DNA from: an uncultured Pirellulaceae bacterium
GTDB lineage: Bacteria; Planctomycetota; Planctomycetia; Pirellulales; Pirellulaceae
Reading direction: 5' to 3'
DNA length: 57,542 bases
Assembly (NCBI GenBank): GCA_937981585.1
Contig: CALJOA010000004.1
Location: 1-57,542 of the forward strand
In this document: piece by piece, positions 1 to 57,542 of the stretch
How positions within the stretch are numbered: the stretch's first letter is position 1
Layout: every line of letters begins with the position of its first letter
Made by a program: the position numbers and the translations under genes
The notes under the pieces: generated by a model
The model's database searches: none
What the model was told of the DNA's origin: nothing
The model's input: only the letters and a program-made list of their open reading frames with translations

Positions 1-135
1 TGGTCAGGAAGGCGCTGGTCAGGAAGGCGCTGGTCAGGAAGGCGCTGGTCAGGAAGGCGCTGGACAGGAAGGCGCTGGACAGGAAGGCGCTGGACAGGAA
101 GGCGCTGGACAGGAAGGCGCTGGTCAGGAAGGAGC
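1..135 (+). repeat. 15-bp tandem repeat, nine units, coding GQEGA
   Basis: Nine back-to-back 15-bp units of the form TGGTCAGGAAGGCGC fill the start of the window. The first four have TGGTC, the next four TGGAC, and the last is TGGTC with one further change. Because 15 is a multiple of three the repeat stays in frame and encodes GQEGA pentapeptides. More units occur at about 351-390. The block continues off the left edge, so the total copy number is unknown. Confidence 0.95.
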
Positions 136-886
136 TGATTCGGCCGAAGGTTCCATGAACCAAAAAGGTTCTGGGGGGAATGCTGGCGATCAGTCAGGTG
201 GCGGCAATTCCTCTGGCGGATCTGATGGGAATCGCGACAACTCGTTGACCCGAGGTGCTGAAGAAACGGTTAGCGATAACGCTTCGGATGCCGAGCGAAT
301 TAGAAAAATGCAAAAACACTTCGATCAAGAGAAGGGTTCAGCCGGAGAAGGCGCTGGACAGGAAGGCGCTGGACAGGAAGTCGCTGGGCAAGCAAAAGGT
401 GCCGGCAGACAAGGAGCCAGTAAAGGCAGGCCGGGCGAGGGATCTGATCCTTCGGCTCAGTCTCACGCGTCCAATGGCGGCGGAGGATCGGCGAGTTCTC
501 AAGAGAGCCCGTTAGAGAAAGAGAAAACCAATCTGGAGCACGCCAAAAAAACAACCGACTTGATTCTTGAAGATCTTAGAAACCAACAGCACGATCCCGA
601 TCCTGAACTGCTTCGAAAGATGAAGTGGACTCAAGACGATTTAAAAGACTTCGTCAATCGCTGGGACGAGATGAAGGGCCGTGCTCAATCAGGCAATGCG
701 GCTGACAAACGCAAATACGAGCGACATCTCAAAAGTTTGGGGCTTACGCCTGATGGCGCCCGGCGGTCGGTCAGCCAATCTCAAGACGACATCAAAGGCC
801 TCAACTCCGACAGCGATGTCATGCCTTCGGACAAAATTCTTAACGAGTACGACTACGATTCGTTCTTAAGAGATTTGAAGCGCTAA
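2..886 (+). CDS. 3' end of a low-complexity GQEGA-repeat protein (5' truncated)
   Basis: The frame is open from base 2 to the TAA at 884-886, so the gene starts outside the window; the ATG at 155 is internal. The visible part has GQEGA pentapeptides, then a Gly/Ser/Asn-rich disordered stretch with a second short GQEGA block, then a charged, probably helical C-terminal section of about 120 residues with Lys/Glu/Asp-rich segments, ending LRDLKR. I do not recognise a domain. Some large planctomycete membrane proteins carry Gly/Gln-rich tails of this kind, but assignment to any of them is a guess. It lies upstream of, and in the same direction as, the ABC cassette, though a 548-bp gap makes co-transcription uncertain. 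Confidence 0.75.
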   Translation, partial: GQEGAGQEGAGQEGAGQEGAGQEGAGQEGAGQEGAGQEGAGQEGADSAEGSMNQKGSGGNAGDQSGGGNSSGGSDGNRDNSLTRGAEETVSDNASDAERIRKMQKHFDQEKGSAGEGAGQEGAGQEVAGQAKGAGRQGASKGRPGEGSDPSAQSHASNGGGGSASSQESPLEKEKTNLEHAKKTTDLILEDLRNQQHDPDPELLRKMKWTQDDLKDFVNRWDEMKGRAQSGNAADKRKYERHLKSLGLTPDGARRSVSQSQDDIKGLNSDSDVMPSDKILNEYDYDSFLRDLKR

Positions 887-1434
887 GTTGGCAGCGCCAT
901 TTTCCTGAGCCGTTTTGGCGCCGGCACTAGGCCGCGTTTCATAAATTGCTTGGCCCTCCCAGGAATTTATGTTTTGACATGCCAGGCTGTGATTTTTTGC
1001 ATGCTGTGTTTGTAGTAGCCTTTAGGCGGAATTGAAGCTGCGCGAAGCCGCAAAATTCCGGTTAAAACCAGTACTTCAAACGGCGCGATTACCTTAACGA
1101 AACGCCTGTTATAAAAATTCACTGCCCAGGAGGGCCGTGCCACTAAAATGCTAAACGCCTCAGGGCCAAGGCATCACGAACAATGGTTCGGCTGGACTCG
1201 TATCAATGGAATCACGTCATGACTAGCGCAAATTCATGGGTTTACTGATTCGACGTATATTCAATTGAGATATCCACGTATCCACATTGCCGGTTGCAAA
1301 ATTTCTTAGTCTTGCGGGGATGCTCGACAAGTTCGGGTCAACCAAGCAAAATGGTTCTCCACGGTTAGGACAAACCACATCGTTTGCTGCGACGATTTCC
1401 ATTCAACCAACCCAGCACCAACTGAGCTAACAAG
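887..1434. other. 548-bp intergenic region without a gene
   Basis: No convincing ORF is present. It holds an imperfect long inverted structure: GGCCCTCCCAGG near 952-963 pairs with CCCAGGAGGGCC near 1125-1136 (10 of 12 bases), and GGCGGAATT near 1025 faces AATTCCG near 1053. This resembles a dispersed palindromic repeat, but no second copy is visible here. The promoter of the ABC cassette probably lies in its right part; I could not pick a convincing -35/-10 pair. Confidence 0.5.
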
Positions 1435-2304
1435 ATGTCAGCTACTGATACCGTTGACCAACCTGATCGGCAATCCGACGCTTCCAGTCAGACGCCGATG
1501 ATCGAAGCCGATCGGCTGTCAAAGTTTTATGGCATCTTCGCGGCAACGCGAGACGTTTCATTCAAAGTATTCAAAGGCGAGGTCGTCGCGTTTCTTGGCC
1601 CCAACGGCGCCGGGAAAAGCACGACAATGAAAATCCTGACTGGCTACCTTTCCCCCTCTCAAGGTGTCGCTCGAATTGCTGGACACGATATGAGTCAGGA
1701 GCGGCTTGCCGGATCCAGAAAACTGGGCTACCTCCCAGAAACTGGCCCGTTGTATCCAGAGATGACACCATACAGTTTGCTTGATTTTTTTGCCGAGGCC
1801 CGCGGCATGAACAAAGCCACCAAGCGTCAGCAAATCGAAAAAGCAGTCGATCTGTGTGCGCTTGGAAGCGTCATCTACAAGCCGATCAACAAGCTCTCCA
1901 AGGGGTATCGTCAGCGTGTCGGAATGGCCCAAGCCCTGATTCACGAGCCGGAGGTTCTGATTCTCGATGAGCCAACTTCCGGGCTTGATCCGAATCAGAT
2001 TCGCGGCGTGCGCCAGACGATGAAGCGGCTTGGTCAGGAGAAAACGATTTTGCTTTCGACTCACATTCTTCAGGAGGTAGAAGCGATGGCCGATCGCGTC
2101 ATCATGATCAACGAGGGCCGCAAGGTCTACGATGGCTTGCTTGCCGACATCGATCCAAAAGGCAAGGGTCTCGATCATATCTTTGCTGACTTGACCGGGC
2201 ATGATCCCGAAACTGGAGTCAAACTAAAATCCAGTTTTGACGACGAGTCGGAGCAGGTCAAACCTGCGGCAACAGAACACAGCCAGGCCAATGACCAGAG
2301 TTAG
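1435..2304 (+). CDS. ABC transporter ATP-binding protein, GldA-like
   Basis: A 289-residue ABC ATPase. Walker A GPNGAGKST is at residues 55-63, the signature LSKGYRQ at 154-160 and Walker B LILDEP at 175-180, followed by the D-loop and the switch histidine in STHI. All catalytic elements are intact. The closest well-known type is GldA, the ATPase of the gliding-associated ABC system of Bacteroidetes. The next two genes encode a GldF/GldG-type membrane protein and a DUF4340 protein, so this subunit should power that cytoplasmic-membrane complex. The substrate is unknown. The ATG is preceded by a weak purine stretch. The first ~20 and last ~40 residues are polar extensions outside the ATPase fold. 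Confidence 0.93.
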   Translation: MSATDTVDQPDRQSDASSQTPMIEADRLSKFYGIFAATRDVSFKVFKGEVVAFLGPNGAGKSTTMKILTGYLSPSQGVARIAGHDMSQERLAGSRKLGYLPETGPLYPEMTPYSLLDFFAEARGMNKATKRQQIEKAVDLCALGSVIYKPINKLSKGYRQRVGMAQALIHEPEVLILDEPTSGLDPNQIRGVRQTMKRLGQEKTILLSTHILQEVEAMADRVIMINEGRKVYDGLLADIDPKGKGLDHIFADLTGHDPETGVKLKSSFDDESEQVKPAATEHSQANDQS

Positions 2305-2407
2305 TCACGTGATCAAGACTGGTCGGACCATCAGAGTTTCATGTAACTCAATCAGTGAAGTTTCCTGAAATAACTAAACTTTCTCAACCCAATCGCTTTC
2401 GAAACTG

Positions 2408-5389
2408 ATGCTAATTTCAATCGCTCAAATACAAGCCATCCAGCTGGTCGAGTTTCTATACATGTTGGTTATCGACATGATGTTTCTCGTGGTGCTTGTG
2501 CTGTTGATGCTGCCACTGGGAATGTGGCGTCAAGCCGCGTTTGCAGTGATGAAGCGGAACTTCATCGGCTATTTCAGTAACCCAACCGGCTATGTGTTTC
2601 TCTGCCTGTTCGTCTTGTTGACTTCCTTTGCCGCGTTTTGGCCACACGAGTTCTTTACGACCAACCTCGCAAACTTTGATCAGCTTAATAAATTTCTGCC
2701 CTACATCATGTTGATCTTCATTCCAGCGATCACGATGAGCATCTGGGCTGAAGAACGCAGGCAAGGAACTGACGAGCTGCTGCTGACACTGCCGGCCAAA
2801 GATTTCGACATCGTCATCGGCAAGTACTTCGCCGCCGTTTTGGTGTTTACCGTATCGCTATTGTTCTCACAGCTTTCCAACTATGCGGTTTTGCTTGCGA
2901 TGACCGGCGGGCAGTTGGACATGCTGCTACTGTTCTCGACCTATCTCGGTTACTGGTTCATGGGAATCGCGATGATCAGCCTGGGGATGGTTGCTTCGTT
3001 TTTGACCAGTAACCTGACTGTTGGTTTTATTTTCGGGGCGGCTCTCAATGCCCCGCTGGCGTTCTTTTCAAACGCCGACGTGATTTTTTCCAACAGTGGT
3101 TGGATTCAAAGCATGTTCGACTGGTCGTTGTTGCAGCGGTTCGAGCCGTTTGGACGTGGTTTGATCAGCGCTTCGTCGATCTGTTACTTCGCCGGCATTG
3201 TTGTGATCGGGGTTTACCTCAGTCTGATTTTGATTGGACGCCGGCACTGGCTGGGCGGTCGAGATGGAACTTCGATGTTGTGGCACTACATCTTGAGGGC
3301 AGCGTTCCTTGGCATCATTGCCGTTGGAGCCGTGTTGATTGTGCAGCACAGTCCGCTCAACCGTGCCCGCATCGACATTTCAGAAGCCCAGGTTAGCACA
3401 CTCGCTCCATCGACGACCGAGGTGCTGGATCGTCTTGCGTTGGAAACCGAAGAGCGGCCGATCAAGATCGAAGCTTACGTCAGCAACAACGTTCCCAGCG
3501 AGTACGTGAAACTGAAATACGATCTGGTCAACTTGTTGCGCGAGTTTGATGTTCGCGGTGGCAAGCGGGTTGAAGTCAATTTGCACCAGGGAATCGAACC
3601 CTTCAGCGAAGAAGCGATTCTGGCGGACAAAAAGTACGGGATCCGACCTCAGCGGGTTCGTAGCGAGTCGCGCGGCACCGTTCGAGAGGAACAGGTCATT
3701 CTTGGCGTGGCGTTTTCCAGTGGCTTGGAGCGAATCGTCATCCCTTTCATGCCCTACGGAATGCCGGTGGAATATGAGTTGATGAGATCGATTAACACCG
3801 TTGCGCAGAATCAGCGGAAGACGATCGGGGTCGTACAGACCGATGCTTTGGTTATGGGGGCGAACATTGGCGGAGGAGAACGAGGAACGTTTCAGCTTCC
3901 TCGGCTGCGAATTTTGACGGACTTGGAAAAGCAGTATAACGTCGAGAGTGTCGATGCCTCATCTCCCATTTCATTGTGGGTCGAAGGAACACCGGGCGAG
4001 CCGCTTCGTCGTCGGTACGACATGTTGTTGGTCGTGCAGCCTTCTCATTCGACCAAGTCGGAGTTGGCGAATCTGATTACTGCGATTCAGTCAGGCCAGC
4101 CAGCCGCTATCTTCGAAGATCCGTTTCCAACCCCGACCAACTTTCGGATTCAATCCAATCAAAAAGGTCGACCGTGGGAACGAGTCTTACCGACGTTTGT
4201 GCCTCGTGCAATGGCCAGAAACGGTACGGAGCCAGCGGACATTCAAGATCTTTGGGATGCGTTGGAGCTTAACATGGACCGCCGCAACTCAGCGCCTCCC
4301 GGGCAACCGCCATCGTATTCAGGGTTCGTTCTCTGGCAGCCTGCTTCGGCCAATCCGTACAAGCGAAGCAATCGACTGAACTTGCCTGAGAATGTGATCA
4401 TTGCCCAAACCAGCGAATTGGATCCGAGATTCGATCCTGATCACGAAGCGACCGAAGCCGTCAGTGAAATCTATCTTCAATACTCGGGCTACTTAGCGCC
4501 GCTTCCCAGTTCCAATCCCAAGCTTGAATTCCGGCCGTTGGTCAATACAACCAACCAGACTGGAAACGTGAGCGTGCAGGATTTGTTTCGGGGACAGGCG
4601 GACCCTCAGAAACTCGACAAAGCCAGGAGTGGCCATGACAAGCAATTCGCAGTCGTGGCTCAGATATCGGGAAAGCAAAAGGATGCACCGCTACCCAAGG
4701 ATGTCGATTCGGTGGAGCCGTCAATCGAAAAAACGAACGTTATTTACTTCGCCGACGTCGATGTGTTGTCAGACTATTTTGTCAGCAAACGCGATTTCCC
4801 GATCGAAAACGGTGTCGAGTATCGATATCAAAATATGAGCTTGGTTTCAAACATCATCGATTCCCTGGCCGGCGAGAAAACCTACCTGGGGATTCGAAAT
4901 CGGAAAGTCGCACACGTGACGCTGGAGGAGATCGAGAAAACACATGAGATCGCAATGAACCGCGTTTTCGATCTCGATCAGGACCTACAAAAGGAATACG
5001 CGACCTCGATCAACGCCGCCCAGTCCAGCATGGACAAAAAACTCGATGACTTGAAAACCAGAATTCAGAAGATTCAAAAAGCCAAAGAATCCGGCGAGTC
5101 TTACGATGCCAACAAGTTGAGCGCTTTGATGGGTTTGTTTGAGTCGACGTATCGGGATGAAATCGCCAAGTTCCAAAACAAGAAGGCGTCTTTGGAAAAT
5201 GAACGTAATGAAGCCAAGCGTCAGATTGACCTGGAAGCGGAGTTGGAGATTCAGAAAATTCAACGCAAGTTCAAATTGTATGCTGTCATGATTCCGCCGA
5301 TTCCGCCGCTGCTGGTTGGCTTGTATGTGTTCACGCGGCGACGGTTGCGTGAGCGTGAGGGAATCTCAAAGGATCGAAGGTTGAAGTAA
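2408..5389 (+). CDS. GldF-GldG fusion, ABC permease plus GldG-type periplasmic domain
   Basis: A 993-residue fusion. Residues about 15-310 form a multi-spanning ABC-2/GldF-type permease, including IWAEERRQGTDELLLTLP, a motif typical of GldF and NosY-like permeases. Residues about 330-830 form a GldG-type extracytoplasmic domain, starting with the usual STLAPSTTEVLD element. A coiled coil follows at about 860-955, then a final membrane span near 960-975 and a basic tail. In Bacteroidetes GldF and GldG are separate proteins, so one chain here fixes their stoichiometry. It lies 103 bp after the ATPase gene and 42 bp before the DUF4340 gene, so the three are probably one operon. An extra hydrophobic segment at residues 10-40 leaves the exact start a little uncertain. 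Confidence 0.88.
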   Translation: MLISIAQIQAIQLVEFLYMLVIDMMFLVVLVLLMLPLGMWRQAAFAVMKRNFIGYFSNPTGYVFLCLFVLLTSFAAFWPHEFFTTNLANFDQLNKFLPYIMLIFIPAITMSIWAEERRQGTDELLLTLPAKDFDIVIGKYFAAVLVFTVSLLFSQLSNYAVLLAMTGGQLDMLLLFSTYLGYWFMGIAMISLGMVASFLTSNLTVGFIFGAALNAPLAFFSNADVIFSNSGWIQSMFDWSLLQRFEPFGRGLISASSICYFAGIVVIGVYLSLILIGRRHWLGGRDGTSMLWHYILRAAFLGIIAVGAVLIVQHSPLNRARIDISEAQVSTLAPSTTEVLDRLALETEERPIKIEAYVSNNVPSEYVKLKYDLVNLLREFDVRGGKRVEVNLHQGIEPFSEEAILADKKYGIRPQRVRSESRGTVREEQVILGVAFSSGLERIVIPFMPYGMPVEYELMRSINTVAQNQRKTIGVVQTDALVMGANIGGGERGTFQLPRLRILTDLEKQYNVESVDASSPISLWVEGTPGEPLRRRYDMLLVVQPSHSTKSELANLITAIQSGQPAAIFEDPFPTPTNFRIQSNQKGRPWERVLPTFVPRAMARNGTEPADIQDLWDALELNMDRRNSAPPGQPPSYSGFVLWQPASANPYKRSNRLNLPENVIIAQTSELDPRFDPDHEATEAVSEIYLQYSGYLAPLPSSNPKLEFRPLVNTTNQTGNVSVQDLFRGQADPQKLDKARSGHDKQFAVVAQISGKQKDAPLPKDVDSVEPSIEKTNVIYFADVDVLSDYFVSKRDFPIENGVEYRYQNMSLVSNIIDSLAGEKTYLGIRNRKVAHVTLEEIEKTHEIAMNRVFDLDQDLQKEYATSINAAQSSMDKKLDDLKTRIQKIQKAKESGESYDANKLSALMGLFESTYRDEIAKFQNKKASLENERNEAKRQIDLEAELEIQKIQRKFKLYAVMIPPIPPLLVGLYVFTRRRLREREGISKDRRLK

Positions 5390-5431
5390 GACAATTCGTA
5401 GTCTCGGTCGAAGACTGATTCAGGTTTAATA

Positions 5432-7000
5432 ATGAAATCTCCATTCGTAAAAACAATTTTCTTCGCTCTGCTGGCTGCGGTTGTCTCCAGCGTGGCTGCC
5501 GCTTTTTATCCGTGGCCCGAACGGGTCGTGGAAAGCGAAATGGTTGGAAAGCCGCTTTTCGAGTCGTATGATACCGCTTCGGTGTTCAAGATTCGAATCT
5601 TGAAATTTGATCCTGAGAAAGAAGTTCTGAATCAGATCGCGTTGGAGCGGAACGGTGAGAAATGGACAATTCCCGCCAACGACAAGTTTGTTGCCAACAA
5701 TTCAACTCAGATCGCTTTCGTTGCCAAGTCGCTAAATGAACTGACGGTTCTGTCTGAAGAAAGCAGTGATAGTGAAGCGTTTGTGGAAAAGGGAGTCGTT
5801 GATCCGTCCAAGTTCGAAACGATTACCGATCGTTCGGCCTTGGGAACCAAAGTGATTCTGGAGGACCACAAGGGCCGCCGGATTGCGGCACTGATTGTTG
5901 GTTCAAGTCTTAAGGATGAAGCCGACCAGATAGGTAACCACTTTGTTCGCGTCCCCGGTCAGCCTGCCGTTTACCAGGTTGAGTTTGACAAACGAAGATT
6001 GGCGACTGATTTTACGAGCTGGGTGAATCCTGATTTGTTCGGCTTCAACCTGAGAGCTCCGGCTTACGTTCCCGGGGTGATTGGGATCGACGATTATCGA
6101 ATTGCCCCTGATTCCCTAGGCAGTGGTGAGAAGCCGAATCGCAACTATTTCGCCGAGTTCGAGCTTGGGCAAGGCCGCATGGGAATTACTTCGTTTTCCA
6201 AGGCCGATGAGAACGGTGAACTACAGAAGCTTCAGCTCGGCCCAAAAATCGAGAGGGCGTTCAGTCCAATGGCGGGCCAGATCACTCGAATTCCGTTCCT
6301 TGATGTAAAGAAAAAGCCTTCGTCGCTTGTCAAGGCGATGCGACAGTCGGTCCAAAGCGTGGACGACGCAGTGTTTCAGCCGCTCAAAGAAATCGGATTT
6401 GTTAAGACTGGATTCAAGGACCGTACCTTCGATTTCGATGCCGTAGGTGGAGAAGTCTCCGTTCGACATCCAGATGGTGTCAAAGTAACCTTGCACATCG
6501 GCGACGTCGCCAAAGCCGCGATCGGCGATAGTCTTCAGGTTAGTTTGCACGTGTTGATGACCGCTGGTGTCGACGAGTCAATCTTCACGATGCCGGAAAA
6601 ACCGGTTGACCCACAAGACAAAGATTACCTTCGCAAGCTTAAACTTCGTGACGACGCAATCAAAGCCGCAACTATTCGAGCGTCCGGTATAAATCAGTTG
6701 CACGCCAGTTGGATTTACCTGGTTCCAGAGGATGTGATCGAGAAAATCCGGCCTGACGTCGATATCGTCGATGTAACACCGATCGGGGAAAAAGCCGATA
6801 GAGCTGCTGCCAAGGGAAAAGAATCGAAGCCAAAGCCACCCAAAGTAGACGAAAGCACGAACGCAGCCGAGGGTGACTCCGAAGCTAAAACCGTTGAAGC
6901 CGAGACAGAATCAACGGAGAAACCAGCGGGGGAAGCAATAGAGGAACCGAAAGAACAATCAACTGAACAGTTATCTGAGGGAGCAGGCAATTCTGAGTAG
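5432..7000 (+). CDS. DUF4340 domain protein of the GldA/GldFG cassette
   Basis: A 522-residue protein with a single N-terminal membrane anchor or signal (about residues 7-25) and an extracytoplasmic beta-rich region of the DUF4340 type. Repeated 'KFExI...SALGTKVIL' and 'VGSSL...FVRVPGQPAVYQV' stretches support that assignment. The last ~75 residues are a low-complexity Lys/Glu/Thr/Ala tail. DUF4340 proteins commonly follow GldG-like genes, which agrees with the 42-bp spacing here. The molecular role is unknown; a partner of the GldG domain on the outer face of the membrane is a reasonable inference. Confidence 0.8.
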   Translation: MKSPFVKTIFFALLAAVVSSVAAAFYPWPERVVESEMVGKPLFESYDTASVFKIRILKFDPEKEVLNQIALERNGEKWTIPANDKFVANNSTQIAFVAKSLNELTVLSEESSDSEAFVEKGVVDPSKFETITDRSALGTKVILEDHKGRRIAALIVGSSLKDEADQIGNHFVRVPGQPAVYQVEFDKRRLATDFTSWVNPDLFGFNLRAPAYVPGVIGIDDYRIAPDSLGSGEKPNRNYFAEFELGQGRMGITSFSKADENGELQKLQLGPKIERAFSPMAGQITRIPFLDVKKKPSSLVKAMRQSVQSVDDAVFQPLKEIGFVKTGFKDRTFDFDAVGGEVSVRHPDGVKVTLHIGDVAKAAIGDSLQVSLHVLMTAGVDESIFTMPEKPVDPQDKDYLRKLKLRDDAIKAATIRASGINQLHASWIYLVPEDVIEKIRPDVDIVDVTPIGEKADRAAAKGKESKPKPPKVDESTNAAEGDSEAKTVEAETESTEKPAGEAIEEPKEQSTEQLSEGAGNSE

Positions 7001-7018
7001 GTCAGCCAGCTCGAAACG

Positions 7019-7429
7019 ATGATTCACGAAACCGAATTTACCATCCGAACGTTTCACACCGACGCTTTCGGACACGTCAATAACAGTCGGTATGTGGAGT
7101 TGCTCGAGGAAGCCCGTTGGCGGTTCGCCGAAGACATTGGGTTGATCAAGCTGCTTGGCAAGCGGGGAATGGGATTCATCATCGTCGATATGCGATTGCG
7201 ATTTCGAGCTCCGGTTCACGAAGGGGAAACGATTCGCGTTGAAACGAGTTTGGTTGCGCTTGGCTCAGCCAGTGGTGACGTTAAACAAACGGTTTACAAA
7301 TCCGACGAGTCGTCTGTCAGTGTGAAGTCGATGTATCACTTCATCCTCATTGATCGCGAAACAGCCAAGTCAGTACCGATCAAAGACGAAATCCGCGAAT
7401 TGCTTTTGAAGGTCATTGAAGAAAAGTGA
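7019..7429 (+). CDS. acyl-CoA thioesterase, YbgC/4HBT hotdog family
   Basis: A 136-residue single-domain hotdog protein, the usual length for the YbgC/4-hydroxybenzoyl-CoA thioesterase family. The N-terminal stretch TDAFGHVNNSRYVEL holds the catalytic Asp-x-x-x-His-x-x-N pattern, and a glycine-rich MGFIIVDM strand follows. Such enzymes hydrolyse short or aromatic acyl-CoA thioesters in the cytoplasm. The specificity cannot be read from the sequence. The ATG lies 18 bp after the DUF4340 stop, so it may be the last gene of that operon, although no functional link is obvious. Confidence 0.9.
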   Translation: MIHETEFTIRTFHTDAFGHVNNSRYVELLEEARWRFAEDIGLIKLLGKRGMGFIIVDMRLRFRAPVHEGETIRVETSLVALGSASGDVKQTVYKSDESSVSVKSMYHFILIDRETAKSVPIKDEIRELLLKVIEEK

Positions 7430-7596
7430 CAAGCAAGCGCAAGCGATTGGGTTTCGCCACTTCCATGCGCTTCGAGCTTGTACTTGCATTCATCAAAGGT
7501 CGACCTGGTTGGACAGCGTTACTTTGGTAGTCAATGGCGACCCGATGCGTTAGCGAGGGCGAAGCGGCATTCAACCTCGCTCACGCTAACGCGTCT

Positions 7597-7710
7597 AGGT
7601 TGTGGTTTTTTCAAAACACTCCTTAACAACATCAGCCGTTTTGGCGATAGCCACGGTTAGTGGAAGTTCAACCGGGGCTATCGCCCAAGCGGCTGATAAA
7701 ATCACAACCT
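7597..7710. repeat. palindromic intergenic repeat, copy A
   Basis: AGGTTGTGG...TCAAAACACTCC leads into CAGCCGTTTTGGCGATAGCC, paired with GGCTATCGCCCAAGCGGCTG, and closes with AAAATCACAACCT. The two halves can form a long stem. Copies B-F share the same outer AGGTTGTGATTTT / AAATCACAACCT ends and the same core. This copy lies between two genes that point the same way. Confidence 0.85.
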
Positions 7711-7743
7711 AGTCGGGTTACCATTGAGAGGCTGTGGCTTCTT

Positions 7744-7887
7744 GTGAGTGTTTAGGAATGCCGAAAATCCGTCGAACAACTCAATGGTTTTCGGACCGGA
7801 TAAACATGATTGACTTGATTGAGCAACATCTTGCTGATCATGTAAATCCTGTCTTCAACTTTCATTTCTGTAATACTCGAGTCGGGC
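7744..7887 (+). repeat. ATCATGTAAATCCTGT-type dispersed repeat, forward copy
   Basis: The core GGATAAACATGATTGA ... GATCATGTAAATCCTGTC is itself a loose palindrome. A reverse-complement copy with clear similarity over about 140 bp lies at 16941-17092, and both give the same spurious peptide containing SDRINMI and DHVNPVFN. Repeats built on 'acaggatttacatgat' are known from many environmental bacterial genomes, so this is probably a non-coding dispersed repeat. Confidence 0.8.
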
Positions 7888-8058
7888 ATGAGTGCCAAAG
7901 TGACCGACCTACCATCGCTCAGTTTGACTGGATTTATCTGTCCCTTTTTTCCAGCCTGTTCACGGCTGGGACAGCCGTGCTACTATACGACTCCAGCGGC
8001 TCTTCAAACCCACCGAGATATAATGCACCGATACTCCCCCGGGAATTCAGAGTTCGAA

Positions 8059-9360
8059 ATGAAGTGCTTTCGTCAGTTCCTTTGGTTTGGCTACTTGATC
8101 CTGACTTGCCTTCCAACGTTTGCTTCGGCTCAGCGGATCAGCGGTTCGATTCCGGCGGAGCAGGTTCCGGCTTGGCAGCTTCAACAACCATCTGCTGCGC
8201 AGTCTTCACCTGACATCTCTTACATGCGACAGAGTAGACCGAGATCATATTTGCTCGACTCTGGAGATGTGTTAGGGGTTTTCCTCGAAGGAGTCTTGGG
8301 AGAAGTCGATGGCGCACCGCCAGTTTACTTTCCGCCTGAGGGCAGCAGTCTTGGGCCCTCGATGGGCTATCCGGTTGTTGTTCGTGAAAACGGAACGCTT
8401 TCTTTGCCGCTGGTCGATCCGATTCCGGTTCGCGGTTTGACGATCCAGCAAGCCGAAGCGTTGATCAAGTCGGTTTACCTGGGCAACAGTTCCTCGGGAA
8501 AAGAGATCCTCAGCGCGGAGAGCCGGATCATTGTGACATTGCAGCGCAAGCGTACTGTCAACGTGGTTGTGGTTCGTCAAGACAATTCGGGTGCGATGCG
8601 ACCACAGTCGCTTGGTCAGTCAGGACGTGGTGCGGTTTTCGATCGCAGTGATCGCAGCGCCCGATCGGCTTCGATTCAGTTGCCGGCTTATGAAAACGAT
8701 GTCTTGCACGCGTTAATGGAAACTGGCGGAATCCCCGGAGTCAACGCCGCGCGCGACGTGAGGGTCTTTCGGTCTGGACGTGGAACGTCATCTGGTGCGG
8801 CTTCTTCCGGCCGCTACGGTGGAAACAGCTCACCGTTTCCTCGTACGGGATACTCACCAAGTGTCGGGTATTCTTCCAATGGAATTCGAAACCCGCAGGC
8901 TTCAAGCATCGGTATTCCCTTGAATGGGAGTTCAGGTCGATCGTTTGACAATCGCAAATCGGTTTTGTCAGACGGTGACGTTGTGGTTGTTGAAGCGAGG
9001 CCAACCGAAGTCTATTACACCAGCGGATTGTTACGCGGCGGTGAATATCCGCTTCCACGTGACAAGCGATTGACCGTTCTCGAAGCCGTCGCGCTGGCTG
9101 GTGGTCCGATCCGAACTAGCAATAACCGACTGGGAATTTCAAGTCTTCCGCCAACCGAGCTGAATGTTATTCGAAACAACGGGCGTAACGGCCAAGTCAA
9201 CATTCGAGTTGATCTGGATCGCGCGTTGACCGATCCGTCTCAGCAAATTTTCGTTGCCCCGGGAGATCATTTAATTCTTCGCTACAAGCCGATTGAGCAG
9301 ATTGGTAATTTCGGGATAGGTACGTTTAACGGTTATGGTTTGCGCCGGATATTTCAGTAA
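8059..9360 (+). CDS. polysaccharide biosynthesis/export protein with SLBB domains
   Basis: I chose the ATG at 8059, giving 433 residues, because it begins with a proper signal peptide, MKCFRQFLWFGYLIL...FASA, cleaved near residue 24. Upstream in-frame starts at 7888 and 8023 would add unrelated sequence. Residues about 60-165 form a Wza-like poly-export domain (YLLDSGDVLGVF, then GTLSLPLVDPIPVRGLT). Two SLBB-like segments follow, at about 190-310 and 338-415, the first interrupted by a Ser/Gly/Arg-rich linker. The family forms or lines the periplasmic/outer-membrane channel for exported polysaccharide. No glycosyltransferase or chain-length regulator lies next to it, so it stands alone here. 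A C-terminal outer-membrane helix like that of Wza is not obvious. Confidence 0.87.
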   Translation: MKCFRQFLWFGYLILTCLPTFASAQRISGSIPAEQVPAWQLQQPSAAQSSPDISYMRQSRPRSYLLDSGDVLGVFLEGVLGEVDGAPPVYFPPEGSSLGPSMGYPVVVRENGTLSLPLVDPIPVRGLTIQQAEALIKSVYLGNSSSGKEILSAESRIIVTLQRKRTVNVVVVRQDNSGAMRPQSLGQSGRGAVFDRSDRSARSASIQLPAYENDVLHALMETGGIPGVNAARDVRVFRSGRGTSSGAASSGRYGGNSSPFPRTGYSPSVGYSSNGIRNPQASSIGIPLNGSSGRSFDNRKSVLSDGDVVVVEARPTEVYYTSGLLRGGEYPLPRDKRLTVLEAVALAGGPIRTSNNRLGISSLPPTELNVIRNNGRNGQVNIRVDLDRALTDPSQQIFVAPGDHLILRYKPIEQIGNFGIGTFNGYGLRRIFQ

Positions 9361-9664
9361 AGAATTGTTGAAATCAGATGGTTGGGACCGCTACTTTTTG
9401 ATCCGATTTGTTGGGACGTGTGGACACTCGGGTTACCTCGACCCTTGAAAAGCCTGATTCTCAAATGGTGGTTAGCTGACTGACGTTGATTTGGAAAGCT
9501 GATACGATGGTATCGAGTCAATTCGGATTTTGCAGTCTAATGGAGCGCTGTGGTTTGATCGCGAATCGCTCTACGGAGAGCAAGATCTGCAGCTTGAGTT
9601 TGGGACTTGCAATTTGATCCCGATCATTTCATTGGCTTACTTCCACCGACGAACCTGATTTTCC
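9361..9664. other. 304-bp intergenic region
   Basis: No ORF, repeat copy or clear terminator stands out. It separates two genes on the same strand and presumably carries the promoter of the DUF502 gene. Confidence 0.5.
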
Positions 9665-10360
9665 ATGCCTGAAGAAAATAGACCCAGTTCGAATATCGGA
9701 TCACTGAGACTGATCCGTAACCGGGTGATCCAGGGGCTGTTTGTCGTGTTGCCTTTTTTCATCACCTACGTGGTGGTCAAGTGGCTTTACGACGCCTTTT
9801 ATTCTATTGCGCTGAGTCCTATCGCGTGGGGTTTGCGTTGGTTTTGGGAGCTTGAAGGCAACGATTCCCCGGGTGTGAAGATTTTGCTTGGGCTGTGTGC
9901 CCTGGGCCTGGTCCTATGGGTGCTGTTTGTCGCTGGGATGTTCTTTCGGTCCCGGTTGCATCAGTTTTTGGATTGGTTTTTGAATTCGGTGCCCGGGGTA
10001 AGCAATATTTATTCCGCTGTCAGTAATGTGTTCAATGCTCTTTCAAGTTCAACGGATCAGCAAAACAAGTTCAAGCGAGTGGTGTTGGTGCAGTTTCCTC
10101 ATCCGGGAATGAAGGCACCTGCGTTTGTGACCGGCGAATGTACCGATGTAGATACCGGAAAGAAGATCCTCAGTGTCTACGTTCCTACGACACCCGTGCC
10201 GACGTCGGGTTACATGTTGCTGGTTGAACAGGATGACGTCATCGAATTGAATTGGGATCTCGAGGAAACACTGCAAGCGATTGTGTCGGGCGGAATTACG
10301 GTTCCCGAAACGGTGACTTACTCAGCGACGCCGACGATCAATATTTCGACAAAGCCTTAG
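9665..10360 (+). CDS. DUF502 family membrane protein
   Basis: A 231-residue protein with two membrane helices, at about residues 20-45 (GLFVVLPFFITYVVVKWLY) and 75-98. A conserved soluble portion follows, with VVLVQFPHPGMKAPAFVTGE and SVYVPTTPVPTSGYML. These stretches and the length are characteristic of the DUF502 family, which occurs widely in bacteria and plants and has no established biochemical activity. It is a single gene, with an 'SRLRGND'-type hairpin repeat between it and the next gene. Confidence 0.9.
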   Translation: MPEENRPSSNIGSLRLIRNRVIQGLFVVLPFFITYVVVKWLYDAFYSIALSPIAWGLRWFWELEGNDSPGVKILLGLCALGLVLWVLFVAGMFFRSRLHQFLDWFLNSVPGVSNIYSAVSNVFNALSSSTDQQNKFKRVVLVQFPHPGMKAPAFVTGECTDVDTGKKILSVYVPTTPVPTSGYMLLVEQDDVIELNWDLEETLQAIVSGGITVPETVTYSATPTINISTKP

Positions 10361-10412
10361 CGTTGTGTGAGCAATTAACTTTTGAATATGGCGCGATCGC
10401 CTGGTTACTTAG

Positions 10413-10492
10413 TCACTCCCGCGCAGGCGAGAGTCCAGTGGAGCGTTAAGTACTGGATTGGACTTGGATCTCGCCTGCGTGGGAATGGCGGG
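10413..10492. repeat. hairpin repeat of the 'SRLRGND' type
   Basis: CACTCCCGCGCAGGCGAGAGTCCA pairs with TGGATCTCGCCTGCGTGGGAATG about 30 bp later. Translated on the - strand it yields DSRLRGSD, the mark of a very widespread extragenic palindrome. A second, more diverged copy lies at 23424-23510. Confidence 0.75.
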
Positions 10493-10546
10493 CTGGGGAT
10501 TCGAGTTCAGTTTGCAAGACATGCCAACCACTAAGAGGCGTGAAAT

Positions 10547-11893
10547 TTGAGTGCTAGAGAGTTCAATTTCGACGGGCTGATTGGGCCGACTCACAACTAT
10601 GCTGGGCTTTCGTTTGGCAACGTTGCGTCAGCGTCCCATCAAAACACGGCTTCCAATCCCCGCGCTGCGGCGCTTCAAGGGCTCGAGAAGATGAAGTTCG
10701 TTGCCGATTTGGGGATCGGCCAATGTGTGTTGCCTCCGCTGCGGCGGCCGCGTTTGGAGTTTCTTCGTGGGCTTGGGTTCTCTGGATCTGATCAGCAGAT
10801 CGTTGACAAGGCTTATAGGCAATGCCCTGCCCTGCTGGCTAGTTGTTTCTCGGCCTCCAGTATGTGGACGGCCAACGCGGCTACCGTTTCCCCATCGTCT
10901 GATTGCCAGGATGGCCGCTTGCATTTGACGCCGGCTAATCTATCCAGCACATTGCACCGTTCGATCGAGCCACCTTCGACGACGCGAAACTTGCGAGCGA
11001 TTTTTTCAGATCATGAACAATTCGTCGTTCATGATCCGCTTCCGTCTCAGTCCGGGCTGTCGGACGAGGGAGCCGCCAATCATACGCGTCTTGCGCCGGC
11101 CCATGATCAAGAAGGTGTTGAGGTGTTCGTCTTTGGCGTTGATACGATCGACCGATCTGCGCCTCGACCTGGGGAGTTTCCGGCCCGGCAAACGTTGCTT
11201 GCCAGCCAGGCCGTTGCCAGAAATCACGGTTTGCCAATGGAGAGGGCTTTTTTTCTGCACCAGAATCCGGCTGCAATTGACGCCGGCGTTTTTCACAACG
11301 ACGTAATCTGCGTTGGCAACGAGAATGTGTTGTTGTGTCATGAACTGGCATTTGTTGATCAGGACAGGCAGTTGAAGCGGTTGAGCACTGAGTTTGAGAA
11401 ACAGTTCGGTTCCCCGTTGGAGGTGATTGAGCTATCTGCCAAAGAGCTTGAATTGACTGATGCCGTCTCAAGCTATTTGTTCAACAGCCAGCTTGTTACT
11501 CTGGCAAACGGGAAAATGACACTGATTTGTCCGCTGGAGTGTAAGGAGAATCCACGCGCGAACCGTTGTCTTGACAAGATCGTTGACGAATCGAACTCGA
11601 TCGAAAAAGTCGAGTTTTTGAATCTTCGCCAAAGCATGAACAACGGAGGCGGGCCGGCGTGTTTGCGACTGCGGGTCGTGCTGACCGAAGAGCAGCAAGC
11701 TGGAATTCACCAAGGCATCGTGTACAGCAAAAAGTTACATGAAGATTTGTTCATGTGGGTCGAATCCAACTATCGCGAGAGGGTTGAGCCAAGTGATTTG
11801 CGCGATCCGGCGTTAATCCGTGAGTCGTATGATGCGATATCCGCGTTGGCTAGAATTCTTGACCTGCCAGAATCGGTTCTGCTTGATTGTTAA
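10547..11893 (+). CDS. astB: N-succinylarginine dihydrolase
   Basis: A 448-residue protein, matching the usual length of AstB. It begins REFNFDGLIGPTHNYAGLSF and carries SMNNGGGPACLRLRVVLT, in which Cys372 (codon 11660-11662) corresponds to the catalytic cysteine of the family. AstB hydrolyses N2-succinylarginine to succinylornithine, CO2 and ammonia in the arginine succinyltransferase pathway. The start is a TTG at 10547 with AAGAGGCG just upstream; no ATG or GTG fits the conserved N-terminus. None of astA, astC, astD or astE lies nearby, so the rest of the pathway must be elsewhere or the enzyme acts on another amidino compound. Confidence 0.93.
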   Translation: MSAREFNFDGLIGPTHNYAGLSFGNVASASHQNTASNPRAAALQGLEKMKFVADLGIGQCVLPPLRRPRLEFLRGLGFSGSDQQIVDKAYRQCPALLASCFSASSMWTANAATVSPSSDCQDGRLHLTPANLSSTLHRSIEPPSTTRNLRAIFSDHEQFVVHDPLPSQSGLSDEGAANHTRLAPAHDQEGVEVFVFGVDTIDRSAPRPGEFPARQTLLASQAVARNHGLPMERAFFLHQNPAAIDAGVFHNDVICVGNENVLLCHELAFVDQDRQLKRLSTEFEKQFGSPLEVIELSAKELELTDAVSSYLFNSQLVTLANGKMTLICPLECKENPRANRCLDKIVDESNSIEKVEFLNLRQSMNNGGGPACLRLRVVLTEEQQAGIHQGIVYSKKLHEDLFMWVESNYRERVEPSDLRDPALIRESYDAISALARILDLPESVLLDC

Positions 11894-12177
11894 TCACTGT
11901 TGATGTTGATTCTGTTTTAAGTGGTAAAAGCCTGCCAACGATCATATCGAAACGTTGGGCGTAATTTCTTTCCCCAGCTCGCTGTGATGTTGTAGAGCGT
12001 TTGCTGACGCGATATTAAATTCCATTTTGCAACACTTGCACTTTGTTTCTTGATGCAAAGTGTGATGGCAGCTATTTTAAAGTAGCTGCCTGCGTTCCTA
12101 AAAACTAATTCAATCGCCTTCCTCAAACTTCTCTTTCCCCATTGCTTCTTCCCCATCGCCCCCTGTTCCCAGGCACT

Positions 12178-12425
12178 GAGAGGTTGTGATTTTATTAGCC
12201 GTTTTGGCGATAGCCACGGTTGAATCGCCGTTAACCGTATCTAGCGCCCAAACGCCCTTACTTTGTAGCGGTGGAGCGCAAGCTCCCCGGTTTTATTCAA
12301 GCGGAACTCTGAGAAACCGGAGGGCTCGCGCCCAATCGCTAAAATTTTGCAGGCGAAGTAAGGGCCATTGGGCTAGCGCCCAAATGGCTGGTGTTGTTAG
12401 GGCGTTTTTTGAAAAAGTCACAGCC
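12178..12425. repeat. palindromic intergenic repeat, copy B, with an internal insertion
   Basis: It starts GAGGTTGTGATTTTATTAGCC, runs into CGTTTTGGCGATAGCCACGG, and ends CAAATGGCTGGTGTTGTTAGGGCG and AAAAAGTCACAGCC, the outer pattern of the family. Between the two halves sits an extra segment (12254-12365) that the other copies lack. It lies about 65 bp upstream of the kinase gene. The 284 bp before it (11894-12177) hold no gene. Confidence 0.85.
12254..12365. mobile_element. 112-bp nested element with 10-bp inverted ends (MITE-like)
   Basis: The segment begins GCCCTTACTT (12254-12263) and ends AAGTAAGGGC (12356-12365), a perfect 10-bp inverted repeat. Inside, AGCTCCCCGGTTT (about 12281-12293) faces AAACCGGAGGGCT (about 12314-12326), so the element can fold into a hairpin. 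It splits repeat copy B. I could not identify a target-site duplication, and no transposase is nearby. Confidence 0.6.
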
Positions 12426-12490
12426 AGTGCGAGTTGTGATTGGTTTCTAGCGTGGAGCCAGCGAACAAGAACTGGTGTCAGAGAGAAAGT

Positions 12491-13978
12491 ATGTCTGAGA
12501 TTTCGAATCAGAGTGCGGCGAAGGAAGGCGAGCAGAAGCGGCTGCTCCAGGGAATTCCAGCGCCCCTCGGTAAATCCCCGCAAATGATTGCGAACTATCA
12601 GATCAGTGGCGTCTTGGGAGTCGGCGCAACTGCGGTAGTTTACTCAGCTGAAAACACTCGCAATGGCGACGGAGTTGCGTTGAAGATTCCGCTTCCCGAT
12701 GTCCTTCTGGATTCCCAGCGGCGTGCGCGATTTGAGTGCGAGGCGAAGATGCTTGCCAAGCTGAAACATCCCAACCTTGTCCAGGTCCACGAAGTTGGCG
12801 TCTCCGATCCAGTTCCGTTTATCGCGATGGAACGCTGCGAAGATTCGGATCTTGGGCATTGGTTGGAGAGACTCATAGCTGGCGGTCATCCGCTTCCCGA
12901 TTGGAAAGAAGTGGTCGAATTGGTCACCACCGTAGCTGAAGCTGTCGACTACGTTCACCAGCAAGGAATCACTCATCGCGACCTCAAGCCGGCCAATATT
13001 TTGCTTAACGAAATGGTTTGTGAGGACAGCAAGTCTGAAAATCTCACGCCGGAATTATCTCAAACATTGCCGCGATTGAGTCAGTTTGAAATCAAAGTCT
13101 CTGATTTTGGGCTTAGCAAGTCGACCGACTTGGCCCTGACTCAGACGCGCTCAAGCATGCTTGTGGGAACTCCGCTTTACATGGCTCCCGAGCAAGTCGA
13201 TTGGCGACAGGAAAAGGCTGTCAACCAACAGAATTCAACTGCCGCCGATGTCTACTCGTTGGGGGCGATCCTGTACCAGTTGTTGACCGGGCGCACTCCG
13301 ATTCAAGGCCAGCACTACTACGAGGTTTTGGAAAGAACCCGCAATCCGCGTATCAAGCCGTTGAGCCAGTTGCGAAGCGACTTGCCTCAGCCGGTTCTCA
13401 AACGTCTTGAAACAATTTGTTCGATTTGTTTGCAACGCAATCCTCAAGCGCGCTATCAGTCGGCAGGAGGGCTTGCTGCAGACCTTCGTCGCTGCCTCAG
13501 TGATGAGCCAGTTGAGGGGCATTCGATTGGCTGGGTGAAATCCGGCGATTTCTGGATTTCAAGCATAAACTGGTTTCCGGTTGTCGGTTGGTTTGCGATT
13601 GCGTGTAGTGCTTTGGTGGCCTTTTGGTTGTTGTTTACATCAATTGGGGCCGGTGTCTATTCAATCGCCGAGGATGCCGAATTGCGATCGCTGTACAGCC
13701 AAGCTTTGACGCTGTTTTTGACTTCGATGATCCCGATGGCATTAGTTGGTTGGGGATGTTTGAAGGAAATGAGGTTGGCTGTCATCGTTGGGATATTGCT
13801 TAACAGTTTCAACTTGATCGCGGGGATTTTGGGGATGTTGGGACGCCCGCTAATGTTTCAAGAGGTCTATTTCAATCAAGACGGCTATTTCTGCTTTACT
13901 ATCCACTTGTTCATTTTTCTCATTTACGCAAGTTTGCAATTGCTGTTAATGGCTGCCTTGATCTCCAGCCGAAAGTGA
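12491..13978 (+). CDS. membrane-anchored serine/threonine protein kinase
   Basis: The ATG at 12491 (495 residues) follows AGAGAGAAAG and is preferred over an upstream TTG at 12440. A full Hanks-type kinase domain spans about residues 35-330: glycine loop GVLGVGATAVV (40-50), ATP-binding Lys65 in VALKIP, catalytic loop HRDLKPAN (162-169), DFG at 205-207, and APEQ in the activation segment. About four membrane helices follow from residue ~365 to the end, with little soluble sensor sequence. The protein therefore probably phosphorylates cytoplasmic targets while anchored in the inner membrane. The substrate is unknown. Such kinases are very numerous in planctomycetes. Confidence 0.93.
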   Translation: MSEISNQSAAKEGEQKRLLQGIPAPLGKSPQMIANYQISGVLGVGATAVVYSAENTRNGDGVALKIPLPDVLLDSQRRARFECEAKMLAKLKHPNLVQVHEVGVSDPVPFIAMERCEDSDLGHWLERLIAGGHPLPDWKEVVELVTTVAEAVDYVHQQGITHRDLKPANILLNEMVCEDSKSENLTPELSQTLPRLSQFEIKVSDFGLSKSTDLALTQTRSSMLVGTPLYMAPEQVDWRQEKAVNQQNSTAADVYSLGAILYQLLTGRTPIQGQHYYEVLERTRNPRIKPLSQLRSDLPQPVLKRLETICSICLQRNPQARYQSAGGLAADLRRCLSDEPVEGHSIGWVKSGDFWISSINWFPVVGWFAIACSALVAFWLLFTSIGAGVYSIAEDAELRSLYSQALTLFLTSMIPMALVGWGCLKEMRLAVIVGILLNSFNLIAGILGMLGRPLMFQEVYFNQDGYFCFTIHLFIFLIYASLQLLLMAALISSRK

Positions 13979-14133
13979 AGGCTCCTTTCGGTTCTCTTCC
14001 CGGTTTGATAAGCCCTCTAAATCTACTGGTTAGCTTTCTTCGGTCGCTTCGTTGTGTCAAAATGATTGACTCACAGTTTGGGCACAAGTGTTGACAACTT
14101 GTGTCTGCCAGGCGCAACTTTCCAGAGATCAAC

Positions 14134-14478
14134 ATGAATTCAAGTTCTGAGCAGTCGGACCAGAATCCGTATCAACCTTCTGATACTGGGCAAGCCAACG
14201 CTAACTCTGCCAACAAGCGTTCCCGCGACGACGCTTATTGGGCCAAAAGCTTGAAAATTGTGGGCGTCATTTTGCTCCTTTGGGCGTTTGTTTCGCTTGG
14301 ATGTGGAATCCTGTTTCGAAACTTGCTTGACAGTTTCAGTGTTGGTGGAGCACCGTTCGGATTCTGGATGGCTCAGCAGGGTTCAATTATCGTATTCCTT
14401 CTGCTGCTTATCGTGTACATGTTCTTGATGAATTGGCTTGACCGCGAGCATGGATTTGGTGACGAGGGCAAGCAATGA
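14134..14478 (+). CDS. sodium:solute symporter small subunit (DUF4212)
   Basis: The ATG at 14134 gives 114 residues; a GTG at 14101 is also in frame but adds nothing conserved. After a polar ~35-residue N-terminus come two membrane helices. The conserved stretch [11 protein letters not shown] ... [13 protein letters not shown] ... NWLDREHGF is diagnostic of the DUF4212 family, the small partner of VC_2705-type symporters. The stop codon overlaps the start of the large subunit (ATGA at 14475-14478), which implies translational coupling. Confidence 0.92.
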
Positions 14479-16340
14479 CACAGGAAATTTGGAACTTCAT
14501 TTTCATCGGTGGTTCGTTTGCGCTTTACATCTGGATCGCGATTCGATCACGGGCTGCAACGACCAAAGAATACTATGTCGCCAGCGGTGGGGTGTCCCCA
14601 TTTGCCAACGGCATGGCGACCGCTGCCGATTGGATGTCCGCCGCGACGTTCATTTCGATGGCGGGGATCGTGGCGGCCAGCGGCTACGACGCGTCGCGAT
14701 TTTTGATGGGCTGGACTGGTGGTTTCGTTTTATTGACGACGCTGATCGTGCCTTACCTGCGGAAGTTTAACAAGTTCACGGTCACCGATTTTTTGGGAGA
14801 CCGATTCTATTCCAACGTTGCTCGCGCGGTGGGCGTGATCTGCGCCGTGTTTATCTGCATGACTTACATCATGGGCCAGATGCGCGGAGTCGGGATCGTA
14901 TTTTCGCGGTTGTTCGAAATTGAAATCTGGCTCGGAGTTCTCATCGGGGCCGGGATTGTTTTCTTCTATGCCGGTTTGGGTGGCATGAAAGGGATTACTT
15001 ATACCCAGGTTGCTCAATATTGCGTCATGGTGTTCGCGTATACGATTCCCGCAATCTTTATTTCGATGTTGCTGACCGGCAACGTTGTGCCACAGTTGGG
15101 TTTGATTGGTGACTTTACCAAAGGCGATGCCGATCCGGTTCCGCTGCTGTCCAAGCTCAACTCGCTCAATTCGGAGCTTGGGTTTGCACAGTACACCGAC
15201 GGAAGCCTGGGCAAGCTGGATATGTTTTGTATCACTGCGGCGTTGATGTGTGGAACGGCGGGGTTGCCGCATGTGATCGTGCGTTTCTTTACCGTCAAAT
15301 CCGTCAATGCGGTGCGTAAGTCCGCTTGTTGGACGTTGTTGTTCATTGCAGTGATCTACCTGACCGCTCCAACGGTTGGCGCTTTCGCACGAACCAACCT
15401 TTTGTCCGAAGTTAACGGTGCCAGCTATGCGGCGGCTCCAGATTGGCTTAAGAATTGGGAGAAGCGAAGCCTCATCGCGTGGGCGGACAAGAACGGCGAT
15501 GGAAAGATTCAGCATTTCGGAGGGGGAGTCGACGCAGAAGGCAAACCTCTGAAAGCCCCCGTTTTCGAAAACAAAAAGGGCTGGATGGCTCGTAACGATG
15601 GCGCCCAGCCTCCAGCGGATCTGGTGTTCAGTGCAAAACCGATCTACGCAGAACGCGAAACCGAATCGGGGCCACGACCGTTAAAGAATGTTTTGGCCGA
15701 CAACGATAATGAGTTTTACTACGACAAAGATATCCTGGTGATGGCCAACCCGGAAATGGCAGGCCTGCCGATGTGGGTGATCGCGCTGGTAATGGCAGGT
15801 TGTGTTGCGGCTGCTCTCTCTACCGCAGCCGGATTGTTGTTGGTTCTGTCAACTTCGATCTCACACGATCTGATGAAAAAAATCGTCAGCCCGTCAATGA
15901 GCGACTCACAAGAGGTCATGTGGGCTCGAGGTGCTTCGTTTGCTTTCCTCGCAATCGCAGCGTATTTCGGAATCAATCCTCCTTCCGACTTCGTTGCCAA
16001 AACAGTCGCGTTTGCATTCGGACTGGCAGCTTCTTCGTTTTTCCCAACGATCTTGATGGGGATTTTTTCCAAGCGAATCAATCGCGAAGGAGCGATCTGT
16101 GGCATGGTTGCAGGGATTGCGTTGACGCTTGGCTACATCATTTACTTTCAGTTCATCGCCGGTCACACAAACTATATCCTTGGAATATCTCCGGAAGGTA
16201 TCGGGTTCTTTGGGATGCTTTTAAATTTCGCGGTGGCATTTCTTGTTTCATACATGACTCCAGCTCCACCTCAAGAAATCGTTGAGATGGTTCAACGCAT
16301 TCGCAATCCGCAGGACGCCGGAACAGCGACACATGAGTAA
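14475..16340 (+). CDS. sodium:solute symporter large subunit, VC_2705/ActP-like
   Basis: A 621-residue SSS-family transporter with about 13 membrane helices. Family features include [20 protein letters not shown] near the N-terminus and [23 protein letters not shown]-like sequence in the second half. A soluble loop at about residues 310-410 contains [10 protein letters not shown], an EF-hand-like Asp-rich loop. From memory a similar loop occurs in relatives, so it is probably not unique. Members take up acetate or other small carboxylates with sodium; the substrate here is not determined. It is coupled to the DUF4212 subunit by a 4-bp overlap. Confidence 0.93.
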
Positions 16341-16508
16341 ATAGGGATCTGATTTTCGATGATACCGGTCTTGCCCAGTCGTTTCAGTTTTCCAGAAGTG
16401 GTTGCTGAGCGATTTCTAGCCAGTGTGACCGCAGGTTTTCGCATTTAAATTCTGCCAGAACTTGTTCGAATATGAATGAAGTCCTACCAACGAAAACCAG
16501 AGATTGAT

Positions 16509-16895
16509 ATGAGCAAACAAGAATCCCAAACTATCGTGCAGAAAACCAATTCGTTTCCAGTCATCGCGTTGTTGCTGGCCAATCTGTTGGCCGTTCTGTT
16601 GACGATGGGAATTCTGCTGGTCAGGACCAAAAGCCTCGTTGATTCTGGCGCCAAGATTTCAGTCGATCGCATCGGAGAAATCAAGCTTGAAGAAGGCAAC
16701 GTAACGTTTGACTTAATGAATCTGGATCCTGCAACCAATCGCCCAAAGGTCATTCAGCAAGTAAGCATGAAAGATGACGACTTTTTGAAGGGCTTCGGTC
16801 AAATGGAAGGCTTGGTCAAAAAGATGATTCAAGCCGGTTTGATCAAAACCAATACGCCTGGCGGATCCGGTCCGGGGGCGGCGCCGAGCGAGTAA
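16509..16895 (+). CDS. small membrane-anchored protein of unknown function
   Basis: 128 residues from the ATG at 16509; another in-frame ATG at 16476 would add 11. One membrane helix at about residues 15-40 (FPVIALLLANLLAVLLTMGIL) is followed by a soluble, charged part of about 85 residues ending in a Gly/Pro-rich tail. I recognise no domain. It follows the symporter gene by about 170 bp on the same strand and may be independent of it. The coding frame has typical codon use and few competing ORFs. Confidence 0.65.
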   Translation: MSKQESQTIVQKTNSFPVIALLLANLLAVLLTMGILLVRTKSLVDSGAKISVDRIGEIKLEEGNVTFDLMNLDPATNRPKVIQQVSMKDDDFLKGFGQMEGLVKKMIQAGLIKTNTPGGSGPGAAPSE

Positions 16896-17277
16896 ACCAC
16901 TCAAACCAGGCGATTGTAGGTCGGGCGCTCTTACTCTTTCTTGCCCGATCCGAGTTCTGCATCAATGCAATGACGATTGAAGACAGGATTTACATGATCA
17001 ACAACATGTTGTGCGATCATTTCAATCATGTTTATCCTGTCTGAAACCATGATTTGCTCGACGGATTTCGACATTCCCAAACACTTGCATGTTCGCATGG
17101 TGAACGGGCAAGAAAGAGTGCCCGTTCTACTGAATGACCTTTCGAAGCTTTTCAACGGCGAGAGTTTCATTTCAACCTCGCATGATCCGTTAGATAGAAA
17201 AAAACTGTGTGGCAGAACTGTGGGTGGCTGGGGTCGGAACACGAGGTTACGAGTGTGTAGCCCCCAGAAGTTTGCGT
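16896..17277. other. 382-bp convergent intergenic region with a dispersed repeat
   Basis: It separates convergent genes. The left part is the reverse copy of the TAAACATGAT/ATCATGTAAATCCTGT repeat. The rest shows no ORF or clear terminator. Confidence 0.6.
16941..17092 (-). repeat. ATCATGTAAATCCTGT-type dispersed repeat, reverse copy
   Basis: On the - strand it reads AAACATGATTGAAATGATCG ... TTGATCATGTAAATCCTGTC and matches 7744-7887 over most of its length, including the outer GTGTTTRGGAATG and TCGGGCA ends. An apparent 103-codon ORF across it (16931-17242, -) is a product of the repeat. Confidence 0.8.
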
Positions 17278-18819
17278 TTAAGCCTCAGGCCCGCAAATGT
17301 ACTCGCGCCAGCTACTGAGCTGTTCTTCGGTCAAGCTGTTAGGCCGTTGGATTTCGTAACGGAACGCTTTGTTGGTATCACCGCCGATTTTGACTTTGAT
17401 CTTCAAGCGTCCATTTTCTTCGTAAGCGAATCGGACCTCGATTTTGGTTCCGATCTCAAGAGTTTCCGGCAAGTCCCAGATAGCGCAACGGCCCAACTGA
17501 GAACAATCCTCGGGATCAACGCTTTCGCCCTCCACGATCTGCACCAAGATTGACTCCTGATTTTTGCGATGCGTTTTGAAGACGCGTCGTGAGACAACCG
17601 GAAGTGGCGTATTGCGTGGGATCAGTGGGACGACCTTCCGGATTCCCGTTTCGACTTCGTTGGCGACGACACCGAGACTGTGTGAGTTCACGTTCTTGAT
17701 TTCGGCAGGTCGAAACGCGCTTGAGCTTTTATGCAGCAGCATTGCCGAACGAAGGGCGGCACCATGGGCGACGGCTTCGTCGGGCGAAAGAGAATTGTCT
17801 GGTACTTGTCCCGACAACGACCGAAGCATCTCCTGAACGGCGGGCATCCGCGTTGAACCGCCAACGAGGACTACTTTGTCGATATCTGCCCACTGCATGT
17901 TTGCCGATTTGAGCGTTTGGCGGACAGTGAAGTCGGTTCGGTCAAGCAAATCAAGCGTCATTTCTTCGAATTCTTCTCGGGTTACTTCCGATTTGAAAGA
18001 AGACGATCCGCACGTGCATTCGACTTGGGTCCTCGATCGAGTTGAGAGAGTTTCCTTGGCCTCTTTGCAATCGCGGAGCAACTTACCTAGCGCGGTATCG
18101 TCCTGGCGCGGGTCGATTCCGTGATTGCTTTTGAAGTTCTCGGAAATGTGATCGATCAAGCGTTGGTCCCAGTCCTGACCGCCCAGTCGCATGTCGCCAT
18201 CGGTGGCGATCGTTCTGAAGTTGTCCTTGCTGACTTCCATCACCGTTACGTCGAACGTTCCGCCACCGAGATCGTAGACCAGAACGTTAAGTGGCTGATC
18301 GACCTTGCCGGCAATGTTGATCCAGCCGGCGTGGTATCCGTAGGCGACCGCAGCTGCGGTTGGTTCGTTGATGATATCCAGGACCTCGAGTCCGCCAATG
18401 AAGCCTGAATCCTGTGTGGCTTTACGTCGAACTTCGTCAAAGTAAGCCGGGACTGTGATGACGGCTTGGTTGAACTGACCGGCGACGCGTGTGGCATCGG
18501 ATTTTAGTTTGTTGAGAATCCAGCCTTGGAGTGCTTCGGGTGGATAGCGCCGATCACCAAAGACTTTGTCGTAGACCTGATTCCCGATTTGGCGCTTGGG
18601 GCAGTCTGCGACGTTCTCAAGCTCGGTTGCGCGAGCCTTGATCGCTTCACGACCCACAATGACGTCATCGCCATCAAACAGAACGACACTGGGCGTGAGC
18701 AAATCGCCTTCTGCATTGGGGATCGTTACCGGGCGACCGTTGTCGTTGACGTGAGCGATGACGCTATAAGTCGTACCTAAATCGATACCGACGGCTGGTT
18801 TGTTGTTTGTGTCACTCAT
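17278..18819 (-). CDS. Hsp70-family chaperone lacking the lid domain
   Basis: The ATG at 18819 gives 513 residues; a TTG one codon upstream is also in frame. The ATPase domain is complete, with GIDLGTTYSV (phosphate 1, near residue 9), YDLGGGTFDVTV (phosphate 2) and VLVGGSTRMPAV (adenosine). A beta-type substrate-binding domain follows, but the protein stops at RPNSLTEEQLSSWREYI, where the helical lid of DnaK (about 638 residues) would begin. No DnaJ or GrpE gene is adjacent and no CIRCE element is visible upstream. It is therefore more likely a specialised Hsp70 than the main DnaK. Confidence 0.92.
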   Translation of the reverse strand: MSDTNNKPAVGIDLGTTYSVIAHVNDNGRPVTIPNAEGDLLTPSVVLFDGDDVIVGREAIKARATELENVADCPKRQIGNQVYDKVFGDRRYPPEALQGWILNKLKSDATRVAGQFNQAVITVPAYFDEVRRKATQDSGFIGGLEVLDIINEPTAAAVAYGYHAGWINIAGKVDQPLNVLVYDLGGGTFDVTVMEVSKDNFRTIATDGDMRLGGQDWDQRLIDHISENFKSNHGIDPRQDDTALGKLLRDCKEAKETLSTRSRTQVECTCGSSSFKSEVTREEFEEMTLDLLDRTDFTVRQTLKSANMQWADIDKVVLVGGSTRMPAVQEMLRSLSGQVPDNSLSPDEAVAHGAALRSAMLLHKSSSAFRPAEIKNVNSHSLGVVANEVETGIRKVVPLIPRNTPLPVVSRRVFKTHRKNQESILVQIVEGESVDPEDCSQLGRCAIWDLPETLEIGTKIEVRFAYEENGRLKIKVKIGGDTNKAFRYEIQRPNSLTEEQLSSWREYICGPEA

Positions 18820-19499
18820 CAACGCTCTTTTTACGATTGGAAGACTCTAAAGGATCTGATGGATCTAATTTCTATTCTGATTGGTTGTGACTTGGCCGCC
18901 AATACTGGAAACGACATTCGGGTTCGGTTTGTGTACTGTTTAAGGCTGTTTTTGCGGGTGCGTGGGCGATTTAGGTGGGCAAACAATCGCGACGAATCGA
19001 TTGTAGGAATCAGCTAGGCAAGACATGAATTTCGGGATTTGATCGACACGTAAAGGCTGCTGCCGACCAAAGTTTTTTTGACTTTTCAAAAGCTGAAATG
19101 CCGATACTCTCTGAGATGCATGGATGATGCGAGTGTTCTCACGGAGGGATCATTTTTTGGTAACCTCACTGAGAGGAAAGATCCATGCCTATTGAAAGTT
19201 TGAACTCTGTAATTGCTCTTGGTTTTTTAACCGTCTGGTTAATGGTCGGGCAGTTCTCTTTCATCAAGAATTGAGATCTTGGATTCAAGTCTCCAATCTT
19301 ACAGTTCTTGATTCTGTCTGGTGCCGTAGAATCGGTATGTCGATTGGTTAACTCGAATTTGGTCGAGCTGGAGCAGCGCTTTTTGAATGTCTCTCCACTG
19401 TCCACTTTGAGTCCGTCGATTTCTGTTTGATTTTAGACAAGTAATCCAGTAGCCATTGAGCCATAGTCGCAGCTTCGGTGTTGGTGTATCTTGAGAGTC
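18820..19499. other. 680-bp divergent intergenic region without a gene
   Basis: It separates the divergent Hsp70 and M50 protease genes and should carry both promoters. A 79-codon ORF on the - strand (19166-19405) has no recognisable features, and I do not support it. A weak inverted similarity (GATGCATGGATG near 19117 and GATCCATGCC near 19180) is present. Confidence 0.5.
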
Positions 19500-20537
19500 A
19501 TGAGTGACCCTGATGAGCCAACTCCGAAGCCGGCTAGTGGCGTGCAGCTAGCCGCCTCAGCAACGTCCAGCGCTGAGGCTGTGACAGTTAGCGCAACCAA
19601 TACGTTCTACGATGAGTTGAGCGATGGGTTCTTGATGCCTCAGCGCCGGACGGTGTTGCCGCTGGTGCTTTTTGTATTGACCTGTATCTCGACGTTTTGG
19701 GTTGGCGTCACCCTTTGGAATCCAAACTTCTTGATGCCGCTTGGGATCGCTTGGGACGAGCATAGTCTGACAGATTTCCGTCAGCGCATTCTTGCCCATT
19801 GGGATTCGGGTTTGATTTACATGGCGTCGGTAATGCTCATCCTGATCTTGCATGAGATGGGGCATTTTCTGTTTACGGTCTACTACCGCGTGCCCGCGTC
19901 GTACCCGTTTTTTCTGCCCTTCCCCGCCAATCCTATCGGAACGTTGGGCGCTGTTATCGGGATGCAAGGCGCTTACGCCGATCGAAAACAAATTTTTGAT
20001 ATCGGGATCGCGGGACCGTTGGCTGGACTTTTGGCGGCTGTCCCGATCGCTTACTACGGTGTTGCGCAGCTGGATTTGACTGGCACCGGGTATGGTGGGT
20101 TTGGATTTCGAATGCCGTTGTTGCTGGACTGGTTTGCAATCAAGACCGGTGTTCCTGGCTACGAGACTGGCGACGTCGTTTGGATGAGCCAGCTCAACCC
20201 GCTCTTTGTTGCCGGTTGGGTCGGCATGTTGATTACAGGATTGAACATGATGCCGATCGGTCAACTCGATGGTGGGCATATCACTTACACGATGTTTGGC
20301 AAGTCGGCCCATTGGTTTGCCCAGGCTTTGATTGTCTTTGCGATTGCTTACATGGTTTACCATCAAAACTTCATGTTGATTTTGATGGTGATCCTTTTGC
20401 TTTTGATGGGGCCCAACCACCCTCCAACACGCGACGATACAGTTCCTCTTGGCGGTTTCCGATATCTGCTGGGAATGGCTTCGTTGGCGATTCCAATTCT
20501 TTGCTTCCCGCCACAGATCTTCAAAATCGCGTTTTAG
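19500..20537 (+). CDS. site-2 protease family (M50) membrane metalloprotease
   Basis: The ATG at 19500 gives 345 residues. The zinc motif HEMGH is at residues 118-122 inside a membrane helix. The third ligand is Asp257 in MPIGQLDGGH, the NxxPxxxLDG motif typical of the family. GPLAGLLAAVP lies between them. About six membrane helices are predicted, with no PDZ domain, so it resembles the short soluble-domain-free M50 proteins rather than RseP. Such enzymes cut transmembrane substrates inside the lipid bilayer. The substrate is unknown and no anti-sigma factor gene is adjacent. Confidence 0.9.
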   Translation: MSDPDEPTPKPASGVQLAASATSSAEAVTVSATNTFYDELSDGFLMPQRRTVLPLVLFVLTCISTFWVGVTLWNPNFLMPLGIAWDEHSLTDFRQRILAHWDSGLIYMASVMLILILHEMGHFLFTVYYRVPASYPFFLPFPANPIGTLGAVIGMQGAYADRKQIFDIGIAGPLAGLLAAVPIAYYGVAQLDLTGTGYGGFGFRMPLLLDWFAIKTGVPGYETGDVVWMSQLNPLFVAGWVGMLITGLNMMPIGQLDGGHITYTMFGKSAHWFAQALIVFAIAYMVYHQNFMLILMVILLLLMGPNHPPTRDDTVPLGGFRYLLGMASLAIPILCFPPQIFKIAF

Positions 20538-20759
20538 TTTCTCTGAGCCGTTTGAGCGCTCGCCGGTTTTTTGCGCGCTCGACCGTTGCTTGACCGAGAT
20601 GGCAATGCCCCAGATGAGCGTTTGGCTATTCGTTTTAAACGAATTGATGCTTTGTGGTTGCAAGCCATTATTGTCGAGGCCACAATATGTAGGGCTCAGG
20701 TGACGAGATTTTGAGCCTCCACAATCTCGCCTCATAATTTATCTACTTAGAATCGTAAG

Positions 20760-21800
20760 ATGGCAAAAACAATTTTTCACTCGAGCATCGAAGGTGCTCA
20801 ACACGGTCCCAAAGGGCTTGAGAACTTTCTTGCTTTTGCAAAGCAATCGGGCGCTGCGGGAGCACAACCCTCCAACTATATGTTGGAAGCCTCTGATGAC
20901 GGAACATCGTTTAAGTCGGCTAAAGAAATCAAAGACTGCTTTGAAAAGAACGGGCTGAAGATTGACGGAATCTCAGCCCACTGCCCTTTTTGGGTTCACA
21001 CCAGTGCCTGGACCGGAACAAAATCTGGCCATCCGTTTATTCACGGGCCCAATCAGTCGAAATCGCCATCGGAATTGGAGCAATGGTACGAAGACTACTG
21101 TTTGAAGCTGATGGATCTGACCGCGGAACTAGGCGTCAAGATCATGCCAATGTTTTGGGGCGTTGCGTTCGGCTGGGAATTGGCGACCGGTTACCCTTGG
21201 GGTTTCTGGGCCGGACCTGGATTTGATCTGGTTGAAGAGGGCAAAGAGCGGTTTGTCAAGAAAACTGAAAAACTTCGCGCTCATGCCAATAGCCTCGGAA
21301 TGTACCTGGCTCACGAGATTCATCCTGGGACCGCGGCCATGTGTGCCGACGAGTTCAACATGTTGGTTGACATTTGTGATGGTGATAAGTGCCTTGGCGT
21401 TAACGCTGATCCGTCTCATTGTTGGGAAGGCGAACATTGGGAAGACAGATTTCTCAAGGTTGGTTCGCGAGTCTACGGTTGCCACGTCAAGAACTTTACG
21501 ATCCACAAGGGTGTTCCGCTTCGCAAGATGGAATCGGATTGGCATAACCGGGCGATGCAGTTTACCGATTTGGGAACTGGCGATTTGAACATGACTCGTT
21601 ACGCAGAAATCATGATGCGGATTGGTTATCCCAAACGCTATTGTCAAGCGATGGGAACTGATTCGGCGCCGCTGGTTGTCGAAGCGGAAAGCAATTACCG
21701 CGATGGTGATGCGACTAGCGCCGATGGTATCGCGTGGGTCCGAGACAATCTGTGCTTCCCGGTCGCCGAAGGTTCTTTCGAAGACGCGATGGGTGCGTAG
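20760..21800 (+). CDS. sugar phosphate isomerase/epimerase-like TIM-barrel protein
   Basis: A 346-residue protein of the xylose-isomerase-like TIM-barrel superfamily (AP endonuclease 2 fold). Barrel-type segments include GLKIDGISAHCPF, LAHEIHPGT and LGVNADPSHC, the last two carrying Glu, His and Asp residues placed like the divalent-metal ligands of the fold. The family covers sugar epimerases, inosose dehydratases and related enzymes, and the substrate cannot be told from sequence. Full-length proteins of this type are very common in planctomycetes. The gene is single, followed by palindromic repeat copy C. Confidence 0.85.
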   Translation: MAKTIFHSSIEGAQHGPKGLENFLAFAKQSGAAGAQPSNYMLEASDDGTSFKSAKEIKDCFEKNGLKIDGISAHCPFWVHTSAWTGTKSGHPFIHGPNQSKSPSELEQWYEDYCLKLMDLTAELGVKIMPMFWGVAFGWELATGYPWGFWAGPGFDLVEEGKERFVKKTEKLRAHANSLGMYLAHEIHPGTAAMCADEFNMLVDICDGDKCLGVNADPSHCWEGEHWEDRFLKVGSRVYGCHVKNFTIHKGVPLRKMESDWHNRAMQFTDLGTGDLNMTRYAEIMMRIGYPKRYCQAMGTDSAPLVVEAESNYRDGDATSADGIAWVRDNLCFPVAEGSFEDAMGA

Positions 21801-21819
21801 GCTGCGGTACAACTGAATT

Positions 21820-21917
21820 ATAGGATTAGCCGTTTTGGCGATAGCCACGGTTGTGCTGCCCAAAACTGTGGCTATCGCCCAAACGGCTAATAAAATCACA
21901 ACCTAGTCGGGTTACCA
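21820..21917. repeat. palindromic intergenic repeat, copy C
   Basis: A near-perfect stem: TTAGCCGTTTTGGCGATAGC (from 21826) faces GCTATCGCCCAAACGGCTAA (to 21890), followed by AAAATCACAACCTAGTCGGG and TTACCATCA. It sits between convergent genes, and its right end abuts the stop codon of the M41-like gene. The strong stem suggests transcription termination in both directions. Confidence 0.88.
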
Positions 21918-22406
21918 TCAGCGTCGTTGCCAGAATGAAAACGCTTCCTCGATTTGCTCGTGTTCCAGCGTATAGTGCGCAAGAAGTTCCTCGGCGACCG
22001 CCGAAACACCCGACCAGAGTTTTGGTGCCTCGTAGACAGAAACAATTTCTGATTCACAGCGTTGAATCAATTTTTGAGCGTCAGATTCAGATCGGGTGCA
22101 CGATCTGGCACTGGCTATCGCCCGAATCCAGTCGGCTTTCCATTCAGCTACCTCAGAAATATCTCGTCGCTCGGATGAGTAAAGGATCTCAACGACTGGT
22201 CCGGCCAGACTTACAAGGATCTCCGATTTGAGCAGCTCAAGTTGGCTCATCCGACCGGGCCATCGAGTTATCGTTTCACCATATCGATTGGGGCCTTCAT
22301 CATTGGGGGGTTCAAGCGTAACGTGCTCGACAAATCCACCTTGAATGATCGCCATCGTCGCGTGTCCGGCTTCATGCCAAGCGGTAAGCGTTTCCGTTTC
22401 ATCCAT
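21918..22406 (-). CDS. stand-alone FtsH-peptidase-like (M41) zinc protein
   Basis: 162 residues. HEAGH at residues 11-15 sits in TAWHEAGHATMAI, very similar to the zinc-binding helix of FtsH. AGPVVE at 68-73 corresponds to the LGGRAAE region of M41 peptidases, and Asp92 is placed like the third zinc ligand. No AAA ATPase domain and no membrane helix is present, so this is only the peptidase module. It may be a soluble metallopeptidase or need a separate unfoldase. The stop codon lies at the edge of repeat copy C. Confidence 0.75.
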   Translation of the reverse strand: MDETETLTAWHEAGHATMAIIQGGFVEHVTLEPPNDEGPNRYGETITRWPGRMSQLELLKSEILVSLAGPVVEILYSSERRDISEVAEWKADWIRAIASARSCTRSESDAQKLIQRCESEIVSVYEAPKLWSGVSAVAEELLAHYTLEHEQIEEAFSFWQRR

Positions 22407-22577
22407 GTTTTGTTTTGATTTAATAGTTGTTTGGTTGAGAAGTCGCGCCGAGTTCGTTGGATCTGGTTTTCAATTTTGGTAGAATTATTTGTCGCAAAGA
22501 AGCTGACTCATCCAGCGACATCCTACCCGAAAATTTCCAAGTTGGGTCAATCACCGATCCCACGCCCTGCATCAAAC

Positions 22578-23378
22578 ATGATTGCTATTTCAGATAACGT
22601 TCAGGTTCGCAAAGACGGTCCCAGTGGGACGATCGTGATCAACCGCCCTGATCGACGAAACGCGCTGTCGCGCGAGATCGTCTTGATGCTGATTCAGGCC
22701 CTGGATGATTTGCACAATGAACGTTCGGTACGCGCTGTTATCCTCACAGGCAGTGGTGACACGTTTTGCTCAGGGACGGATCTTCATCAGTTGAAGGAGA
22801 CTGCTGCTTCGAAGAATTCGATGGAGACTTGGCGGCAGGACGCAGAGAGTTTTTTGGAATTGATCGAAAAGATGTTGCGATATCCCAAACCGATTATCGC
22901 TTCGGTCAATGGTTGGGTTGTTGGCACCGGTGCGGCTTTAATGCTCGCGTCGGATATCGTGATCGCAACCAAGGACTCGCAGGTCTTCATGCCAGAAGCC
23001 AAACGAGGTTTAAGCGCTGCGATAACAACGCCGCTGTTGAGTTTTCGTGTTGGGGCTGGGATGGCTTCGGGAATTCTCTACTCAGGCGAACCGGTTGATG
23101 CTGTCGAAGCCGTGAATCTTGGGCTGTTCCATGAGATGGTGGAAAACGATCTGGTTTGGGCCAGAAGTCACGAGATTGCCAAACAATGCGCCTCCGGTGC
23201 GCGTGAGTCGCATCAAATGACCAAGCAGATGATGAATCAAACGATCGGCGAAAACTTGTTCACACAGCTCAGCATCGGAGCAGCCAACATGGCTGCCGCC
23301 CGAACCACCGATGCGGCCAAAGAGGGAATCGCTGCGTTTCTGGAAAAGCGAGATCCCGATTGGGGATTGGGTGGGTGA
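22578..23378 (+). CDS. enoyl-CoA hydratase/isomerase family protein
   Basis: The ATG at 22578 gives 266 residues, normal for a crotonase; the upstream in-frame extension has no homology features. The oxyanion-hole regions are visible as FCSGTDLHQL and NGWVVGTGAALMLASD, and a Glu in FMPEAKRGLSAA matches a catalytic position. The family hydrates or isomerises acyl-CoA substrates. Without neighbouring beta-oxidation genes, the pathway cannot be named. It is divergent from the M41-like gene. Confidence 0.9.
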   Translation: MIAISDNVQVRKDGPSGTIVINRPDRRNALSREIVLMLIQALDDLHNERSVRAVILTGSGDTFCSGTDLHQLKETAASKNSMETWRQDAESFLELIEKMLRYPKPIIASVNGWVVGTGAALMLASDIVIATKDSQVFMPEAKRGLSAAITTPLLSFRVGAGMASGILYSGEPVDAVEAVNLGLFHEMVENDLVWARSHEIAKQCASGARESHQMTKQMMNQTIGENLFTQLSIGAANMAAARTTDAAKEGIAAFLEKRDPDWGLGG

Positions 23379-23423
23379 GTGTCAATTACTAGGTGTGAGG
23401 CGCCTGTTGTTCATCGTCATTGC

Positions 23424-23510
23424 CGCGTAGGCGGGAATCCAGAGTTAACGGTAGGTCAGTAGGTGGTAGTGGACTCCCACCTTCGCGGGGGTGAATGAGA
23501 ATAGTAGCTC
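23424..23510. repeat. hairpin repeat of the 'SRLRGND' type, second copy
   Basis: CATTGCCGCGTAGGCGGGAATCCA faces TGGACTCCCACCTTCGCGGGGGTGAATG about 35 bp later. It is the same family as 10413-10492, but the arms have diverged. Confidence 0.7.
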
Positions 23511-23511
23511 G

Positions 23512-23680
23512 GAGAGGTTGTGATTTTATTAGCCGTTTTGGCGTTTGGGCGCTAGCCACGGTTGAACCGCCTTGACCGTGGCTAGCGCCAAAACGGCTGG
23601 TGTTGTTAGGGCGTATTTTGAAAAATCACAGCCTCGACGCGTTAGCGAGGGATGGCTCTAGCTAACGCGTCGGGTTACCA
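23512..23680. repeat. palindromic intergenic repeat, copy D
   Basis: GAGAGGTTGTGATTTTATTAGCC and CGTTTTGGCG lead to GCGCTAGCCACGGTTGAACCG, paired with CCGTGGCTAGCGCCAAAACGGC. It ends AAAAATCACAGCC, followed by a GCGTTAGCGAGG / GCTAACGCGTC inverted pair like that next to copy A. It lies between convergent genes. Confidence 0.85.
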
Positions 23681-23717
23681 ATTAGCTCGGGCAGAACTTG
23701 CAAGTCATAGCTTACCA

Positions 23718-24335
23718 CTACTCGCCCTCCAGACTTCGCCACAGATACCAGCTCGCGACCGTTGCGTAGGGTCGCCAAGGCTCCGCAATCTTTTCAATCG
23801 TCGCTTTGCCGGGTAGCTCGGCAAGCTCATATTGAACTTTGATTGCGTTCTTGAGTCCAAGGTCATCGACGGGAAGCACATCAAGCCGCGCAAGTGAAAA
23901 CATCATGAACATTTGCGCCGTCCAGCGACCGATGCCTTTAACCTGCACCATCTCTTCAATGATTGCTTCGTCGTCTTTGAGGTGAATCTTGTCCAGCGCA
24001 ACGACGCCTGAGTTGACTTTCTCGGCCAAGTCCAAAATGTACGACGCCTTTTGCCGAGAGACGCCTAACTCCCGCAACTGCTCAGTGTCGAGACTGAGAA
24101 TTCCAGCAGGCGTTATCGGATCGGGAGCAAACGATTCAAGTAATCGACCACGAATCGTTGCCGCAGCAGCAACTGAAATTTGCTGTGAGATAATCGAGTT
24201 GACTAGCGTCCCAAACCGATCTCGTTTCGCCTTGGCCGTGAATGGCCCGACTTTCTTCAGCAACTTCTTGAAAACCGGATCGCATTTTTGCAGGTGCAAT
24301 CGTGCGGCTTTGATGTGCTGGGCGTAAAAAGGCAT
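23718..24335 (-). CDS. DNA-3-methyladenine glycosylase, AlkA-type HhH-GPD
   Basis: 205 residues, without the N-terminal domain of E. coli AlkA and nearer in size to yeast Mag proteins. The helix-hairpin-helix VKGIGRWTAQMF lies at about 132-143, and the catalytic Asp is in LPVDDLGL (Asp157/158). The enzyme should remove alkylated purines from DNA as the first step of base-excision repair. The gene upstream on the same strand ends 6 bp before this ATG, so the two are probably co-transcribed. Confidence 0.92.
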   Translation of the reverse strand: MPFYAQHIKAARLHLQKCDPVFKKLLKKVGPFTAKAKRDRFGTLVNSIISQQISVAAAATIRGRLLESFAPDPITPAGILSLDTEQLRELGVSRQKASYILDLAEKVNSGVVALDKIHLKDDEAIIEEMVQVKGIGRWTAQMFMMFSLARLDVLPVDDLGLKNAIKVQYELAELPGKATIEKIAEPWRPYATVASWYLWRSLEGE

Positions 24336-24341
24336 TGGCGA

Positions 24342-24569
24342 TTAGTAGTTGGGCGAATATTCAATCTCGTCGGAATCCGAAGGCCCCGCAATATAAACCC
24401 GTTCCAACGGATCATAAACCCTGCCGGGCGCGTAGCCCGGCATGCAACCTGGACTCGGCGGCATGGTCGGCAACGGCGGTTCGGTCGCCACCTCGTAGAA
24501 AGCCCAGCCAGCGCAAATCGCGCCAACAATTCCCAGCAGGCCCGCAAGTGAGAATTTTGTTCTTACCAT
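24342..24569 (-). CDS. small membrane-anchored hypothetical protein
   Basis: 75 residues with one N-terminal hydrophobic helix (about 7-27, LAGLLGIVGAICAGWAFYEV) and a Pro/Tyr-rich tail. No known domain. The stop lies 6 bp before the AlkA-type gene, and the hydrophobic helix and codon pattern suggest a real gene. Overlapping frames in the same stretch look worse. A role in repair should not be inferred from position alone. Confidence 0.6.
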   Translation of the reverse strand: MVRTKFSLAGLLGIVGAICAGWAFYEVATEPPLPTMPPSPGCMPGYAPGRVYDPLERVYIAGPSDSDEIEYSPNY

Positions 24570-24649
24570 TGTTCAACTACGGCACTATCGACATCAGAGT
24601 TCATGCCAATCCGATTTACCTCAACTACTGACCCGAATATGATTCGTGT

Positions 24650-25930
24650 ATGGGAACGTCCTTACAAAACAGAACGACATACCAGCGGCGACGCGAAATC
24701 GAACAATTCGGATCGGCTCAACTTAAAGCCTATCAGCTTGAGCGCCTCAATGAATTGCTTTCGACGATCATGTCGAGTAACCAGTTCTATCAAACCAAAC
24801 TCGGGAATCTAAAGCTCCCACTGGAGTCGCTTGATGCGTTGTCCGATCAGCCGCTAACGACCAAAGACGAACTTTTGACCAACAGCGGGTTTTCGGCCAA
24901 CCTTAGTTTTCCGCCAGACCAGTACTCGAGATTTCATCGGACCTCGGGAACCAAAGGGCGACCGATGATTGTCCTGGACACCAACGAAGACTGGCAGTGG
25001 TGGCTTGAGGGCTGGCAATACGTGCTTGATGCGGCAGAGTTTGACTCAGACGATCGAGTCGTAATGGCATTTAGCTTCGGACCATTCATTGGTTTCTGGA
25101 GCGCGTTTGATGCTGCGGTCGAGCGCGGCGCAATGGTTGCACCAACAGGCGCGATGAGTACTTTGGCCAGACTCGAATTGATTTCGTCTTTGCAAGCAAC
25201 CGTGATCTTCTGCACGCCCAGTTATGCGATTCACATGGCACAGGTCGGAACTGAAAACGAATTCGATTTCCAATCGACGGCGGTCAAGAAAATCGTGGTT
25301 GCCGGAGAACCGGGCGGCTCGATTGATTCCATTCGAGGCCAGATCGAAAGATCGTGGCACGCAAAAGTCGTCGACCACAGCGGCGCGACCGAAGTTGGCC
25401 CTTGGGGCTACAGCGATCCTGCTGGCCGCGGCATCTATGTTAACCAAGCCCAGTTTTATCCGGAGTTTCTTTCAATCGAAACTGGCCAGCTAGCAGGCGA
25501 TGGCGAACTGTCAGAGCTCGTTTTGACGACGCTTGGTCGGACCGGTAGCCCGGTGGTTCGCTATCGAACTGGCGATCTCGTTGTTCCGACTTGGCAAGAC
25601 GATCAGCCTTGTAACTTCGTCCTTCTCAAAGGCGGAGTGCTCGGGCGAACCGATGACATGATGATCATTCGCGGTGTCAATGTTTTCCCAACGTCGGTTG
25701 AACAAATCTTGCGAGAGTTCCCGGAAATCTCGGAGTACCGCATGACGGCGTTCAAAGTCTCGTCAATGGATCAGCTTAAAATTGAAATTGAAGACGAACT
25801 CAATGATCCTGAGCGAGTCAAAAAGGAACTTGAACTTCGACTTGGGTTTCGTGTCGAGGTCCAATGTGTTCCTGCGGACTCGCTTCCCCGGTTCGAAGCC
25901 AAAGGAAAACGATTTGTCGACAACCGATAG
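24650..25930 (+). CDS. phenylacetate-CoA ligase-like AMP-forming enzyme
   Basis: 426 residues, the length of PaaK-type ligases. The ATP/phosphate-binding loop HRTSGTKGRP is at about residues 96-105, the aromatic adenine-binding motif appears as HSGATEVGPWGY, and the hinge region begins YRTGDLV. These residues are intact, so adenylation of a carboxylate and CoA transfer is expected in the cytoplasm. No other phenylacetate catabolic genes are nearby, so the substrate remains open. The DUF971 gene starts about 50 bp downstream. Confidence 0.88.
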   Translation: MGTSLQNRTTYQRRREIEQFGSAQLKAYQLERLNELLSTIMSSNQFYQTKLGNLKLPLESLDALSDQPLTTKDELLTNSGFSANLSFPPDQYSRFHRTSGTKGRPMIVLDTNEDWQWWLEGWQYVLDAAEFDSDDRVVMAFSFGPFIGFWSAFDAAVERGAMVAPTGAMSTLARLELISSLQATVIFCTPSYAIHMAQVGTENEFDFQSTAVKKIVVAGEPGGSIDSIRGQIERSWHAKVVDHSGATEVGPWGYSDPAGRGIYVNQAQFYPEFLSIETGQLAGDGELSELVLTTLGRTGSPVVRYRTGDLVVPTWQDDQPCNFVLLKGGVLGRTDDMMIIRGVNVFPTSVEQILREFPEISEYRMTAFKVSSMDQLKIEIEDELNDPERVKKELELRLGFRVEVQCVPADSLPRFEAKGKRFVDNR

Positions 25931-25983
25931 CCATTCCTGCTTGCCTGCTTACAACTCAATCATCAATTCCAATCAGCAGTTCC

Positions 25984-26373
25984 ATGACCACTGAACCTGA
26001 ATCAGATCTCGACTCGCCCCCAGCATTTCATCCTGTCCATCTGGAAAAGACCGACGATCGTTGCCTGTTGATTCGTTGGAGCGACGAACTCGAACAAAAG
26101 ACTTCGTTTCGAAAGCTGCGTGACAACTGCCGATGTGCCAACTGCATCGACAAACGTATGGAAGCCATCAACGAAGCCAGTACCGAAACGGCAGAGGGAA
26201 AGAAGAAGCTATCCAATGTCTTGCCGGTGTTATCAGCTGCTCAAACGATGCCACTGGATATCGTCAAGATGCACCCAGTGGGCAATTACGCTTACAATAT
26301 CCATTTTTCCGATGGTCACAGCGCTGGAATCTTTACGTTCGAACTATTGCGATCTCTAGCTGACTCCAATTGA
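25984..26373 (+). CDS. DUF971 domain protein
   Basis: The ATG at 25984 gives 129 residues; the longer frame overlaps the upstream gene. It shows the DUF971/GBBH-like N-terminal pattern: LLIRWSDELEQKTSFRKLRDNC, a C-x-C-x2-C cluster (CRCANC), and IVKMHPVGNYAYNIHFSDGHS near the C-terminus. This small domain occurs with gamma-butyrobetaine hydroxylase and Fe-S-related proteins and may bind a metal. It is also often a stand-alone protein of unknown function. Confidence 0.88.
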   Translation: MTTEPESDLDSPPAFHPVHLEKTDDRCLLIRWSDELEQKTSFRKLRDNCRCANCIDKRMEAINEASTETAEGKKKLSNVLPVLSAAQTMPLDIVKMHPVGNYAYNIHFSDGHSAGIFTFELLRSLADSN

Positions 26374-26409
26374 AACAGCCTTGATCAGGCAACGCCCGCA
26401 ACTACTTCA

Positions 26410-27243
26410 CTACGCTGCGATCGGCCTCGATTTTTTAGCCGCCGCGCGCAGAGGTTTGCGGCAACAAATCTCAATCGACTTGCAAAGCCTCAATCGACGC
26501 TGAATAGCTCTCAACGATCTGTACCCCAATGCATAACCGGTCATGGCTGGATTCAATGTAGCCCAACCTCCGAGCAACCGACTTGGCAATATTTCGAATC
26601 CTTCGGAGCTCATGATCGAAGTCAAGTTCTCACGATTAAATGTGTAGAGATGCTCAGCGGGCCAAAACTTCTTGTATCGCGGCCCCATGATTCTCGCTTT
26701 CAAGTAACTTGCGTCGGGAGTTTCAAGAATCATGACACCACCCGGTTTCAAAACACGTTGCCATTCAACCAGCGTCTGCCGCACATCCAACACATGCTCG
26801 ATAACATGCCAGTTGGTAACCAGATCGAACGTCCCATCGTCGAAAGGAAGTTCGCCATCATGAACAACCCGGCAGTCGACGCCGCGAGATTCACAAATGT
26901 CGGCCGCACGCTGGCTGACGTCGACGCCTGTTGGCTGCCAACCCAGACGACTGGCTGCGGACAACGTTGCGCCAACGCTGCAACCGATGTCGAGCATTCG
27001 AATCGGCGATGTCGTGCTGGAAAGATATGGCTTGATTGAGCCAAGCCGAATCAATGCCGTCCGAATCTTTGAGTTCAGCCGACTCGCATACCCTTGGTGA
27101 TAGTCTTCTTCGTAGACCAAACCGGATTCCAAAACACCCTTTTGAAAAAGGTCGCACTGGGGACAATGAAGTAGTTGGTGATTCGGTTGGTCGATGAACT
27201 TCTCAAGCCCATCGCAACCGCAATTTTCGCACGTGTGATCCAT
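26410..27243 (-). CDS. class I SAM-dependent methyltransferase with N-terminal zinc ribbon
   Basis: I chose the ATG at 27243 (277 residues) because GGAGATCAGGAAG lies just upstream; a TTG at 27270 is less likely. Residues 4-35 hold two Cys-x2-Cys pairs (CENC and CPQC), probably a zinc ribbon. The Rossmann motif LDIGCSVGATL follows, then DLVTNWHVIEHV and a GGVMILETPD motif of the UbiE/methyltransferase-12 type. Cys-ribbon methyltransferases of this shape often modify sugars or other small molecules. The substrate is unknown. Confidence 0.87.
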   Translation of the reverse strand: MDHTCENCGCDGLEKFIDQPNHQLLHCPQCDLFQKGVLESGLVYEEDYHQGYASRLNSKIRTALIRLGSIKPYLSSTTSPIRMLDIGCSVGATLSAASRLGWQPTGVDVSQRAADICESRGVDCRVVHDGELPFDDGTFDLVTNWHVIEHVLDVRQTLVEWQRVLKPGGVMILETPDASYLKARIMGPRYKKFWPAEHLYTFNRENLTSIMSSEGFEILPSRLLGGWATLNPAMTGYALGYRSLRAIQRRLRLCKSIEICCRKPLRAAAKKSRPIAA

Positions 27244-27362
27244 GATCTTCCTGATCTCCTTGGTCGCCAAACGATAATTCAGAGTTGGCGTGAGTAGATC
27301 GTAGTGGGTTCGCGAGATTGGACCAACATGGATTTTCGATGGCAGAATTCCCCGGTCGGCGA

Positions 27363-29198
27363 TTACTTTTTGCCGAACAACATATGCCGATTCGGCTTGG
27401 CCCCGGAGTCGCCATCCGCTGCTTTCTTTGACATGAGCTGTCGAGAAGTGCCAGACTGATCATCGCCCATTGGCTGACCAGCTCCCGTCTGAGCGTGTAC
27501 TTCGCCAATCAAAAACTTGACAACTGGGTCGTTTGGCGATTGCTTGAGCAACGCTTGCAGCTCAACGATCGCTTCGGGATAGCTGCCTGCCTCAACCAAA
27601 TCAAGCGACTTTGAGTAGAGCTGCGCGCTGTCCTGTGAAATAGGGTTATCCAACTCTCTCAACTCGAAAATCTCAGTTGGCGTTTTAATACCAGGCAGCG
27701 ACTTTCGAACGATCTTTCTCAAAGAGAACATCGCTGAAACTCGCTCAGCCGTTTCCCCGGAAACCAACATTGGCACCCCAACTTGTTTGGTCGCCGTTTC
27801 CAAACGACTGGCAAGATTGACAGTGCTTCCTCTGGGGCCGTACTTGATACGTGTTCGACTTCCAGAATTCCCGACGCGGGCAAGACCAGTGTGAACTCCG
27901 ATTCCAACTCGCAGATCTTCACCTAGCCGCTCGGCCCAAATCTTGTTCAGCTCGCCCATACATTGGAGCATCTCCAGCCCAGCCATGCAGGCGAACGTCG
28001 CATGTTCAAGTTGCTCGATTGGAGCATTCCAAAACGCTGAGACACCATCGCCATAGAAATCAATGATAACACCGTCGAGGTCAGTGATAATCTTGCTGAA
28101 CCTGTCCATCACATCGGCCAACAACTCGTAGGTATCCCTGTTTCCAATTTTCTCAGAGATCGTTGAGAACCTTCTCAGGTCGGCGAATAGAACCGAGACT
28201 TCACACTCTTTGGATTCAAGCAATTCAGAACAAGTCTGCAATCGCTGCGCAATTTTCGGTGAGAAGACCTGTTCCAGTAGAACCTTGGAACGCGTCGCTT
28301 CGGCTTCCGACTCAAGTCGAATCATTCCCGCCGAAAGCGAATCGGCAACGACCTGCGCGAACTGGGCTTCCAAAATTCGAATCCCACGACGGCTGTTGCG
28401 TCCGTGAAGGCTGCGGAATCCGTACACGACTGCAACGACTTCATCGTTGGTTCCCAATACTGGGCAGATGATCGCCGTGTGAAAGTCCTCGATCGACGGA
28501 TTGGCATCTACTTGTATGGCATCGTGGAACAAAGTCTCTCGCGACGCAACGACTCGTTCAATGAGGTCTTGTCGGAATCCAATCCCGTTGACTGCGTGAG
28601 GAATATGACTGGCTGCAACTTCCCATTGGTTTCCTGAGGGTATCAAGACAATCCCACCATCGAGACCACCCGGATTGAATATCGCTCTGGCAGCGACTTT
28701 GAAAAGCTCTTTACTTCCAGCGGCACTGCGTTGAAGATCGCTCAGCGTCTCCAACCAAGCCGCCAAAGTATCCGGGCCCGGCGAAACACGATCGTTGCCG
28801 TTACTCGAATCTGATTCACTTCCGAATTCACATCGATCCAACGTCGTTAGTGCAAACTCCAGCGGATGCGCGGCGCCGGTATCAAAGACCTGCACCTGCG
28901 TGTCGCCAACACCAAATGAAAGCGGCAACTTGAGACGCGTCGTTCGCCCACGATGAATCCTCGGACCTGAATCGAGCGCTAAGGAGCGCCCCTGGTTGGT
29001 CAGTTCAACGGTTCCCTCTGATCCGTCAGGATTCCACCTCAGAGAAAACTGAGAGGCCGACACCAATTCGTCTTCAATTTTAAAAAAAGACTGGATCGAA
29101 TTGTTGCCCGTCGGCTGTTCACTGCCAGCGCAAAGCGTTCCACCGGCAAAAAACTTTTGCGCGTGTTGACGTTTGTTAAAAATCGTAACCGCAAGCAT
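27363..29198 (-). CDS. FHA-GAF class III nucleotide cyclase
   Basis: 611 residues. An FHA-like domain (about 30-125, with FSLRWNPDG and NQGRSLALDSG) is followed by a GAF-like domain (about 165-310) and a class III cyclase domain (about 330-520), then a helical TPR-like tail. Metal ligands are present at Asp340 (FADLRRFS) and Asp384 (FYGDG). The transition-state residues are Asn461 and Arg465 in VNLASRLE. The base-selecting Lys before the second metal Asp is replaced by Asp (IIDFYGD), and the usual Asp before VN is replaced (PRGSTVN), so cAMP as product is not certain. It is transcribed away from the electron-transfer operon, with a 263-bp shared upstream region. Confidence 0.9.
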   Translation of the reverse strand: MLAVTIFNKRQHAQKFFAGGTLCAGSEQPTGNNSIQSFFKIEDELVSASQFSLRWNPDGSEGTVELTNQGRSLALDSGPRIHRGRTTRLKLPLSFGVGDTQVQVFDTGAAHPLEFALTTLDRCEFGSESDSSNGNDRVSPGPDTLAAWLETLSDLQRSAAGSKELFKVAARAIFNPGGLDGGIVLIPSGNQWEVAASHIPHAVNGIGFRQDLIERVVASRETLFHDAIQVDANPSIEDFHTAIICPVLGTNDEVVAVVYGFRSLHGRNSRRGIRILEAQFAQVVADSLSAGMIRLESEAEATRSKVLLEQVFSPKIAQRLQTCSELLESKECEVSVLFADLRRFSTISEKIGNRDTYELLADVMDRFSKIITDLDGVIIDFYGDGVSAFWNAPIEQLEHATFACMAGLEMLQCMGELNKIWAERLGEDLRVGIGVHTGLARVGNSGSRTRIKYGPRGSTVNLASRLETATKQVGVPMLVSGETAERVSAMFSLRKIVRKSLPGIKTPTEIFELRELDNPISQDSAQLYSKSLDLVEAGSYPEAIVELQALLKQSPNDPVVKFLIGEVHAQTGAGQPMGDDQSGTSRQLMSKKAADGDSGAKPNRHMLFGKK

Positions 29199-29461
29199 TT
29201 CGGTATTCTGGATTGGTTTTCAACGGGATATTTCAACTCTAGGTCGCCAATCAGCTCCAAACGTGCCTATTCGATCTCCTAACCCTTGTTTTTTACTGCC
29301 CAAGAGTCCGAAATTCGCCTGGGTGGCAATCGAAGCGTTTCAAGATCTGCCGAAATTGACGAGTAAAACGGTTATGAGACTTGGGGAGAAAAGTAGCTGT
29401 AAGAGACTGGTTCGATTCGATCTTAGAGTTAGTAGATTCGTCGATTCAGGCTGGAAGAGTC
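29199..29461. promoter_or_regulatory. divergent control region between the cyclase and the electron-transfer operon
   Basis: 263 bp separate the two divergent starts, so both promoters should lie here. I see no clear palindromic operator and no confident -35/-10 pair. GGAAGAG at about 29452-29458 is a good ribosome site for the ATG at 29462. Confidence 0.4.
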
Positions 29462-30763
29462 ATGGAGATCCTGCAACTTGTCACCCCATGGGTTGGTGTC
29501 GCGTTATGCGCGATGGCCTTGCTGCAGTTTGGACTTTGGTCGGCCCAATCTCTGTCGCTTTTTAATCAGAACAAAAAGCAGTTTGAGCTCTCGCAGGAAT
29601 TGTTGCGAGAACAGATCCAAACTCAGATCCAAAGCCAGATCCAAAACACGACTTCAACCAAAAAAACTTCCAAAGACGAAATTGGATCGTGGAGTGGATA
29701 CCGACCGTTTCGAGTCGCCAAACTGGTAAAAGAAACCGCCACCTGCACTTCGGTGTATCTCCAGCCCGAAGACGGAAAGCCGATCGCTTCGTTTCGTCCG
29801 GGACAACACCTGACATTCAAGTTCCAGATCCCCGGTCAATCAAAGCCGGTTGTCCGTTGCTATTCTCTCTCCGATCGACCTGGGAAGAACTACTATCGAA
29901 TCTCGGTCAAAGCAGCTGCGCCACCGAGAGACAAGCCTGACGCGGCACCTGGCAAAGCGAGCAATTTTGTTAGCAGCGTGCTGGCTCAAGGCGATCGAAT
30001 CGAAGTCAAATCGCCGTCAGGACATTTCGTTCTCGATGAGCAGTCTCAAAGACCGCTCGTGTTGCTGGCTGGTGGTATTGGGATCACACCGATGATCAGC
30101 ATGGTGAATCATTTGATTCAAACTCAATCCAAACGTCACATCTACCTGCTCTATGGTCTGAGAAACGGAAACGACCACGCGTTCAAACAACACTTAACGG
30201 AGCTTTCCCAGGACCAACCAAACTTTCTCGCCGTCAATTGCTACTCGCGGCCTGGCGCTGAAGATCAGCAGGGCGTTGACTATCACGTTAAAGGATTCGT
30301 TTCGGTCGATATTTTGAAGCAAATTCTCCCGGACAACCAGTGCCAGTTTTATATGTGTGGGCCGCCAGCGTTCATGACCTCGCTTTACCACGGTTTGATG
30401 AAATGGGGAGTCCCAAAGTCAAGCGTCTCTTACGAAGCGTTTGGGCCAGCTTCGATCGGAAAAGCGAACAAGAAAGACGCATCGCGAACCAGTGATGGCT
30501 CGGCACCAACTCCAGCCATCAACTTTTCCAGGTCGGGAACCGTTGCAAACTGGAACCCGGACTCAGAAACGCTGCTTGAGTTGGCAAAAGAAAACGACAT
30601 CTACATTGACTCGGGCTGTCGCGCGGGAAGCTGTGGAACGTGCGCTACTGGATTGATAAGCGGCAACGTCACATATCCCGAACCAGAAAACGTCCAATGC
30701 GAGCCCGGAAAGTGTCTGGTGTGTATTGCCCGGCCCGACGGACCGGTTGAACTGGACGCTTAA
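29462..30763 (+). CDS. membrane-anchored flavin/NAD(P)/2Fe-2S oxidoreductase
   Basis: The ATG at 29462 (433 residues) has GGAAGAG upstream and is preferred over a TTG at 29381. Residues about 8-30 form a membrane anchor, followed by a Gln-rich helical linker. The FAD domain contains RCYSLSD, the pyridine-nucleotide domain LLAGGIGITPMISM and YMCGPPAFM. The C-terminal ferredoxin has CRAGSCGTC and a distant Cys, the plant-type 2Fe-2S pattern. This FAD-NAD-2Fe-2S order is that of Hcr/HmpX-type reductases. It should pass electrons from NAD(P)H to a partner at the inner face of the membrane, and it is the first gene of a five-gene operon rich in cytochromes. Confidence 0.9.
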   Translation: MEILQLVTPWVGVALCAMALLQFGLWSAQSLSLFNQNKKQFELSQELLREQIQTQIQSQIQNTTSTKKTSKDEIGSWSGYRPFRVAKLVKETATCTSVYLQPEDGKPIASFRPGQHLTFKFQIPGQSKPVVRCYSLSDRPGKNYYRISVKAAAPPRDKPDAAPGKASNFVSSVLAQGDRIEVKSPSGHFVLDEQSQRPLVLLAGGIGITPMISMVNHLIQTQSKRHIYLLYGLRNGNDHAFKQHLTELSQDQPNFLAVNCYSRPGAEDQQGVDYHVKGFVSVDILKQILPDNQCQFYMCGPPAFMTSLYHGLMKWGVPKSSVSYEAFGPASIGKANKKDASRTSDGSAPTPAINFSRSGTVANWNPDSETLLELAKENDIYIDSGCRAGSCGTCATGLISGNVTYPEPENVQCEPGKCLVCIARPDGPVELDA

Positions 30764-30787
30764 ACAAACAGAACTTCAAGAAGACTG

Positions 30788-31825
30788 ATGAGAAAGAAGC
30801 AAACACGACAACTTTCAACCAATCGGATCGCAATCCGGTTCACTGTCGCCTCGTTGGTTTGCGCGTGCGTATGCATGATCTCGGCTCAGTCGTTTGCCCA
30901 GAACGTAAAATGCGACCCCACCAAAGTCATGACTTACAAGGCCTGTGCGAAATGCCATGCCAACGAAATCTCAGTGTGGAGACAAACCCCACACTTTCGC
31001 ACCTTTGAGGAACTAGGCAGACGTCCGGAGGCCAAACAGATCTGCTCCAACCTTGGACTGCGCTCGGTCAAGCGAAGCGACGTTTGCATCGATTGTCACT
31101 TTACCGTTCAGGAGACAGGCGGAAAAGCAAAACCGGTTTCGGGAATTTCATGCGAGTCATGCCACGGTGCATCTGAAGACTGGCTTACCGCTCACAATGA
31201 TTACGGTGGACCAACCGAAACAGCCGAAACGGAGTCACCCGAGCATGCGATCGAGCGACTTGCAACTGCTACAGAATATGGAATGAGGAACACTCGAAAT
31301 CTGTACGCCATTGCCAGCAGCTGCCTCAACTGCCACACCGTTCCCAATGAAGAACTGGTCAATGTCGGAGGACACACCGCGGGAACCGAAGACTTCGAAT
31401 TGGTCAGTTGGTCTCAAGGCAAAGTCCGACACAACTTTCTGCGAACCGATGGCCAATCCAACGCCAGATCCGATTCGAATCGACTGAGAGTGATGTACGT
31501 CGTTGGTTTGATCGCCGATCTGGAGCATAGCACTCGCGCGACAGCCAACGCGACAACCAAATCGACTTACGGAACCAAAGTCGCCAATCGCGCAGCTCGA
31601 ACTGCGGTCAAGCTGTACGAAGTTCAGCAAAAAATACAAAGCCCCGACGTTCAGGCTGCTCTTGAAGCATTCGCCGGAGCGGAACTCAAGATCAACAACT
31701 ACGATGCGTTGACTTCGATCGCTGATCAGATCCAATCCGCAGGCGAGCAATTCTCCGATTCGGTTGATGGCAGTCAGTTGGAGGCCGTCGACGCCATGCT
31801 CCCCGACCCAAGTCAGTACAAGTAA
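30788..31825 (+). CDS. tetraheme cytochrome c, c554-like
   Basis: 345 residues with a signal peptide (about 1-38, ending SAQSFAQ). Four CxxCH heme sites are at residues 53-57 (CAKCH), 100-104 (CIDCH), 122-126 (CESCH) and 179-183 (CLNCH). The spacing and the 'ACAKCHANEISVW' start recall the cytochrome c554 family, which shuttles electrons in the periplasm. The C-terminal ~130 residues are helical and heme-free. It lies 24 bp after the reductase gene. Confidence 0.92.
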   Translation: MRKKQTRQLSTNRIAIRFTVASLVCACVCMISAQSFAQNVKCDPTKVMTYKACAKCHANEISVWRQTPHFRTFEELGRRPEAKQICSNLGLRSVKRSDVCIDCHFTVQETGGKAKPVSGISCESCHGASEDWLTAHNDYGGPTETAETESPEHAIERLATATEYGMRNTRNLYAIASSCLNCHTVPNEELVNVGGHTAGTEDFELVSWSQGKVRHNFLRTDGQSNARSDSNRLRVMYVVGLIADLEHSTRATANATTKSTYGTKVANRAARTAVKLYEVQQKIQSPDVQAALEAFAGAELKINNYDALTSIADQIQSAGEQFSDSVDGSQLEAVDAMLPDPSQYK

Positions 31826-31931
31826 CAACGACAAAGTAACAACGACAAGCAACACAGGATGTAACGCTCAGCCATTTCAGTAGTCCTTTCAGCCGGACAA
31901 CAACCCAACCAATTGCACGGAAGCAATTCAC

Positions 31932-33668
31932 TTGAACGCCATTCATTCAAAAATCGCACGTCCTCAGCGCTGGGGCGAACCATTGGATCCCGATATGTCG
32001 GACCAAGAGGTCGCGGCGCTGCAAAAGATCGAGCCATTCGCGTCGATGACTCCGGACGCGTTCAGCAAAGCGATTCCGCTGCATGGTGTGCTTCAGAACG
32101 ATTGTCGTTTGCTGGATCTGAAGAAGGGCGACATCATCGTTCGCGAAGGCGACTATGGGAGCAGCGCGTTTTTGATTCTTGAAGGCGAAGCGCTCGTCTC
32201 GTTGCAAAGTCTTCCAGCCGAAGTGCTCGGGCGAGACACGGGTAGAAAGAAAGGCTGGTTGGCTGCCGTTTCCCAGTTGTGGAGAAACTCAACCGGAGTC
32301 GAAACACGAAACTACGACGCCAACCGCAGCGAAGTCTCAAAGATCCAGGACGTCGGATCGCGAGAAGACGAAACCGGCACGCACATTTTCCTTCACGACA
32401 TTCCAGCCGTGATCCCGGTCGGAAAATCGGTCGCGCTTGGAGCTGGCGAAATCTTCGGTGAAATTTCGGCTTTGACTCGCACACCCCGCTCTGCAACCGT
32501 TGTCGCCAACGCCCCGACACGATTGTTGGAGATCCGCTGGCAAGGCTTTCGTGAACTGATGAAACGCCACGAAGCGTTGCGGACGCACGTCGAGAACCTC
32601 TACCGCGAAAACAGCTTGCGAGCGCACCTACGAGAAATCCCGGTTTTGAAGGGGCTTTCCCACGATACGATCGAAAAGCTCTCGGAGCTAACGATCTTCG
32701 AATCGTTTGGGGATTTTCAGTGGAACCGGAAATTCACCTCGACCAAAAAGAAAGACATCCTCGATCGAATTCTTTCTGAGCCAACGATCGCCCAACAAGG
32801 TGAATATGTCGACGGATTGATCCTGATTCGAAACGGATTCGCGCGACTGAGCCGTGAGCATGGCGATGGCCATCAAACGATTGCCTACCTTGGCAAAGGC
32901 GAAACGTTCGGTTTGCGGGAACTGGTTCACAATTGGCAAACCGGCGAGCAACGCCCGTGGCTACTCAGCCTCCGCGCCGTCGGCTATGTCGACATCCTAC
33001 GCATCCCGACACTGGCGTTTGAATCGTTGGTCCTGCCCAACATTCCAAAACCCAAGTTGCCGGCACCGCTTCCCTCACTGGATCCGAAGCAGCGGCAAAA
33101 ACATCAGCGACGCGCCGAACGTCAGGAGTCGATGGACAAGGGACTTCTCGAATTTCTCGTGGAAAAGCGTTTCATCAACGGAACGCAAACGATGATGATC
33201 GACCTCGATCGTTGTACCAGGTGCGACGACTGCGTCCGAGCGTGTGCTTCGACCCACGACAACAATCCGCGATTCAAACGGCAGGGTGACACTTACGATC
33301 ACTGGATGGTGACCAATGCGTGTATGCACTGTCTTGACCCCGTTTGCATGATCGGTTGCCCAACAGGTGCGATCGCACGCGATCAAGAATCTGGCAGTGT
33401 AACGATCAACGACAAAACCTGCATCGGCTGTGCGACCTGTTCCAACAGTTGCCCGTACAACAACATTCAGATGGTCGAGATCAACGACGACAGCGGACTG
33501 CCAATCGTCGATATCGATACGGGAAAGCCGATCAACAAAGCGACAAAGTGCGATCTCTGCGTCGACCAACTTGGCGGTCCGGCCTGCCAACGAGCCTGTC
33601 CCCACGACGCCCTGGTTCGCATCGACCTCACCGCGCCTGACGACATCACCATCTGGAGTAAGCGTTAG
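31932..33668 (+). CDS. protein with two cyclic-nucleotide-binding domains fused to four 4Fe-4S clusters
   Basis: 578 residues from a TTG at 31932; an ATG at 31998 is possible but would remove sequence before the first domain. The first CNB domain (about 35-205) holds a long insertion (95-155) and a complete phosphate-binding cassette, FGEISALTRTPRSAT, with Gly176-Glu177 and Arg186-Ser187 as in CAP and PKA. The second CNB (about 235-370) lacks the Glu/Arg pair. The C-terminal ~155 residues carry four Cys clusters (C428-438, C464-476, C497-507, C540-556), as in PhsB/NrfC/HybA-type ferredoxins. There is no signal peptide, so it acts in the cytoplasm. The operon context suggests it relays electrons, possibly gated by a cyclic nucleotide. 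Confidence 0.9.
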   Translation: MNAIHSKIARPQRWGEPLDPDMSDQEVAALQKIEPFASMTPDAFSKAIPLHGVLQNDCRLLDLKKGDIIVREGDYGSSAFLILEGEALVSLQSLPAEVLGRDTGRKKGWLAAVSQLWRNSTGVETRNYDANRSEVSKIQDVGSREDETGTHIFLHDIPAVIPVGKSVALGAGEIFGEISALTRTPRSATVVANAPTRLLEIRWQGFRELMKRHEALRTHVENLYRENSLRAHLREIPVLKGLSHDTIEKLSELTIFESFGDFQWNRKFTSTKKKDILDRILSEPTIAQQGEYVDGLILIRNGFARLSREHGDGHQTIAYLGKGETFGLRELVHNWQTGEQRPWLLSLRAVGYVDILRIPTLAFESLVLPNIPKPKLPAPLPSLDPKQRQKHQRRAERQESMDKGLLEFLVEKRFINGTQTMMIDLDRCTRCDDCVRACASTHDNNPRFKRQGDTYDHWMVTNACMHCLDPVCMIGCPTGAIARDQESGSVTINDKTCIGCATCSNSCPYNNIQMVEINDDSGLPIVDIDTGKPINKATKCDLCVDQLGGPACQRACPHDALVRIDLTAPDDITIWSKR

Positions 33669-33700
33669 CTCAAACTGCCAGACTATCAATCGCCCAAAAC

Positions 33701-34555
33701 ATGACCCAACCAAACCTGAAATCCAAACCTCGACGATTCCGTTTTTCGAAACGCCGAATCCGCAACTCAATTATCACACTGGTGATCATTGCGATTCTGT
33801 CGGTTATCGTTTATGCGCAAAATCAATCTCTGATTCACAGTAGCTTTACGACTGGCTATCTGTTGATGACCTGTATCGTATTTCTGGCTGCGTTCAATCT
33901 GCGCAAGAAGATCACGTTTTTACCAGCAATCGGCTCGGCGAAATTCTGGATGCAGCTCCACATTTACGTGGGACTGGCGACCTTTGCGATATTCGGATTC
34001 CATATCGCATGGCATGTTCCAAATGGAGCGTTCGAATTGTTACTTGCCGGGCTGTACTTAACTGTCGCGCTGAGTGGCGTTTATGGCTTGTATGCCACCA
34101 GGATTTTCCCGGCCAAACTGACTGGACTCAACGAAGAACCGATCTTTGAACGGATTCCATTTTTCCAACAACGGCTCGCAGTCCAGGCACGCAAGCTGGT
34201 TCTGCAAACCTGCGAAGCCACCGACGTTCTGGCAAACTTTTACTCCAATCGCCTGGCCGCTTTTTTTGAACGACCACGCTCGTTGGCTTATCTTGTCCGA
34301 CCGACTGGTCGCGTGCGCCGCCAATTGATTACCGAGATCGAAGATCTGGATCGCTTCCTCGCCGAAGACCAACGTCAGGTCAGCCGCGAATTAACGCAGC
34401 TTGTCAAACAACGTGACGATCTCGACTATCATTACGCGTTACAAGGCCGATTGAAAGTCTGGTTGTTCATCCACATCGGGCTGACTTACAGCCTTTTGAT
34501 CGTTGCGGTCCTGCACATGATTCTGGCTCACGCGTTCGATGGAGGGCTGCAATGA
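33701..34555 (+). CDS. b-type cytochrome-like membrane protein
   Basis: 284 residues with about five membrane helices (near 22-41, 48-64, 82-101, 109-131 and 250-275) and a soluble helical loop at about 135-245. Two helices carry matching histidine pairs 14 residues apart: His87/His101 in LHIYVGL...FGFH and His258/His272 in FIHIGLT...VLH. This pattern is that of diheme b cytochromes such as the ferric-reductase/YedZ and b561 groups. It would let electrons cross the inner membrane. Its TGA overlaps the ATG of the decaheme gene (34552-34555), so the two are translated together. Confidence 0.8.
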   Translation: MTQPNLKSKPRRFRFSKRRIRNSIITLVIIAILSVIVYAQNQSLIHSSFTTGYLLMTCIVFLAAFNLRKKITFLPAIGSAKFWMQLHIYVGLATFAIFGFHIAWHVPNGAFELLLAGLYLTVALSGVYGLYATRIFPAKLTGLNEEPIFERIPFFQQRLAVQARKLVLQTCEATDVLANFYSNRLAAFFERPRSLAYLVRPTGRVRRQLITEIEDLDRFLAEDQRQVSRELTQLVKQRDDLDYHYALQGRLKVWLFIHIGLTYSLLIVAVLHMILAHAFDGGLQ

Positions 34556-36969
34556 TTCAGAAACTCGGCAGCTCTGTCAGTGAACTTTCCCAAGACGATC
34601 TTGACGATCGGCTTTCGGGCAACTCGTACCATCGACCCAACGACAAATGGGTTGAGGTTCCCGTTCAAACGTTGTCCCAGGACGGAGAAACAAAAACGAT
34701 CACGGTCCGGCGGCGCAGCCTCCGCTCAAAACGCAGAATCTTTACGCTTTCATGCACCGCGTTCACGGCGGGGCTGCTGATAATCCTGATGTCGTCGCCG
34801 TACTCCAACGAATTCCTTGTCCCTGGTGGGCTTTCATCCAATCACGGGCAGATCCTGGCGGGGCACGGGGCCGATCGATGTGCCGCTTGTCACGGAGCAG
34901 CCGACGGTTCACTTGCAAGCTGGATTTCTTCAACCATCTCGATCGGAAAAGCCGAAGGGCTCAGCCAATCCGAATTGTGCATGAAGTGTCACGACAAATC
35001 GTTTGCCAACTCAACCGCACTCAATCCGCACAACATCGCCCCTGACGAGTTGGCCAAAGTAACTCAGAAGTATCACCAAGCCTCTTTCGACGCCGGAATG
35101 GTATTCTCGCCTCCAGTTCACGGAGGAGAAATCGCGTGCAGCGCCTGTCATCGCGAACATCATGGTTCGGATAACGATCTCACGTTGATGACTGACCGAC
35201 AATGTCAAACCTGTCACCAGAATTCATTCCATAGTTTTGAAACCGACCACCCTGAGTTCGAAAATTACCCGCTCAAGCGACGTTCTCGAATCGCGTTTGA
35301 CCACTCGTCACACGCCGCAAGGCACTTTCCTGGCAAGAACATAGAGTTCAACTGCAGCCAATGCCACATCGACGATTCAATGCAAAACGTCAAGGTCACC
35401 GCCTCGTTTGAGCAGGCATGTGCCAGTTGCCACAATCAACAGATTGTCGAAAGCGGTAGTGAAGGACTAGCCGTCGTTGCGCTGCCGATGATTGACACCA
35501 ACGCTGTCGAAGACGCAAAGCTCAACCTCGGAACCTGGCCGTTGGCCGCGACTGGAGATTTTGACGGCAAGCTCCCTCCGATCATGCGATTGCTGCTGAC
35601 CGCCGATGAAAAGGCGGCATCCGTGTTTGCCAAGTACGGTTCCGATTTTGAGTTTTCGGATATTGATCCAGAAGAAGTCGATCAAGTTGCCGACGCGGTC
35701 GAATTGGCTTGGGCCATCAAACGCCTGTTGTACGACCTTGCGCTCAACGGCCCGCGAACGGTTCGATCTCGAATTGAGTCGGTTTTGGACCTGCAGATTG
35801 CAGACGATGAGCTGAAACGCCTAGTCGACAACTTGGACGAACAGGTATTTCAAAACGCCGTTCGAACCTGGCTTCCCAATTTGACAGTCGAAGTGGCCGC
35901 CAACCGGTACGGCGCCTCGGATTCCGCGCTGGCCGAAATCCGAAATGCCACACCAGACTTGTCCAATGAAGTCTCCGACTCAGACGATCGCCTGGTCAAA
36001 AACGATGCTTGGTGGTGGCCATCCGAAGAGGTCTTGGCGCGGATAGCGCCTGTTCAAGAAGACGAGCTGCTGGCGCCCAATCCGTTGGCGGGCCTGATGG
36101 AATCTTCAGACACGATAGTTCCCTTGACGACAGGGGACGGACCGGTGGATGGCTTAAATGATCAAGCAGGAACTGAAACCAATCCTGCCCAAGACTCTCG
36201 CGGTCCGCTTGAGCTGAACAATCTCAACACTGACGTCTCGGACGATCCAGCGCTGCTCGCCGTCAATCCGCTTTCGGTCGGCGAAGGAAACACGATCGGA
36301 GTCTCGGCGCCGCCCAGAGCACACTCCGCTGGATCCAATGCGAACTCTTCGGTTGTGCCGAAACATGTTGCGACGAAACAACCAAACAATATTCTCCCTG
36401 ACAAGAACAAATTCCCAGCCACGGGGCAGCCTCCGCTGGTGGTTCCAAGCGGCTGGTTTCGAAATGATCAGAGTTTTCAGATCAGTTACCGCCCAAGTGG
36501 TCATTCGGATGATTGTCTTGAATCATGGATCGAGCTGGCTGCCAAAATCGAAAACGCTAACGCGCGACCAGAAACCAAAAGCCTTTTTGACAAGACGCTT
36601 TCGATGGCTGGAATCGGACTTTGCCGAACCTGCCACACTGTTGACCAGCTTCCCGAGGGCAACTTCAATGTCAATTGGAAATCCGAGTACCGTGATCTGT
36701 CCAAACGATCGTTCACGGAGTTTTCGCATGGTCCACACTTGATCCAGCCGAAGTTGCAGGACTGCTCGCACTGCCATCAGCTTGATCTGGAATTGGGTAA
36801 TGCCGAATCGTTCGTCAGTCTCATTCCAGATGCCGACGTTAGCAACACAAGCAACTTCTTGCCGATAACAAAATCCAACTGCACCAATTGTCATCAGCCT
36901 AAACAGGCCGGAAGCGGATGTACGCAGTGCCACAACTACCATGTCGGGACTAAAGTGACAAAGGAATAA
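34552..36969 (+). CDS. membrane-anchored decaheme cytochrome c
   Basis: 805 residues. About 62 N-terminal residues are cytoplasmic by the positive-inside rule (RRRSLRSKRR), followed by one membrane helix (about 63-83) and a periplasmic part. Ten CxxCH sites start at residues 110, 143, 196, 218, 268, 290, 691, 738, 777 and 790. They form two groups, six near the N-terminus and four near the C-terminus, separated by about 395 heme-free residues that include an acidic helical portion and a low-complexity linker. It probably accepts electrons from the coupled b-type cytochrome and passes them to periplasmic carriers. It is the last gene of the operon. Confidence 0.92.
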   Translation: MIQKLGSSVSELSQDDLDDRLSGNSYHRPNDKWVEVPVQTLSQDGETKTITVRRRSLRSKRRIFTLSCTAFTAGLLIILMSSPYSNEFLVPGGLSSNHGQILAGHGADRCAACHGAADGSLASWISSTISIGKAEGLSQSELCMKCHDKSFANSTALNPHNIAPDELAKVTQKYHQASFDAGMVFSPPVHGGEIACSACHREHHGSDNDLTLMTDRQCQTCHQNSFHSFETDHPEFENYPLKRRSRIAFDHSSHAARHFPGKNIEFNCSQCHIDDSMQNVKVTASFEQACASCHNQQIVESGSEGLAVVALPMIDTNAVEDAKLNLGTWPLAATGDFDGKLPPIMRLLLTADEKAASVFAKYGSDFEFSDIDPEEVDQVADAVELAWAIKRLLYDLALNGPRTVRSRIESVLDLQIADDELKRLVDNLDEQVFQNAVRTWLPNLTVEVAANRYGASDSALAEIRNATPDLSNEVSDSDDRLVKNDAWWWPSEEVLARIAPVQEDELLAPNPLAGLMESSDTIVPLTTGDGPVDGLNDQAGTETNPAQDSRGPLELNNLNTDVSDDPALLAVNPLSVGEGNTIGVSAPPRAHSAGSNANSSVVPKHVATKQPNNILPDKNKFPATGQPPLVVPSGWFRNDQSFQISYRPSGHSDDCLESWIELAAKIENANARPETKSLFDKTLSMAGIGLCRTCHTVDQLPEGNFNVNWKSEYRDLSKRSFTEFSHGPHLIQPKLQDCSHCHQLDLELGNAESFVSLIPDADVSNTSNFLPITKSNCTNCHQPKQAGSGCTQCHNYHVGTKVTKE

Positions 36970-37003
36970 GGTCGCGAAATTAGTAGCTTAGTAGCGCCCC
37001 TCT

Positions 37004-37134
37004 CCGAGGCTGTGATTTTTTCAAAAAACGCCCTAACAACACCAGCCGTTTTGGCGCTAGTCACGGTCAAGGCGGTTCAACCGTGGCTAGCGCCCAAACG
37101 GCCAATAGGATCTCAACCTATTCGGGTTACCATT
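37004..37134. repeat. palindromic intergenic repeat, copy E
   Basis: CCGAGGCTGTGATTTTTTC leads to CAGCCGTTTTGGCGCTAGTC, paired with GGCTAGCGCCCAAACGGCC. It ends AGGATCTCAACCTATTCGGG and TTACCATTGAG. It lies 35 bp after the decaheme gene stop and 45 bp before the convergent barrel gene stop, a natural place for a two-way terminator. Confidence 0.87.
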
Positions 37135-37178
37135 GAGCACGAGAAAGAGTGAAGCGAAACTTTAAGAACCGCGACTTG

Positions 37179-39953
37179 TCAATATTTGTGTCGCAGCTCG
37201 AACCTCAGCCCGCGCACGTCGTCTTGGCCATCCATGAAACCGTACATTCCATCGGTACGGAAAATGATCGCGTTGGTCAGCGGCAACTGATAGCGAAATC
37301 CCAACCCGAACTGAGGGCCAGGTGCGTTGCGAGTTGCATCGTCGCCCATCGTTCCAACGAACGCTGTTTCCAAAACTAGTTGCTGACTAAAATCGTCAGC
37401 AATAATATTGAGTCCCACGGCGCCACCAAACGTATCATTGGCGGTTGCATCGAGTGTTGGGAAGCCCGTGATTCCGTCTGTTTCAAACAGGATTCCTGTG
37501 TTTCTCAATACGTCGCCTGCCTGACCGGCTCGCGCTGCCGATTGAGGTCGATCGAAGCCTGCGAAGAAGTTCGCGTAGGGAACGAAAGTCGATGGAGCTG
37601 AGGTGATCAATGAGTTTTCCGACAACAGCAAAACGCCGTCGGCAGTGTTTTCGACTTGAGCCGAGTTTTGCCCAGCGTTGACGATCACGCGAGTCGAATT
37701 GGAAATCAGGCTTCCATAACGCCTTGTGAAACCAATGCCGATGTTGTGGTAGCTTCGGTCGTCAAACGTACGATCGTCGAGGAAAGCGTAGTCAATTTCG
37801 AAATAGCCATTCATCGCTTCGATGAACGTCAGCATGCCGTACATTCGAGCGGCGCTATCGTCACCGGGAAATGCGTCGCTGGTGATCTTGTCGTAGCCAG
37901 CGAAGAACGTAATGTCCATGTTTGAGATGTTGAACCGGGGACTGTTGCGAGCCGGAATGGTCGCGGCAACTCCGAGAATCGCGTCTTCCATCCAAACACC
38001 GTTTTGAACCAGCATCGGAATTACACCCACGGCAAACGGCAGATCGAATGGAAGCGTTTTGTCGATGAACCCGCCCGTGATTGCGCCGAGGTCGCCCTCG
38101 AAGTAGCCAAAGTCGAACTGGGCGTCAAACTCTCCCACGAATTCGTCTTCGTCGAACAGGTATCGCGTATTGTTGACGCCGTCGTCGAGCGGAGACCAGA
38201 ACGCGTGAAAACGTTCGGTGCTGGTAAGTTTCAAATCGAAATCGAGATTAACTTCTGCAGCAAGCTGCGAAGTATATTCACCGTTGGCAGAACTGGAAGC
38301 AATCGCAGTTCGAACGTCTCCATAAACTAGAAACTGCGGAGTGACGTTGTTGTGTTTGCCGAACCAGGAATAACCGGGGCTTAGTTGCCCAAGCTGATAC
38401 CATGGTCGCCCCAGCTCCACCAACGGTCGTTGATTCGAGTGGAGCGTCTTGCCCTCGTAAACCTGCATTTGTGCATAGGGATCATAAGGCGTGTACGGAT
38501 CGATGGGATCCGGGGAGAAGTTGTGGGGAGACGATTCGACTTGGAACGCTCGTCGATCGGTCAGCGGTGTGTCGTCTTTCCAGTGATCACCAATCTGCGG
38601 TTGCCCAGCGAGCACGTAGTTGTCTGCACCGATCAAGGACCGAGGCGTTTTGTCTTTCGCTTTCTTGGCGGGCGCCGGTTTCTTGCCTGGTTCTTTCGGG
38701 GTTGGTTCTCTGGCAGGTTGGGCAGTTTTTGACTTGGATGCATTGGCAACACGAAACTCGTTGTCGAGCAGTGTGTTGCTTGGTTGGAAGACAGGTTTTG
38801 TCTTTGTATCCGAGCCCGGGTTTTCAGCGACCCGCGTTACCGTCTCGTCCGGCTGTTGGGTAAAGCCTGTATCGTTTTGTTGTTTGGCGATTTCTTTGGC
38901 GATTTCTTTACCGGCTGGCTCGGCATCGGCGGGCGAGCTCTGAGGCAGGGTTGCTTCGTCCTCAACCTTGGTGATGACGTCCGGACCCGATTCGACCGGA
39001 TCATTTAGATGGAGTACTTTCTTAAGCCGTTCCGGAATTTCAACTTCGGCTGCGTCAGTGACAAGAGTCGGCGGTGCGTTGTCAGCCTCCATCGCGGTCT
39101 GTTGCACCAACGGGTACCGAGGCGGGTTTGGCGACGAGGATTCGACTGTAAATTCAGTTTCATTCTCAACCTTGGTGATGACTTCAGAAGGCGATTCAAT
39201 CGGATCATCTAAATGGAGTATTTTCTTAAGCCGTTCTGGAATTTGGACTTCGGCCGCGTCAGCGACAAGAATTGGCGCGGCGTTGTCAGCCTCCATCACG
39301 GTCTGTTGTAACAACGGGTAGCGCGGCGATGTTGGCGATGAGGCTTCGATTTCAAATCCAGTAATTGCTGCTGTTGGAGCCGGTGGTAGTTGAGCCGGGA
39401 GCTCGATTGGCTTGATCTCCAGCTCGGCGACATTGTCCAAAGTCGGGGTTGCTGCAACATCCGGTTGGATCGTGATCGGTTGTTTTGTTTCTGATTCCCA
39501 AACTTGTTGATCGCGTTTGGGTGCGGGGTTTGGTTGAGGTTCAAGCGAATCAGTTGCGGGCGCCCAAGGATCCGCCAGCCTCCTGGCCGCCGTATCAAGT
39601 TTCGACATCCGCTCGGGAGCATCGAGTTCGAGAGGTTTCTTGGATTCCGACGTCCACTCAACCCGATATTGATGGCTTGCCTGCTGGACGGCGAACTCGT
39701 CATTGGGATTGCGACTGTTTGACAGTTCTAAATGCTGAGCTGCTCGTCGAGCGATCAGATGGTCGTGATCGTTCTTGAGTTTGATTGGTTGGGGTTGATT
39801 GATTCCTGATCGCGCAGACTCAGCGTCCATCATTGGCTGGCCCAGCGCTATGGGTTCAGCGTGTTTGATGCTGCGCAGATTCAAAACCGCAACGCTGGCC
39901 GTACAGACCAGCGCGAGAATTATGAAATTTCTCGTTGTCTTGAAATCAAACAT
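37179..39953 (-). CDS. predicted outer-membrane beta-barrel with long proline-rich N-terminal region
   Basis: 924 residues. An N-terminal hydrophobic segment (about 9-27) is a signal or anchor. Residues 30-500 are Pro/Glu/Lys-rich and probably disordered, with a tandem 68-residue duplication at 205-340. From about 515 the sequence turns into alternating polar/aromatic strands (for example FLVYGDVRTAI and FRYQLPLTNAIIFRTDGMY) and ends RFELRHKY with a terminal aromatic residue, the usual sign of an outer-membrane barrel. The ATG lies 47 bp after the pentaheme cytochrome gene, so the two form an operon. A porin partner for that cytochrome is an inference; a general porin is the alternative. Confidence 0.72.
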   Translation of the reverse strand: MFDFKTTRNFIILALVCTASVAVLNLRSIKHAEPIALGQPMMDAESARSGINQPQPIKLKNDHDHLIARRAAQHLELSNSRNPNDEFAVQQASHQYRVEWTSESKKPLELDAPERMSKLDTAARRLADPWAPATDSLEPQPNPAPKRDQQVWESETKQPITIQPDVAATPTLDNVAELEIKPIELPAQLPPAPTAAITGFEIEASSPTSPRYPLLQQTVMEADNAAPILVADAAEVQIPERLKKILHLDDPIESPSEVITKVENETEFTVESSSPNPPRYPLVQQTAMEADNAPPTLVTDAAEVEIPERLKKVLHLNDPVESGPDVITKVEDEATLPQSSPADAEPAGKEIAKEIAKQQNDTGFTQQPDETVTRVAENPGSDTKTKPVFQPSNTLLDNEFRVANASKSKTAQPAREPTPKEPGKKPAPAKKAKDKTPRSLIGADNYVLAGQPQIGDHWKDDTPLTDRRAFQVESSPHNFSPDPIDPYTPYDPYAQMQVYEGKTLHSNQRPLVELGRPWYQLGQLSPGYSWFGKHNNVTPQFLVYGDVRTAIASSSANGEYTSQLAAEVNLDFDLKLTSTERFHAFWSPLDDGVNNTRYLFDEDEFVGEFDAQFDFGYFEGDLGAITGGFIDKTLPFDLPFAVGVIPMLVQNGVWMEDAILGVAATIPARNSPRFNISNMDITFFAGYDKITSDAFPGDDSAARMYGMLTFIEAMNGYFEIDYAFLDDRTFDDRSYHNIGIGFTRRYGSLISNSTRVIVNAGQNSAQVENTADGVLLLSENSLITSAPSTFVPYANFFAGFDRPQSAARAGQAGDVLRNTGILFETDGITGFPTLDATANDTFGGAVGLNIIADDFSQQLVLETAFVGTMGDDATRNAPGPQFGLGFRYQLPLTNAIIFRTDGMYGFMDGQDDVRGLRFELRHKY
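38934..39341 (-). repeat. tandem 204-bp (68-codon) duplication inside the barrel gene
   Basis: Two adjacent in-frame units encode residues about 205-272 and 273-340. Both contain RYPL-QQT, MEADNA, IPERLKK and VITKVE in the same order. The DNA of the two units is also clearly similar, which suggests a fairly recent duplication in the disordered region. Confidence 0.88.
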
Positions 39954-40000
39954 CAGGGGAGTCAGTTGAAACGTTTTTCTTTACTGTTTTTCCCTTTAAA

Positions 40001-42448
40001 TTAGTGGACTTCGAATACTACGGTGCTTGAATGAAAATCTGCGATGTACTCGTTCATAATGCGTTCCATTTCCGGCGTCGCGTCGCAGAAACGCATAAAG
40101 TAAATCGGTTCGGCACGGCTGCGCATCCTGACTGACAACTGGTAGGTGCCAGGCTGTTGCATTAATCGCGAAGGCACGACGTACTTGACGTTTCTGGATC
40201 CCAAAGCCGGGATCGAGTGGCCTTCCATCCGAATGAATGGCGGATGGTTGAGAACGGAGACAGGGACCTGGGCGGGACGTAGGAATGGCAGTTGGTCAAA
40301 ATCAAAGTTGATTGGCAAGTACATTTCCCGGTCCGTTCCTTTAACGTTGGTTGTCAGGAACTTGGTTTGCAAGTTCATCAACTGTGTATCCAAAGGAACC
40401 CGACGCGCCAGAACGTCAAGCGAATGGTTGTCGCAAAGATCGCCGTTGGAGTCGAGATAACCGGATTCCCAGATAAGCTGTCCGCTTGGTGCTCGTAGCG
40501 CGACATTCATCCACATTTGTGGTTGAGCGCCGAGTGAACCGCTGGGCATGTTGTGGCCTGGGCTAGTGTTGGTCAAGCAGTATCGGAACCGAAGTGGTTC
40601 TCCCGGTGTCGGGTCTCCGGTGAAATAGGGGCCGTCAAGTTTTGAGCCGTTCTCGAGAACCTGTCTTCGCAGGTCTTTCTTGTAGTCCAGCTTTTTCAGA
40701 TTCTCGTCGATGATCTCGCGGGCTTCGTAGCGATCGTCCGCTTCCTGCCAAGGGTGCGGGAACTCGTAGTGAAACTTTCCGTCTGCCAATGCGTCTTCGA
40801 ATTCATCGGTTCCCCAGCCGGCACGCCAGTCGAACGTCAGCCACTCATTGAATTTCCAGCGGTCGGCATCTAGGTTGTCGGGGAATGTTCCCGGATGGGC
40901 GATTGAATACCCCGGTCCGAAGAACATATGGTTGGAGTGCCTTCTCTCTGGATTGAGGACTTTGCCGTTCACAACAGCCGCCGGTCCATAGCTGTATCCG
41001 GCGTCAACTCCGGGGACTTTTCCCATGTGGCAATCCTGACAGTTGACTCCGTCTTTGCAGGCTGGAGAAGCCCGGTACTGGTCCCAGACGACTTCGAGTT
41101 TGATGCCTGGTTTCACAGCGACCTGATGGCAAGACATGCAAAACGAAGACTCGGAAAGCTCTTCGAATTGGATTGCCCGTTTGTGAATTGGAAGTCCCGG
41201 TCCTTTTTCGTTGCGGTTGGTTTTCGTTTTGAAGAACGAACTGTACTTGTTGGCGATTTCGACAGATGAACCATCGGCCGAACCGTAGACTGGCGCGTAA
41301 ATATCGCCCGGCTCAATTCGGCGTTCGCCGTCTGCTTTGGTGTACGGCGTTTTGACTCGGTGGCACGCGACACAGGTGACGCCTTCTTTGAAAACTCGCG
41401 GTCCGTCCCAAATGGCTTGGTCACGCCTGAGTCCCATCGTTGTTGCAACTGGAGCATGGCATCGCAAACAGAAATAGCCCAGCGTTCCCTGGGCCAAGCG
41501 ATTGATGGTGTTCTCAAACTTGTGGAACATTGGCGAAACTGACGCGTAGGCATGGCTTGACGTTGACCACTCTTCGTAGATCTGCTCGTGGCAGGTGGCG
41601 CACTCTTTGGCTGAAGGAAAGGCGCTACGTGAGTAGATCTCAAAGTGCGGGTCCTCGCCGTCCTCGGAGTCATCGTTGTCAGAACTTTTTTGGCGGGCCG
41701 AAGCGCTGGCATGCGGATTGGGCATCGTTGACGGAGTTGGGTTCTTGGCCACACGTTCCAAGACCGATTGATAGGTGCGATCGTGGCTCGTTGAAATTGG
41801 TGTGGCTTGGTTGGCAGCGTTCCCAGCGTCGTAGCTGAAACCAGCTTGGGTTGCATCGAATTGTGTTTGCAGTTGGGCTCGGTTGTCCTTGGGTACGACG
41901 TTGGGCCAAATGAAATTCGTCGGCGGTGTTGGCGCATTGGAGATCGCCCGCAGGCTTTGCCGGGTTTTGTTTCGTGGTTGCTGAAACTGATGCTGTTGAA
42001 ACTGTCGTTGATGTTGTAAGAACTGTTGCTGGTGTTTGAGCTGCTGGTGAATCGAATGGGCGCCGCTTAAATCCAGTCCCGGCAATTCGCCGGTACACAT
42101 CGGCGGCAGCTGTGAAAGCGTCTCAACATCCTCTTCGGTCAGGCCAGCTACCAATTGGCTTGCCGACGGCTTGGTCGGCTGAGAGCTGACGGCTGGAAGA
42201 TCACGGATACTGTTGAGCTGCTCAGACGTATAGCTCGCCGTGGCGACCGTTCCCATGCTGTCCAAGGGAATCGCTTGATTGGCTTGATTTCCATCGTTGG
42301 TTTTTACGGTGTGAATATTGGCGTCTAGCCGCGGCGCAGTCGTCTCAGGTGCGTTTGGTAGAGCGCCTGGATCGACAATGAAGTTGCAAGTTAGCAACGA
42401 AAGAATGATCAAGAACGCGATCGGAAATATTTTCTTAACTAAAACCAT
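40001..42448 (-). CDS. pentaheme cytochrome c with a C-terminal non-heme domain
   Basis: 815 residues. An N-terminal hydrophobic segment (about 7-24, ending LLTC) is a signal or anchor; the cysteine hints at a lipoprotein, but T at -1 is not canonical. A long linker holds a Gln/His-rich tract at about 134-158. Five CxxCH sites start at residues 283, 327, 359, 437 and 470, in a c554/hydroxylamine-oxidoreductase-like layout. The last ~200 residues have a GHNMPSG motif and look like a beta-rich non-heme domain. With the downstream barrel it may form an outer-membrane electron path; an enzymatic role is also possible. Confidence 0.9.
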   Translation of the reverse strand: MVLVKKIFPIAFLIILSLLTCNFIVDPGALPNAPETTAPRLDANIHTVKTNDGNQANQAIPLDSMGTVATASYTSEQLNSIRDLPAVSSQPTKPSASQLVAGLTEEDVETLSQLPPMCTGELPGLDLSGAHSIHQQLKHQQQFLQHQRQFQQHQFQQPRNKTRQSLRAISNAPTPPTNFIWPNVVPKDNRAQLQTQFDATQAGFSYDAGNAANQATPISTSHDRTYQSVLERVAKNPTPSTMPNPHASASARQKSSDNDDSEDGEDPHFEIYSRSAFPSAKECATCHEQIYEEWSTSSHAYASVSPMFHKFENTINRLAQGTLGYFCLRCHAPVATTMGLRRDQAIWDGPRVFKEGVTCVACHRVKTPYTKADGERRIEPGDIYAPVYGSADGSSVEIANKYSSFFKTKTNRNEKGPGLPIHKRAIQFEELSESSFCMSCHQVAVKPGIKLEVVWDQYRASPACKDGVNCQDCHMGKVPGVDAGYSYGPAAVVNGKVLNPERRHSNHMFFGPGYSIAHPGTFPDNLDADRWKFNEWLTFDWRAGWGTDEFEDALADGKFHYEFPHPWQEADDRYEAREIIDENLKKLDYKKDLRRQVLENGSKLDGPYFTGDPTPGEPLRFRYCLTNTSPGHNMPSGSLGAQPQMWMNVALRAPSGQLIWESGYLDSNGDLCDNHSLDVLARRVPLDTQLMNLQTKFLTTNVKGTDREMYLPINFDFDQLPFLRPAQVPVSVLNHPPFIRMEGHSIPALGSRNVKYVVPSRLMQQPGTYQLSVRMRSRAEPIYFMRFCDATPEMERIMNEYIADFHSSTVVFEVH

Positions 42449-42879
42449 TGGCGCAAGCGTTAAGGGTTTCCAAAGCGGTAAAGTTTGACTAGATGTTCAG
42501 GTTTATCGGCATGGATTGCTCTAATCCTTACTTTGTGATCGTTAAGAAGGGCTTTTCGCAATTGCCAGCACGCTGTCATAGCGGACTAAGTGCGGGTGTC
42601 GGCGATTGACTCTGGTTGGGGGCTCAAGAGCAAAGCCGCGACAAACGACTAATATCAAACACCGTCGGCTGCATGTTTAGAAAAGCGTGGCAGCGGCCAC
42701 TTCAACCACAAGATAGAAAGAATGCCGCCGAAGAGGCGACTCAAGCCCAGAACTAGGAAGTCGAGCAATCCGGTCTCGAAAATAGCGAAAATACCGAAGA
42801 TTGGCCCTTGTGATAATGGCGGTGAAATTCCTATACTGGTGGGCTTTAGCCAAGAGTGATTTAACTGAGAAAAGCTGCG
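42449..42879. other. 431-bp divergent region between cytochrome and ribosomal genes
   Basis: It separates the pentaheme cytochrome gene (-) and rpmJ (+). No gene is supported. A sigma-70-like promoter for the ribosomal genes is possible at 42808-42837. An apparent 110-codon ORF on the - strand overlaps rpmJ and is a shadow. Confidence 0.55.
42808..42837 (+). promoter_or_regulatory. possible promoter of the rpmJ operon
   Basis: TTGTGA (42808-42813) and TATACT (42832-42837) are separated by 18 bp and lie 43 bp before the rpmJ ATG. Found by eye only; planctomycete promoter rules are poorly known. Confidence 0.35.
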
Positions 42880-42993
42880 ATGAAAGTCCGCGCCAGCGTA
42901 AAGCGAATTTGTGAAAATTGTAAGGTCGTCAGGCGTAAGGGGCGGGTCTACGTGATCTGCACCAATCCTCGTCACAAGCAGCGACAAGGGTAA
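42880..42993 (+). CDS. rpmJ: ribosomal protein L36
   Basis: A 37-codon gene, [17 protein letters not shown] to NPRHKQRQG. It has the C-x2-C and C-x4-H zinc pattern of bacterial L36 (CENC ... CTNPRH), so it is the zinc-containing form. It is a component of the large ribosomal subunit. It precedes rpsM by about 240 bp in the usual order. Confidence 0.95.
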
Positions 42994-43235
42994 TCAACTC
43001 ACGGCGCAGGCGGATTCCTGTGCTTGCTTATCTCGGGTCGAAGGATCGGTCCGGTCTTTTAAATGGATTGTTTGTGGAGCGGTTGCGCAATGGCTTAGCC
43101 AGTTTAGCTGTATTCCATCAACAAAATGAATAGTCGGTCACACGCTTCAACGCTGTTGGGCCGAATACAAATACACAGTAACCAAGAATCATTTAGTAGT
43201 CGCCCAAAATAGATTGGGCTTTTGGAGAGAATCGT

Positions 43236-43619
43236 ATGCCTCGTTTGCTCGGTGTTGATATTCCTAATGACAGGAAGACTGTCATTTCACTGACTTACCT
43301 TTTTGGAGTTGGGAATCAGACTGCTCGTGATCTTTGTCACAAGGCAGGAGTTGATCAGGATAAGCGCGCCCGTGATTTGACGGATGAGGAAATCAGCCGC
43401 ATCTCCACGATCCTTGAGCGTGACTATACCGTTGAAGGCCCGCTTCGACGCCAGGTTCAGCAAAACATCAGTCGTCTTCGTGATATCCGCTGCTATCGCG
43501 GGATTCGACATCGAGTCGGATTGCCTTGCCGTGGTCAACGAACCAAGACCAATGCTCGCACGCGAAAAGGTCCCAAGAAAACAGTTGCCGGTAAGAAGGG
43601 TGTCAAGGATCTCAAGTAA
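43236..43619 (+). CDS. rpsM: ribosomal protein S13
   Basis: 127 residues beginning [20 protein letters not shown], with the helix-two-turn-helix region and the conserved C-terminal [16 protein letters not shown]. The length is normal. TTTGGAGAGA upstream of the ATG is a clear ribosome site. S13 sits in the head of the small subunit and contacts the P-site tRNA and the large subunit. Confidence 0.97.
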
Positions 43620-43735
43620 TTTGATCCGCAGATTTACCTGCCCGCTTAGAAACATATAAAGAAACATAAAACACTGAAAAGCAATTTTGCGCCGTTCGCT
43701 TTGAACCGCGTTGAAGGAAGCTGGAGAAAACTAGA

Positions 43736-44119
43736 GTGGCAAAGACAAACAAAAAAAGACGAGTCCGAAGAAATGTGACCTACGGTGTGGCTCACATCCA
43801 GGCGACGTTTAACAACACAACGGTCACAATCACTGACACCAAAGGGGAAACGCTTTGCTGGGCCAGTGCTGGGACCTGCGGTTTTAAAGGCAGTCGTAAG
43901 AGCACACCATTCGCCGGGCAAAGTGCTGCCCAGCAGGCTGCCGACAAGGCAATCAAGTTTGGCGTCAAGGAAGTCGACGTTCGCGTCAAAGGCCCAGGCA
44001 GTGGCCGCGAAAGTGCGATCACGGCTCTTCAGGCGGCTGGATTGAATATCAAGTCAATCGAGGACTGCACACCGATTCCGCACAATGGCTGCCGTCCTCG
44101 CAAAAAGCGACGAGTCTAA
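43736..44119 (+). CDS. rpsK: ribosomal protein S11
   Basis: 127 residues from a GTG start at 43736, with GGAG about 13 bp upstream. Conserved stretches include [15 protein letters not shown] and [13 protein letters not shown], ending [12 protein letters not shown]. It forms part of the platform of the small ribosomal subunit. The next gene is rpoA; rpsD, usually between them, is absent. Confidence 0.97.
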
Positions 44120-44239
44120 TACGCTCTTGGTTGAAGCTCTGCAAATCTGGTGATGGGATCAGGTTTAAACGTTTACACACATCAAATGTCAGTCTGAATC
44201 GGTCCACCGAACAGACGTCGAAAATAATCGGAGATCCAT

Positions 44240-45229
44240 ATGCACGTTCGTTGGCGCGGTTTGGAATTACCAAGCATTGTAGATTGCGATCGTCAGTCAC
44301 TTACCTCAACCTACGGAAAGTTCACCGCTGAACCTTTCGAGCGAGGTTTTGGTACGACGGTAGGTAACAGTTTGCGACGTGTCCTGCTTTCTAGTCTTGA
44401 AGGCAGTGCGATTACGCAGCTTAAAATTCGGGGCGCGAATCACGAGTTCTCCTCAATCCCGGGAGTTCTCGAAGACGTTACCGATATCGTACTCAACGTC
44501 AAATCGTTGGTCGTGAAGAACCACTCTGATCAGATGAAGGTCATCACGATCGAAAAAGAAACGGCCGGTCCAATCACCGGTGCCGATATTCAAACCGGCG
44601 GCGAAGTCGACATCATCAATTCTGATCACGTTCTGGTCACCTTGACCGACGATGTTCCGTTCATGATGGAAATGGTTGTTGAGAACGGTCGCGGTTACGT
44701 TCCGGCAACCGAGCACAGCGGGCGCGACCATGAGATCGGTATCATTCCGATCGATGCCGTTTATAGTCCTGTGACTCGAGTTCGCTACGACGTGGAAGAA
44801 ACTCGCGTTGGACAGAAAACCAACTACGACAAGTTGACCATGGAGATCTGGACCAATGGTTCAGTCGAGCCGGAAATGGCGATGGTCGAGGCTTCCAAGA
44901 TCATGCGTAAGCACTTGAATCCGTTTGTTCAGTATTCTGAACTCGGTGCGCAAGTCCACTCGCAGCCGCGAAGCAAAGGCGGCATTGACGCGGCGTTGGA
45001 GTCAAAGCTCAACATGCCGATCTCGGAACTGCGATTCTCGGTTCGAGCCAGCAACTGCCTTGAATATGCCGGAATCGGCGTCGTTCGCGACCTCGTTCAA
45101 CGTAACGAAGACCAGTTGATGGAAATTCGAAACTTTGGCGAGACGACACTGATTGAAGTTCGCCAGTTGCTTGGTGAGCTTGGTTTGCACCTGGGAATGA
45201 AAGTTCCTCCTGCTCCCACCATTACATAA
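44240..45229 (+). CDS. rpoA: RNA polymerase alpha subunit
   Basis: 329 residues, the normal length. The N-terminal dimerisation domain contains [27 protein letters not shown], and the C-terminal domain has the helix-hairpin-helix region with SNCLEYAGI and [10 protein letters not shown]. It assembles the polymerase core and contacts UP elements and activators through its C-terminal domain. The ATG at 44240 has GGAGAT just upstream. Confidence 0.98.
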
Positions 45230-45298
45230 CAATGTCTGCCGGCAAATCAGTCGGCGATGGCTAACAGATGATATAAGAAACGTACTTTTGGTGTTCCA

Positions 45299-46051
45299 AT
45301 GAGACATAAGAAAAAAGGCAGACGGCTTGGGCGTACTTCGAGCCACCGTAAAGCGATGTTGCGGAATCTTGCCGCCAGTTTGTTCCTGACCGAACGTGAC
45401 GACGAGTTCTACGAAGGATTGACTCAGGCCGATGGCGTAACGGTTGTGAATCCTCCCGCCCACAAAGGCCGAGTTACCACGACGCTGCAAAAAGCCAAAG
45501 AAGTCCGCCCGTTGGTTGAGAAGTGCATCACGATCGCCAAAAAGGCACAGCCTGCAATCAATGCAGCCGCTGAGCTGGCCAGCGACGATGACCGCAACTC
45601 GGCGGCTTGGAAGACATGGCGTGAGGGCGAAGGCTGGCAAAAGTGGAACGCGGCGATTGCTCCTGCAGTTACCGCGCGACGCCGTGCCTTTTCATTGCTT
45701 CGTGACAAGGAGGCCGTTGAGATTTTGTTCGACGAGATCGCTCCTCGAATGGAAGATCGACCAGGCGGTTACACACGAGTCCTCAAGCTTGCCAACGTTC
45801 GGCTAGGCGACGCCGGTGCTCAAGCGATCCTTGAGTTTGTCGGCCAGCACGATCGTGTGAAGCAGAAAAGCCAAAAACCAGCTTTCGTTGACGAAACTCC
45901 TGAGAAAGAGGAAGTCGAAGAAGCCGTTGAGGACGAGGTCGAAGAGACTGCTGCTGAGGAACCGGTCGAAGAGCCTGCCAGCGAAGCTGCAGAGGCGGAC
46001 GCTTCCGCCAGTGGGGAAGACGAAACCGACGGCGACAAAGCCCCCGAGTAA
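45299..46051 (+). CDS. rplQ: ribosomal protein L17 with insertions and an acidic tail
   Basis: 250 residues against about 120-130 for typical L17. The N-terminus (RLGRTSSHRKAMLRNLAASL), the middle (VTTTLQKAKEVRPLVE) and the end (GGYTRVLKLANVRLGDAGAQAILEFV) are clear L17. Relative to E. coli there are two insertions, at about residues 33-57 and 84-122, and a Glu-rich tail at about 190-250. L17 lies near the polypeptide exit tunnel, so the extra parts may reach the ribosome surface there. Confidence 0.95.
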   Translation: MRHKKKGRRLGRTSSHRKAMLRNLAASLFLTERDDEFYEGLTQADGVTVVNPPAHKGRVTTTLQKAKEVRPLVEKCITIAKKAQPAINAAAELASDDDRNSAAWKTWREGEGWQKWNAAIAPAVTARRRAFSLLRDKEAVEILFDEIAPRMEDRPGGYTRVLKLANVRLGDAGAQAILEFVGQHDRVKQKSQKPAFVDETPEKEEVEEAVEDEVEETAAEEPVEEPASEAAEADASASGEDETDGDKAPE

Positions 46052-46348
46052 GTTCGGCTTTCCAGCTTTTGTTAAACGCGGCCTTGACTCGACCGAACGG
46101 CTTGCGCCGATCCACTACGTGAGTGAAATACTCTAGACGTTTTGGCGACCGCTACGGTTAATGGCGGTTGTTGGTTCGGCCTCGAATAGGTTGTGATTTT
46201 TTCAAAACACTCCTTAACAACATCAGCCGTTTTGGCGATAGCCACGGTTAATGGCAGTTCAACCGGGGCTATCGCCCAAACGGCTAAAAAAATTACAACT
46301 TGGAAGAGCCGTGCTACTTTGGTTTGGCTTTGCTGCGAGCTGGATTTC
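46052..46348. other. 297-bp convergent intergenic region with repeat copy F
   Basis: It holds a partial repeat core (46134-46167, GACGTTTTGGCGACCGCTAC...) followed by the full copy F. No gene is supported. Confidence 0.65.
46184..46300. repeat. palindromic intergenic repeat, copy F
   Basis: AATAGGTTGTGATTTTTTC, CAAAACACTCCTTAAC and CAGCCGTTTTGGCGATAGCC, paired with GGCTATCGCCCAAACGGCTA, then AAAAATTACAACTT. It is closely similar to copy A. It lies between convergent rplQ and the 46349-47254 gene. Confidence 0.87.
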
Positions 46349-47254
46349 TTAAAGGCCAACCCAGATTCCGTTTCGGTAAACCGATTTTTCGGGATCGAAC
46401 TGGGTAACGTTGGCTATCGTGGGAAGTACGCTGAATTCAGTCCCGGGCTCCATTGCCAGTTCGCCCCAAGTCATTTTTTTCGAACCAGGGTCGAGCTTGG
46501 CCGTTTCGGGTTGCCGCGCCGCCAGTTCAACGGCCAACAGTCTGCCCAGCTGAGATCTGCTCGGATAGTCAGCCGCAGCAATTCGAGTCAGTTCTTCGAG
46601 AGTGCAAAGCTGTTCCCACTTTTCAAACGATTTGCGATTTTCCTCGGAGCGAATCAAGCCCATCGCGACTTCTGAATTCTCTCGACGAATCGCAACCACG
46701 ACTCGAAGCATGAGTTCCCTATCGGCCTTGGTCGGTAATTTTGGAGGCGGGCTTGATGCCGCTGGTTTGAGCTTTCCCGATTCGGGTTCGCTCAATCGGT
46801 AAAACATTTCCAAATGTCGTCGTTGCTTTTGCTCGGTCGTCAGTGAAATCAAAGCAAGAATCGCACCGGAGCGAAGATCGTGCTGCGATTTTTTAGTAGA
46901 GTTTGCCGCGGCCAGTAGATACAAACGTCTGGCGAGATTGATCGCGGCGGGATCGGATCGTTGTGTTGAAAGTTCTTCGGCGTAGTTGCGATAGGCGACG
47001 GGATTGTCAGGGGAAAGGCTGGCAAGCCGCTCCTGATCATAATTGACGACGACAGTTTCGACCTGTGAGATAGGGAATGACTTTATTGGTCCAAACTTCC
47101 CGTCCGAAAAGACTTTGAATTCAATCTTCTCATCCGTCTGAGTGATGACTTGCCCACTGATCGGTTGGTTCGTGCCTCGAACCCAAATTACATCGCCATA
47201 AGCAGCAGATGTGAGGAAAAGGTAGCAGCATAAGATTGTGGGAAGGTATTTCAT
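46349..47254 (-). CDS. secreted protein of unknown function
   Basis: 301 residues with a signal peptide (about 1-20, CCYLFLTSAAYG). A small beta-rich segment follows (VIWVRGTNQPISGQVI ... IEFKVFSDG), of a type seen at the start of several planctomycete secreted proteins, then a helical repeat-like region. No enzymatic motif is visible. The ATG overlaps the stop of the upstream 930-residue gene by 4 bp (47251-47254), so the two are coupled. The 402-residue protein at 54795 starts with a similar beta segment. Confidence 0.75.
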   Translation of the reverse strand: MKYLPTILCCYLFLTSAAYGDVIWVRGTNQPISGQVITQTDEKIEFKVFSDGKFGPIKSFPISQVETVVVNYDQERLASLSPDNPVAYRNYAEELSTQRSDPAAINLARRLYLLAAANSTKKSQHDLRSGAILALISLTTEQKQRRHLEMFYRLSEPESGKLKPAASSPPPKLPTKADRELMLRVVVAIRRENSEVAMGLIRSEENRKSFEKWEQLCTLEELTRIAAADYPSRSQLGRLLAVELAARQPETAKLDPGSKKMTWGELAMEPGTEFSVLPTIANVTQFDPEKSVYRNGIWVGL

Positions 47255-50043
47255 TGGCTTCGTTCTCGCAACCGTTTGACCAATAGCTCCCGTTTCAAAG
47301 CAAACATGCGCAGTAGGACAAGTTCGGTGTGGTAGAGCTGCTCACCAACGAAACTTTGCTTTTGCATCGTCGATTGATATTGAGACAACAGGTTCCTGGA
47401 TGAAGCCTCAAACTCTGATGACTCAAAATCGCCCGAAACGACTTGAATCAAGAACTGACCGGCCAGTACCGTTTTGGCAATCTCATTGTCAGAAGCCTGT
47501 TCAATGATGGCTTTTGAATTCTCAAGTCTCGAAAGCAGGGATTGATTTTCCTGAGCCAGAGCTTGAGCCAACTCCAGCAAGAACTGCTCCAGCCGCGAAA
47601 ACGACTGCTCAGAAAAGTCCGTCTTCTTGACGATCATCAATCGGTCGCGATAGGCATCGTTTAAGTAGATTTGCAGACGATTCCAATCGTTCTCCACATT
47701 GTCGGGATCCAGATCGACATCGTTGGAGACTTGCGTGGCCACAACCGAATAAAGGCTTGATTGCAGTGTTCGTTTCCATTGGGAATCTTGAGGCTGTATG
47801 TCAAAGTCCCGCCCAAGTAGCAAACGTGAAATCGTCAGCGCCTGATCCAGCCCAACATTGGCTTCGGGTAGCTTGTCGGCAATCGCCAACGTCAAATTGG
47901 CCCAATGAGAGAATGCCTCAACTCGAAGTTGAATGTTTTGAAGTTCTTCAGTTCCGAGATCCGAGAGCACATAGGTGGCTATGGTTTCGGCTTCTCGATA
48001 CGAAATCCGGTCGAAACGTGTTGCAATGCCGGCCAGTTGATTCAATGCAATCTTTCTTGTGCCGGCTGAGTCTTGTCTCAGTCGCTCCAGTTTCGCAAGT
48101 GCTGATTTTTTGCGCGATCGATCAGAAGCTGTTGCGGATCCTTTGTTGGTTTCCTCAGAACGGCGATCGATCGAAAGCGAAATCAATTCACGCAATCTCA
48201 ACGAATCCGAAGAAGCCGTCTGGTTCAAACGATCCACGAGAGCAAATGACGAATCATCAATGTGGGTTGCATCCTCCAAAGCAGCGCAGAATGCGAGTTG
48301 AAGATTGGCTTGCAACACGGTAATGGCGATGAGATCAGGTGTGATCTCGTCTTTGTCAATCGGTTGATTTGACAGGAACTCATCTGTTTTTTTGCTCAGT
48401 AGCGCATCACGCCTTGTGACTGGCTCAATCAATTGATCGCGAACTGTCATTTCATAGTTTGCAATTGCGGCATAGACGTCTTTTCGAACGACCGATCTCG
48501 GTTTCGCATCAATTCGTTTTAGCAACGGCTGCGCGAGGAAATCTTGAAATGCGACGTTGTCCGATTCGACGAACGCAGATATCCAGCGGTTGAGTTTAAT
48601 TTGGTCGCAGCGGGATACCGTTTCGCGGATCGGCTCTCGGAGGTGGCTCCAATCGGAGGCGTCGACTTCGATCAGCGAGACCAGCGTTTCATCTCGATAG
48701 TTATTGAGTGTATCGGGTTCGAGTTTAGATTTCGTGAGAGTCAAAATGGGTCCATAGAGTACCGCGGTTTCGACCGACGACGGCGACCAGATTGTCTGGT
48801 TGAGCAGGTTCCAGTGGTCGACGGCGATCGCTGCTTCGGATTTTGAAAGATAGTCGCCCAGCGATAGATCATCTGAAATAGGAATCTTGATCAATTCATT
48901 GATCAAGGAAGTCGCGTTCTTGTATCGTGTTGTCGAGCGATGTTTCGAACCGGCATCTGAAAAACAGAGATATCCCAGCATGCGGTTGGCGCGATAATTC
49001 TCCTTCAGCTGATTCACTGAAACGCCATACGTTACAGGTTGGATTTGAAGCTTATCCCGAATCGCAGCCAGCACTCCAGATGATGCCACATCGGATTGTT
49101 CTTCGAAGTAAAGACGTGAGACCAACTCGGGCAGCTCACTATTTTCAAAGCGCTGATCAGAGCATGCTTTGTCCGTCAGCTTTTCAAACGCCGTCTTTCT
49201 TTGGGCGGCATCCTGTCGTCCGAGCGTCTTTACAATCGGATTAAGCGAATCCTCGTTCCGGGCCAGGTACTGCAGGCTAGAGAACGTTGAAGAATTGTGT
49301 TCTGCCTCGGCGGCGATTGCCAGGTCTGGGCCCGAAGGCGGGACCATTGGAACAGGTCGCGAGAAGAGACCTTTGAATTGTCCAGTTACGAATGCCGTTC
49401 CCACGCCGCACACCAACAGCAATAGCCCCAACGCGATGGAAGTTCGCTTGAGCAGAGTAGTTCGTCGTTGTGCGCGGTTCCGGTCGATCTGTCGAAAGAT
49501 GACACGGTCGACTTGTTTTCGTTGATAGCCCCATTTTTTTCCGATTCGATACAGATCATCAAGAAGCCCATCGTCGACAGCTGGAAGTTTGTTGACACGC
49601 TCGACAATGATACGCTCGGCGAACACTGCGGCTTCATCAGGAGAAATACGGCTTATCCCGGCGGCTTGGGAACGGGCTTCGATCAACTGCTCGGCACGTG
49701 TGGAATTGATCTGGTATTTTCGCTCGGCCAGATCGATTGCTTCGAGTTCCATTCCCAGCGAGATAACTCCGCCTTTGATCCTGCCAAGCTCAGAATCAAG
49801 GAACTTGATGAACGCCTTCTCGTAGTGGGTAAGATTGGTGTCGTTGGATTGGAGAAGCACAAGGGCGTGTTCGAACAGATCTGACGGTAGCTTCAGGTGT
49901 TTGGCAAGCGACTCCAGCTTGATTCGACTGGAAGCATTGAGCCCTTTTTCGGCAGTGATCACGGCCGTTGCCTGGCGCATAAACGACTTTAGCCTCGGGT
50001 CGATTGGCGCTGGAGTAGAAGGTTGAGGGTCGTTGTCAGTCAC
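47251..50043 (-). CDS. large membrane protein of unknown function
   Basis: 930 residues. The N-terminal ~200 residues are soluble and helical, with two similar helical sections rich in Arg/Glu. One membrane helix follows at about 201-221 (TSIALGLLLLVCGVGTAFV), then about 700 extracytoplasmic residues, mostly helical, with many Leu/Glu/Ser repeats but no clear TPR signature. No catalytic motif is visible. It is coupled by overlap to the secreted protein downstream. A structural or scaffolding role is possible, but I have no direct evidence. Confidence 0.75.
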   Translation of the reverse strand: MTDNDPQPSTPAPIDPRLKSFMRQATAVITAEKGLNASSRIKLESLAKHLKLPSDLFEHALVLLQSNDTNLTHYEKAFIKFLDSELGRIKGGVISLGMELEAIDLAERKYQINSTRAEQLIEARSQAAGISRISPDEAAVFAERIIVERVNKLPAVDDGLLDDLYRIGKKWGYQRKQVDRVIFRQIDRNRAQRRTTLLKRTSIALGLLLLVCGVGTAFVTGQFKGLFSRPVPMVPPSGPDLAIAAEAEHNSSTFSSLQYLARNEDSLNPIVKTLGRQDAAQRKTAFEKLTDKACSDQRFENSELPELVSRLYFEEQSDVASSGVLAAIRDKLQIQPVTYGVSVNQLKENYRANRMLGYLCFSDAGSKHRSTTRYKNATSLINELIKIPISDDLSLGDYLSKSEAAIAVDHWNLLNQTIWSPSSVETAVLYGPILTLTKSKLEPDTLNNYRDETLVSLIEVDASDWSHLREPIRETVSRCDQIKLNRWISAFVESDNVAFQDFLAQPLLKRIDAKPRSVVRKDVYAAIANYEMTVRDQLIEPVTRRDALLSKKTDEFLSNQPIDKDEITPDLIAITVLQANLQLAFCAALEDATHIDDSSFALVDRLNQTASSDSLRLRELISLSIDRRSEETNKGSATASDRSRKKSALAKLERLRQDSAGTRKIALNQLAGIATRFDRISYREAETIATYVLSDLGTEELQNIQLRVEAFSHWANLTLAIADKLPEANVGLDQALTISRLLLGRDFDIQPQDSQWKRTLQSSLYSVVATQVSNDVDLDPDNVENDWNRLQIYLNDAYRDRLMIVKKTDFSEQSFSRLEQFLLELAQALAQENQSLLSRLENSKAIIEQASDNEIAKTVLAGQFLIQVVSGDFESSEFEASSRNLLSQYQSTMQKQSFVGEQLYHTELVLLRMFALKRELLVKRLRERSQ

Positions 50044-50394
50044 GAGTACAGTTTAACGAATCGGTTGACGACTTCATAACGATCACGCTTGGAGTTTGTT
50101 GAATGCAATACAGGCGAGGCTAAAGAAGCTAAAGAAGAGAACACTAATCCTCACTAATTGGCACTAATTGATTTTCGTAAACCAAGCAGCTCTGTTGGCG
50201 CGAACCAATAAGGCTCTGCCGCTTACTGATTGGTTGGAAATGTTGGCTCTGTTATTTCAAGGTCGTCGGAGTGTCACCATGTCTGAGTTAGAAAAGCATC
50301 TAATTATCCAGTTGTTGATTAGTGAAGATTAGTGCCAATTAGTGTTCCTTTTTAATCAGCGTTTCTCTCTCCACCTTCCCAGGAAAGTGACTGC
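50044..50394. other. 351-bp intergenic region with an inverted CACTAAT repeat
   Basis: It lies between two - strand genes. No ORF is supported. Two inverted arms built from ~10-bp CACTAAT units lie at 50139-50175 and 50318-50349, with about 140 bp between them. Confidence 0.65.
50139..50349. repeat. inverted repeat of CACTAAT units
   Basis: The left arm reads GAACACTAATCCTCACTAAT and TGGCACTAATTG. The right arm on the opposite strand reads GGAACACTAATTGGCACTAA and TCTTCACTAAT, so the same units occur in a different order. Repeats of this kind look like degenerate dispersed elements. Confidence 0.75.
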
Positions 50395-53043
50395 TTATTC
50401 GTCGCCGTCTGATTGAGGTTTGATTTGGCTCAAGAGCTCCTCAAACTGCTGCCTCCATTGGTCAGGCATCTTCGGGCTTAGCCGAACTGTTTGCTGGACC
50501 AGGTTCTTGGCATCGTCCTGCTTTCCAGTTTTGAAAAGCGCCACCGCAAGACCGTGCTTGGATTCGTACCAGAGATCACCACCAGCCTGGACGCCGCTAG
50601 CCAGCTTTCTCCAAACGGGTGACGCTTCCTCAAATCTTCCCGTGTTGGAAAGTGCGCGGGCAAGACTGGCCAAGTAAACTTTGTTGTTTGGAAACAGCTG
50701 GTTAAGGGTTTCGAGCATCTCGATCGCTTTGTCAGTCTTTCCTTCGATCACTGACAGTTCAGCCAGACGGGCATAGGCGATTCGTGCATTGGGCGAGGAA
50801 GTTAATGTTTCAGGTGAACTGCCTAGAACAGAAACGAGCCGCTGAAAAATGGAAACAAGTTTCTCGATTGTCTGCTGCGTAGATGAATCCGAGGAACCGC
50901 TGGCAAGGGAACGTCGAAATCGTTGATCGGCTGTCTGGGCTAACAACACCAACGCTGATTTTTCGAACCTGGTTCCTTTGGCGTTCTCTGACAACCAGAT
51001 CGCCTGCTGCTCGGCTGAATCGGTTTCTTCGGCTCGATTAGCGAAAAGAAACTCGTAGTAGCGATACTCAAATAGCAGATTACGGTTCGAAGCCGAACGT
51101 TCCACAAACGATTTGGCGACATCGAGGCGCTGTCGGATTTGCAGCTGCTGGAAGTCTTCGAGTCGAAGCAGTGCATCGATCACCAGTAGAACCGATTTGG
51201 CTTTGGATTGGTCAGTTGCATTGTGAAGCCGTCTGTAATTGAGTTCAGCCTCGAACAGGGGTATCAATTTCTCCGACTCTTCATCCGATTTCGTTTGAAA
51301 ATGTTGCTGCCAGTCTTCGTATCGCCGCTTTACGATTTCATTGAGGGCGACAGGATAGTTGAGGCTCTTAGGTGGGATCTCGATCAAACGTTTGATCGCT
51401 TCATCAGGCGGCACATTGGCAAGATTAACCAGCAGCTTCTCGAACTCAGCACGCTTGGCGTATGTCGAGCCGGGAAAACGCCGAACGATTGCGTCGATCG
51501 CTCGATTCGTATCGAGCAATCTTCGCGAATCGCGGCGGCTCAATTCGGCCAGCGATCGAGTTGCCAGCCATTGCGATTCGGCGGCCAATTCACGATCTGT
51601 CTGATCAAATGTTTTCGAGATTTTGAGAAACGTATCGGCGGCTTGAGCATAGTTTCGATGCAAATGGTCGATCTTGCCAATCAAGAATCTGCACTTATCG
51701 ATATCCAGCGGGTTGGTTGATTGTTTCGCTGCTGCGATGGCGCTTTCGAGTTTCGATTTGGCCGTTGTGAGGAAATCGTGTTCATGGTGGACCTGGGCGT
51801 GATGGAAATCGAGAAGCCCGCCGACCCAAAAGGCTTCAAAGCTTGCTTCATTCGGAAAAGCATCAGAGAGCTTCAGCTCATTTTGCTGGAGGAAATCTGT
51901 AATCTGCGCGGCTCCAAACTCTCGAGCCAATCCCGTCAACCCAGTGGCAAGCAGTTTCTGAGCAACAAGCGGAGTGGAACTACGAATCGCAGATCCGGAA
52001 TTGGCGACCGTAGTCCAGTAAGCAAACCGCCCGTTTTTGGAAAGCCGATTCGAAGATGCGACCGATTCAACCAATTCCGATGCACCCGCATAGTCGTTGA
52101 GATACAGCCGTGAGTTGAACTCCCAAACGTATCTCAAGTCTCTGGTTTTTTGATCGTTCGAATGATCTTTGATCAAGTCAAAACAGTGTTCGCACTCGGA
52201 AGGATAATTGAGTCCACGTTGAACCATCGCCAGCCCGACAAGCGCGCGGACTTGCCATTGTGAGGAAAAGTCAAACCACGTTTCGGGGACGTCGGTCAGG
52301 AGCTTTTCTGGCTCAAGTTGAAGGAATTCACGGAACCACCTATCTGACTTGCGAAGGTTTGTCTTGATGTCGTCCGGGTTGAGGATGCCTGTAAAATACG
52401 TTGACCATCCCAGCAAGTAATTTGTATGAAGCAGTAGCTCTTCGGCGCGAATGATCTCTTTGGAATCGGCATCAACTCCTTGGCTTTGGCTGGCCGCGAT
52501 TTGGTCTTGATACGATTCTTCCAGGATTCGGTTCAAATCGGTTAGTTCTCGGGTGAGCTCGTTCCAAAGCTGCTGTTGGGCGGCAAGTTTGGCGGGAACG
52601 CGTCCATTTTTCCACCAGTTTTGAAACGAGTTTTCTCCCTCACGATACTTTGATTGAAGCAGCGCGATTCGAATCGAATGGGTTCCCAGCTGCGGGTAAG
52701 TTTTCAGGATCAGTTCTGATTTCTTACGCCACTTCGAATCCTCAGCATTCCTGCCGGACATCATTCGAGTGGCATAAAGCCCGAGAAGCCGAGTGTTGAG
52801 TTTGCGACGGGTTTCCAAGTCTGTTTCATTGGCGGTCGCAGATTCCAAATGCTCTACCAGTAATTCATCGGCATTGATTCGGGCCAGATAATCTTCCATC
52901 TGCTGGGTTTGGCTGATGTTCAGCTCCCACTGCCCCAATGCTGGAGCAGCGAACAATCCGCACAGCAACACGGCCACGACTGACAACGTTTGCCTCGCGA
53001 TCCGGATGGCCAGAGAAGGAGTGGAAGACATTAGCTGGCTCAC
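50395..53043 (-). CDS. large secreted TPR-like protein
   Basis: 882 residues from a GTG at 53043 that overlaps the ExbD stop (GTGA); an ATG four codons later is an alternative start. A signal peptide ends near residue 38 (FAAPALGQ). The rest is an alpha-helical repeat array with TPR-type signatures such as LNYPSECEHCFDLIKD, FPNNKVYLASLARALSNTGRFEEA and LFKTGKQDDAKNLV. TPR arrays bind other proteins. The translational overlap with the ExbBD genes suggests it works with that motor. Confidence 0.85.
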   Translation of the reverse strand: MSQLMSSTPSLAIRIARQTLSVVAVLLCGLFAAPALGQWELNISQTQQMEDYLARINADELLVEHLESATANETDLETRRKLNTRLLGLYATRMMSGRNAEDSKWRKKSELILKTYPQLGTHSIRIALLQSKYREGENSFQNWWKNGRVPAKLAAQQQLWNELTRELTDLNRILEESYQDQIAASQSQGVDADSKEIIRAEELLLHTNYLLGWSTYFTGILNPDDIKTNLRKSDRWFREFLQLEPEKLLTDVPETWFDFSSQWQVRALVGLAMVQRGLNYPSECEHCFDLIKDHSNDQKTRDLRYVWEFNSRLYLNDYAGASELVESVASSNRLSKNGRFAYWTTVANSGSAIRSSTPLVAQKLLATGLTGLAREFGAAQITDFLQQNELKLSDAFPNEASFEAFWVGGLLDFHHAQVHHEHDFLTTAKSKLESAIAAAKQSTNPLDIDKCRFLIGKIDHLHRNYAQAADTFLKISKTFDQTDRELAAESQWLATRSLAELSRRDSRRLLDTNRAIDAIVRRFPGSTYAKRAEFEKLLVNLANVPPDEAIKRLIEIPPKSLNYPVALNEIVKRRYEDWQQHFQTKSDEESEKLIPLFEAELNYRRLHNATDQSKAKSVLLVIDALLRLEDFQQLQIRQRLDVAKSFVERSASNRNLLFEYRYYEFLFANRAEETDSAEQQAIWLSENAKGTRFEKSALVLLAQTADQRFRRSLASGSSDSSTQQTIEKLVSIFQRLVSVLGSSPETLTSSPNARIAYARLAELSVIEGKTDKAIEMLETLNQLFPNNKVYLASLARALSNTGRFEEASPVWRKLASGVQAGGDLWYESKHGLAVALFKTGKQDDAKNLVQQTVRLSPKMPDQWRQQFEELLSQIKPQSDGDE

Positions 53044-53459
53044 TTAAGCGGCAGATAAGAGACTGACTTGAATCCGCTTGCCCGACACGCACCGATCGCT
53101 TGCGCGGCGGATTCGTAGGGTACATCGCCAGCAACGCGAACAAATGCGCCGTCTGATTTGTTGGTGAATCCGTTGAGCAACGGTTTGATTTCCTTGAGAT
53201 CGTTGGTGCGAACAGCGCCGACCCTGAATAGAACCTCGGAATTGCTTTGAAAAACATCAACGATTGCCGGCTCAAGGTTGGATTGCTGACTCGTTGATTT
53301 TTGCTGGTCGACTTTGATTGCCGAAGCGATTTCCCGCTCAGGACGGACGAAGGTGGTGGTCACAATAAAGAAAATCAGCAGCAGAAATACGACATCGATC
53401 ATGCTGGTCATGGAAAGTTCCATGCGGCGTGAGCGGTATTGTCGATTGCTGAGTTTCAT
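53040..53459 (-). CDS. ExbD/TolR family protein (second copy)
   Basis: 139 residues with an N-terminal cytoplasmic stretch, one membrane helix containing SMIDVVFLLLIFFIVTT with the conserved proton-path Asp, and a periplasmic domain ending KSVSYLPLK. With ExbB/TolQ homologues it turns proton-motive force into movement of a periplasmic partner. It follows the first ExbD by about 57 bp. Confidence 0.93.
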   Translation of the reverse strand: MKLSNRQYRSRRMELSMTSMIDVVFLLLIFFIVTTTFVRPEREIASAIKVDQQKSTSQQSNLEPAIVDVFQSNSEVLFRVGAVRTNDLKEIKPLLNGFTNKSDGAFVRVAGDVPYESAAQAIGACRASGFKSVSYLPLK

Positions 53460-53516
53460 TTTGGCGCGAAGAGAAAATTTCGGTTTGTTTGCTTGGGGTT
53501 AAACGGAATCGTCGAG

Positions 53517-53933
53517 TTAAGTATCCGAAACGGCTGAGCGAACATTGAGGAACCCGATGTTGGCTAAACTCTCCAGCAATTCCGACACGTGGCGGCACTC
53601 GCATTTGCGATGACAGCGCAGTTGGATTTTCACTTTCTTGTGATCGTTCCCGGATTTCGTAAGCTTGGTTTCAATCGCCGTCAAAGCGTTCTGGAGTGAG
53701 AGAGGTTGGCCCGCAATCAGGATCGTACCTTCTTCGTTGAGGTTGATCGTGATGGTTGATGTTCGCGTCTCGATATCGCCTTCGGTAACTTTTGGCAGCG
53801 GCAAGGGAATATCGACGGTGCGCGTGATCTGTGAAACGGTCATGAAAAAGATGATCAGCAGAAACACGATGTCGATCATCGGAGTCATGTTGAATGAGAT
53901 CGAGCTGGGAGGTTTTGATTTGCTGAGCTTCAC
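53517..53933 (-). CDS. ExbD/TolR family protein (first copy)
   Basis: 138 residues with the helix NMTPMIDIVFLLIIFFMTVS carrying the conserved Asp, and a small periplasmic domain with a Cys pair near the end (CHRKCEC). It lies 11 bp after the ExbB gene. Two unequal ExbD genes in one operon suggest a heteromeric motor. Confidence 0.93.
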   Translation of the reverse strand: MKLSKSKPPSSISFNMTPMIDIVFLLIIFFMTVSQITRTVDIPLPLPKVTEGDIETRTSTITINLNEEGTILIAGQPLSLQNALTAIETKLTKSGNDHKKVKIQLRCHRKCECRHVSELLESLANIGFLNVRSAVSDT

Positions 53934-53944
53934 GACTTTTCCGC

Positions 53945-54760
53945 CTACTTTTTTCTGCCCAGAGGCATCATGATCTGCTCGATGCGTTTTCCGGCTTCCG
54001 CGACCAGTGAATCAATTTTGTTTCGGAAATAGCTCAGCGCGACCATCGTGGGAATCGCGACCAGCAAGCCCAGCAGCGTCGTGATCAACGCTTGGCCGAT
54101 TCCACCCGCCAGCTCTTGAGGGCGCGCCATCCCTTCGAGCGACGCGATGGTGGTGAAGGCTTCGATCATTCCCAGAACGGTGCCGGTCAAGCCAAGCATC
54201 GGGGCGATCGCACCGATCACGTTGAGGACTTCGGTTCGGCGGTAGAGCTTTCCCGTTTGGTCTTCACCGGCTTCTTCGACAGCCGACCGGTATTCGGCGT
54301 ACCCGAATTCGCTGCTTTTGTAACGCTCCAGCCCGGCGAGGATGACTTCGGTCGCCAGAGAATAATTTTCCTTTTGGTGGCACAGTTCGATCGCCTTGTT
54401 GATCTCACCGTGTACGATCATGGCCTCCAGTTCCGAAAGTGCCGCGTCGGGCATGATTCGTTTGCGCGTGATCGTCGTCAGGTGATCAATGATAAAAAAG
54501 ACGCTGATGATCGAAAGCGCGATGATCAAGCCGACGATGAATATCCCCAACCAGTTGCCACCGAAAACCATCTTGAAGATCGTCGGGGGCACGGATGCTT
54601 CGCCAGTTTCGGGGGCATCCAAGACACTAGCGTCAGGCAATGCAACGTCGCCTTGAAAGCCCATTGCAATTTCCGGCGAGATCAGCGAGGTCACGAAAAC
54701 AATCGCAAGCGATCCCCCCACGGCCAACAGCCACGATGTTAAACGATTCTTGAAGCTCAC
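53945..54760 (-). CDS. ExbB/TolQ/MotA family proton channel
   Basis: I chose the GTG at 54760 (271 residues): AAGGAACAG lies just upstream, it avoids overlapping the preceding gene, and it gives an N-terminal signal-like helix. Three further membrane helices follow: GIFIVGLIIALSIISVFF, then VIGAIAPMLGLTGTVLGMIEAF, and LITTLLGLLVAIPTMVALSYF. The last two carry the conserved features of the family. It forms the stator ring with the two ExbD proteins. The longer frame from 54964 would overlap the upstream gene by 170 bp. Confidence 0.9.
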   Translation of the reverse strand: MSFKNRLTSWLLAVGGSLAIVFVTSLISPEIAMGFQGDVALPDASVLDAPETGEASVPPTIFKMVFGGNWLGIFIVGLIIALSIISVFFIIDHLTTITRKRIMPDAALSELEAMIVHGEINKAIELCHQKENYSLATEVILAGLERYKSSEFGYAEYRSAVEEAGEDQTGKLYRRTEVLNVIGAIAPMLGLTGTVLGMIEAFTTIASLEGMARPQELAGGIGQALITTLLGLLVAIPTMVALSYFRNKIDSLVAEAGKRIEQIMMPLGRKK

Positions 54761-54794
54761 CGGCTGTTCCTTGCAGGTGCTGATTTGACTCTGA

Positions 54795-56003
54795 CTACCG
54801 AGCGTCTGCCACGATCGGTTTGAGATTCCCATGATAGGTTCGCGGGTACCGTTGCAGCAACTCTCGTGAGAGTTTTTTCGACTGATCGGCCTGCCCCCTG
54901 AGCTTTGCAATCTTCGCAACTTGATACAGTCCACTTGCCGCAAGGTCAGGGTGTGATTCGCCATAGAAGGCAGGAAGCCGCATCAGCATCAGAGAAGATT
55001 TTGAAAGCTCAATATCGACCACCGAATTTAATGGCCTGTCCGGTTTTGTATTGTGCAATTCAAACTCGCTCAATCCGCGATAGTAGATCGCGACGGGACG
55101 TGCATCGCCGACGATGTTCTCAGAATTCCTGTCCAGCATCGCTTGGGCTTTGACGTGTTCTCCTGCCTTGAGCAGCATTCTGGCATTGAGCACGGTCAAC
55201 CAGGACTCAATCGGCTTGCTCTTTCGGCCCTTGAGCCGGTTCAGGTTGGCATTGGCTGCATCATTTTGGCCAAGCTCAATTTGCATCGAAGCCAGATAGA
55301 TTGCCATGGCGACGTCGGCGGGTTTCTCGGCGTCGCGATTCTCTTTTGAGTCCGCCAGTTGCTTGATCTTTGCGGCAGCGAACCGAGTTTGGCCGATGTC
55401 AAACCAGACAGGCAACAGATCGGGTGACAGTACGTCTTCACGTTCGTCTGCCATCCGCTGAGTTCCAACCAGCGCGAGGGTGGCTTGGTCAACATTCGGT
55501 TGAACCGACAATGCGCGGAGAAAAGGAATCACGGCGCCGGCTCGATTGCGTGTTGAACTCCCCTGCCCTATTCGGGATTTCATCGTCGCCAGGCAAATCA
55601 AGTACTCGACATTGGGATTGGCGAATGTGGATGAGCCGCTTGCAACCGAATCGAAAACCGGTCCGGCGATTTTTCCAGCACCGGCCCAGTCGCCCTGTTG
55701 GATTCGAGTCTTCACGCGAAACAACGGAAGCCCGATCTGTTTGATGAAATCGTCGAACTCGGACTGGCGTTGGGAAAGCTCGGTGCCTTGGTCGCCGTCA
55801 GCCAGTTGAGCTTGCAAGACTTCGTCCCATTGGAGAGTTGATCCATCGGAAAGCGTGATTGCAGAGCGATCAAAATTCGAAATTGTTTTATCACGAATCA
55901 ACGTCAGATCCCGTAAGACGATCGGCGATTGAGGAAACGCCAAGTGCGATGCGGAAATCTGAATCGCGAGAAAGATCGTGGATGCCACGAAAATCGGATG
56001 CAT
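54795..56003 (-). CDS. secreted helical-repeat protein of unknown function
   Basis: The ATG at 56003 (402 residues) follows AAAAGG and starts a clear signal peptide (MHPIFVASTIFLAIQISASH). A short beta-rich segment (VLRDLTLIRDKTI ... ITLSDGSTLQWDEV) precedes TPR-like helices including LGQNDAANANLNRL and LKAGEHVKAQAMLD. It lies 34 bp upstream of the ExbB gene on the same strand. It is probably a periplasmic partner of the motor. No enzymatic motif is visible. Confidence 0.8.
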   Translation of the reverse strand: MHPIFVASTIFLAIQISASHLAFPQSPIVLRDLTLIRDKTISNFDRSAITLSDGSTLQWDEVLQAQLADGDQGTELSQRQSEFDDFIKQIGLPLFRVKTRIQQGDWAGAGKIAGPVFDSVASGSSTFANPNVEYLICLATMKSRIGQGSSTRNRAGAVIPFLRALSVQPNVDQATLALVGTQRMADEREDVLSPDLLPVWFDIGQTRFAAAKIKQLADSKENRDAEKPADVAMAIYLASMQIELGQNDAANANLNRLKGRKSKPIESWLTVLNARMLLKAGEHVKAQAMLDRNSENIVGDARPVAIYYRGLSEFELHNTKPDRPLNSVVDIELSKSSLMLMRLPAFYGESHPDLAASGLYQVAKIAKLRGQADQSKKLSRELLQRYPRTYHGNLKPIVADAR

Positions 56004-56017
56004 GGGATGCCTTTTGC

Positions 56018-56524
56018 TCAGTGTTCGATTTCGACGGCAAATTTTAACAACGCTTCGTGATCGGTTCGCTTGAGTTGTTTGGCGATCTCGAAACCGGACG
56101 CCGAAAGCGAGAAATCTTTTTGCAAATGATGTAGCACCAAACCGGATTCGCAAAGCTGACGAAACCCCTCCAGGAATCGCACCGTCTGTTGCGGATCGTC
56201 TTTCCTTAAAAACAGCAACCGCCGATCAAGCTTAAACTCCACACAGACCGCCAGAAAACGCTCGGTCGAATCGAACGGCTCGCGACTGGCTCGAATATCC
56301 ATCGTGCCGCGATCAGCCGCAGCTACGAGAATGGCTTTGGCTTCATCTGAAAGGTCGCCCAAATCAGAAACCACGCCATTGGAGATCGCTTTTGAACACA
56401 GGTTGGCAAATCCCAGGATCGTCGGCGCACCATGCCCCAAGTCCTGCCATGACTGGCCAGGATTCTGATCATTAGCGCCGAAACTTCGAGATAACATGGA
56501 CTTTCCAAATGCGGGAAACTTCAT
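56018..56524 (-). CDS. conserved-looking hypothetical protein
   Basis: 168 residues, soluble, with a mixed helix/strand pattern. It ends 14 bp before the next gene start, which supports co-transcription with the ExbBD set. I recognise no domain. An internal ATG at residue 10 is an alternative start. Confidence 0.7.
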   Translation of the reverse strand: MKFPAFGKSMLSRSFGANDQNPGQSWQDLGHGAPTILGFANLCSKAISNGVVSDLGDLSDEAKAILVAAADRGTMDIRASREPFDSTERFLAVCVEFKLDRRLLFLRKDDPQQTVRFLEGFRQLCESGLVLHHLQKDFSLSASGFEIAKQLKRTDHEALLKFAVEIEH

Positions 56525-56858
56525 TTTGCCAAATAGAACCCGAGTTGTCTCGCGTCGCGTCGTCCCCAGTTGTTTTCAGCTGAGTTTTCGGTGAAATTCC
56601 GTGATTTCGACTAAGAAAGCCTACCTCGAGGCCGTCATTTGTACACAGCCACGGTGGCACACTGCCGGGGCTACAATAAACGTTGTCCAAATCTTTGGCT
56701 TCAAGACAGTTTTTTGTAACAGGCTTTGGGCCTGAAACGTAATTCTTGAAGTAGCTACGTTGCAAGGCAGGAGGAATCCGCGCTCTGGTGAACGTGGTGG
56801 CTACTTCGTCGAGGGACATGACCTTCGCCGTCAGAAATTTAGAACTCGGGAGTTCGCG
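56525..56858. other. 334-bp divergent intergenic region
   Basis: It separates the - strand ExbBD set from the + strand gene at the window end and should hold both promoters. An ORF on the - strand (56472-56819) runs into the next gene in another frame and has no recognisable features. I see no repeat copy. Confidence 0.5.
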
Positions 56859-57542
56859 ATGAGTAGATATTCTTGCCGGAAGTTGGCTTTGCCGTTGGCC
56901 GTTTGCTTGATTGCGGCGTCGATTTTGGGAAGCGGGATTGCCGATTCAAGTAAACTCACTGCGCAAGAGATCGGATTCCTGGAGGATTTCGTATTGGCCA
57001 AGGACCGTGAAAAAGTCCTCAAACAGCTCGTGCCCGGTACTGAAAAGTACTACTACTTTCACGCTCTCCACTATCAAAACACAGAGCAACTCGACAAAGT
57101 CGACGAGTTAATGGTCCAGTGGCTTAAGCGCCGCGGCGAGACTGAAACCTACCGGCAGATTCGCAATCGCCAGGCATTGCTTAAATATAGCGATGATCCG
57201 AAAGCCACATTGGAGTATCTGAAAACGGAGTTGAAACTGAACTTCGCTCACGAGCGATCAATTCCCGACGCGCAGCGTGAGCTTCCAACCAAGCTCGATC
57301 CACAGCTCTATTCAGTCGACACGTTGCTGAAGCGAGTCTTTGACCGGCAGCCTTCAAACACGCAGGAGATCAAAGACAAAGGGCTCCTCCTCTTGGCAGA
57401 CCGAAAACTCACTAAGACGCAGCGTCGGCATTTGCTGCAACGACTCAAGCGTCCTGACTTTCCTGGGTTAGTCGACCTGATCGTCGCGGATTTGAAAGAA
57501 CGCGACTCACGCAGCTTTGGCGAAATGCCAATCCACAAGTCA
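56859..57542 (+). CDS. 5' part of a secreted protein (3' truncated)
   Basis: The frame from the ATG at 56859 stays open to the window end (228 codons, incomplete). It starts with a signal peptide (LALPLAVCLIAASILGSGIA), followed by EIGFLEDFVLAKDREKVLKQ, EKYYYFHALHYQ and repeated charged helices. The pattern suggests a helical-repeat secreted protein, possibly very long, of a type common in planctomycetes. The function is unknown. Confidence 0.75.
   Translation, partial: MSRYSCRKLALPLAVCLIAASILGSGIADSSKLTAQEIGFLEDFVLAKDREKVLKQLVPGTEKYYYFHALHYQNTEQLDKVDELMVQWLKRRGETETYRQIRNRQALLKYSDDPKATLEYLKTELKLNFAHERSIPDAQRELPTKLDPQLYSVDTLLKRVFDRQPSNTQEIKDKGLLLLADRKLTKTQRRHLLQRLKRPDFPGLVDLIVADLKERDSRSFGEMPIHKS

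Follow-up and report, generated by a model that had tools for sequence, protein, structure and literature searches.

A conserved tandem CNB protein carrying a four-cluster [4Fe-4S] domain as a candidate second-messenger-gated electron carrier in an uncultured Pirellulaceae bacterium

In the window analyzed here, which is the whole stretch of 57,542 nucleotides from an uncultured Pirellulaceae bacterium (contig CALJOA010000004.1), one gene encodes a protein in which two cyclic-nucleotide-binding domains (CNB1 and CNB2) precede a domain for four [4Fe-4S] clusters. With modest confidence, this CNB-ferredoxin is interpreted as the second-messenger-gated cytoplasmic electron-entry subunit of a transmembrane conduit, whose parts would be a reductase, the CNB-ferredoxin, a diheme b-type membrane protein and multiheme c cytochromes. 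A 3',5'-cyclic nucleotide would occupy the canonical cassette of CNB1, the helices following the barrel may then move as in the PKA/PKG regulatory domains, and the movement would be relayed via the probably ligand-free CNB2 to the ferredoxin domain, thereby permitting or blocking its docking with the reductase or with the b-type membrane protein. The messenger would be supplied by a divergent cyclase at the locus in one planctomycete lineage and by other cellular cyclases elsewhere. We infer gating of electron flow from the fusion of the CNB and ferredoxin domains and from the gene context, which are described below.

The protein has the following features.

31932..33668, + strand: CNB-CNB-4x[4Fe-4S] protein of 578 amino acids (TTG start, open ORF, Pfam)
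32085..32657, + strand: CNB1, residues 52-242, split by an insert
32205..32426, + strand: insert of CNB1, about residues 92-165 (helices 96-99, 109-117 and 129-137 in the model)
32457..32498, + strand: canonical phosphate-binding cassette (PBC), residues 176-189, GEISALTRTPRSAT (homologue alignment)
32658..33041, + strand: CNB2, residues 243-370, without the Glu/Arg pair
33180..33626, + strand: four-cluster [4Fe-4S] domain of the NrfC/DmsB/HycB kind, residues 417-565, with 16 conserved Cys

The TTG start is supported by an R-P-x-R-W motif found at a similar N-terminal position in homologues. In the Pfam search, PF00027 was matched in two stretches (E 2e-28) of the same chain that carries several 4Fe-4S models above cut-off, and no HTH family was found at E <= 0.01, the C-terminus being 4Fe-4S. 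As shown by the AlphaFold model of the 578 residues (mean pLDDT 86.3, pTM 0.81), CNB1 is predicted to form a beta-barrel with the PBC helix at residues 177-182 and matches 3cl1_A, and the best 50 Foldseek matches in the PDB are tandem-CNB regulatory subunits of PKA/PKG, several of them with cAMP or cGMP bound. What the initial annotation had read in this chain is borne out by the translation: residues 176-177 of CNB1 are Gly-Glu and residues 186-187 are Arg-Ser, the 16 Cys at 428-556 would form four [4Fe-4S] sites in one chain, and CNB2 reads FGLRELVHNW, which is without the Glu/Arg pair.

Homologues were searched with seeds in the Fe-S part by scanning genome contigs, which gave at least 459 relatives, and the best 80 were kept. 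Together with the window protein and 28 planctomycete homologues they form a set of 109 sequences, which is biased toward close relatives and contains four rows that duplicate others. Because the seeds lay in the Fe-S part, the cassette was not directly selected, although the 80 are the top scorers. Within this set, which includes the best 80 of at least 459 relatives, Gly176 of CNB1 is kept in 109/109, Glu177 in 109/109, Arg186 in 108/109 and Gly76, located between beta2 and beta3, in 107/109; after removal of the duplicates, the values are 105/105 for Glu177, 104/105 for Arg186 and 103/105 for Gly76. The frequency of the commonest residue averages 0.54 over CNB1, where these three positions are among the most conserved, and each of the 16 cluster Cys is conserved in 107 to 109 of the 109 homologues. 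In the wider planctomycete family, both members of the Glu/Arg pair occur in 56 of 63 rows, so that the conservation of the pair in homologues, on which the earlier proposal of ligand binding depended, was found. Taken as a prediction from alignments, the binding of a cyclic nucleotide at CNB1 is supported by this conservation.

Gly76 occupies the place of the beta2-beta3 Gly coupled to the PBC Arg, and the two residues are reported to have co-evolved (PMC2246266). The residue following Arg186 is Thr in 78, Ser in 19, Val in 5, Ala in 5 and Pro in 2 of the 109 sequences. The PBC table of the same paper gives PRTAT or PRSAT in two PKG families and PRAAT in PKA (PMC2246266); the Thr or Ser is thus as in the PKG motifs, which leaves room for cGMP as the ligand. 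Residue 179, the equivalent of PKA Ala202, is Ala or Ser in 105/109. The sole exception at Arg186 is found in a record titled Nitrospinae (L049), which has Gln there and Asp in place of Gly76, and these paired changes agree with the reported Arg-Gly coupling.

At the corresponding position of CNB2, Glu occurs in just 2 of the 109 homologues (L030 and L031). Canonical cassettes are found in both CNB domains of some distant homologues, L115 and L149 among them, and the site in CNB2 was therefore probably lost in the branch of the window protein. The insert of CNB1 measures 75 residues in the window protein and has a median of 72 in the 109 homologues; among the distant relatives listed, it is shorter, at 54-62 residues in three and 10-13 in four.

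Besides planctomycetes, the best 80 of at least 459 relatives include records with the titles Verrucomicrobia, Alpha-/Gammaproteobacteria, Nitrospinae and SAR324, and several of the carriers are named strains, such as Lacipirellula limnantheis I41, Bythopirellula polymerisocia Pla144, Hwanghaeella grinnelliae Gri0909 and Ferruginivarius sediminum WD2A32. Two records titled Klebsiella pneumoniae (L069) and Akkermansia muciniphila (L082) are metagenome bins; the gene order of the former resembles that of Verrucomicrobia-titled loci, and its record title may therefore be wrong. The distant homologue L031 has extra N-terminal 2Fe-2S and 4Fe-4S parts (Fer2_4, Fer4_21), which presumably resemble those of NADH dehydrogenase subunit G.

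The genes surrounding the CNB-ferredoxin are as follows.

27363..29198, - strand: class III nucleotide cyclase, catalytic domain at about 27693-28202 (PF00211, E 5.3e-16)
28059..28061, - strand: Asp380 of the cyclase, at the site of the substrate-specifying Lys (alignment)
29381..30763, + strand: FAD/NAD(P) reductase with a C-terminal 2Fe-2S part and one N-terminal hydrophobic segment (PF00175, PF00111, PF00970)
30788..31825, + strand: tetraheme cytochrome of the c554 type with a hydrophobic N-terminus (PF13435, E 4.8e-15; four CXXCH)
33701..34555, + strand: membrane protein, predicted diheme b-type (four invariant His; four hydrophobic segments by a simple scan)
34552..36969, + strand: decaheme cytochrome c with one N-terminal hydrophobic segment (ten CXXCH; PF14522)
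37179..39953, - strand: large exported protein, possibly a putative outer-membrane barrel, convergent to the operon
40001..42448, - strand: pentaheme cytochrome c of the c554 family (five CXXCH; PF13435), convergent to the operon

The five genes on the + strand form one run; the first four are separated by 24, 106 and 32 bp, and the fourth and fifth overlap by 4 bp. Relatives of the reductase, the c554-type cytochrome, the membrane protein and the decaheme cytochrome recur beside the CNB-ferredoxin across phyla in the best 80 loci of at least 459, where the records are titled Planctomycetota, Verrucomicrobia, Alpha-/Gammaproteobacteria, Nitrospinae and SAR324. The order varies, with the reductase several genes away or on the opposite strand in some loci. 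Parts of the cluster are missing on short contigs; as many of the 80 named loci are flanked by little sequence, neighbours absent there prove nothing. By Pfam, none of 8 neighbourhood proteins represents a hydrogenase gene near the CNB-ferredoxin.

In the membrane protein, His87, His101, His258 and His272 are invariant in 67/67 relatives, a set in which rows with stops or with lengths outside 240-360 amino acids were excluded. Its model is all-helical with a pLDDT of 93.5, and His87 and His101 lie in the helix 80-101 while His258 and His272 lie in the helix 222-283. The four His are read as predicted ligands of two bis-His b hemes. No clear structural relative of this protein (33701-34555) was found in the PDB, which was counted against the preferred interpretation. 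The large exported protein (37179-39953) gave no Pfam match at E <= 0.01. Relatives of this protein and of the pentaheme cytochrome (37179-42448) accompany the cluster in many loci from other phyla, and the two are possibly an outer-membrane porin-cytochrome pair. The simplest path for the electrons would lead from NAD(P)H to the reductase, the CNB-ferredoxin, the b-type protein and the multiheme c cytochromes, in a presumed direction.

In an alternative explanation, CNB1 binds a cyclic nucleotide and thereby affects the assembly, localisation or stability of the complex, with the ferredoxin conducting regardless; the observations made here suit gating and assembly alike. The FHA domain is a module that often serves phospho-dependent assembly, and its presence in family members (L004 and L029), with similar extra segments in L005 and L025, favours such a role. 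This explanation is considered unlikely, because the CNB pair is directly fused to the electron carrier and the cassette is conserved as strictly as the cluster Cys. The FHA domain is N-terminal in L004 and lies between the CNB domains in L029, and the extra segments of L005 and L025 are similar to those bearing it. Among the divergent cyclases scanned, two (L035 and L178) have an N-terminal FHA domain. The FHA domains in relatives and cyclases suggest, tentatively, that the switch may also receive phosphorylation signals.

The class III cyclase gene of the window (27363-29198, - strand) points away from the operon, which begins with the gene at 29381, as the initial annotation had stated. Of the 80 named loci (best 80 of at least 459), 19 contain a cyclase ORF, and in 11 of the 80, all planctomycete-titled, a divergent upstream cyclase shares the N-terminal part of the window cyclase. 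This homologous divergent cyclase is present in 11 of 16 counted planctomycete genomes against about 0.2 expected from the cyclase density, where the 16 were picked from 20 planctomycete-titled loci after the neighbourhoods were known. The four loci left out are L048 and L098, with a short upstream flank, L077, with another kind of cyclase on the same strand, and L099, with none. In further planctomycete loci, 5 of 20 have a divergent cyclase, and in 4 of those 5 the reductase gene is absent from the locus and the genomes have two PF00211 genes each; the 20 include L173, which is from the genome of L039, and two short loci (L189 and L190), and other cyclase ORFs occur in L188 and L189. Among the remaining 60 named loci, a good number of them short-flanked, the homologous divergent cyclase was not seen, which was also counted against the gating interpretation. 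The co-occurrence expected in the initial annotation thus stands for planctomycetes and was not seen in those 60 loci.

The same neighbourhood data bear on an explanation in which the cyclase stands next to the gene by chance or for regulation only, and its product acts solely via a CRP-type regulator encoded elsewhere in the genome. In the assembly of the window (3.5 Mb, 80.2% complete), no PF00211 gene other than the divergent cyclase was found, and only one further PF00027 protein, a CRP-type HTH regulator (L033). This regulator exists, and the homologous cyclase was not seen in the loci of other phyla, many of them short-flanked; both points speak for this explanation, which is compatible with ligand binding by CNB1. 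We regard it as improbable, since the cyclase is linked in 11/16 genomes against 0.2 expected, its adjacency persists where the reductase gene is gone, and the cassette of the regulator, which reads FGELALLGNERRDEY, is without the [ST]-A-[TS] that follows the Arg in CNB1.

The relation between the cassette and the cyclases was also examined over whole genomes. Among 294 planctomycete genomes, a homologue at E <= 1e-20 is present in 63 and PF00211 in 208. PF00211 occurs in 28/28 genomes with a close homologue and in 180/266 others (Fisher 4.4e-5, with kinship ignored), where the line for close homologues, E <= 1e-78, was drawn after a gap in the scores was seen. The 63 rows of the wider family correspond to 62 genomes, because G023 appears twice and G216, whose match is without the CNB part, was excluded. 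For genomes with several copies, one copy was used, and the others that were fetched (L117, L152, L153 and L154) keep the Arg. The Arg is lost in 7 rows, where Q, S, A or E takes its place; these rows represent 7 of the 8 homologue-bearing genomes without PF00211 (Fisher 1.4e-8), and 5 of these 7 genomes are at least 90% complete. On the tree, this loss is one change and gives one independent pair, and it therefore illustrates the link to cyclases and is no proof of it. The eighth genome (G212), 77% complete, retains the cassette and was counted against the interpretation.

The sequences L133-L137, L139 and L140 belong to a distant CNB-CNB-Fe-S branch in genomes without PF00211, in which the Glu is kept and both the Arg and the beta2-beta3 Gly are lost; their pocket may accept another ligand or none. 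For the 80 named loci, the PF00211 counts cover 34 genomes, with L091 left out. Two of the results count against the gating interpretation: L049 lost the Arg and the Gly despite 14 PF00211 genes in its genome, and L041 keeps the cassette with no PF00211 in its assembly. In the phylum of G326 (Lacunisphaera), the gene is present in 14 of 288 genomes, and PF00211 in 13 of those 14. The exception is G448, without PF00211, where one copy (L169/L171) is frame-split near residue 233 and carries R186W and G76E. The other CNB-ferredoxin copy of this genome retains the Arg.

The Arg loss in one distant branch would suit the weakest alternative, in which the canonical-looking pocket binds another ligand, such as NAD(P)(H), a nucleoside or another phosphate, or is a structural relic; it also finds precedent in the ligand switching of CNB domains, as when kinetoplastid PKA changed to purine nucleosides (PMC10959531), and in HoxI, a CNB subunit of a redox complex that is thought to bind NADP (PMC12319191). 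It is judged quite improbable for the window protein, because the Arg is kept in 108/109 and residue 179 is Ala or Ser in 105/109, unlike the kinetoplastid switch as PMC10959531 describes it, where the Arg is replaced and Glu stands at the position of PKA Ala202, and because a near-invariant Arg-Gly pair is given as the signature of cyclic-phosphate binders (PMC2246266).

Returning to the gating interpretation, the messenger in the planctomycete lineage would be the product of the divergent cyclase. Its catalytic domain is above the cut-off for PF00211, and the metal-Asp motifs are present in the alignment, where their residues are taken to be the two metal-binding Asp of class III cyclases. 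All 17 divergent cyclases have Asp where the substrate-specifying Lys would stand, an acidic residue, though the usual one in guanylyl cyclases is Glu. Of the further cyclases in the alignment, L044, L077, L086 and L103 have Lys there, and L064 and L078 have His. In 2 of the 17 divergent cyclases, Val replaces the transition-state Asn, which was counted against the interpretation. In guanylyl cyclases as described in PMC4215837, the Lys is replaced by Glu and the second residue varies. The closest PDB match to the domain is 2w01, the guanylyl cyclase Cya2 of Synechocystis, whose E488K variant is reported to be an adenylyl cyclase (PMC5995499). In both Cya2 and the window cyclase, an acidic residue replaces the Lys of adenylyl cyclases; they differ in that the window cyclase has Asp where Cya2 has Glu, and in that the CHASE2 sensor is absent from the Pfam matches of the window cyclase. 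From the Asp at the Lys position and Cya2 as the nearest domain, cGMP is ranked above cAMP with low certainty, and the divergent cyclase may be guanylyl-cyclase-like; the initial annotation had named no particular nucleotide. A more specific and tentative picture, which we hold to be possible and rather doubtful, is a cGMP-gated conduit, in which a dedicated guanylyl-type cyclase and the CNB-ferredoxin would act as a two-gene switch on NAD(P)H-driven electron export within seconds. The export would pass through the diheme membrane protein and the multiheme cytochromes in a family spread over several phyla.

Compared with known systems, the 16-Cys part gives sequence and PDB matches to four-cluster Fe-S subunits (HycB3, HybA, DmsB, NrfC and FdnH). 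Such subunits are electron carriers beside a membrane partner or an enzyme, and to our knowledge none of these five has a CNB domain. No NCBIfam equivalog cut-off was reached by the best 25 of 52 matches (e.g., 64 bits against 1003). With CRP/FNR proteins, the CNB-ferredoxin shares the CNB fold and a Glu/Arg cassette like that of CRP, whose residues presumably correspond to the pair in CNB1; it differs in that no DNA-binding domain was found in it by Pfam, whereas one is present in the other CNB protein of the genome.

The likeness to PKA-R/PKG comprises the tandem CNB domains, the spacing of nine residues from Glu to Arg in the PBC, and the beta2-beta3 Gly (PMC2246266). The CNB-ferredoxin differs from them in having no kinase domain, a C-terminal [4Fe-4S] domain and a long insert in CNB1, and in the loss of the CNB2 site, where those proteins have two ligand-competent sites. 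None of the 30 CNB families set out by Kannan et al. 2007 is named for a ferredoxin, and the word "ferredoxin" is absent from the main text of that paper (PMC2246266). Their family 13, Bact_Pyrredox, is likewise a bacterial tandem CNB fused to a redox module; as described there, this module is an N-terminal pyridine nucleotide-disulphide oxidoreductase, in contrast to the C-terminal ferredoxin of the window protein (PMC2246266). By Pfam, the CNB-ferredoxin has no such oxidoreductase domain, and the reductase at its locus is a separate gene of another family. HoxI, a CNB subunit encoded with a soluble [NiFe] hydrogenase with NADP as its supposed ligand, resembles the CNB-ferredoxin as a CNB domain within an electron-transfer complex (PMC12319191). 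As described, it is set apart as a separate protein with no ferredoxin fusion (PMC12319191).

No published description of a CNB-4Fe-4S protein was found among the hits listed from the open-access full-text literature. Two papers came up as candidates: PMC1858693, in the portion concerned, lists both domains for cyanobacterial transcription factors and not as a single protein, and the content of PMC12419801 that was retrieved is unrelated to CNB-4Fe-4S proteins. CNB-regulated effectors are already known, and an electron carrier of the CNB-CNB-4x[4Fe-4S] build, as predicted here, appears to be new. Cyclic nucleotides in bacteria are known chiefly through transcription factors, and few direct effectors have been described. 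The proposal can be tested with few proteins, as a single locus encodes the ferredoxin and its probable partners, joined in one lineage by the cyclase. If the interpretation is correct, a conserved electron carrier would be a direct cyclic-nucleotide switch on respiratory or outward electron flow, in which a small signal would switch the flow directly, bypassing gene expression.
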